A DNA stretch of 34,522 bases from an uncultured Verrucomicrobiae bacterium (GTDB lineage Bacteria; Verrucomicrobiota; Verrucomicrobiia; Limisphaerales; J093): assembly GCA_937976685.1 (NCBI GenBank), contig CALJWR010000190.1, positions 1-34,522 of the forward strand, written 5' to 3'. Positions 1-34,522 of the stretch are shown here, piece by piece (position 1 is the stretch's first letter; every line of letters starts with the position of its first letter). Under the pieces are notes generated by a model that was not told the DNA's origin, ran no database searches, and saw only the letters and a list, made by a program, of their open reading frames with translations. The position numbers and the translations under genes are program-made.

Positions 1-129
1 GCGCAGGAATCCATGCGCGCGATGCGGGAGACCGTGACCAAGTACGTCAACAAGACGATGGAGATCGGCCGCGTGCCGACCGAAGACGATTTCAACTCCT
101 GCGGTCACGGCTGCAGTTGCGGCCATTGA
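1..129 (+). CDS. C-terminal fragment of an unidentified protein with a Cys/His-rich tail
   Basis: Frame 1 is open from the window edge to a TGA at 127-129 and gives the last 42 residues of a protein whose start lies outside the window. The visible part is a charged, probably helical stretch (MRAMRETVTKYVNKTMEIG) followed by VPTEDDF and the tail SCGHGCSCGH. Three cysteines and two histidines within ten residues could bind a metal such as zinc, nickel or an Fe-S cluster; that is inference. I do not recognise the family. It is on the same strand as the giant gene downstream, but 306 bp separate them, so co-transcription is uncertain. Confidence 0.6.
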   Translation, partial: AQESMRAMRETVTKYVNKTMEIGRVPTEDDFNSCGHGCSCGH

Positions 130-435
130 GGCCAGCCTGACGCTTCAGGTCAATTGGTTCCGCTCGGCCTGCGAGCAATAACCGGGCGTGGGTTTCGGCC
201 TCAGGGAGCAAGCGCTGCTGCGTTGCTTGGATGGCCGAATCGTCGGACGACTCGTCAGCGATCAACGGATAGTGGAGGCCCTCCCACGTCCGCCTTGAGG
301 ACGGGAACCCTCGCCTCGGCCGTCCGGCGGCGTCACCGGTTTGGGAAGGTGGTCGGGCGGCGGGTAGCCCCCCGATGCCCAAAAACGGCTCGGGTCCGGC
401 TGGTGTCTGGCGCTGGTCCTGCTTACTGTCGCGCC
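130..435. other. Intergenic region upstream of the giant lamin-tail gene
   Basis: These 306 bases lie between the stop of the Cys/His-tailed gene and the preferred ATG at 436. The reading frame of the giant gene stays open back to a TTG at 154, but the translation of 154-435 is arginine/proline-rich, low-complexity and would sit in front of an otherwise good signal peptide, so I treat it as untranslated. No convincing sigma70 promoter, Shine-Dalgarno sequence or RNA gene was seen. Confidence 0.45.
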
Positions 436-3400
436 ATGATTCATTGTACGAACACGGAGCCGGTCGGCGAATCGGGGCCTTCCCATCAACCGCCGTCGCC
501 CTCTGGAGCCTCCCCGGCCCGCCTCCGATCCTTTGCGTCATGGCTGCTGGCCGCCTGCCTGGTGGCGCCGTTCACCTGGGGCCAATCCATCCTTCGCGAG
601 GTCTGGGAGGGCATCCCCGGCACCGCCGTTTCCGACCTGACCAGTTCGCCCGACTTTCCGCACCGGCCGAGCTTTACGAATTACGTCACCGACTTTTTCG
701 AGGCACCGACCGATGTGCTCGACAACTACGGCCAACGGCTGCACGGCTACCTGGTCCCGCCGGTCACCGGCAACTACACGTTTTGGATCGCCAGCGATGA
801 CGGTGGTGAGCTGTGGCTCAGTACCGACGCCTCGCCCACCAATCAGCGCCTGATCGCCACCGTCGCTTCATGGACCTCCTCGCGCGAATGGACCAAGGAA
901 GCCAACCAGCAATCGTCGCCGATCCGACTCACCGCCGGCCAGCCGTATTACGTCGCCGCTCTGATGAAAGAAGGCGGTGGCGGGGACAACCTGGCCGTGC
1001 GCTGGGTGCGCCCGGATGGCGTGGATGAAGGGCCGATTCCGGCGAAGCACCTCCTGCCGTTTGGCGTCGTTTTCGGGCCCCCAGTAATTGCCGAGCAGCC
1101 AACCAACACAACCGCGATCGAGGGCAGGTTTGCCACCTTCACGGTCAAACCCCGCGGCTTCAGTCCTGTCGCGTACCAGTGGCAACGCAACGGCACCAAT
1201 CTCCCTGGCGCGACCGCGGCCCAACTTCAGTTCGGACCGGTACGACTGACCGACCACGGCGCGCAGTTCCGGGTAGTCCTGACCAACAGCGCTGCGACGG
1301 TGATCAGTGACCCCGCCCTGCTGAGTGTGCTGCCTGACACCGAACCGCCCCGTTTTGCCGCCGCGAGCAACGAGGGACGGACGCGGGTCATCGTCGTATT
1401 CGACGAAATGGTCGCCGCAGCGTCCGCTCTGAATCCGGCCAATTACGCCCTCGATCGGGGCGTCGCCATCACCGCGGCCCAGTTCGGCGCCGACCAGCAA
1501 ACCGTGGTACTAACCACCAGTCCGCTGACCTACGGCGAGACCTACACCCTGACGGTCAACAACGTTACGGACATCGCTGCCACGCCGAACGCCATCGCGC
1601 CCGGATCGCGGATTAGCTTTCGGGCCAATGAGTACGTGCCGGCGGACATCGGCGCGCCGGCTCTGGCCGGCAGCACGGTCTCGGTACCGGGCGGCGTGGA
1701 CGTCACCGGCGGCGGACGGACGATCGGTGGCACGCAAGACCAGTTTCAGTTCGGCTGGCAGGAACAAACCGGAAACTTCGACATCGAAGCCCGCGTGGCC
1801 GATGTCACGGTCCCGGACCCCTTTGTCCACGCCGGTCTGATGGCACGGGCCAGCCTCGACGCGAATTCCCCCTTCGGCGCGGTTTTTGCGTCCTCGGCGC
1901 AACTGGGCTGTTTCTTCGAGTCGCGCGCCACCGCTGGAGCGGCTTCCACCACTGCCGCGCCTCGTGGTGGCTTTCCCGCGAATTATCCGCAGACCTGGCT
2001 TCGATTGCAGCGCAGCGGAAACACGCTCATCGGCTACGCCAGCCTCGACGGCAGAACCTGGGTCCAGCTCGGGTCGGTCACGATTCCAAGCCTGCCGGCG
2101 CGATTGTTCCTCGGCTTCGCGGTCACGGGAGACAATGAGACCGCCACCGCCACCGCCCGGTTCCGCGACATCGGACCGGTGCGCAATCCTTCCACCGGGG
2201 CGGTGACCTTTGCGAAAGAGCCGCCCGCGCCTTCGAGCCGGTCCACCGGCATGATCATCAGCGAGATCATGTACTATCCGCCCCCGCGGGACGACAGCCG
2301 GAACCTCGAGTTCATCGAACTGCACAATGCCCGCTCCGTGCCTGAAGACCTGACCGGCTGGCGACTGAGCGCGGAGATCAGTTATCGGTTTCCGGACGGA
2401 TTCACGCTCCCGGCCGGCGGAACGGTGGTGGTCGCCGCCGTACCCGACGATATCCGCGCCGTGTACGGCATCACCAATGTGCTGGGGCCGTACACCGGTG
2501 CGCTGTCGAACGGTGGCGGCATCGTCCGCCTCCGCAACAACGCTGACGCCATTCGGCTCGAGGTTGAGTACGATGACGCTCCCCCCTGGCCGATCGCCGC
2601 GGATGGGGCCGGCCACTCGCTGGTGCTGGCCCGGCCCAGCTACGGTGAGAACGACGTCCGCGCCTGGGCTGCCAGCGAGTTCCGGGGCGGCTCTCCCGGC
2701 ACGATGGACCCCACCGTGCCGTCGCCGGAAACGAGCGTGGTCATCAACGAGTTTCTCGCCCACACGGATGATCCGGTGCTGGACTTCATTGAGCTCTACA
2801 ATCGCTCGAACCAGCGCGTGGACCTGTCCGGCTGCTGGTTGTCGGATTCGCCCGCCACCAACCGCTTCCGCATCCCGGACGGCACGTTCATCGAGCCGCG
2901 CGGCTTCCTTTCGTGGGACCAAAATCAACTCGGCTTCGCGCTGAGCTCGGCGGGCGAGCGCCTCTTCCTGGTCAATTCCAACCAGACCCGCGTGCTCGAC
3001 GCCATTGAGTTTGGCGGGCAGGAGAACGGTGTTTCGTCCGGTCGTTCCCCCAATGGCAGCGCCGAGATCCGTCGCCTCCTCGCGCCGACACCCGGAGCCT
3101 CCAACGCGCCCTGGCGCCCGGAAGACATCGTGATCAACGAGCTTATGTACAACCCCATCTCGGGCGACGACGCCGACGAGTACGTCGAACTCCACAATCG
3201 CGGAGCGCAGCCCGTTTCCCTCGGCGGCTGGCGGTTTGTGGAAGGCATCAATCTCACTCTCCCCGCCGGCACCACGATTCCCGCAGGCGGCTACCTCGTG
3301 GTCGCAAAGAACGCGGCGCGCCTCCGGGCCAATTACCCCCACCTCTCCAGCGCCAACACGGTGGGCGACTACGATGGCGTCCTGCGCAACAGCGGCGAAC

Positions 3401-6400
3401 GCGTCGCACTGGCGAAGCCGGATGAGATCGTCACGCTGGACGACAACGGCCAGTTGACGACCAACCTCATCCACATCGTCGTCGCTGAGGTAACTTACGC
3501 TGATGGCGGGCGGTGGGGTGAGTACGCGGATGGCGGCGGATCCAGCCTCGAGTTGATTGATCCGAACGCCGACCCGTTGCGCGCGGCCAATTGGGCGGAC
3601 AGCGACGAAACCGGCAAAGCCCCGTGGACCACCGTCGAGTTCACCGGCCGGGTGGACAATGCCAACGGCACCGCGAACCGGCTCTTTATCAGCTCCCTCG
3701 GTGGCGGTGAATACCTGCTGGACGACGTGGAAGTCTTCCGGCAAGGCAGCACCAACGTGGTGAACAACGGCGGGTTCGAAAGCGGTGCGACCGGCTGGGT
3801 CTTCAGCGGGAATCACAGCACCTCCTCCGTGGTGACCAGTGGTGCGGCCAGCGGCGCCGCCTGTCTGCGCCTGCGCGGGCAGGGCGACGGCGACACCGGC
3901 CCCAACACCGTGCGCAACACCCTGCGCGCCACGATCGCCGCCAACGCAAACGCGACCATCCGCGCGAAAGTGCGCTGGCTCGCGGGCTGGCCGCAGGTGC
4001 TGTTCCGCCTGAAGGGCAACGGGCTGGAACTGGCGGCCAACCTCGAAATCCCGCGCAATCTCGGCACGCCTGGGCTTCCCAACAGCCGCCGGGTCCTGAA
4101 CGCCGGCCCGGCCATTTTCGATGTCAGCCATTCGCCCGCCCTGCCAGCGGCGTCCGAGTCGGTCCACGTCACCTGCCGCGTCTCCGACGCCGGCGTCCGG
4201 GACGTGCGTCTGCAGTATCGGCTCGATCCCGCCACGACGCTGACCACGGTGACCATGCGCGACGATGGCACCGGCGGGGACGCAGTGGCGGGCGACGGCG
4301 TGTACACGGGGCGAATTCCCGGACAGGCCGCCGGCCGGCTGGCGGCGTTTCGCATCTCCGCCACGGACGACGCCGCGTTGCCCGCCACGAGCGTGTTTCC
4401 GGCCGCGGCACCGGCGAAGGAATGTCTGATTCGGTGGGGCGATCCCCTGCCCTTCGGCACCTTTGCCCACTACCATCTCTGGTTCACGCAGGCGACGCAG
4501 AGCGCCCGGCGGAACGCGCTCGATAACACCTATCGCGACTGCACGCTGGTTTACAACAACCATCGGGTCATTTACAACGCAGGCTTCCGGGACAAGGGCA
4601 GCCCCTACCATCAAGGAGCGGGTGACCTGGCCGTGCAGGTGCCGGCGGATGACCTCCTGCTCGGCGAGGCGGAACGGATTCTGGCCTCCACGGGCAACGG
4701 CGGATCGGAGGCCACCGGCATCCGCAGCCAGCTCGCGGCCTGGTATGCGCAGCAGCTTGGCATCCCCTATCTCCACGCCCACTACATTCGCGTGTACTTC
4801 AACGGCAACGAGTTCCGGAACGTGATGGAAGACCTGGAACAGCCACGCCACAGCTATGCCCGGAGATGGTTCCAGTCCGCCCCGGAGGGCGACCTCTACA
4901 AGGTGTCCGTCTGGTTCGAGTTCAACGATGACAATCTCGGATTCCAGCCCACGGGAGCCACGTTGCAGCGCTTCACCACGCTCAACAGCGAATACAAGCT
5001 GGCCCGGTACCGTTGGAACTGGCAGCGCCGCTCCAACGACGGCGACGCCTCGAATTATCGGCAGTTGCTCGATCTCGTAACCGTCATGAACGACACGTCT
5101 GCCGCCTACAGCAGTCGGGTTCTGGACCTGGCGGACATGGAGCAGTGGATGCGCGTGTTCTGTTACGACTATGCGATGGGCAACTGGGACGCGTGGACCT
5201 ACAACGTCGGTCAAAACATGTTCCTTTACAAACCCGACGGCCAGCGCTGGGTCCTGATGCCGTGGGATATTGATTTCGTGTTCGGCCTGGGCGATGGAAC
5301 CAATACCGCGCTGCGCGGCGGTGGGCAGGATCCCACCATGAGCCGCGCCTATGGCAACGCCACCTTCCAGCGCATGAACTGGCGCGCCTACCAGGACACG
5401 ATCAACGGCCCCTTCCTGCCGGAACGATTCCAGCCCCAAATTGACGCCCGCCGGTCGGTCCTCCTGAAGAACGGCATCACCGGGTTGAGCGACCCGCGCG
5501 TGATCACCACGTGGATCAACGGCCGCCGCACATTCATTCAGAATCAGCTCAACGCGACCGACGCGAGGGTGTTCGAGATTACGACCAACGGCGGCAATGA
5601 CTTCGATTCCACCACTCCGACCGTCACCCTCGACGGCACCGCCCCCATTGCCGTGGCCACCCTCGAGGTCAACGGCATCCCCTATCCAGTCTCCTGGACG
5701 AGCGTCCGCAACTTCCGCATCGTCGTTCCCCTCACGGCGGCGACCAACACGCTGAGCCTGGTCGGGCGCGATCTCCGCGGCAATCCGGTGGCCGGGGCCA
5801 CCGATACCATCACCGTCCGGTACTCCGGGGCGATCGAGAAGGTGGAGGACTTCGTGGTGATCAACGAGATCCACTACGACGCGGCGGACAACGAGCCCGC
5901 GTCCACTTTCCTCGAACTGTACAATCGCTCGTCGGTCACACCCTTCGACCTGAGCGGCTACCTCCTGCGCGGCGTGGGTTACACGTTCCCGCCCGGCGCG
6001 ATCATCCAGCCCAACACGCATCTCTTGCTGGTCGGGAACCGGGCCGGCTTTTCGGCCGTGTATGGGTCCACCATCCCGGTCTATGCGGAATTCCCCGGCT
6101 CGTTGGATAACGACGGGGAACGGCTCTCGCTGGTGCGCCCGGCGACCGCGACCGAGCCGGAATTCATCGTTTCCGATGTGCGTTATTGGCACCGGCCGCC
6201 GTGGCCGACCAATGCCGCCGGCTTGGGCCCTTCGCTCCAACTGATTGATCCCGCTCGCGGCTCCTGGCGGGTGGCCAACTGGGCCGCCACTGCCACCAAC
6301 GACGTCAATCGCGCCACGCCCGGTCGGGCCAATTCGGTGGCCCAGCCCTTGGCGCCCTTCCCGCCCCTCTGGCTCAACGAAGTTCAACCCAACAACGTCT

Positions 6401-9400
6401 CCGGAATCACCGACAGCGCCGGCGACCGCGATCCGTGGATTGAGCTCTACAACGCGGGAACCGAGGCGCTGGACCTTTCGGCGTACTTTCTGACCGACTC
6501 CTACTCCGCCCTGACCCGCTGGCAATTCCCCGCCGGAACCACGCTCGCCCCGGGCGGTTTCCTCCTCGTCTGGGCGGACGGGGAGCCGGTCGAATCCAAA
6601 CCCGGCGAACTTCACACAAACTTCCGGCTCGCGCCCGCGACGGGAGCCGTCGCGCTGGTCCGCCGACAAGGCACTCCCGTGACGCCAGCAGTCCTGGATT
6701 TCGTCGAGTGGGAGAACCTCTCGGCGGGGCGCAGCGTGGGATCGCATCCGAACGGCGATCCCCGCCGCCGCCGACAGTTCGTCAACGTGACACCGGGCGC
6801 GCCGAACGATCCGTCGCTGCCGCCGGTCCAGGTACGGATCAACGAGTTCATGGCCGGCAACACGCGGACCATCGCGGATCCGGCCGACGGCCGCTACGAT
6901 GACTGGTTCGAACTGTACAACCCGGCCACGACACCCGCTGACCTTTCGGGGTACACCCTCACGGACACGTTCGCCAATCCGACCCGCTACACGATCCCAT
7001 CCGGCGTCGTCGTCCCACCGGGCGGTTTCCTCCTGGTCTGGGCGGACGACGAGACCAACCAGAACGCCCCGGGACGTGACCTTCACGTCAATTTCCGCCT
7101 CGCCCTGGCTGGCGAAGACCTCGCCTTGTTCGCGCCCGATGGCTCGCTGGTGGACGGCTTTACCTTCGGGCCGCAGGTTAACGACGTCAGCCAGGGGCGC
7201 TATCCCGATGGCGCCGAGTTGCCGCTCTATGACATGGAAACGCCCACACCCGGCTTCTCGAACGTTCTGGCCGGCGCCAATCGGCCGCCCGTGTTCGATC
7301 CGATTCCCCCGTTGGCCGGGGACGAGGGCACCCGGCTGACCTTTGTCGCTCGGGCGACCGATCCCGACGAGGGGCAGACGCTTCGCTACCACTTGGGCGC
7401 TGACGCGCCGGCCGGCGCGGTGATTGATCCCGACACCGGGGCCTTCCGCTGGACCCCCGAGGAGGCGGACGGCCCCGGCCAGTTCAGTTTCCTCATTCGC
7501 GCCACGGACAGCGGTTCCCCGGCGCGTACCGGCACCGTTCGGGTGACCATCACGGTGGCCGAGGTCAATTCACCGCCCGTCTTTGTGCCCCCGCCGGAAC
7601 TGGAAGTGGATGAAGGCGAACTCCTGGCCATCCAGTTCACCGCGACGGATCCGGATCTTCCCCCCAACCGCCTGACCTTCACGCTCGGCCCCGACGCGCC
7701 ACCGGATGCGACCCTGGCGCCCGACGGCGCGTTCTCGTGGGTGCCCGATGAGTCTCAGGGCAACCGCACCCTCGTCTTCACCGTTCGCGTCACCGACGAC
7801 GGCACCCCACCGCTCAGCGACACCGGCTTGGTGCGCATCCGTGTCCGCGAAGTGCCCAACCCGCCGATCATGCCCTTCATCGAGCCTCAGATGGTGGATG
7901 AGGGCGCCCTCTTCCGCCTGCAAGTGGTGGCTTGGGACCCGGACACGCCGCCGAGCCCGCTGATCTTTTCGCTCGTGGAAGCACCGACCGGCGCGCGGAT
8001 TGACGCGGGCACCGGCCTGATCACCTGGCAGACCACGGAAGCCGATGGTCCCACCAACGCCATTTTCATCGTGCGAGTCACCGAGGCGAATCCCCCTCAC
8101 CACAGCACAACCCGCACGTTCAGCGTGACGGTCAACGAGGTCAATCAACCGCCGGTCCTGCTGGCGTTTGCGCCCCAGACGGTCCGCGAAGGCGACACGC
8201 TGGCGATTCGCGCCCAGGCGTCCGACCCGGACCTGCCCCCGCAAACGCTGACCTTCAGCGTGGATCCCGGCGCACCGGCCGGCCTGACGATTGATCCTGC
8301 CAGCGGCTGGATTCTCTGGCCGGTGGACGGGGATGCCGGTCCGAGCACCAACCACGTGGTCGTCCGTGTCACGGATGATGGCCCGGGCAAGCTCAGCGCC
8401 ACTCAGATGTTGCAGGTCGTGGTCGTGCCCCAGCCGCACCTCGTGATCAACGAAATCATGTACCGCCCCACCACCAACCTCACCGAGTTTATCGAGGTGG
8501 CGAACAACTCGGCGTGGCAAACCGTCTCCTTGGGCGGCGTCCGGCTGGTGGGTAACGACCTGGAATGCCAATTCCCGCACGGGCTGCGCCTGGCACCCGG
8601 CGGCTTCATCGTGGTCGTTCGGAATCAGGCCGCTTTCCGAGCTGCTTACGGGCCGGCGCCCGTGGTGGTTGGCGAGTGGACGGGCAACCTGAACCCCGCC
8701 GGCGACGACTTGCGACTGGTCCAGTCCACGCCACCGGGGCCGGACGAAATCCTCAACCGGGTCCGTTTCGCCGCCGGGCCACCGTGGCCCGCTGCCGCCA
8801 ACGGACAGGGCGGCTCGCTGCAACTGCGCGACCTCCGCCAAGACAACGCCCGCGTCGCCAACTGGGATGCCGTTGCTGGTTCGACCAGCGTTCAGGCCAC
8901 CACCCTGCTCGTGATGACCAACGCCTGGCGGTACAACCAGTCGGGCGCCAATCTCGGGACAGCCTGGCGTGAGCTGGCGTATGACGACTCCACGTGGCCC
9001 ACCGGCAACGCCCTGCTGTATGTCGAGAACGCAGCCCTGCCTGCGCCCAAGAACACGCCACTGACGATTGGGCAAATGCAGTACTACTTCCGGGCGAAGT
9101 TCCAGTACGCGGGTCCGACGACTGGCGCGCGGCTGCGGGCACGGACCATCGTTGACGACGCTGCGGTGGTGTACCTCAACGGGCGCGAAATCCTGCGCCT
9201 CGGCTTCGCTGCCGGGACCGAAGTCACGTTCAACCTCCCGTCCGAGCGACTGGTGGGTGATGCCGCCATTGAGGGACCGTTCGAGATTCCGGGCGATGCT
9301 CTGCGCGTCGGCGAAAACGTCGTTGCCGTCCAGGTTCACCAGGTCAACGCCACCAGCAGCGATGTTGTCTGGGGCATGGACCTGGTCGTCGAGGCCAGCG

Positions 9401-10122
9401 CCGCGCCGGCGACTCCAGGTCAGCCCAATTCCCTGGCGCGACCACTCCCGCCTTTCCCGGCGGTCTGGCTCAACGAGCTCCAGCCGCTCAACGAAACCGG
9501 ACCGCTCGACAACTCCGGCGAGCGCGAGCCGTGGATCGAGCTGGTGAACATCGGCCCCACGCCCGCGTCCCTCGAAGGTTGGTATCTCACCGACAGTCTC
9601 GCCAATCTGACCAAGTGGCCGTTCCCTTCGGGCTTCACCCTCGCGGGCAGTTCCGTGAGCCTGCTTTGGGCCGATGGCGAACCCGCCGAGACGGCCGGCG
9701 AGCACGTTCACACCAGCTTCCGCCTGTTCAACGGTCGCTTCCTCGCGCTGGTGCGCGATCAACCCGGCGGCCCGGCCGTGATGGACTACTGGGTGGCCCC
9801 GTCGCTCGCGCCGGACACGTCCTACGGCTCGCTCCCGGACGGGCAACCGTTCGTGCGCGTCATCTTCGATCGGCCCACCCCGGGCCGCTTCAACAGTGTC
9901 GTGCCCGTGCCGGAAATCCTCAGCATCGAACGAACCGGTGACGGCGCCGTGCGTTTCGCGTGGGCCACCGTGCCGGGCGTCGTGTATCGCGTTGAAGCCG
10001 CCGCCGCGGTGAACGATCCGGTGTGGCAAACGCTGGCGGAAGAAGTGGCCGCGGGAGAAGGCATGACCTACGCCGATCCGATCAGCAACGGCTCCCGCTT
10101 CTATCGGGTCGTCGTGCCCTGA
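436..10122 (+). CDS. Giant secreted modular protein: PA14, Ig-like, eight lamin-tail domains, CotH-like domain, cadherin-like repeats
   Basis: A 3228-residue exported protein. From the ATG at 436, residues 1-50 form a signal peptide (hydrophobic SWLLAACLVAPFTWG, likely cleavage near 49-51). Domains in order: PA14-like (about 55-205), Ig-like (214-300), SbsA-type Ig-like (301-397), a laminin-G/DUF1349-like sandwich (400-585), and lamin-tail domains starting near residues 605, 767 and 895. Next come a carbohydrate-binding-like segment (1060-1215), an Ig-like segment, and a CotH-like domain (about 1350-1710) with the PWDIDFVFG motif at 1609-1617, whose aspartates are expected metal ligands. Lamin-tail domains 4-6 follow (from about 1806, 1974, 2129), then four He_PIG/cadherin-like repeats (2279-2665), lamin-tail 7 (2667), a beta-rich segment, lamin-tail 8 (about 2995) and a short verrucomicrobial C-terminal module ending FYRVVVP. 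CotH of Bacillus is a protein kinase; activity here is inferred only. No PEP-CTERM, LPXTG or TM anchor is visible. An adhesive or cell-surface role is plausible. Confidence 0.9.
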   Translation: MIHCTNTEPVGESGPSHQPPSPSGASPARLRSFASWLLAACLVAPFTWGQSILREVWEGIPGTAVSDLTSSPDFPHRPSFTNYVTDFFEAPTDVLDNYGQRLHGYLVPPVTGNYTFWIASDDGGELWLSTDASPTNQRLIATVASWTSSREWTKEANQQSSPIRLTAGQPYYVAALMKEGGGGDNLAVRWVRPDGVDEGPIPAKHLLPFGVVFGPPVIAEQPTNTTAIEGRFATFTVKPRGFSPVAYQWQRNGTNLPGATAAQLQFGPVRLTDHGAQFRVVLTNSAATVISDPALLSVLPDTEPPRFAAASNEGRTRVIVVFDEMVAAASALNPANYALDRGVAITAAQFGADQQTVVLTTSPLTYGETYTLTVNNVTDIAATPNAIAPGSRISFRANEYVPADIGAPALAGSTVSVPGGVDVTGGGRTIGGTQDQFQFGWQEQTGNFDIEARVADVTVPDPFVHAGLMARASLDANSPFGAVFASSAQLGCFFESRATAGAASTTAAPRGGFPANYPQTWLRLQRSGNTLIGYASLDGRTWVQLGSVTIPSLPARLFLGFAVTGDNETATATARFRDIGPVRNPSTGAVTFAKEPPAPSSRSTGMIISEIMYYPPPRDDSRNLEFIELHNARSVPEDLTGWRLSAEISYRFPDGFTLPAGGTVVVAAVPDDIRAVYGITNVLGPYTGALSNGGGIVRLRNNADAIRLEVEYDDAPPWPIAADGAGHSLVLARPSYGENDVRAWAASEFRGGSPGTMDPTVPSPETSVVINEFLAHTDDPVLDFIELYNRSNQRVDLSGCWLSDSPATNRFRIPDGTFIEPRGFLSWDQNQLGFALSSAGERLFLVNSNQTRVLDAIEFGGQENGVSSGRSPNGSAEIRRLLAPTPGASNAPWRPEDIVINELMYNPISGDDADEYVELHNRGAQPVSLGGWRFVEGINLTLPAGTTIPAGGYLVVAKNAARLRANYPHLSSANTVGDYDGVLRNSGERVALAKPDEIVTLDDNGQLTTNLIHIVVAEVTYADGGRWGEYADGGGSSLELIDPNADPLRAANWADSDETGKAPWTTVEFTGRVDNANGTANRLFISSLGGGEYLLDDVEVFRQGSTNVVNNGGFESGATGWVFSGNHSTSSVVTSGAASGAACLRLRGQGDGDTGPNTVRNTLRATIAANANATIRAKVRWLAGWPQVLFRLKGNGLELAANLEIPRNLGTPGLPNSRRVLNAGPAIFDVSHSPALPAASESVHVTCRVSDAGVRDVRLQYRLDPATTLTTVTMRDDGTGGDAVAGDGVYTGRIPGQAAGRLAAFRISATDDAALPATSVFPAAAPAKECLIRWGDPLPFGTFAHYHLWFTQATQSARRNALDNTYRDCTLVYNNHRVIYNAGFRDKGSPYHQGAGDLAVQVPADDLLLGEAERILASTGNGGSEATGIRSQLAAWYAQQLGIPYLHAHYIRVYFNGNEFRNVMEDLEQPRHSYARRWFQSAPEGDLYKVSVWFEFNDDNLGFQPTGATLQRFTTLNSEYKLARYRWNWQRRSNDGDASNYRQLLDLVTVMNDTSAAYSSRVLDLADMEQWMRVFCYDYAMGNWDAWTYNVGQNMFLYKPDGQRWVLMPWDIDFVFGLGDGTNTALRGGGQDPTMSRAYGNATFQRMNWRAYQDTINGPFLPERFQPQIDARRSVLLKNGITGLSDPRVITTWINGRRTFIQNQLNATDARVFEITTNGGNDFDSTTPTVTLDGTAPIAVATLEVNGIPYPVSWTSVRNFRIVVPLTAATNTLSLVGRDLRGNPVAGATDTITVRYSGAIEKVEDFVVINEIHYDAADNEPASTFLELYNRSSVTPFDLSGYLLRGVGYTFPPGAIIQPNTHLLLVGNRAGFSAVYGSTIPVYAEFPGSLDNDGERLSLVRPATATEPEFIVSDVRYWHRPPWPTNAAGLGPSLQLIDPARGSWRVANWAATATNDVNRATPGRANSVAQPLAPFPPLWLNEVQPNNVSGITDSAGDRDPWIELYNAGTEALDLSAYFLTDSYSALTRWQFPAGTTLAPGGFLLVWADGEPVESKPGELHTNFRLAPATGAVALVRRQGTPVTPAVLDFVEWENLSAGRSVGSHPNGDPRRRRQFVNVTPGAPNDPSLPPVQVRINEFMAGNTRTIADPADGRYDDWFELYNPATTPADLSGYTLTDTFANPTRYTIPSGVVVPPGGFLLVWADDETNQNAPGRDLHVNFRLALAGEDLALFAPDGSLVDGFTFGPQVNDVSQGRYPDGAELPLYDMETPTPGFSNVLAGANRPPVFDPIPPLAGDEGTRLTFVARATDPDEGQTLRYHLGADAPAGAVIDPDTGAFRWTPEEADGPGQFSFLIRATDSGSPARTGTVRVTITVAEVNSPPVFVPPPELEVDEGELLAIQFTATDPDLPPNRLTFTLGPDAPPDATLAPDGAFSWVPDESQGNRTLVFTVRVTDDGTPPLSDTGLVRIRVREVPNPPIMPFIEPQMVDEGALFRLQVVAWDPDTPPSPLIFSLVEAPTGARIDAGTGLITWQTTEADGPTNAIFIVRVTEANPPHHSTTRTFSVTVNEVNQPPVLLAFAPQTVREGDTLAIRAQASDPDLPPQTLTFSVDPGAPAGLTIDPASGWILWPVDGDAGPSTNHVVVRVTDDGPGKLSATQMLQVVVVPQPHLVINEIMYRPTTNLTEFIEVANNSAWQTVSLGGVRLVGNDLECQFPHGLRLAPGGFIVVVRNQAAFRAAYGPAPVVVGEWTGNLNPAGDDLRLVQSTPPGPDEILNRVRFAAGPPWPAAANGQGGSLQLRDLRQDNARVANWDAVAGSTSVQATTLLVMTNAWRYNQSGANLGTAWRELAYDDSTWPTGNALLYVENAALPAPKNTPLTIGQMQYYFRAKFQYAGPTTGARLRARTIVDDAAVVYLNGREILRLGFAAGTEVTFNLPSERLVGDAAIEGPFEIPGDALRVGENVVAVQVHQVNATSSDVVWGMDLVVEASAAPATPGQPNSLARPLPPFPAVWLNELQPLNETGPLDNSGEREPWIELVNIGPTPASLEGWYLTDSLANLTKWPFPSGFTLAGSSVSLLWADGEPAETAGEHVHTSFRLFNGRFLALVRDQPGGPAVMDYWVAPSLAPDTSYGSLPDGQPFVRVIFDRPTPGRFNSVVPVPEILSIERTGDGAVRFAWATVPGVVYRVEAAAAVNDPVWQTLAEEVAAGEGMTYADPISNGSRFYRVVVP

Positions 10123-10140
10123 CGGGGCGGCGGAAACGAC

Positions 10141-12957
10141 ATGAACACCCGCGGACGCGAGGCCGCACTAGCGCACGACCCCTCTCGGGTCGCTCGTCTC
10201 GCGATGGCGTTGTTCCTCTTCATCGCCTTGCTCGCCGGGCGGGCGCAGCCAGCTCCGGGCGAGCCGGCCTCGGAGGCGCCGGAGAGCCTCCCGGCGATCG
10301 AAGTGCATGTGGCTCCGGATGGAAACGATCAGTGGTCGGGGCGACTGCGCCGGCCCAACCTGGAACGTACCGACGGCCCGCTCGCTTCGTTATCGGCGGC
10401 CACGGACGCGGCGCGCCGTTTGCGGGCAACCTTCGGCCGGCCCGTTCCGATCAACATCCTGGTTCAAGGCGGCCGGTATCGCCTGAACGAACCGCTCATC
10501 CTCGATCCGCGCGACTCCGGCACTTCCAACGCACCTGTCATCATTACCGCCGCTCCGGGCGAGCGTCCGGTCTTTTCGGGCGGTGAGTTGATCACGGGCT
10601 TCCGTCCGGCAGGTGACCGCTGGGAAGCGGAGTTGCCCGAGGTCAAGGCCGGCCGCTGGTACTTCCGCCAGTTGTGGGTCAATGGAGAGCGCCGGCCGCG
10701 GGCGCGCTCGCCGAACACGGACTACCACCGGATCGCAGGCTTGCTGCCGGGACCGGCCCGCCCCAACGCCCTGGCAGTCATGCACGACCGATTCCGGTTC
10801 GAACCGGGCAACCTCCGGCCGTGGGACCGGCTGGGCGACGTGAACGTGATCCTGATGCACTCGTGGGAAACCTCGATTCATCCGGTCAAAACCGTGGACG
10901 CCACCTCCAACATCGTCGAGTTGGCCGCTCCCTTGAAGGAATGGTGGGGGCTCGGCTACTGGGAGCGAGCGCAGCGATACTACGTCGAAAACGCCCTGGA
11001 ACTGCTCGACCAGCCCGGCGAGTGGTATCTGAACCGCGAGACTGGCATCCTGACCTACTGGCCGCGGCCGGGCGAGCGGCTCGGCGAGGTGGAAATCATC
11101 GCCCCGCGGCTCCGGGAGTTTGTCCGGCTGGCGGGCAACGCGGATCAAGGGGAGTTCGTAGATCATGTTACCCTGCGCGGATTAACGTTCCACCACGCTG
11201 ACTGGGAACTTCATCCGAACGGCAACAGCAGCACGCAGGCGGCGGTGGAGGTCCCGGCCGTCGTCACTGCGAACGGTGCGCGACACTGCGCCATCGAGGG
11301 CTGTGAAATCGCGCACATTGGCACCTACGGCATCTGGTTCCGGCGCGGTTGCAAGGACGGCCGCATTCAACGCAACCGGCTCTTCGACCTGGGGGCGGGC
11401 GGCATCCGCCTGGGCGAGCCGAACATGGCCCGCAGCGACGCGGCCGAGACGAGCCGGATCTGGGTGGACAACAACCACCTGTTCGCCGGCGGTCGAGTGT
11501 ACGCGGGCGCCGTGGGCGTCTGGCTGGCCCACAGCAGCCACAACCGGGTTTCCCACAACGACATTCACGACCTGTACTACACCGGCATCAGCGTGGGTTG
11601 GAACTGGGGCTTCGAGACCAACCGAACGCATCACAACGTCATCGAGTTCAACCACGTCCACGACCTGGTCCACGGCGTCCTCAGCGACGCGGGATTGATC
11701 TACTGCCTCGGGGTCTCGCCCGGCAGCGTCATCCGCAACAACGTGTTGCACGACATCTGGCCGTACTCCACGCCCGCGTTCGGCTGGGGCATCTACCTGG
11801 ATGCCAGGTGCGGGGGATACCTCGTGGAAAGCAACCTGGTGTACAACACCCGGAGCGGCGGCCTCATGTTCAACAACGGCGGCCACGCCCACACCATCCG
11901 TCACAACATCTTTGCGTTGTCCGCCGAGCACGCGCTCTGGCCTTACTCAGCCGAGCAACCCACCACCTTCCGCCACAACATCGTCTATCTGACCCAGGGC
12001 GACCTGTTGATTCCGAACGGCGAATGGTCCCTCGGCGAACGCATTGCACGTGGACAGTCCATCGGCGACTGGGATGACAACCTTTACTGGCACACCGGTC
12101 ACGGTGAGCGACTGCGTTTCTACCGGCATCGCTTCGGCGAGTGGCAGCGGCTGGGTCTGGACCGCAATTCCCGCGTCGCGGATCCTTTGTTCGCCAACGC
12201 GGCCGGCCACGACTTCCGCCTGCGGCCGGAGTCGCCCGCGTTCGAACTGGGATTCCGCGAGCCGGACCTCAGCCGCGTCGGACTTTACGGCGACGAGTCG
12301 TGGACGCGCGAAGCGAGTCACTCCCGCTGTGAAATGCGTCCGCTCCCGCCGCCGACCGCGGCGCCGCCACCGTTCGAACTCGAGGATGGCTTTGAGGAGA
12401 CCCGCGTCGGCGAGAAGCCCCGACGTGCGATTGTCCAGGGTGAGGAGCGCGGGGCCTCGATTCGGGTCACGGAGGAACGCGCGGCGTCCGGAAGCCGCAG
12501 CCTCAAGGTGACTGACGTCCGGGAATTGACGCCTTCGTGGCAACCTCACTTCTACTACCAGCCGAGGTGGGACAGCGGCATCGCCCGCCACAGTTTCGAC
12601 CTGTGGCTCGGCCCGCGAGCGGAAGTGATCGTCGAATGGCGGGACCTTGCCACCTTTCCCCAAAACATCGGTCCCAGCCTCCGGTTCGACGCCCAAGGCG
12701 AAGTTCAGGCGGGCGGGCGGGTGTTGACCCGGGTTCCGCGGGAGGCATGGATTCGCGTGGAAATCGAGGCCGCCCTCACGGACCCGCCGGCCCGGAGTTT
12801 CCAAGTCACGTTGGGCCTCCCCGGCGGCGAACGGCGCGTCTTTTCCGACCTGCCCATCCCCGGCTCGCACTTCCAGGAATTGCACTGGCTGGGCTTCATC
12901 AGCGTCGCCGCCGAAGACGCGGTCTTCTATCTGGACAATCTGCGCTTGAGCCGCTGA
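10141..12957 (+). CDS. Secreted right-handed beta-helix protein, GH141-like glycoside hydrolase
   Basis: A 938-residue exported protein. After a basic start, a hydrophobic segment (about 20-34, AMALFLFIALLAG) looks like a signal peptide. The N-terminal block has the layout of GH141-type proteins: VAPDGNDQWSG, then GGRYRLNEPLIL, APVIITAAPGERPVFSGG, and RQLWVNGERRPRARSPN. It is followed by many parallel beta-helix turns rich in N/H motifs (HNRVSHNDIHDLYYTGIS, HNVIEFNHVHDLVHG, RNNVLHDIW) up to about residue 720. Residues about 743-938 form a separate beta-sandwich-like domain ending FYLDNLRLSR. Characterised GH141 members include an alpha-L-fucosidase and a xylanase, so a plant or algal polysaccharide is the likely target; the exact substrate cannot be read. 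It starts 18 bp after the giant gene and is probably co-transcribed with it. No clear Shine-Dalgarno sequence is present. Confidence 0.85.
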   Translation: MNTRGREAALAHDPSRVARLAMALFLFIALLAGRAQPAPGEPASEAPESLPAIEVHVAPDGNDQWSGRLRRPNLERTDGPLASLSAATDAARRLRATFGRPVPINILVQGGRYRLNEPLILDPRDSGTSNAPVIITAAPGERPVFSGGELITGFRPAGDRWEAELPEVKAGRWYFRQLWVNGERRPRARSPNTDYHRIAGLLPGPARPNALAVMHDRFRFEPGNLRPWDRLGDVNVILMHSWETSIHPVKTVDATSNIVELAAPLKEWWGLGYWERAQRYYVENALELLDQPGEWYLNRETGILTYWPRPGERLGEVEIIAPRLREFVRLAGNADQGEFVDHVTLRGLTFHHADWELHPNGNSSTQAAVEVPAVVTANGARHCAIEGCEIAHIGTYGIWFRRGCKDGRIQRNRLFDLGAGGIRLGEPNMARSDAAETSRIWVDNNHLFAGGRVYAGAVGVWLAHSSHNRVSHNDIHDLYYTGISVGWNWGFETNRTHHNVIEFNHVHDLVHGVLSDAGLIYCLGVSPGSVIRNNVLHDIWPYSTPAFGWGIYLDARCGGYLVESNLVYNTRSGGLMFNNGGHAHTIRHNIFALSAEHALWPYSAEQPTTFRHNIVYLTQGDLLIPNGEWSLGERIARGQSIGDWDDNLYWHTGHGERLRFYRHRFGEWQRLGLDRNSRVADPLFANAAGHDFRLRPESPAFELGFREPDLSRVGLYGDESWTREASHSRCEMRPLPPPTAAPPPFELEDGFEETRVGEKPRRAIVQGEERGASIRVTEERAASGSRSLKVTDVRELTPSWQPHFYYQPRWDSGIARHSFDLWLGPRAEVIVEWRDLATFPQNIGPSLRFDAQGEVQAGGRVLTRVPREAWIRVEIEAALTDPPARSFQVTLGLPGGERRVFSDLPIPGSHFQELHWLGFISVAAEDAVFYLDNLRLSR

Positions 12958-12979
12958 ACGCGACGGCGGCACCAGGGGG

Positions 12980-14242
12980 TCAACTCTCCGCCTGCCCGCC
13001 GGCCTCGGCGTTGAGGCGCTGCCGCTCTGCCGCGCGGGCGAAGGGGAAATACACCAGCATGGCCAGGCCGATGGAGACCACGCCCCAGACAGCCGCCCGC
13101 CAGTCACCGCCCGTCACGAGGTAATGGCCGATGACGGGCGGCGTGGTCCACGGAACAGTGACCCACGGCTTCTGAATCCAGCCCCAGTCCATCAGCAGAT
13201 ACGTCCCGGCGGTGAGCAGGAGTGCGCTCAGTATGTACGGCATCATCAGCAGCGGATTCAGCACGATGGGGAACCCAAAGAAGATTGGCTCGTTGATCTG
13301 GAACACCTGGGTGGGCAGGGACAGCCGGCTGACCTTGCGGTAGCCCGGCTCCTTCGCGTTGAGCATGATCAGCGCAAGCCCAAGCGTGGCGCCCGTGCCG
13401 CCCACATTCACGAACGTCGTGAAGAACCCGAGCGCGGTGATGTTCGGCGGCGGCAAACCGGCGCTCACGGCCTCGGCGTTGGCCGCCAGCGCCGCCAGAA
13501 AGACCGGCGCCACCAGCGCGTCCATGGCGTTGTCGCCGTTGATGCCCACCGACCAGAGCATCGTCACGCAAAAGCCGTACACCAGGATGCCCGGGAGCGT
13601 GTTCAGCGCGAACACCAACGGCTGGAACGCCGTCTGGATCACGGCATTCACATCCACGCCGAGCCCGAAGCGGATGCCCCAAAAGACCACCACCAGCGCG
13701 AACATGGGCACCAGCGACACAAACGATTCATACACGACCGCCGGGACGCTCGAAGGCAACTTGATAACCCAATTCTGGTCGGTGAACCACTTCTGAACGC
13801 GCACCGAGACGAGGGAGACCACCACCGCCGTGAACAGCCCGCCGGAACCAAGGCCGTCCATGTTCAGCTCGATGGCGGGCTCCTCGCCGCCGCTCAGCTT
13901 GAGTTGGAGCAGCAGGAACACCAGCGTGGCGATGGAAGCGCTGGAGAGAGGGTCCTGCCGCAGACGGTGACCAAGGTCGTATGCGATGGCGAAGCCGACG
14001 AAGACCGCCAGCAGGCCAAAGGTCGCCTTGAACGGGTACTCCATCAGTTGGTGCCACGGCGCGATCAGCTTCGTCCACGCTTCGACGGGAAACTCCGCCA
14101 CGACCATGAACAAGCCGCCGATGATCGTCAGCGGGACAACCGCGACCATGCCGGCGCGGATGGCCGACATGTAGGTGTTCTCGCTGATCGCGGTCAGCGG
14201 CGGCACGACGTAACGGTTGAGCAGTTCGGAGGCGCGGGTCAT
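12980..14242 (-). CDS. Orphan PTS EIIC permease, lactose/cellobiose (CelB-like) family
   Basis: A 420-residue polytopic membrane protein with about ten hydrophobic segments. The family signature is clear: SVGINGDNAMDALVAP, NVGGTGATLGLAL, and above all LSLPTQVFQINEPIFFGFP followed by IVLNPLLMMPYILSA, the block around the conserved NEP motif of EIIC proteins for cellobiose, lactose or chitobiose. EIIC forms the sugar channel and normally needs EIIA and EIIB to phosphorylate the incoming sugar. Neither is fused to it or encoded elsewhere in this window. It lies 33 bp downstream of the GNAT gene and is the last gene of the nusB-GNAT-EIIC run, facing the beta-helix gene across a 22-bp gap. Verrucomicrobia are not known for rich PTS systems, so transfer or transport without phosphorylation is possible (inference). 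Confidence 0.88.
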   Translation of the reverse strand: MTRASELLNRYVVPPLTAISENTYMSAIRAGMVAVVPLTIIGGLFMVVAEFPVEAWTKLIAPWHQLMEYPFKATFGLLAVFVGFAIAYDLGHRLRQDPLSSASIATLVFLLLQLKLSGGEEPAIELNMDGLGSGGLFTAVVVSLVSVRVQKWFTDQNWVIKLPSSVPAVVYESFVSLVPMFALVVVFWGIRFGLGVDVNAVIQTAFQPLVFALNTLPGILVYGFCVTMLWSVGINGDNAMDALVAPVFLAALAANAEAVSAGLPPPNITALGFFTTFVNVGGTGATLGLALIMLNAKEPGYRKVSRLSLPTQVFQINEPIFFGFPIVLNPLLMMPYILSALLLTAGTYLLMDWGWIQKPWVTVPWTTPPVIGHYLVTGGDWRAAVWGVVSIGLAMLVYFPFARAAERQRLNAEAGGQAES

Positions 14243-14275
14243 GGCAGCAGAGGAATCGGACCGGGTAATGGATGG

Positions 14276-14899
14276 CTACAGCGGCTTGCCCATGTACACA
14301 CACACGTCTGCGCCGATGCCCACGCGGATGAGTTCCTTGAAACCGAGCCGCTGATAGAAACCCAGGGCGGGAGTGTTCAAAAGACTGACACCGAGATGCG
14401 CCCCCGGCGATCCGCGCTGACGTAACTTGTCCATGACCTCCTCGAGCATTCGCCGGCCAAAGCCCCGGCCCTGTGCCCGCGGCAACAGGTCAATGTGCAG
14501 GTGCGACGGATAGGCCGCGTAAGGTTCCGGGCAAAAGTAATCCGGGTGGTGGTACCAGTGGTGAACCTGCTGAACCCGGGTCCACTGCCGGGGGTCCCCG
14601 CCGGGTGCGGGGAATTGAGCACGCAAACGGGGACGCCATTCGGCCTCGTATCGCGCGTAGAAGGCTCGCGAGTCAAACGCGCCGAGCGCGTAGCCGCAGA
14701 TTCCCGCGTCATCCTCAAGGATCAGACTCAACTCCGGTTCGAAGGCGAGGTAGGGCCCCACAAAGATCCGGCCGAGCGCGTCCGGGTCCTCGCGGTAAAA
14801 GGGTTCGCCGTCCTGACCGTAGTTGCCGGTTTTCATGCACACGTAATAGGCACCCGCCTGGTCCTCCGGCCGGGCTGGTCGAATGCGAAAAACGGTCAT
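14276..14899 (-). CDS. GNAT-family N-acetyltransferase resembling the HAT-like domain of O-GlcNAcase
   Basis: A 207-residue soluble protein. The N-terminus (FRIRPARPEDQAGAYYVC) is the usual first GNAT strand and helix. The core acetyl-CoA site is YPSHLHIDLLPRAQGRGFG, containing the Q/RxxGxG/A-type pyrophosphate loop. NTPALGFYQRLGF is the late GNAT helix-strand motif. The stretch with HWYHHPDYFCPEPYAAYPSHLHIDLLP is the feature I associate with GNATs similar to the C-terminal acetyltransferase-like domain of eukaryotic O-GlcNAcase; the GH84 catalytic domain is absent. The acceptor substrate is unknown. An amino sugar is one guess, given the EIIC gene 33 bp downstream. nusB ends 44 bp upstream on the same strand. 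Confidence 0.85.
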   Translation of the reverse strand: MTVFRIRPARPEDQAGAYYVCMKTGNYGQDGEPFYREDPDALGRIFVGPYLAFEPELSLILEDDAGICGYALGAFDSRAFYARYEAEWRPRLRAQFPAPGGDPRQWTRVQQVHHWYHHPDYFCPEPYAAYPSHLHIDLLPRAQGRGFGRRMLEEVMDKLRQRGSPGAHLGVSLLNTPALGFYQRLGFKELIRVGIGADVCVYMGKPL

Positions 14900-14943
14900 G
14901 GCAGTGGTCGCGATTGGCTGGCGGGCTTTCGTAGCTGAGCAAA

Positions 14944-15450
14944 TCAGGAGGTTGCGCCGACCCCGCGCCCCAAAACGGGCAGCTCGGTGCGCACCCGGTC
15001 GAGGATGCCGTTCACAAACTTGCCGCTGTCCTCCGTCGAGTACTTTTTGGCAATCTCGATCGCCTCGTTGATGCTGACCACGGGTGGGATGTCCTCGCGA
15101 TGCAGCATCTCGTAAACTGCCAGCCGCAGAATGTTCCGGTCCACGGTGGCCATCCGGCGAATGTCCCAGTTTTTGGCAAACTTCTGGATGAGGCCGTCCA
15201 CCTCCGCGCGGCGTTCCACTGTGCCCTTGATCAGGGGATCAGCAAACAGGCGAACCGCCAGTTCGTCCGCCGTGGGCTCGCTGCCAGGCGGACTGGTTTT
15301 TCGCACCGCGTCGTCGTCCTCGCTCTCGGAACCTCCTGGCCGTGAATTCCAAAAAGTGTTCAATGCCGCCTCGAGGTCTTCGGGCGGGTTGAGGTCCAAT
15401 TGAAAGAGGAACTGCACCGCGCGCTCGCGGGCCTCTCGACGCATACCCAT
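14944..15450 (-). CDS. nusB: Transcription antitermination factor NusB
   Basis: A 168-residue cytoplasmic protein, slightly longer than the usual 140-150. It begins MGMRREARERAVQFLFQLD, the typical NusB N-terminal helix. The C-terminal half has the conserved block NWDIRRMATVDRNILRLAVYEML, then DIPPVVSINEAIEIAKKYS and EDSGKFVNGILDRV. The extra length is an acidic, low-complexity insert around residues 30-65. NusB pairs with NusE (S10) on boxA RNA in antitermination of rRNA operons. The ribH gene often found upstream in other bacteria is absent; here nusB heads a run with the GNAT and EIIC genes. Two in-frame ATGs (15450 and 15444) are possible, and a hairpin covers the first. Confidence 0.95.
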   Translation of the reverse strand: MGMRREARERAVQFLFQLDLNPPEDLEAALNTFWNSRPGGSESEDDDAVRKTSPPGSEPTADELAVRLFADPLIKGTVERRAEVDGLIQKFAKNWDIRRMATVDRNILRLAVYEMLHREDIPPVVSINEAIEIAKKYSTEDSGKFVNGILDRVRTELPVLGRGVGATS

Positions 15451-15464
15451 GCGGGAAGCATGGG
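15446..15464 (-). promoter_or_regulatory. Perfect hairpin over the first nusB start codon
   Basis: CCCATGC at 15446-15452 and GCATGGG at 15458-15464 are exact reverse complements around a 5-base loop. In the nusB mRNA the 3' arm contains the AUG at 15450, while the second in-frame AUG (15444) lies just outside the stem. No Shine-Dalgarno sequence is visible. A folded stem would hide the first AUG and favour the second; a regulatory role is inferred only. Confidence 0.4.
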
Positions 15465-15557
15465 AACGAGCGGGGAACGGGCAATTAAAAACGCCCGAAT
15501 AGCCGCCGTCTTTCCCGGTCGGTGGCGGCCGGGCCCCTCCGCCCGCGATTGCGCCAG

Positions 15558-17507
15558 CTAACGGTGCGGCGTGGCGGCTGGAATGACGGCTGAAACGGCC
15601 GGCTCGGGCTGACGCTTCAGCAAGTCGCCCAGGTTGTAGTGGGTGTAGCGGGTGTGCGAGGCGACATTCTTGCTGTCTGCATTCGCGACCCAGAGGTCCA
15701 GAGTCTCCGGCGCAAACAGCACCGAATGAATGTTGGAGTTCATTGCCACGGGCAGTTCCATCAGGGCGCGGGAGCGGTCTGCGTCGAGCCGGCCGTGCTG
15801 CGTCTTCACCCGCTCGGCGAGTTTCTCGTAACGGTTGCCGGCGCTCATCAGAACCGCGCCGGGAATCGCGTGCGGGAGTTGGGGATGGGCCTCGCCGGGC
15901 TTCACGACCTCGAAGCGGGTGGGCGTCGCCGCGATGCCCACCGCCTGGCGCGTGTTGCCGTCGGCGATGACGTAGTAGTACTCACAGGTGCGCGGGCCGC
16001 GGCGCATGATTTCGACGGCCTCTTCGAGGGAGTCTGCCTTTTCCATCACTTCGCGAATGAGTTGGGCCATGGGCTTGCCGTCCCAGTCCCCTTCGCCGCG
16101 CCCGCCCATTTCTCCGATCGAGATGCGCTTCTCGTTCATCGCCGTGACCGACCCGACAAATCCGGCGTAGCTGACGTTGACCCACGCGTGTCCGTAGCTG
16201 GGCTGGTGGACGATCACCACGGCGTTGGGCTCCAGCCCCACGCCTTTGAGGTAGTCGAGGATCCGGCCGTGATACAGCCGGCCGTCCACCGTGGCGGGAC
16301 CAGCCACCGCAAAACCGCTGCAGTGGAACAGCTCCGGGAAGAAGTTGGCCAACCGCACTTCTTCACGCTCCAACCCGGCGGCCTCGGCGATGGCATCCAT
16401 CTCCTCCAGATAGCGCGGATCCATGAAAGGCATCAATCGCCTCTGCGCTTCCTGAATCTCACCAAAGAACCAGCGACCCTTTTCGAAGGAGCTTCCCACG
16501 CCCACCCCGTACACGATCTTATCCACCAGATCGCGCACCTGGCGGCGCAGGAGCACCCCGTGTTGCCGGCCCATCTCCGTGGGCGTGCCCTTCAGATACA
16601 GGACGCGCGTTCCGTCCTGGTCCTCCAACCAGCCGGCTCCCTCGCGGGCGAGCACCTTCCGCGCGCCGGTGGCGGGACCGAGGGTCGGAATCTGTTGGTT
16701 CAACAGCGACCAAGCCGCGGGCAGAAGCCGGCCAATTTGGGACAGCGCCACCGTTTCGATTTTGGCCTCGGCCGGCGCCGATAACTTCCACGTCTCAGCC
16801 GGCAACGGCCCGGCGAGGTTGAGCCCTGTCAACTCGACCGTCAGGCGCTTGCCACCGCCATCGTCCAGTTTGAGGCGGGCGGGCAGCGCGTCGTTTTCGC
16901 GAATCCACGCGGTCAGCTCCACCTTCGGCAGCTTGAGCAGTTCCATCGCCTGCGGTTGCGACCTGGCATGGACGACCTTGCACGCGACGCCCTCCACCGC
17001 CTCGGGGGCGAGGAACTCCGCTTGGAGGAGAAACGGCAACGCGAGTACCTGCTCGCGCGAAACCGGCAACTTGATCGGCGGCAAACGGGTCCCGTCCGGC
17101 TCATTTGGGCGCGTCACGTACCGCGGCACGTCAGCGGAACCAATCACGCCAAACTGCTGCTTGGGCGCGACCACCCACAACTGCTGCCCGTCGCGGCCGA
17201 TTTCGAGGGCGCGCCCCTCAAATTCGGCGCCGAAGCGGAAGTGCTCCGGCGCTTGCAGTGCAAAGGAGGCCGTCCGGCCCGCCAGCCCCTTGCCAAGCCC
17301 CTCGGCTTCGAGCACGCGCAAGGTTCCCGAGACGCTTCGAACCGGCGCGCCGGCGGGCGGCTCGAAAAGAGTGGTCAACTGACCGATGGCTTTCCCCAGC
17401 AGGGCCTGCGGCGTTTCGGCTACCGGGGGCTGCTGGGATTGAAGCGCCAACGCGAGAAACAGACTGGCCAGGCAGGCGGCAGTGCGGTTCAGAGATGGTG
17501 TTTGCAT
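15558..17507 (-). CDS. Secreted C45-type (Ntn hydrolase) acyltransferase/peptidase with an N-terminal LolA/DUF2092-like domain
   Basis: A 649-residue exported protein. Residues 1-26 form a signal peptide (ACLASLFLALALQS). Residues about 30-270 are beta-rich and resemble the lipoprotein-carrier fold of LolA/DUF2092 proteins (FALQAPEHFRFGAEFEGRAL, DGQQLWVVAPKQQFGV); this part is a weaker call. From about 300 on it is a C45-like domain: YLKGTPTEMGRQHGVLL, EEMDAIAEAAGLEREEV, then LFHCSGFAVAGPATVDGRLY, GRILDYL, MNEKRISIGEMGG and YYVIADG. Cys396 (codon 16320-16322), in HCSGFAV, is the expected nucleophile. In classical C45 enzymes that cysteine becomes the new N-terminus after self-cleavage, which here would release the N-terminal domain. 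Family members cleave amide bonds (penicillin, acyl-peptides, ceramide-like substrates); the substrate here is unknown. Confidence 0.82.
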   Translation of the reverse strand: MQTPSLNRTAACLASLFLALALQSQQPPVAETPQALLGKAIGQLTTLFEPPAGAPVRSVSGTLRVLEAEGLGKGLAGRTASFALQAPEHFRFGAEFEGRALEIGRDGQQLWVVAPKQQFGVIGSADVPRYVTRPNEPDGTRLPPIKLPVSREQVLALPFLLQAEFLAPEAVEGVACKVVHARSQPQAMELLKLPKVELTAWIRENDALPARLKLDDGGGKRLTVELTGLNLAGPLPAETWKLSAPAEAKIETVALSQIGRLLPAAWSLLNQQIPTLGPATGARKVLAREGAGWLEDQDGTRVLYLKGTPTEMGRQHGVLLRRQVRDLVDKIVYGVGVGSSFEKGRWFFGEIQEAQRRLMPFMDPRYLEEMDAIAEAAGLEREEVRLANFFPELFHCSGFAVAGPATVDGRLYHGRILDYLKGVGLEPNAVVIVHQPSYGHAWVNVSYAGFVGSVTAMNEKRISIGEMGGRGEGDWDGKPMAQLIREVMEKADSLEEAVEIMRRGPRTCEYYYVIADGNTRQAVGIAATPTRFEVVKPGEAHPQLPHAIPGAVLMSAGNRYEKLAERVKTQHGRLDADRSRALMELPVAMNSNIHSVLFAPETLDLWVANADSKNVASHTRYTHYNLGDLLKRQPEPAVSAVIPAATPHR

Positions 17508-17572
17508 GTGACGACGTGACGGGAGACTAGCCGAGGAAAGCAGCCGCGCAACTACCCCGGGATCGCTGCCTC

Positions 17573-18448
17573 TCAGTTCGCAGAGTCCAGCAGCGTTTTC
17601 ACGGCTGTCACCAGCGCCTCCACTCGTACGAGCAGGGGGTAATCGGACGGCGCTTCGAGGGTGTAACTGAGACGGGTGTGATGGCTGATCAGATGGAACG
17701 CCTCCGGCCAGTCCGGCCGGCCCGCAAGGTCAATTTGCGGCCGAATGATGCCGCCTGCTGCGGGCCGCCCTTCGATCACCGGAGAGCGATCTATCGGGCA
17801 GACCGCCTCGACCGCCGCGATCACTTGCGACGACGCCGACGGTCGGCCCTCGGGATTGACTTCGTAGAGGTAGAAGCCGCTTGCCTCCCAGTCTTCGTGG
17901 AGGCAGATGGTCAGATCGAATTGCCCCTGCCGCGACAACCACGCCACATGGCGCTGAACTTCCGGCGACCGCGGCTGGCGGTAGTCCCGATTGAGGTCCA
18001 CCCCGGCGGCATTCTCGCGCTGGTTGAGCGGAAAACCGGTCGGATTGAGGCAAGGACAAACCCACAACTCAGCGTCGTCGGGCCAGGCGCTCTCGATCAG
18101 CAGTCGGCGGAGGGCGAGCGGCCCCGCCGGCTCGTCGCCGTGAATGCCGGCGGAGAGGTAAATGCGGCGCCGACTTGGGGTTACCTCGGGAGCAGCTTCG
18201 TCGGCCAGCGCTCCACTCCGACCAGCTTGATGGAACGCGATGATGGGAGGCGACACCGCAGGGGAAATCACTTCGGCGCTCCAACCCGACCGGGCTGCCG
18301 CCGTTTGGCAGTCGGCGAGAACCGCGCGGATGTCAATGGCCTCGCCGCAGTAGCGACCGTGGTTTCGACCCAATCTGCGCATCGGCCCAGCCGCACGCGG
18401 CCCCATCCGTCCGCCGCCACCTTTCGGATGGCGGTCGGGCGGCGTCAC
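17573..18448 (-). CDS. M14-family zinc carboxypeptidase / succinylglutamate desuccinylase-like enzyme
   Basis: A 291-residue protein without a signal peptide. From the GTG at 18448, the zinc site is His103 and Glu106 in GIHGDEPAG plus His184 in CLHEDWE, and the catalytic glutamate is Glu265 in YTLEAPS. CPCLNPTGFPLNQRENAAGVDLNRDYR is typical of small M14 enzymes such as murein tripeptide amidase MpaA. A cytoplasmic role in peptidoglycan-peptide recycling is plausible, but a desuccinylase-like activity is not excluded. The start is supported by AAGGAG six bases before the GTG, at the end of aspS; only 3 bp separate the genes, so they are translationally linked. An in-frame ATG at 18406 with AAGGTGG ahead of it is the alternative. 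Confidence 0.85.
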   Translation of the reverse strand: MTPPDRHPKGGGGRMGPRAAGPMRRLGRNHGRYCGEAIDIRAVLADCQTAAARSGWSAEVISPAVSPPIIAFHQAGRSGALADEAAPEVTPSRRRIYLSAGIHGDEPAGPLALRRLLIESAWPDDAELWVCPCLNPTGFPLNQRENAAGVDLNRDYRQPRSPEVQRHVAWLSRQGQFDLTICLHEDWEASGFYLYEVNPEGRPSASSQVIAAVEAVCPIDRSPVIEGRPAAGGIIRPQIDLAGRPDWPEAFHLISHHTRLSYTLEAPSDYPLLVRVEALVTAVKTLLDSAN

Positions 18449-18451
18449 CCC

Positions 18452-20251
18452 TCACTCCTTCTTGGCCGCCCGCAGTTCGAGGTACAACTCCTTCAACTGG
18501 CGGGCGCTGACTTCGCCGGGGGCCTCGGCCATGAGGTCCGTTCCCCTGGCGGTCTTGGGGAAGGCGATCACATCGCGGATGCTGGAGGTGCCGCAGAGCA
18601 TGGCCACCATCCGATCAAATCCCAGCGCAATGCCACCGTGCGGGGGCGCGCCATAGCGGAATGCCTCCAGCATGTAACCGAAGCGCGCCTTCGCGACCTC
18701 GGGAGGGAGCTGCAGCACGTCTTCGAACACCGTCTTCTGCACGTCCGGCCGGTGAATGCGGATCGAGCCGCCCCCCAGCTCCACGCCGTTGACCACCACG
18801 TCGTAATGCTGGCCGCGGACCTTCTTGGGGTCAGTCAGCAGCAGCGGGATGTCTTCGGCGACCGGCGCCGTGAAGGGATGGTGGCTGGAGTACCAGCGAT
18901 TATTCTCCTTGTCGAAGCTCAGCAGCGGGAAGTCCACCACCCACAGGAAGTCGAACCGCTTGGGATCAATGCTCAGTTTGCCCTGCGCCCGGAGCGCCTC
19001 GGCGGCAAAGAGCCGGATGCGGCCAAGGATCTCGCATGCGGGCAGCCATTCCCCGGCGGCGAAGAGGATCAGGTCGCTCTCTTCGACCTGGAGCTTTTGC
19101 CGGAGCGCGTCCTTTTCGGCCTCCGTGAAGAATTTGACCATCGGCGCTTTCCACTCGCCACCTTCCACCTTGATGAACGCCAGTCCCTTGCTGCCGCCGT
19201 CCTTGGCGATCTGGGTCATCGCATCCATTTGCCCCTGGGTCACGCCGGCGAACCCCTTGGCGTTGATCGCCTTGACCACCCCACCAGCCGCAACGGCGCC
19301 ACCGAACACCTTGAAGGCGCTGCCCCGGAATTCCTCCGTGAAGTCCACCAGTTCGAGTCCGAACCGCGTGTCCGGCTTGTCTATGCCGAAGCGGTTGAGC
19401 GCCTCGACGAAGGGCATTCTCGGGAACGGCGTCGGCACTTCCACGCCCAGCGCGGTTCGCCAGATTCGCTTTAGCAAGCCTTCAATGGTGGCGTAGATAT
19501 CCTCGCGATCAATGAACGACATCTCAACGTCAATCTGCGTGAACTCGGGCTGGCGGTCGGCGCGGAGGTCCTCATCGCGAAAGCACTTGGCGAGCTGATA
19601 GTAGCGCTCCACACCGGCCACCATGAGGATTTGCTTGAACTGCTGCGGCGACTGCGGCAGGGCGTAGAACAAACCGGGGTTGGTGCGACACGGCACCAGA
19701 AATTCACGCGCGCCCTCCGGCGTGGACTTGAACAGCATGGGCGTCTCGACCTCGAGAAAGCCGTTCTCGTCGAAGTATTGGCGCGTAGCGGCGGCCACCT
19801 TGCTCCGGAGCCGGAGATTGCCCGCCATTTCCGGCCGGCGCAGGTCCAGGTAACGGTACTTGAGCCGCGTTTCTTCGTTCACCTTGGCCGCCGAGTCCGG
19901 ATCGTCAATCTGGAAGGGCAAAGGATCGGCGAGATTCAGCACCTCAAGGGCGCGGACCATGACTTCCACCTGCCCGGTTTCGATCTTGGGGTTGTCCGTG
20001 CCCGCCGGACGACGCTGGACGGTGCCGGTCACTCGGACAACGCTCTCGCCGCGCAGCGCGGCGGCTTGGGCAAAAACCTCGGCCGGCAGGTCGGAAGGGT
20101 CAAAAACCGTTTGCGTCCTGCCCTCGCGGTCACGCACATCCAGGAAGATCACGCCGCCCAGGTCGCGCCGGGAATGGACCCAGCCACAAAGGGTGACCGT
20201 TTGCCCGATGTGCTCGGGACGCAGTTCGTTACAATGGTGTGTGCGCTTCAT
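18452..20251 (-). CDS. aspS: Aspartate--tRNA ligase (bacterial type)
   Basis: A 599-residue class II synthetase of the usual bacterial length. It has the N-terminal OB-fold anticodon-binding domain (TVTLCGWVHSRRDLGGVIFLD), a central catalytic core with motif 2 (FRDEDLRADRQPEFTQIDVE), the GAD insert around residues 290-400, and motif 3 near the end (GIALGFDRMVAMLCG). The leucine in RRDLGG is the residue found in discriminating AspRS, where non-discriminating enzymes carry histidine, so it probably charges only tRNA-Asp (inference from one position). It starts ATGAAGCGC at 20251 without an obvious Shine-Dalgarno sequence. The M14 gene follows 3 bp after the stop. Confidence 0.98.
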   Translation of the reverse strand: MKRTHHCNELRPEHIGQTVTLCGWVHSRRDLGGVIFLDVRDREGRTQTVFDPSDLPAEVFAQAAALRGESVVRVTGTVQRRPAGTDNPKIETGQVEVMVRALEVLNLADPLPFQIDDPDSAAKVNEETRLKYRYLDLRRPEMAGNLRLRSKVAAATRQYFDENGFLEVETPMLFKSTPEGAREFLVPCRTNPGLFYALPQSPQQFKQILMVAGVERYYQLAKCFRDEDLRADRQPEFTQIDVEMSFIDREDIYATIEGLLKRIWRTALGVEVPTPFPRMPFVEALNRFGIDKPDTRFGLELVDFTEEFRGSAFKVFGGAVAAGGVVKAINAKGFAGVTQGQMDAMTQIAKDGGSKGLAFIKVEGGEWKAPMVKFFTEAEKDALRQKLQVEESDLILFAAGEWLPACEILGRIRLFAAEALRAQGKLSIDPKRFDFLWVVDFPLLSFDKENNRWYSSHHPFTAPVAEDIPLLLTDPKKVRGQHYDVVVNGVELGGGSIRIHRPDVQKTVFEDVLQLPPEVAKARFGYMLEAFRYGAPPHGGIALGFDRMVAMLCGTSSIRDVIAFPKTARGTDLMAEAPGEVSARQLKELYLELRAAKKE

Positions 20252-20423
20252 GGGATCATCGCCGGCTCCAGAGCAGACAAGACGCGGTCAGCCCGCTCAC
20301 GGCGGACCTCCCTCAGCGAAACCGGGCCGCGGATGTTGGCCATCTGCCAGTCGAAATCAAAGCCATTTCCCGCGCTGCCGGGCAGGCGGCCTGGCGTCTC
20401 CCTCCCGCTTCGAGGCGGATCAA

Positions 20424-20450
20424 CAAAAAGGGCGCCCGTAGTGGGCGCCC
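20424..20450 (-). terminator. Rho-independent terminator of the prepilin-like gene
   Basis: GGGCGCCC at 20430-20437 and again at 20443-20450 form a perfect 8-bp GC stem with a 5-base loop. On the minus strand the stem is followed by TTTTTG (A-run at 20425-20429 on plus). It sits 33 bp downstream of the prepilin-like stop and upstream of aspS, so it should separate the two transcripts. Confidence 0.85.
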
Positions 20451-20465
20451 TGATATGTGAGAACC

Positions 20466-20475
20466 GGGGGGGGGG
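20466..20475. repeat. Ten-base G homopolymer
   Basis: A run of ten G on the plus strand (C on the transcribed strand) lies between the prepilin-like stop at 20484 and its terminator hairpin. It is outside any coding region. It may vary in length or mark a sequencing or assembly weak spot. Confidence 0.9.
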
Positions 20476-20483
20476 AAAGCCGC

Positions 20484-21245
20484 TTAACCGTTCTTGCCCG
20501 CGACGTACGGGAAGAGGATGCGGTGATCTTCCTGGGCATTCACGATCTGCTCGCGCAACCGGGCGCCCGTCACACCTTGAACCGAGCCATCACACAGCAC
20601 CACGTTGCCCGAGTTCTGATGCATCGTGCCGGTGAACTGGGTGTTGTAACTGGGGTCGGTCTTGATGTTCATTTTCTGCCAGAACAGGGTCTGCTGGACC
20701 TTGTAGGAGGCGTCGGTCTTGGGATTGAACGTGGCGTTGGACAGGTTGCGATCCCCGGCCAGAATCACCTGCGGACGGGTTTCGTCGCCATCCATGTTCA
20801 CGAAGTAGCTGATCGCGCGATTTCCGATGCCCGCCTTGGTCGGCGTACCGTAGATCCCCGCGAAGTTGCTGATGGTCTCGCGCTGGCTGTCCGCGGGGCA
20901 GAGAACCACCTTGGGCGTGGACAACTCGTTCGACAGCGCCGTGAAGATGTAGAACATCTTGGTCGGATCGCCGTTTACCCCGGTGCCGACGGTGATCAGG
21001 TCGGAAACCCCACCGTCGTTGGTGCCCACAGCCATCGGGAACCGGTCGCCATTGTCTGTGGCGAACAGGCGGAAGGCGGTGCCAATCTGCTTCTGATTAT
21101 TGGCGCAGTTGATCTTCTGGGCTTTGGCTTTCGCCTTGGCCAACGCCGGCAGAAGCATGCCGGCCAGAATGGCGATGATGGCGATCACAACGAGCAGTTC
21201 GATCAGCGTGAACGCCCCGTTTTTCTTCCGAATCATTCGATTCAT
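20484..21245 (-). CDS. Prepilin-type N-terminal methylation protein, type II secretion / pseudopilin-like (H-x9-DG type)
   Basis: A 253-residue protein from the ATG at 21245 (a GTG at 21254 is less likely). A short basic leader ([11 protein letters not shown]) precedes the type IV prepilin motif [18 protein letters not shown]; counting back from the glutamate at +5 places cleavage after Ala11. A helix rich in Ala/Lys ([12 protein letters not shown]) follows, then a soluble domain with [25 protein letters not shown] and, near the C-terminus, [15 protein letters not shown], the His...Asp-Gly signature of the large planctomycete/verrucomicrobial DUF1559-like pseudopilin families. Such genomes carry many paralogues, probably surface or pseudopilus subunits. 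It has its own promoter and terminator and is monocistronic. Confidence 0.93.
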
Positions 21246-21285
21246 ATCAGTCACTGTGTTTAGGGTTACGGGTTACCGTGACGGC

Positions 21286-21313
21286 ACTCTAGGTTTGCGC
21301 CTTGGAGTGTCAA
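21286..21313 (-). promoter_or_regulatory. Sigma70-like promoter for the prepilin-like gene
   Basis: On the minus strand, TTGACA (21313-21308) is a perfect -35 box, followed after 16 bases by TAGAGT (21291-21286), four of six matches to the -10 consensus. Transcription would begin near 21279, leaving about 33 untranslated bases before the ATG at 21245. That leader carries the direct repeat GTAACCCGTAACCC. Confidence 0.6.
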
Positions 21314-21574
21314 CGCGATTCAAATAGCAGAGCCGGTGCCACGTCGGCAATCCCGATTATGCCGAAAATCAGCACCCCAGCGGCAGCCAGAAGCGCTGCC
21401 ACCGGAAATCTTCGCCACCCTGCCGGCTGAAGCCAACGCTTGGATTTTGCCGGAAAGCGACTCCCAAGGCGACGGTCTTCGCGGCGAAATCGCCCGCCAA
21501 CCGCGCGGCTGGACGCAACCGGGTGTGCGTTTCACTGCACATTTTTAACGCGCCGCCGCGTGGTCAGCACGCAG
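21314..21574. other. Non-coding stretch between the ftsK end and the prepilin promoter
   Basis: About 260 bases with no credible gene. Open frames here (for example plus 21336-21548) have arginine/proline-rich translations without recognisable features. TTAAAAATG near 21541-21549 is the only AT-rich patch. No tRNA or repeat seen. Confidence 0.4.
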
Positions 21575-21606
21575 CCGCCCCGGCTCCGGTGTTCAAGCCG
21601 GGGCGG
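21575..21606 (-). terminator. Perfect 11-bp hairpin spanning the ftsK stop codon
   Basis: CCGCCCCGGCT (21575-21585) and AGCCGGGGCGG (21596-21606) are exact complements around a 10-base loop that contains the ftsK TGA (21593-21595). There is no T-run after the stem on the minus strand, so it is not a canonical intrinsic terminator. It may act as a 3' stabiliser or assist Rho-dependent termination. Confidence 0.4.
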
Positions 21607-24298
21607 GCGGCCGCCCATCCGCGCCTCCACCATCCAAATCAATCAAGATGTCGCGCGGCTCGGCCCCCTTGCTGGGGCCCACAATGCCCCGGTTTTCCAG
21701 TTCATCCATGATGCGGGCGGCGCGGGTGTAGCCCAACCGAAGCCGGCGCTGGAGGAGCGACACGCTCGCCTTCTGTTCGCTGCGAATCACCTCGATGCAC
21801 TGCTGGATCAGGTCCTCGTCCTCCCCGCTCCCCTCGTCCTCGTCGAAGCTTGACGCCGGCTTGCTGAGGGCTTGATGGATTTCCATTTCGTAATTCGGTT
21901 TCCCCTGCCGGGCGATGAAGTCCACGACCGACTGGATCTCCTGGTCGGTCACCAGCGCGCCTTGGGCGCGGATGAGTTTGGCCGAGCCGGGCGGCAGGTA
22001 AAGCATGTCGCCCTTGCCGAGCAGTTTGTCCGCGCCCATGGCGTCCAGGATCGTTCGCGAGTCCACCTTGGCGGCGACCTGGAAGGCGATGCGGGAGGGG
22101 ATGTTGGCCTTGATGACGCCCGTGATGACATCCACCGAGGGCCGCTGCGTGGCCACGATGCAGTGAATGCCCGCCGCCCGCGCCATTTGCGTGATGCGCG
22201 CAATTGCCATCTCGACGTCCGCCGGCGCCACCAGCATCAGGTCCGCCAGCTCGTCAATGATCACCACAATGTAACTCAGCTTGTCGGGGATCAGAATGTC
22301 GTCGTCCCGCGGGACCACGATCTCCTCGTCCACCTCGACCGCGAATCCATCGGTTCCGGCCTCGACCTTCTCCTTCTTGGCCGTCAACGGCAGTTCCGGC
22401 TCGCGTACGGGCAGAGGTTCGTCCTTGGGCCGGTCGTTGAAGGCCTTGATGTTGCGCACCCCGACCCGCGCAAAAATCTGGTACCGCTTTTCCATCTCGC
22501 TCACCACCCAGCGCAGGGCGAGGATGACCTTCTTGGGATCGGTCACGACCGGCACCACCAGATGGGGCAGCGCGTTGTACTGCTGCAACTCGACCACCTT
22601 CGGGTCAATCATCACGAAGCGAAGCTGGTCCGGCGGGAAGCGGTACAGTAGGGAGGCCACGATCGAGTTGATGCAGACGGACTTGCCGGAGCCCGTGCTG
22701 CCGGCGATGAGCAAGTGCGGCATCTCGGCCAGGTCCGCCACGATCGGATGCCCGTACACGTCCTTGCCCAGCGCAAGCGGGATGCGGGCCTTCGAATGCC
22801 GCCACTCCTCGGACTCGAGCAACTCCCGCATAATCACCTTGGACTTGACCAGGTTCGGCACCTCCACGCCCACGGAACTCTTGCCGGGAATCGGCGCGAG
22901 AATGTGGATGCGCTCCGCCTTCAACGCGGCAGCGATGTTGTTCGACAGCGCGGTAATCTTCTCGAGCTTCACGCCCGGCGCCGGATGCAGTTCGTAGCGG
23001 GTGATGGTGGGTCCCTTGGTAATGTCGCCCGGCTGCGTCACGATGCCGAACTGGGCCAGCGTCTGTACCATGAGCTTCGCGTTGGCCACGAGGTCTTCCT
23101 TTGACTCCGTGGGCTTGACGGTCAAATCCGGTAGCGCCAGCAATCCCATCGGGGGCAGTTGATAATTGCCAATCCGGGGCGGCAGGGCCACCGACACCGG
23201 CCTGGGCTTTTTGGGCGGAAGAGGCGGAGGCGGACGAACGACCGGTTTCGGCGGCTCTACTTCCGCCGTCACTGGAGGACCTTCCGGGGCCAACGGCTTG
23301 GCCGCCTCCGAAGGCCGTCCGATGATGTCCTCGACGGTCGCCGCGGCCACCACCTTGGCGGGAATCACCTCGCTGGGCCCTTCATCCGGGTCAGCGGGGC
23401 TGGTTGGCATGGACTTCGGCTCCGGCTCCGGCTCCGCCGGCTTGGCCTTGTCTGGCGGCACCGCCCGCAAGGCCGGGACGCTTAGATCCCTGACCGTTGG
23501 TTTTGGCACGGGCTGGAGATCGGGGCCCAAAGCTGGACCAACCGCGCCTGGCACCGGGGCCGATGGCTCCGTCGGAGCCGATCGTTCGATTTCGCTTTGG
23601 AGCTTTCGCGCCTGCTTTTCGAGCTCCCGCGCCCGCCGGCCCAGCGACTTCTCGTCGCCGGCAAAGACCGCTCGGGCGGCCCGTCGTCGTTCCAGCCAAT
23701 CCCGAATCCAGTCACCCAGGTGGAAGTTGGTCAGGCCGTAAAGGCTGATCAGGTACAGGGCGGCAAACAGGATCGCGGAGCCCACCGGCCCGAAGTAGCC
23801 GAACAGGTAGCGATTCAGATTCAACCCCACGATGCCGCCGGCACTCGGTGCGTTCAGATTCAGGGTTAATCGGTCTATGAACGTCGCCTCCGGGGCAGGC
23901 AGGTTCCGGGCGAGTTTGTCGTGGGCGGCCGGGTTCATGGCCAGGTCCAGCGCGGCCGCGCATGTCAGCAGCAACACCAAGGCCCAGACCCATCGCCGGC
24001 GCAGATACGCCAGGGCGGAGACCAAGTTCGCCAGGCCGAATCCGATCATGACGACCGGCAGGAGATAGGCCGATGCCCCCAAGACCAGGAAGGCACGGTC
24101 CGCCAGCACCGCCCCGAAGCGGCCGATGAGATTGTGAATGGGCGGCCGTTCGCCCGCCGGCAGGAAGTTCGTGTCGAGATCCTGCCGGTCGTAGGAGAAC
24201 ATCGCGACCAACAACAGCGACGCGGCGCAGATCAGCAGAATGCCAATTACGTCGCTGCCACCTCGGCGGGGTCGGGGAGACTCTTCGCTGCGCGCCAC
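21593..24298 (-). CDS. ftsK: DNA translocase FtsK/SpoIIIE
   Basis: A protein of about 901 residues when started at the GTG at 24298. Four hydrophobic segments lie in the first 210 residues (such as VIGILLICAASLLLVAMFSYD), anchoring it at the division septum. A charged coiled-coil and proline-rich linker follows (about 220-390), then the alpha domain (VKPTESKEDLVANAKLMVQTL, ITRYELHPAPGVKLEKI). The RecA-like beta motor has Walker A GSTGSGKS with Lys539 and Walker B VVIIDEL with Asp682. The C-terminal winged-helix gamma domain that reads KOPS sequences is present (SLLQRRLRLGYTRAARIMDELENRGIVGP). It pumps chromosome ends apart and activates XerCD. The frame stays open upstream into the STING-like gene, so the start is uncertain; the GTG leaves a 31-bp gap. 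Confidence 0.96.
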   Translation of the reverse strand: MARSEESPRPRRGGSDVIGILLICAASLLLVAMFSYDRQDLDTNFLPAGERPPIHNLIGRFGAVLADRAFLVLGASAYLLPVVMIGFGLANLVSALAYLRRRWVWALVLLLTCAAALDLAMNPAAHDKLARNLPAPEATFIDRLTLNLNAPSAGGIVGLNLNRYLFGYFGPVGSAILFAALYLISLYGLTNFHLGDWIRDWLERRRAARAVFAGDEKSLGRRARELEKQARKLQSEIERSAPTEPSAPVPGAVGPALGPDLQPVPKPTVRDLSVPALRAVPPDKAKPAEPEPEPKSMPTSPADPDEGPSEVIPAKVVAAATVEDIIGRPSEAAKPLAPEGPPVTAEVEPPKPVVRPPPPLPPKKPRPVSVALPPRIGNYQLPPMGLLALPDLTVKPTESKEDLVANAKLMVQTLAQFGIVTQPGDITKGPTITRYELHPAPGVKLEKITALSNNIAAALKAERIHILAPIPGKSSVGVEVPNLVKSKVIMRELLESEEWRHSKARIPLALGKDVYGHPIVADLAEMPHLLIAGSTGSGKSVCINSIVASLLYRFPPDQLRFVMIDPKVVELQQYNALPHLVVPVVTDPKKVILALRWVVSEMEKRYQIFARVGVRNIKAFNDRPKDEPLPVREPELPLTAKKEKVEAGTDGFAVEVDEEIVVPRDDDILIPDKLSYIVVIIDELADLMLVAPADVEMAIARITQMARAAGIHCIVATQRPSVDVITGVIKANIPSRIAFQVAAKVDSRTILDAMGADKLLGKGDMLYLPPGSAKLIRAQGALVTDQEIQSVVDFIARQGKPNYEMEIHQALSKPASSFDEDEGSGEDEDLIQQCIEVIRSEQKASVSLLQRRLRLGYTRAARIMDELENRGIVGPSKGAEPRDILIDLDGGGADGRPPAPA

Positions 24299-24329
24299 GC
24301 GGTCGAATCTAAGAAGCGGCCCCCTCGGT

Positions 24330-25244
24330 TCAATCTGAAAACGGACCAGCGGTCGAAGGCGCCCCCCGGCCTGCCTCTGCCGGCGGCTGGGCGACCGCAA
24401 CCGCGCCGGATTCGGGCGTCGCCAGCGCCGTTGTGCCGCTTCCTAATGGACGCAGCTCCCGATCCACCAGCACCACCACCGACCGCAGATCCTTCTCGGC
24501 CAGGTGACGCTCCAACTCGCTGCGAAACTCGGCAATGTACGTTTGGCTCAGCTCCCGGCGCGCCCGGTCCGGAAAACTGTCTGGGCGGGTCTCCAACCGG
24601 TAATCCACCAGGTGACGGAGGGTTAGCAAGGTGGTTGGGAAATCGAAGTAGGCGGGCGCGTCCCCCGGCCGGCGCATCAAGGTGAGGACGTCTCGCGGTC
24701 GCGATTGCCGGAGGTCCAGTTGCAACGCACCCGTCTCGTAGCCGAGGCAGCGGAGGCGGGCGAGCGTGCGCTGGATGGCGTCGGGTTCCAGTTCGCCCAA
24801 ATCTGCCGGGAGATAGACGTAGAAACGGACCTCCGCTGCGCGCCGCCCGGCCTGCGCGAGCAGGTGCGTCACCGCCGGGGCTAGGAAATGATGGACGTAA
24901 CCGTAAGCCAGTGCGTGGGCCAGCGAGTACCGCTCCTCGCGGAGTTCAGCGCGCGTCTCGGCCAGGGTACGCCGCCCCTGCTCGAACCGGCGGGCCGCCA
25001 AACCGTAAAGCCAGGTGACCGCCGTGGAAATCATCCCCAGCAGCGCCGCCAACGGCTCGGGCTCCGCGCGGATGGGCAGCGGCCAGCCCCACGCCCACGC
25101 CAGGAAGACGCCCAAAGTCGCCGCCCACAGGACGCCCAGCAGGCCCTGATGCAGCCGTCGCAACCACTGGTCACGCGCGGACAACGCCCCGGCCCGGAGC
25201 GGGTGGCCAATCTCCGGGCCGATCGGTTCCGCGGGCGCCTCCAT
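24330..25244 (-). CDS. Membrane protein with a prokaryotic STING-like cyclic-dinucleotide-binding domain (TM-STING candidate)
   Basis: A 304-residue protein. Two membrane helices (about 33-55 GLLGVLWAATLGVFLAWAW and 65-83 LAALLGMISTAVTWLYGLAA) are followed by a basic, possibly coiled linker (84-107) and a cytoplasmic domain (108-262). That domain shows the motif order of STING: AYGYVHHFLAP (113-123) where human STING has the dimer helix SYYIGYLRLILP; RFYVYLPADLG (140-150) against RLYILLPLDCG; FDFPTTLLTL (200-209) against EYATPLQTL, with Asp201 and Thr204 aligning with the ligand-contacting Glu/Thr of STING; an acidic helix FRSELERHL; and a final strand SVVVLVD (255-261). The tail 268-304 looks disordered. 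There is no TIR domain. The ATG lies one base after the GH51 stop, with GAGG about 9 bases upstream, and ftsK follows. No CD-NTase is in the window. The alignment is by eye; an unrelated 2-TM protein is the main alternative. Confidence 0.62.
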   Translation of the reverse strand: MEAPAEPIGPEIGHPLRAGALSARDQWLRRLHQGLLGVLWAATLGVFLAWAWGWPLPIRAEPEPLAALLGMISTAVTWLYGLAARRFEQGRRTLAETRAELREERYSLAHALAYGYVHHFLAPAVTHLLAQAGRRAAEVRFYVYLPADLGELEPDAIQRTLARLRCLGYETGALQLDLRQSRPRDVLTLMRRPGDAPAYFDFPTTLLTLRHLVDYRLETRPDSFPDRARRELSQTYIAEFRSELERHLAEKDLRSVVVLVDRELRPLGSGTTALATPESGAVAVAQPPAEAGRGAPSTAGPFSD

Positions 25245-25245
25245 C

Positions 25246-27648
25246 CTATTCGACCTCGAACACGAACACCGTGGCACTGCACGGCGCCACCGTCAGCGCG
25301 TCGCCGAACGCCGCCGCCCCTTGCTCGATGACTACCTTGGGCGGCTGGTCCGGGTCGTTGCACGCCTGCGGGTCAGTGCCGGCGATCTGCCACCGTTGGC
25401 CGGCACGCTTGAGCCTGGTCCCGCTCACCGTCAGCGGGATTTGCTGCTCCTTCAGCGACGCATTGACGACCCCCAACGTCAGCGTCTTGCGGTCCTTGCT
25501 CCACGCCGCTTGCGCGTCAATCAGCCCCTCGGTCCTGGTCGCCACCGGCAGCTCGCCGAAGTGATCGCGGTACATCTTGAGCACCAGCCCGGTCGTCTCG
25601 AACGCGGCGTTGCGCCGGCTCACCTTGATCGCGCCAATGACATTCACCGTCTGCGCGTAAAACGCCGAGTGGATCAGGTCGCTTTGCCGCGCGTACTCGT
25701 GGACACCGGCGGCGATGCCGAGTCCGTCCTTGAGGAAGTACCGGGTGCCCAGTTCGCCGAACACGTGCGGCCCGTACCAGTAGTTCCACTCGGTTATGGC
25801 GATGCGGATGTCCTTGCCCTTGAGATTGGGCAGGTCAGCGCGAGCCTTGCGGTGGAAGTCCGCCTTCGAGCGGATGTTGTCCGGGATCTGGCGGATGTGC
25901 GCCATCAAGCCCGGCCGTTCCTGACAGTAGAAGTGCTCGGCGATCGCCTCCATGTGGTCGGCGCAATTCTTCAGCAGGCCGGTGCTCCACGGACCGGCGT
26001 TGCCCGAGGAGATCGTGAAGATGTTCGGATCCACCTCGCGCATTTTGTCCACCACCCAGTTCTGCTTGAGGATGTAATGGTCCAGCGACATGTAACCAAG
26101 CTGCCAGTTGCCCCACATCTCGTTGCCGATGCCCCAGTACTTCACCCCGAACGGCTTCGGCGACCCGTTCTTTGCGCGGCGGGCACCCCACAGCGTGTCG
26201 GCCGAGCCGTTGCAGTACTCGAGCTGCGCGGCCGCCGAATAAGCGTCGCCAAAACCGGTGTTCACGGTGATCCACGGCTCGGCGCCGACCCGTTCGCAGA
26301 AGCGGATGAATTCGTGCATCCCGAAGTCGTTGTGCTCAACGCCGGTCCAGGCCGGGTTCGTTCGCGGTGGACGGCGGTCGCGGTCGCCGATGCCGTCGCG
26401 CCAGTCGTAGCCGCTGACAAAATTGCCGCCGGGCCAGCGGTAGATGGGCGCGCGCAGTTCGCGGAGCAACGCCAGCGTGTCGGCGCGCAGCCCCTCCACG
26501 TTGTCTGCCGGCATGAGCGACGCCGTCCCCACCAGCACTGCGCCCGAATCCACCCGCAGTTCCACCCACGCTTTGTCGGTGGTGACCGAGGCGGTGAACG
26601 CGAACGGATATCGCCGGTAGTCGGCATCAATCCCCGAGACCGTCTGTGAGTCGCGCCCACCCTGTTCATCGCCCCAGGACAACGTCACCGCGGCATCATT
26701 GCCCGCGGCGACGTCGGCCTTCAGCCAGAGGTAACCGGTGTAGGACTTGCCCTCCGAAACGCCCAAGTCGAGCTGCCGGATGCCGCTCCCCTTGGCGATC
26801 CGCGGGGTGTGCCGGCCCACGAATGGCTGGTTCGTGCTCATGGTCACGCCCGCGGTGTCGCCCACAATCTGCCACGGTGAAGCACCCACCACCGGGTAGG
26901 CCGTGTTCCGCAATGAGGTGTAGGGCGCGTAATTCGCTTTGATGGGATAATAGAACTTTCGGTCCTCCAACATCTCCGCCCAAATGCCGCCATAGATGCA
27001 CCGGCCGAGGTGTTCGATGAACTGGCTGTACACGTTCTCCGACATCGGTTCGCCCACCTGTGTCGCGTCCACCGAAATGCGCGGGGCTGGTGGCGTCACG
27101 TCAGCCAGGGCCGTCAGCGTGATGTCATCGTACCATGCTTTCCCGGTCGCCTGCCCCCAGCCGCCAAACAGGCAGTTCAACTGCACACTGGTCTGATCCG
27201 CCGTTTCAAACTCGGTTTTCACCTCGGTCCAGTCGCTGGTGCCGGTCACCGCCGGTGTGGCCACGCCTTGCAGGTTGTGCAGGTTCAGCAGTGCGCCGCG
27301 CCCGCCGCTCACCGGCCGAACGTTCTCGGTCTTGATCCAACCACTCAGCGCGTAGCGCGTGAACGGTTGCACGGGCACCGTCACCGTCCAACTGAGGTCG
27401 GCCCCCCGCTCGGACGACAACTCCACGCTCCGGCTGCCGGTGCGCCCCACATTCGCGAAGCCGAAGGCGCCCTCTCCGCCCCACGTCTCGGTGCGCCAGC
27501 CGCGCGGGCGTTGAGCGCCGCCGGGACCACCTCCGGTCTGTTCAAACGAGGGATTTGGCACCGCGTTCTCCGCCGCGGCGGGCGAGCCTGCGAGGAAACA
27601 GACCGCGAAAGCGGGCAGCAAGCTCGCGAGGCGCGAAGGAGTTCTCAT
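25246..27648 (-). CDS. Secreted alpha-L-arabinofuranosidase, GH51, with an N-terminal carbohydrate-binding domain
   Basis: An 800-residue protein from the ATG at 27648; the frame runs open to 27999, but the upstream part is repeat-rich and precedes a good signal peptide (RLASLLPAFAVCFLAGSPAAA, residues 5-25). Residues about 28-190 form a CBM4/9-like sandwich (VPNPSFEQTGG, WYDDITLTAL). The GH51 barrel begins IEHLGRCIYGGIWAEMLEDRKF and continues RWPGGNFVSGYDWRDGIG and NDFGMHEFIRFCERVGAEP. Glu510 in GIGNEMWG is the expected acid/base and Glu620 in ITEWNYWYG the nucleophile. A C-terminal beta domain completes the family layout. It removes arabinofuranose side chains from arabinan or arabinoxylan, here outside the cytoplasm. 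The STING-like gene starts one base after its stop. Confidence 0.95.
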   Translation of the reverse strand: MRTPSRLASLLPAFAVCFLAGSPAAAENAVPNPSFEQTGGGPGGAQRPRGWRTETWGGEGAFGFANVGRTGSRSVELSSERGADLSWTVTVPVQPFTRYALSGWIKTENVRPVSGGRGALLNLHNLQGVATPAVTGTSDWTEVKTEFETADQTSVQLNCLFGGWGQATGKAWYDDITLTALADVTPPAPRISVDATQVGEPMSENVYSQFIEHLGRCIYGGIWAEMLEDRKFYYPIKANYAPYTSLRNTAYPVVGASPWQIVGDTAGVTMSTNQPFVGRHTPRIAKGSGIRQLDLGVSEGKSYTGYLWLKADVAAGNDAAVTLSWGDEQGGRDSQTVSGIDADYRRYPFAFTASVTTDKAWVELRVDSGAVLVGTASLMPADNVEGLRADTLALLRELRAPIYRWPGGNFVSGYDWRDGIGDRDRRPPRTNPAWTGVEHNDFGMHEFIRFCERVGAEPWITVNTGFGDAYSAAAQLEYCNGSADTLWGARRAKNGSPKPFGVKYWGIGNEMWGNWQLGYMSLDHYILKQNWVVDKMREVDPNIFTISSGNAGPWSTGLLKNCADHMEAIAEHFYCQERPGLMAHIRQIPDNIRSKADFHRKARADLPNLKGKDIRIAITEWNYWYGPHVFGELGTRYFLKDGLGIAAGVHEYARQSDLIHSAFYAQTVNVIGAIKVSRRNAAFETTGLVLKMYRDHFGELPVATRTEGLIDAQAAWSKDRKTLTLGVVNASLKEQQIPLTVSGTRLKRAGQRWQIAGTDPQACNDPDQPPKVVIEQGAAAFGDALTVAPCSATVFVFEVE

Positions 27649-27732
27649 GCGCGGAGGATGTTGAAGCGGACCAACGACGGCAAGCGAGGACGAACAAAAA
27701 GCCGCAACCTTGAAGGCCAACCTGGCGGTTGG

Positions 27733-27795
27733 CGGCACCCGCAACGCCGGTCTTCTGACCGGCTCCGAGGCCGACTTGGCGGTCGGCGTTACCAG
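27733..27795. repeat. Dispersed intergenic repeat, copy 1
   Basis: Contains GCAACGCCGGTCTTCTGACC followed by GGCTCCGAGGCCGAC, with an internal GCCGGTC/GACCGGC hairpin around TTCT. A clearly related sequence lies at 32278-32345. Both are intergenic, both are followed by a GGTC-rich segment, and both read VGLGAGQ(K/E)TGVAG on the minus strand although neither is in a gene. It resembles a REP-type element. Confidence 0.6.
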
Positions 27796-27843
27796 TAAGC
27801 ATCCAACTGAGGCACCGACTCGGCCGGGCGACGGCCTTGGAAG

Positions 27844-27866
27844 AAAAGGGCATGATGGGCCCTTTT
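27844..27866 (-). terminator. Possible bidirectional terminator downstream of ribokinase
   Basis: AAAAGGGC (27844-27851) and GCCCTTTT (27859-27866) form an 8-bp stem with a 7-base loop. On the minus strand the hairpin ends in TTTTC. It is about 190 bp downstream of the ribokinase stop and the U-tract is short, so it is a weak candidate. Confidence 0.4.
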
Positions 27867-28052
27867 GGAAAAAAGGGCGTCCGACCCTGCTTGCAGATCC
27901 ACTTAGCCAGCCACCCAAGGCAGGCGAGGCGCGGGTCGAGGCGCCGCCCGGCGCGCGGCAGCCACCGAATCCGCGCCGAGCGCCCGAGGGGCGCGCCAAA
28001 GGGGAGCAGGCTACGAAACCACCGGCCCTCTCAACACCCCGCCGCGTCCGCC

Positions 28053-28964
28053 TCAGACCAGCCGCTCAATTTCCTGCCGCCGCGGTGCCGAGGGCTGAGC
28101 CCCAAGGCGCGTGACGGAAACCGCCGCCGCCGCATTCGCGAACTGGACCGCCTCGATCAGCCCGCGTCCCTCCCCCAAGGCCACCGCCAGCGCGCCGTTG
28201 AAGACGTCGCCCGCCGCCGTGGTGTCCACCGCTTTGACCCGGAAGCCGGGGACCAGTCGCCGGAACTCCCGGGTGGCCGCGAAGGCGCCGCGCGCGCCAA
28301 GCGTGATGACGACCGCGCCGACACCGCGCTGAAGCAGTTCGTCCGCCGCCCGTTGCGCGGAACTGGCATCGCGCACGCTCACTCCGGTCAGCAGTTCTGC
28401 CTCGGTTTCATTCGGGGTAAGAATCGAAACCAGTTTGAGGAGGCGTTCCGGCAACTTTTGGGCGGGAGCGGGATTCAAGATCACGCGGACGCCGGCACGG
28501 GCGGCCAGTTGCGCGGCCGCCTCGAAGGTGGGCAAGGGCGTTTCCAGTTGCAGGACGACCGAATCGGCCGCGCGAATCGCGCCCGCTGCCCGCCGCACGT
28601 CCGCCGGGGAGAGACGGGCGTTGGCGCCGCCGGCAACGGCGATCGAGTTCTCCCCGTCTTTCGCCACGAAGATCAAGGCGACACCCGAGGGCGCCCGCCC
28701 GTCGCGGAGGACCAAGCGGGTCTCGATGCGGTCGCGCCGGAAGCCGGCGAGCGCCTGGTCCCCGAAAACGTCGCGGCCCACGCGGGCGACAAACGTCACG
28801 TCACCGCCGGCGCGCGCCGCGGCGACGGCCTGATTCGCGCCCTTGCCGCCCGCCGCGGTGGTGAATTCTCCGCCGAGAATGGTCTCGCCCGGCCGCGGAA
28901 GCCGGGCAAGCCGGATGACCATGTCGGTGTTGGAACTGCCGATGACAACGATCTTCGGACGCAT
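28053..28964 (-). CDS. rbsK: Ribokinase, PfkB family
   Basis: A 303-residue cytoplasmic kinase of normal ribokinase length. The N-terminus (VVIGSSNTDMVIRLARLPRPGET) and GGKGANQAVAAARAG form the substrate-binding part. NPAPAQKLPE and LTPNETEAELLTG are typical ribokinase segments. The catalytic motif DTTAAGDVFNGALA carries the base Asp253 and the anion hole. It phosphorylates ribose (or a related pentose or nucleoside) at O5 using ATP. It starts 38 bp downstream of the rbsC-like permease gene on the same strand, which supports a pentose uptake role. A specificity other than ribose, such as deoxyribose or arabinose, cannot be excluded. Confidence 0.92.
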   Translation of the reverse strand: MRPKIVVIGSSNTDMVIRLARLPRPGETILGGEFTTAAGGKGANQAVAAARAGGDVTFVARVGRDVFGDQALAGFRRDRIETRLVLRDGRAPSGVALIFVAKDGENSIAVAGGANARLSPADVRRAAGAIRAADSVVLQLETPLPTFEAAAQLAARAGVRVILNPAPAQKLPERLLKLVSILTPNETEAELLTGVSVRDASSAQRAADELLQRGVGAVVITLGARGAFAATREFRRLVPGFRVKAVDTTAAGDVFNGALAVALGEGRGLIEAVQFANAAAAVSVTRLGAQPSAPRRQEIERLV

Positions 28965-29002
28965 GGTGAGGGAGAAGGAAGAGGTTTCAGGGGGTCACTG
29001 CG

Positions 29003-29980
29003 TCAACTCCGGCGCGACCACCGGTGGCGATACTGGTCAAGGATCACCGCGGCGACGATCACGGCGCCGGTCACCAGACGTTTGGTTTCGTCCTTTGCGC
29101 CCACGGCCGCCAGGCCGGAGTTGAGCACTGCGATGATCAACACGCCGAAGAAGGTGCTGATCACCGCGCCGCGACCGCCCATCAGGCTGGTGCCACCGAT
29201 GACGGCGGCTGCGATGGCCTGAAGCTCAAACCCGGTCCCGGCGTTGGGATTGGCCGACTGGTAGCGCGAGGTGTCAATCACCGCCGCGAGCGCCACCAAA
29301 AAGCCGGCGATGAGGAACACCGTCAGCTTGATGGGCCGCGGGTCAATGCCGCTGAGCCGCACGGCCTCCTCGTTGGTGCCGATGGCCACCAGGTAACGGC
29401 CGAAGACGGTCCGCGTCAGCACCAGTTGCGCGAGCACGACGATGGCGGTGGCCAGCAGGAAGGGCAGCGACAGACCGAAGAGGTGAGTCTCGGCGATGCC
29501 CGCCACAGCGGCGCCGATGTACTGGGTGCGGGATCCCGACACCGCGTGCGCACCGCCGCGCGCCATCTCCAACATGCCGAGCGTGACGATGAACGACGGC
29601 AGCCGCCACCGCAGCGAGACCGCGCCGTTGAACGCCCCGCACGCGAGCCCGACGGCCAGGGTGAGCGGCACCGCCAGCCAGAGGGCGAGCTCCCATTGGG
29701 CGAGGGCGACGCCCAGCACCGCGCTGCACAGCCCCAGCACAGAACCCACGGAGAGATCAATTTCGGCGATGACCAGGATGTAGGTCATGGCGGTGGCGAT
29801 CAGCATCGCGGCGGGAATCTGGTTGGCAATGGCGCGGAAGTTGTCGGTGGAGAGAAAATTCCGGGTCGTCAGGCCGAACACCACGATCAGGGCGCCCAGC
29901 GCGAGCGCGAGGCCGAGGTAATCGGCGGCCAGCGAGCGCCAAGGACTGCGGGCGGGCGTTGCGATGGTCGGGTGGTTCAT
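29003..29980 (-). CDS. rbsC: Sugar ABC transporter permease, RbsC/BPD_transp_2 family
   Basis: A 325-residue polytopic membrane protein from the ATG at 29980; the frame extends upstream to 30148, but that part has no membrane features. It has about eight to ten hydrophobic segments and the family's conserved blocks: NFLSTDNFRAIANQIP, TYILVIAEIDLSVGS, RWRLPSFIVTLGMLEMARG, FGRYLVAIGTNEEAVRLSGI, and IAAAVIGGTSLMGGRGAV. It is the channel subunit for ribose-type sugars. The ATPase (RbsA) and binding protein (RbsB) normally next to it are missing: downstream is ribokinase, upstream is a divergent methyltransferase gene. Those subunits must be encoded elsewhere or the operon has been split. Confidence 0.93.
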   Translation of the reverse strand: MNHPTIATPARSPWRSLAADYLGLALALGALIVVFGLTTRNFLSTDNFRAIANQIPAAMLIATAMTYILVIAEIDLSVGSVLGLCSAVLGVALAQWELALWLAVPLTLAVGLACGAFNGAVSLRWRLPSFIVTLGMLEMARGGAHAVSGSRTQYIGAAVAGIAETHLFGLSLPFLLATAIVVLAQLVLTRTVFGRYLVAIGTNEEAVRLSGIDPRPIKLTVFLIAGFLVALAAVIDTSRYQSANPNAGTGFELQAIAAAVIGGTSLMGGRGAVISTFFGVLIIAVLNSGLAAVGAKDETKRLVTGAVIVAAVILDQYRHRWSRRS

Positions 29981-30156
29981 CGTGTGCCGGACTGCCCCGG
30001 TATGAGGGCGGGCGACGGCGAGAGCTTTCCCGTCCAGCGGCGCCAGGGCAAGTCCGGCGTCGGGGCCGTGGTGGGCCACCGGCGTGAAGGCGGGTTGAAA
30101 TTGCGTTGCCAAGGTCCAGGCGGGGACCAACGCTGGATGCGCTTTCAAGAGTGATC

Positions 30157-30804
30157 ATGAAACTCATCTTCCCCTACCTGGTGACGCTCTCGTCTGTCCT
30201 GGCGGTCACGCTGCTGTCACCAGCCCACGCCGCCGACGCGCCGGCGGTCTCCGAGGCCGCGCGCGAGCAGTTCATCCGAAACTTCAAGCGGACCATCCTC
30301 AACACCACGCCAGGCGACGCCATGCTGCTGCGCATCCTGGTGCAAAGCTCGGGCGCGAAGCGGGGCGTCGAGGTCGGTTCCGCCACCGGCTACGGCGCCA
30401 TCCAAATGGGTGTCGGTTTCGAGCGCAACGGCGGGCATCTGATCACGGTGGACATTGATCCGGAGATGGTCCGCGCGACCCGCGACAACCTGCGCAAGAC
30501 GGGGCTCGACCAGACCGTGACGGTCATCGAGGGCGACGCGCTCAAGGTGCTGCCGGCTCTGGAAGGCGAATTCGACTTCGTGTTCCTCGACGCGGTGAAG
30601 CGCGACTATCTCCAGTACTTGAAAGCCCTTGAACCCAAGCTCAAGCTCGGCGCGCTGGTCGTGGCGGACAATGTCATCCAGAGCGCCGGCCAGATGCGCG
30701 ACTACCTGGACCACGTGCAGGACCCGGCCCGCTACGAAACCGTCATCATCCGCGCGTCGGACGAAAAAGGCGACGGCATGGCCATCAGCTACAAGCGGCG
30801 CTGA
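30157..30804 (+). CDS. Exported SAM-dependent O-methyltransferase, caffeoyl-CoA/COMT-like family 3
   Basis: A 215-residue protein. The start at 30157 is preferred because it gives a clear signal peptide (MKLIFPYLVTLSSVLAVTLL, then SPAHAADA with an AHA-A cleavage site). The methyltransferase domain follows: GVEVGSATGYGAIQMG is the SAM-binding motif I, LITVDIDPEMVRATRDNL carries the acidic residue for the SAM ribose, GDALKVLPALEGEFDFVFLDAVKRDYLQYL matches the family's metal-binding region, and VADNVI follows. A methyltransferase needing SAM is unexpected outside the cytoplasm; the substrate is unknown. Its 3' end overlaps the convergent amidohydrolase gene by 16 bp. Confidence 0.88.
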   Translation: MKLIFPYLVTLSSVLAVTLLSPAHAADAPAVSEAAREQFIRNFKRTILNTTPGDAMLLRILVQSSGAKRGVEVGSATGYGAIQMGVGFERNGGHLITVDIDPEMVRATRDNLRKTGLDQTVTVIEGDALKVLPALEGEFDFVFLDAVKRDYLQYLKALEPKLKLGALVVADNVIQSAGQMRDYLDHVQDPARYETVIIRASDEKGDGMAISYKRR

Positions 30805-31961
30805 GCTCCGCGAGCGTCGGGGCGGCGAGCGGAAAGCAGGACTGCCGACCGCGCGAAGATTTCAGCGGGCACACCCAGCGCCCGCTTGAGCTCCACGTCG
30901 CGATCCCACGGGTTGGGAAGATCGGCCAGCCGCCGCATTTCACCGAGGCGCAGGTTCAGCGGGAAATACCACGGCGACACCAGAGGCAGGTTGATCAGCG
31001 GGAAGTCGCTGCCGTAGAGCAGCCGGCCCCGGAGCTCGGGGCGGCGGAGGACTTCGGCCAGATAGCCCAGCTTGTTCAGTTGCGTGAGCGAGGAAATGTC
31101 CGCGAACAGGTTCGTGTAGGCCGGCATCAGGCGGGCCAGCCGGTCAATGTCGCGTTCGCCCGCGTGCTCGCCGGTCGTGGCCACATGCGCGGCGATCACC
31201 GTCACGCCCAGCTTGAGCGGCAGTTCGAGGCGCGCCGGATCGGCGAATTCGTCGGCGCTGTGGGTGAAGGACTTCTCGGCGCCCGTATGGGTGAGCAGGG
31301 GCAACCGCAGTTCAGTCAGCCGGCGGTAGAAAGGTTCCAGCTTCGGATCGGCCGGGTCAATGAACTGGATCGAGGGCAGCCACTTCACGAGCACAGCGCC
31401 GTGGGCGGCGGCCCACTCGAGCCGGGCCAGCGCGTCCGGACGGTAGGGATTGACGCTCGCGCCGAAGAGCAGGTTCGTGTGCTGACGGCAGGCGGCCGCC
31501 ACAAACTCGTTCGGCACGTAGAACTCGGTGCGGTTGGTGTCCAGTTGGCCGGCGGCGTCCACCGCGCCGTCCAGCGCGAGGATGACTGCCTGCTTCACGT
31601 AACGGCTTTGCCCCACGGCGGCGGCGAGACAGACGGGAAGAAGCGCATCCCCCTCGCGTTCGATCTCAGCGCGGGTGACGCCGAACGCGCGCAGATAGAA
31701 ATCGAACCGCCAGTTGTCGCGCAGCGCGGGCGAAACAAAGCAACCGCTGCCCCCGAATCCCAGGCCGGCCACGTGGCAGTGCAGGTCCACGATGGGCGTG
31801 TCGGGCAGCGGCTCCGGCGGCAGGTGCGGTCCGGTGAAGAACGCCAGCCGCGCAAGCAGCCCCGCCGCCACGAGACCGGCGCCGGCGAGTATCAAGCGCC
31901 AGGACCAGCGGCGCAGGCGGGCAAAAAAGGCGCTCGCGGAGGCTGGTTCGGCTTGGCTCAT
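30789..31961 (-). CDS. Membrane-anchored metal-dependent amidohydrolase (Amidohydro_2-like TIM barrel)
   Basis: A 390-residue protein. Residues about 20-43 (RLILAGAGLVAAGLLARLAFF) form a single membrane anchor, placing the enzyme on the periplasmic side. The barrel carries the metal-site motifs in order: IVDLHCHVAG (strand 1 His-x-His), LLTHTGAEKSF, VIAAHVATTGEH and LLYGSDFPL (the strand 8 aspartate). Between them lie VKWLPSIQFIDPADPKLEPFYRRL and similar helices. The set fits the amidohydrolase-2 / 2-pyrone-4,6-dicarboxylate hydrolase-like group, which hydrolyses or decarboxylates ring compounds; the true substrate is unknown. It converges with and overlaps the O-methyltransferase gene by 16 bp. 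Length and motifs look intact. Confidence 0.85.
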   Translation of the reverse strand: MSQAEPASASAFFARLRRWSWRLILAGAGLVAAGLLARLAFFTGPHLPPEPLPDTPIVDLHCHVAGLGFGGSGCFVSPALRDNWRFDFYLRAFGVTRAEIEREGDALLPVCLAAAVGQSRYVKQAVILALDGAVDAAGQLDTNRTEFYVPNEFVAAACRQHTNLLFGASVNPYRPDALARLEWAAAHGAVLVKWLPSIQFIDPADPKLEPFYRRLTELRLPLLTHTGAEKSFTHSADEFADPARLELPLKLGVTVIAAHVATTGEHAGERDIDRLARLMPAYTNLFADISSLTQLNKLGYLAEVLRRPELRGRLLYGSDFPLINLPLVSPWYFPLNLRLGEMRRLADLPNPWDRDVELKRALGVPAEIFARSAVLLSARRPDARGAQRRL

Positions 31962-32080
31962 CGGGGATCCCGAGCGTTACGCCGCCGGATCAATGGACCC
32001 GGATACAGCGCCGTCCCGCTTAGTCGATCTGCACCTTGCCAGTTCGGTTGTCCGGCGCGGCAGGATGCGCCGGAGGGAGG

Positions 32081-32191
32081 CAGCGCCTCCTCGCGGCCGG
32101 GGCAGCGATCCACGTCGAAACGGCTTCGCTGCCGGCCCTTGAACAAGAACGCGGCGATCCTGTCGTCGTCCTCGACCACCAGAATGCGCAT
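32081..32191 (-). pseudogene. Remnant of an OmpR-type response regulator N-terminus
   Basis: On the minus strand from an ATG at 32191 the frame reads MRILVVEDDDRIAAFLFKG, then SRFDVDRCPGREEAL, which is the start of a receiver domain (strand 1, acidic DDD pocket, helix 1 and strand 2 with the usual EEAL). After about 37 residues the similarity stops. The phosphorylated aspartate, the switch residues and any DNA-binding domain are missing. No histidine kinase is nearby. It is a truncated, decaying fragment between the amidohydrolase and cytochrome genes. Confidence 0.6.
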
Positions 32192-32277
32192 GGCAGGAGA
32201 ATCTCCGTCCGGCCGCCCGGCGGGGCAAGTGAAAGGCGTGAAGTACGACCGGGTGCCAGAATCCTTGGCAACGGTAG

Positions 32278-32345
32278 CCCGCCACGTCCCGCAACGCCTG
32301 TCTCCTGACCGGCCCCAAGGCCGACCAGAAGGTCACCGGTTCCTG
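32278..32345. repeat. Dispersed intergenic repeat, copy 2
   Basis: Contains CGCAACGCCTGTCTCCTGAC followed by CGGCCCCAAGGCCGAC, matching the copy near 27733-27795 at most positions over about 45 bases. It sits between the response-regulator remnant and the cytochrome gene, in a region without genes. Confidence 0.6.
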
Positions 32346-32546
32346 CCGACAAGAATGTCAGCGCTACGTCCTCGCTGGAAACGCCGCAACCCTTCCGCCT
32401 CGTCACGTCAGCGGCGACGAGCCCGGGTTAGGTCCGCTTTTCGAACCGTCCGGGCGGCCGCTTCGGAGAGGGGGGCCCTGCGGACCGCTGCCGACCTTCG
32501 CCTTCCCGCCTTGCGTCGTCGGACCCTTGCCCGCATTTTTCGCCGC

Positions 32547-33401
32547 ATGGCTGACATCTCTGATTCCGCCCAGTTCGTCGGGCGGCTGCACCTGCTCCTG
32601 CTCCATCTCCCGATTGGTTTCCTCCTGCTGCTGGCGGCGCTTGAACTGGTGGCCTGCCTGCCGGGATTGAAGGGTGCCAACGCCTCCGCCGGCTACATCC
32701 TGGCGCTGGCCGTGCCCGTCAGTTGGCTGACCGTCCTCTGCGGGTGGCAGTTAGCCCGAACCGGAGGCTATGACGAGCATCTCCTTTTCTGGCACCGCTG
32801 GCTGGGGGTGGCCACTGCCGCCCTCGTCCTGGTCACCGCCGTGTGTCACCGTTTCCGCGCGACGCCCGCCTACCGGCTCAGTCTGCTGGTGACGGTCGGA
32901 GTGCTGGTCGCAGCCAGTCACTACGGCGGCTCGATCACCCACGGCAGGGACTTCCTGACCCGCCATGCTCCCGCACCGTTCCGGCACGTGTTTGGCGGGG
33001 CTTCGGCGTCAGCGCCGGCCGCCAAGGGCGACGCCGCTGATCTATCCGCGTACACCGCTGTGGTGCAGCCAATCCTGGATCGAACCTGCGTTTCGTGTCA
33101 CAGCGCCGAGAAGCCCAAAGGCAAACTGCGTCTCGACTCGTTCGACGGGTTGATGGCCGGCGGCGCCGGCGGGCCGTCCGTACAACCCGGCCGCTGGGCG
33201 GACAGCGCGTTGATCCAGCGCATCCTGCTCCCGCTCGAACACGACGATCACATGCCGCCCGAGGGCAAGCCCCAGCCCACGGAGGAGGAAATCGCCCTGC
33301 TCCGCTGGTGGATTGACGCCGGCGCGGACGGCCAGAAGACCGTGGCGGAGCTCGATCCCCGGCCGGACATCCGGCGCCTGATCGAAGCGCGCGGTCGGTG
33401 A
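32547..33401 (+). CDS. Membrane-bound c-type cytochrome with DUF2231-like membrane domain (PSCyt1-like heme domain)
   Basis: A 284-residue protein from the ATG at 32547. The frame is open back to 31080, but that part is the antisense of the amidohydrolase gene. Four membrane segments (about 14-38, 48-70, 84-101, 109-125) begin with HLLLLHLPIGFLLLLAALEL, typical of DUF2231-like domains. A periplasmic cytochrome domain follows: CVSCH at 181-185 binds heme, KPKGKLRLDSFDGLMAGG is the planctomycete-type cytochrome signature, and Met236 in DHMPP is the probable distal ligand. Similar domains usually front larger proteins; this one ends soon after LRWWIDAGADGQKTVAEL. A redox role linked to secreted oxidoreductases is likely, but no partner is encoded nearby. 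Confidence 0.85.
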   Translation: MADISDSAQFVGRLHLLLLHLPIGFLLLLAALELVACLPGLKGANASAGYILALAVPVSWLTVLCGWQLARTGGYDEHLLFWHRWLGVATAALVLVTAVCHRFRATPAYRLSLLVTVGVLVAASHYGGSITHGRDFLTRHAPAPFRHVFGGASASAPAAKGDAADLSAYTAVVQPILDRTCVSCHSAEKPKGKLRLDSFDGLMAGGAGGPSVQPGRWADSALIQRILLPLEHDDHMPPEGKPQPTEEEIALLRWWIDAGADGQKTVAELDPRPDIRRLIEARGR

Positions 33402-33714
33402 GCATCGCCGCCGCTCGCCTCGCTGGCAGCCGCCCCAAAGCCAGGCCAACCGTGAGTGCGCCGGCAGGGCCACGGAACGCCAAACCGCAATCCATCGTTC
33501 CTGCCCAAGACAGAGAAGGAGCCGGGGCGCAGGCCGCAGCGGGCCATGATGGTCCAGAGGGCCGGAGCCGCAGTTGGCGAAAACCGGCCGGCACGCGCCC
33601 AGCAGCGCGGCCAGTTTGCGGCCGGGCTGGTTACCGACCGCGCACCGAGGGGCGGCGACGCCTTGGCGTCAGCGGGAGACCCAAGGGTTGACGGGCAGCC
33701 GCCGAACGCCGAAT
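33402..33714. other. Non-coding or decayed region after the cytochrome gene
   Basis: About 310 bases with open frames on both strands, none giving a recognisable protein. Translations are rich in Arg, Pro and Ala. It probably contains the degraded 3' end of the fibronectin type III pseudogene to the right. No RNA gene or clear terminator was seen. Confidence 0.4.
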
Positions 33715-34381
33715 TTCAAAGTCGTCCCCGATGGTGTTGTTGTCGGTCCAGCTCAGATCCTCCATCCCCCCAGGAAACCGCGGTGGCCGCTGGATTTACC
33801 GGCGGATTCAGGGTGGGAATGGCCGGGGTGTTGGCAGAACCCACATTGGACCAAGCCGAAGCACCGCCCGCGTTGACGGTGCGAACCCGGTAGCTGTGGG
33901 CGGTGGCGGGCGTCAGGCCGGTATCCGGCCAGGCGGTCACATCTGCGCCCAGCGTGACCGCGAGAGTTCACGCGCCACCAGCGATGGAACACTCGACTTG
34001 GAAGCCGGTTTCGTTGTTCGCGAGGTCCTGCCAGGCCAGATTGATCTGTGCGGGCAAAACCGCCGTGGCCGTCAGGTTCGCCGGTGCCGCCGGCGCCTTC
34101 GGCAGTGAGGGAGCCGAAGCCGCACCGGAGGGCGCCAAGGAGCCGCCCGCGTTGAACGCGATCACCCGATAGTGATACGTGGTGTTGGTGCTGCGCCCGG
34201 CATCAATGCTGGAGGTGACATTGGCCGCGACCTGGAAGGCGGGCGACCAGGCGGTGCCATTCAGCGAGCGCCCGACCTGAAAACCGGTTTCGTTGGCGGA
34301 ATGGTCTGCCCAAGCCAGCCCGACCTCCGTCTGAGACAATGCGGTCGCCGTCAACCCGGACGGAGCCGCTGGCGGCAGCAG
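33715..34381 (-). pseudogene. Broken fibronectin type III repeat protein
   Basis: On the minus strand three FN3-like units can be read: LTATALSQTEVGLAWADHSA...NAGG, then LTATAVLPAQINLAWQDLA...NAGG, then a third with NPAATAV and LSWTDNNTIGDDFEIRRS. Unit 2 carries an in-frame TGA (33968-33970) exactly where unit 1 has the tryptophan of GTAWSPAF; after it the same frame continues TLAVTLGADVTAWPDTG. Unit 3 needs a frame change at a six-C run (33766-33771) to continue from ATAVS into LSWTDNN. The gene therefore has a nonsense codon and a frameshift. The frame stays open to the window edge but loses FN3 character where the transposase fragment begins. The intact ancestor was probably a large exported verrucomicrobial protein. 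Confidence 0.75.
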
Positions 34382-34522
34382 AAGGACGGCGCCGACGCCA
34401 GGAAAGTGGCCGCGGCCAAGGAGGAAGACCCCGGCAATCCGACGATGCCTTTCCGCGGCGAGCCGCGTCGCAACGCCACGCCCCAGAGCACGACCGATCC
34501 GGAGAGCGTGCGGGATCAGCAG
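34364..34522 (+). mobile_element. Fragment of an IS5-like transposase
   Basis: The plus-strand frame is open from 34364 to the window edge. After a charged segment (QKDGADARKVAAAKEEDPG) comes MPFRGEPRRNATPQSTTDPE. That resembles the F-(H/R)-G-E-K-R-S-N-x-T-H-x-STTDP-(D/E)-A block that precedes the catalytic part of many IS5-group transposases. The next residues (SVRDQQ) no longer fit, so the copy is probably truncated or degenerate. No terminal inverted repeat is visible inside the window. It abuts the FN3 pseudogene on the opposite strand. Confidence 0.55.

Follow-up and report, generated by a model that had tools for sequence, protein, structure and literature searches.

The closest described systems are the CotH kinases of Bacillus. 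For CotH, a review names equivalents of the PKA residues D166, N171 and D184 and an adenine sandwich of Tyr142 and Trp245 (PMC12189002). In B. subtilis CotH, D228Q is reported to abolish activity and D251A is described as inactive (PMC7821199). Lamin-tail domains (LTDs) joined to CotH are found in Cthe_0239 of Clostridium thermocellum, which a table of cellulosomal proteins lists with the order LTD, LTD, Fn3, CotH (PMC6083626). Because of this two-LTD CotH protein, LTD-CotH fusions as such are already known. Giant planctomycete genes with lamin-tail domains, such as Fuma_00096, are likewise on record (PMC5177795). Among the literature matches listed, and at the level of abstracts, no description of the LTD-CotH family analyzed below was found.

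The stretch of DNA analyzed here, referred to as the window, comprises 34,522 nucleotides and is one entire contig of a draft genome from an uncultured Verrucomicrobiae bacterium. It encodes P0001, whose CotH-type kinase domain is embedded in a long series of LTDs and other modules (Table 1).

Modular architecture and lamin-tail frame of P0001

The first-pass annotation had described P0001 as a 3228-residue modular protein with PA14, eight LTDs, a CotH domain and four cadherin/He_PIG-like repeats, and a Pfam domain search recovers all of these components (LTD, 8 stretches, E 2.7e-109; He_PIG, 4 stretches, 2.9e-23; CotH, 4.7e-17; PA14, 9.9e-11). Big_5 barely passes its cut-off (E 2.3e-5) and Ig_3 remains sub-threshold, while NCBIfam adds a choice-of-anchor X match at residues 1272-1301. 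Beyond the modules listed at first, P0001 contains choice-of-anchor X, a jelly-roll-like stretch (2794-3000) and a Fn3-like C-terminal tail without annotation. The signal-peptide-like start is present as judged by eye, and from this we infer that P0001 is probably exported.

A genome search with the Pfam LTD model returned eight in-frame matches starting at nt 2236, 2722, 3121, 5854, 6409, 6823, 8431 and 9514, two of which start only at profile position 22. These matches are independent of the first-pass coordinates and lie 3 to 46 nt from the eight starts given there; they also bear out the placement of the CotH domain amid eight LTDs. The finer LTD boundaries were derived with a local model that took those earlier starts as seeds, so their agreement within 5 nt is no independent check. 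P0001 belongs to PF00932 with 359.6 bits for the whole protein over 8 stretches, against a cut-off of 34.3; scored singly, seven of the eight places pass and the last reaches 32.5 bits.

The LTD frame around the kinase is almost constant, with three domains on each side. This was counted in 35 family frames, window included, after removal of exact kinase repeats. Exactly three LTDs precede the kinase in 28 of the 28 frames with at least 700 residues before it, and three follow within 700 residues in 30 of the 31 frames with at least 700 residues there, the sole deviant being L078 with two. The 700-residue threshold excludes L047, a complete but shorter frame with two LTDs in the 492 residues that remain after its kinase; the low-scoring L058 and the second frame of L065 were also excluded. 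In a full-length alignment, mean identity to 16 relatives is 56-70% for LTD1 to LTD6 (highest for LTD2 at 70%, LTD6 66%) compared with 62% for the kinase, and the kinase-flanking LTDs are therefore not freely exchanged spacers. Corresponding values are 51% for the cadherin block, 45% for LTD7, 48% for LTD8 and 34% for the tail. All 16 relatives compared over their full length are alignable from the DUF1349-like segment through the tail (only 24% for the jelly-roll segment of L070), and PA14 is missing or unaligned in 7 of them. Generally, PA14 and everything beyond the sixth LTD are variable across the family.

The C-terminal tail consists of about 80 residues with a motif ending in FYRVVxP, and neither Pfam nor NCBIfam gives a match to the window copy up to E 1. 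With a tail profile, 36 places in the window's own genome reach E ≤ 0.001, including one interrupted by stops, and a frame ends in such a tail in 9 of the 12 loci checked (L108-L119, window copy included). A fold search with a tail model gave weak matches only (best E 0.0099). In this lineage, the tail may serve generally as a C-terminal domain for sorting or anchoring.

Table 1 Features of P0001 and the adjacent gene in the window.
Feature	Residues	Position (nt)	Strand	Basis
ORF P0001, modular LTD-CotH protein, 3228 aa		436..10122	+	Open frame 154-10122, in-frame ATG at 436
N-terminus with signal-peptide-like hydrophobic stretch	about 29-51	436..588	+	Judged by eye
PA14 domain	60-210	613..1065	+	Pfam match at 91-200 (E 9.9e-11); extent taken from a phmmer comparison of relatives
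Ig-like (Ig_3, sub-threshold) and Big_5 domains	215-396	1078..1623	+	Pfam
DUF1349-like segment	401-585	1636..2190	+	Pfam sub-threshold; relatives
LTD1	607-728	2254..2619	+	Pfam and local model
LTD2	768-872	2737..3051	+	Pfam LTD model match and local model
LTD3	898-1037	3127..3546	+	Pfam and local model
CBM-like segment X	1060-1218	3613..4089	+	Weak sub-threshold CBM_4_9 match; kept in relatives
Choice-of-anchor X / Ig-like domain, ahead of kinase	1219-1345	4090..4470	+	NF041940 above cut-off
CotH kinase domain; key positions D1585, N1594, D1611, Y1488, W1610, K1489, R1526; G1396 versus K/R elsewhere	1366-1706	4531..5553	+	Pfam, profile, model, alignments
Post-CotH segment	1707-1800	5554..5835	+	Relatives/local model
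LTD4	1807-1933	5854..6234	+	Pfam and local model
LTD5	1978-2105	6367..6750	+	Pfam and local model
LTD6	2133-2258	6832..7209	+	Pfam and local model
Four cadherin/He_PIG-like repeats	2282-2655	7279..8400	+	He_PIG 4 stretches (Pfam); extent from local model
LTD7	2669-2793	8440..8814	+	Pfam and local model
Jelly-roll-like segment (name is our own reading)	2794-3000	8815..9435	+	Kept in relatives; no Pfam match
LTD8	3010-3135	9463..9840	+	Pfam and local model
C-terminal Fn3-like tail	3150-3228	9883..10119	+	Common to other frames of the genome
P0002, GH141-like right-handed beta-helix protein		10141..12957	+	GH141_M and Beta_helix domains

CotH fold, catalytic residues and the altered N-lobe

The kinase domain of P0001 is predicted to have the CotH fold. 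An AlphaFold model of the kinase region (489 residues, 33-row alignment) reached a pLDDT of 90.2, and the two top-ranked Foldseek matches were the B. cereus CotH structures 5jd9 (E 8.9e-17) and 5jda (E 2.0e-16). Structure prediction had been proposed as a check of the CotH assignment, and the resulting model superimposes on both entries with Z 31.8 and an rmsd of 3.2 over 335-336 residues (VIA-align). The next row after CotH, at Z 12.7, matches the Ig-like part, and Z is 10.2 for the kinase CtkA and 9.9 for the kinase HipA; model residues 3-117 resemble Ig/Fn3-like domains and correspond to the choice-of-anchor X / Ig-like part. A single-sequence search of the PDB returned no CotH (best E 0.77), whereas the family profile did reach 5jd9 (E 5.1e-13). 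P0001 passes the PF08757 gathering score with 62.9 bits against 23.8, and all 33 members of the family alignment (the window and 32 relatives with 39-75% identity to it) match this model. Based on gathering score, fold and the aligned triad and adenine-sandwich positions, P0001 belongs to the CotH kinase superfamily (PF08757).

Conservation was assessed in a clade alignment of 47 rows, window included, with scores of at least 150 and at least 350 residues, together with 22 other CotHs chosen from 37 (36 loci and B. cereus CotH); among these 22, L084 was excised with its bounds shifted, and in L088 the K is displaced by one column. Expectations for a hold-out set were written down beforehand: 40 places were announced, 39 fetched and 5 repeats of earlier rows dropped, leaving 34 rows (33 distinct), of which 16 belong to the same order and 18 to other classes in the phylum. 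Similarity to the window was the basis for finding all clade and hold-out rows, which are not a random sample of CotHs.

By alignment, the CotH features correspond to D1585, N1594, D1611, Y1488 and W1610. All 47 clade rows and all 34 hold-outs keep the D1585/N1594/D1611 triad, and the loss of key CotH residues that had been named as grounds for rejecting the first-pass reading is thus not seen at these three positions. The PWDIDFVFG motif lies at 1609-1617 and the numbering of D1611 and D1613 is correct; of these two residues, both singled out initially as critical, D1611 holds up whereas D1613 varies (D in 43/47 clade rows and 29/34 hold-outs), the alignment giving D1585, N1594 and D1611 instead. 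The alignment and a shared 23-residue spacing suggest that B. subtilis D228 and D251 correspond to D1585 and D1611, respectively. The adenine-sandwich positions are mostly aromatic, with Y, F or H at Y1488 in 45/47 clade rows (aromatic in 31/34 hold-outs) and W or F at W1610 in all 47 (W, F or Y in 33/34 hold-outs), so that the hold-outs bore out the expectation of aromatics here in part. Within the window's tree group, L131 (G031:C35) has both the D1585 and the D1611 position changed and is likely a pseudokinase.

The N-lobe of the clade lacks a basic residue that is usual in other CotHs, a feature absent from the first-pass annotation. In the alignment column that contains the second K of the B. 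cereus CotH sequence EKKSY, K or R occurs in 21 of the 22 other CotHs and in 0 of 47 clade rows, which carry G, C, S, A, Y or V (G1396 in the window). The column is not basic in 33/34 hold-outs, two of them by gap, and the exception, L157, has R. If a canonical CotH subgroup is defined by K or R in this column, an alignment-based definition of our own, P0001 falls outside it. The N-lobe Glu position, E1468, is E in 28/47 clade rows and 12/22 other CotHs. Four further residues, K1489, E1495, Y1525 and R1526, are invariant in the 47 clade rows. In the hold-outs, K1489 is kept in 33/34 and R1526 in 34/34, while E1495 reached only 29/34, a partial failure of the prior expectation. E1495 and R1526 are rare or unaligned in other CotHs (1/22 and 2/22). 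The absent N-lobe basic residue could mean weak or no phosphotransfer.

K1489 was considered as a simple relocated-lysine swap, which fits its conservation; however, K1489 is also present in 12 of the 22 other CotHs, at least 11 of which retain the N-lobe K/R, and a simple swap is therefore unsupported. Within the window's tree group, L129, L130 and L131 have no K1489. Cys occupies the G1396 column in 29 of the 81 clade and hold-out rows. A disulfide at this position was also considered and is unsupported, because no second Cys among the 81 rows accompanies those 29.

A tree of 91 rows, built without the hold-outs, sets the 22 other CotHs to one side (SH-aLRT 88) and assigns the window to a 55-row group (SH-aLRT 99), of which 54 are distinct and 53 of these have D/N/D. 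More distant relatives vary at the lost position and some of them have a lysine close by; the loss of K/R is therefore claimed only for the window's tree group and the hold-outs.

Distribution and gene neighborhood

Matches to the CotH region at E ≤ 0.001 were found in 49 of 58 genomes, and in 37 of the 58 the best E is ≤ 1e-80 as counted from the table, the window's own genome being included in both cases. At E ≤ 1e-60, the family profile matches 106 of 196 genomes of the order compared with 13 of 194 in a draw from the phylum, with the own genome in both sets; the other 12 positives of the phylum draw are all classed as same phylum and none as same class. LTD-CotH fusions had been called common in the phylum; the subfamily counted here is centered on one order. 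Among the named relatives are Limisphaera MAGs and a single Lentisphaerae MAG. Searching plasmids with the kinase region gave no match.

The genome of the window has eight CotH matches, two of which, the window copy and one more, answer the family query. The other copies (L001-L006 and L008) share PF08757 with P0001, and in L005, L006 and L008 the frame matches the Pfam LTD model as well. Unlike P0001, the copies that were aligned (L001, L002, L003 and L005) have K or R in the N-lobe column. L001 (G000:C276) carries EF-hand-like and Gly/Pro-rich sequence on both sides, as seen by eye. Elsewhere, the single genomes G025, G050 and G052 have at least 25, 30 and 25 matches to the CotH query, distant ones included, which is a lineage-specific expansion; these copy numbers are minimum values, because only some of the candidates were scored.

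Downstream of P0001, the 18-bp spacing to the next ATG (10141) on the same strand is confirmed. The beta-helix gene starting there, P0002, had been taken as a hint of a polysaccharide-related role, an idea the comparison with other loci does not sustain. A phmmer search over 4618 stop-to-stop frames from the window and 78 loci returned only the window copy of P0002. L007 and L009 among the 78 are pieces of the window's own gene and many loci are too short to contain the gene end. Of the 19 ortholog loci examined, 17 extend at least 3.8 kb beyond the 3' end and the remaining two 1.5 and 0.3 kb, and no P0002 homologue is present in them. Conserved co-occurrence, as would be expected of a member of a GH141-linked polysaccharide operon, is thus not seen. 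As the P0001-P0002 link is not conserved, it says little about function.

An all-against-all BLAST of neighbors from the 19 ortholog loci and the window gave, among the 15 largest clusters, one that joins three loci, with its window member about 10 kb from P0001. Thirteen of the remaining clusters join only L041 and L043, and one joins L062 and L076. No conserved neighbor gene hinting at a kinase substrate was found in these clusters from the 19 ortholog loci. Other neighbors in the window include a protein with an AAT acyltransferase domain match (15558-17507, minus strand) and an alpha-L-arabinofuranosidase-like protein with a CBM (25246-27999, minus strand).

Proposed function and relation to known systems

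We hypothesize, with moderate confidence, that P0001 is a surface or matrix protein carrying a divergent CotH-type kinase, probably active, with a rewired N-lobe inside a frame of three LTDs on each side. P0001 would be exported and its kinase would act outside the cytoplasm. The nucleotide would be held between Y1488 and W1610, with D1585 as putative catalytic Asp and N1594 and D1611 as putative metal ligands, and K1489 and R1526 may take over the phosphate-binding work of the missing residue. Lysine-relocated kinases such as WNK are comparable in principle. The six flanking LTDs could serve as a scaffold that presents the substrate, either Ser/Thr residues of P0001 itself or a neighboring surface protein, while PA14, the cadherin-like repeats and the tail may place the protein on the surface or in a glycan matrix. 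As a likely outcome, surface or matrix proteins would become phosphorylated, just as spore-coat proteins are phosphorylated by CotH. A more specific version, a surface-assembly system in which the kinase without the usual N-lobe Lys/Arg phosphorylates its own lamin-tail scaffold and the LTDs are the substrate, seems rather unlikely.

The same N-lobe change, seen in every clade row (47/47) and 33 of 34 hold-outs, would also fit a pseudokinase in which the CotH fold acts as a structural or nucleotide-sensing hub between the LTD triplets and no transfer takes place. The changed D1585 and D1611 positions of L131 and flanking LTDs about as conserved as the kinase point the same way. However, retention of D/N/D in 47/47 clade rows and 34/34 hold-outs, 18 of the latter from other classes, and the mostly aromatic adenine-sandwich positions argue against it, and we consider a pseudokinase somewhat unlikely. 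A changed N-lobe next to an intact metal triad is what another nucleotide-dependent transferase might show as well, one that carries out glycan phosphorylation, AMPylation or similar chemistry on surface glycans or proteins, and the PA14, CBM-like and choice-of-anchor modules around the kinase would suit such an enzyme. Kinase folds can indeed carry other chemistries (Fam20B, SelO). Yet direct evidence for such chemistry is absent and by far the nearest structure is the protein kinase CotH, making this option quite improbable.

The 18-bp same-strand spacer and the GH141_M and Beta_helix domains of P0002 would speak for P0001 as an accessory protein of polysaccharide degradation, in an operon with the adjacent GH141-like enzyme. 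With P0002 confined to the window among the window and 78 loci, even though 17 of 19 ortholog loci reach far enough downstream, we regard this as very improbable. Under the favored reading of a divergent CotH-type kinase, a giant protein lacking an explanation becomes part of a defined family with a testable enzyme. If active, it would point to extracytoplasmic phosphorylation of proteins in an environmental order that is widespread, and would suggest a role for bacterial lamin-tail domains.

In comparison with CotH of B. cereus and B. subtilis (PF08757; 5jd9, 5jda), P0001 has the modeled fold and the D/N/D triad in common, as well as the WDxD motif and aromatics at the adenine-sandwich positions. 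It differs in its low identity to Bacillus CotH (16%), in the absence of a basic residue at the aligned N-lobe column and in the embedding of its kinase in a 3228-residue LTD protein. With respect to the 22 other CotHs, its clade is set apart by the invariant E1495 and R1526. Cthe_0239 resembles P0001 in having LTDs joined to CotH but, compared by its table entry, has just two LTDs and a size listed as 117 (PMC6083626). Fuma_00096 is, like P0001, a very large gene with LTD and Ig-like domains, whereas a CotH domain is not mentioned in the excerpted description (PMC5177795).
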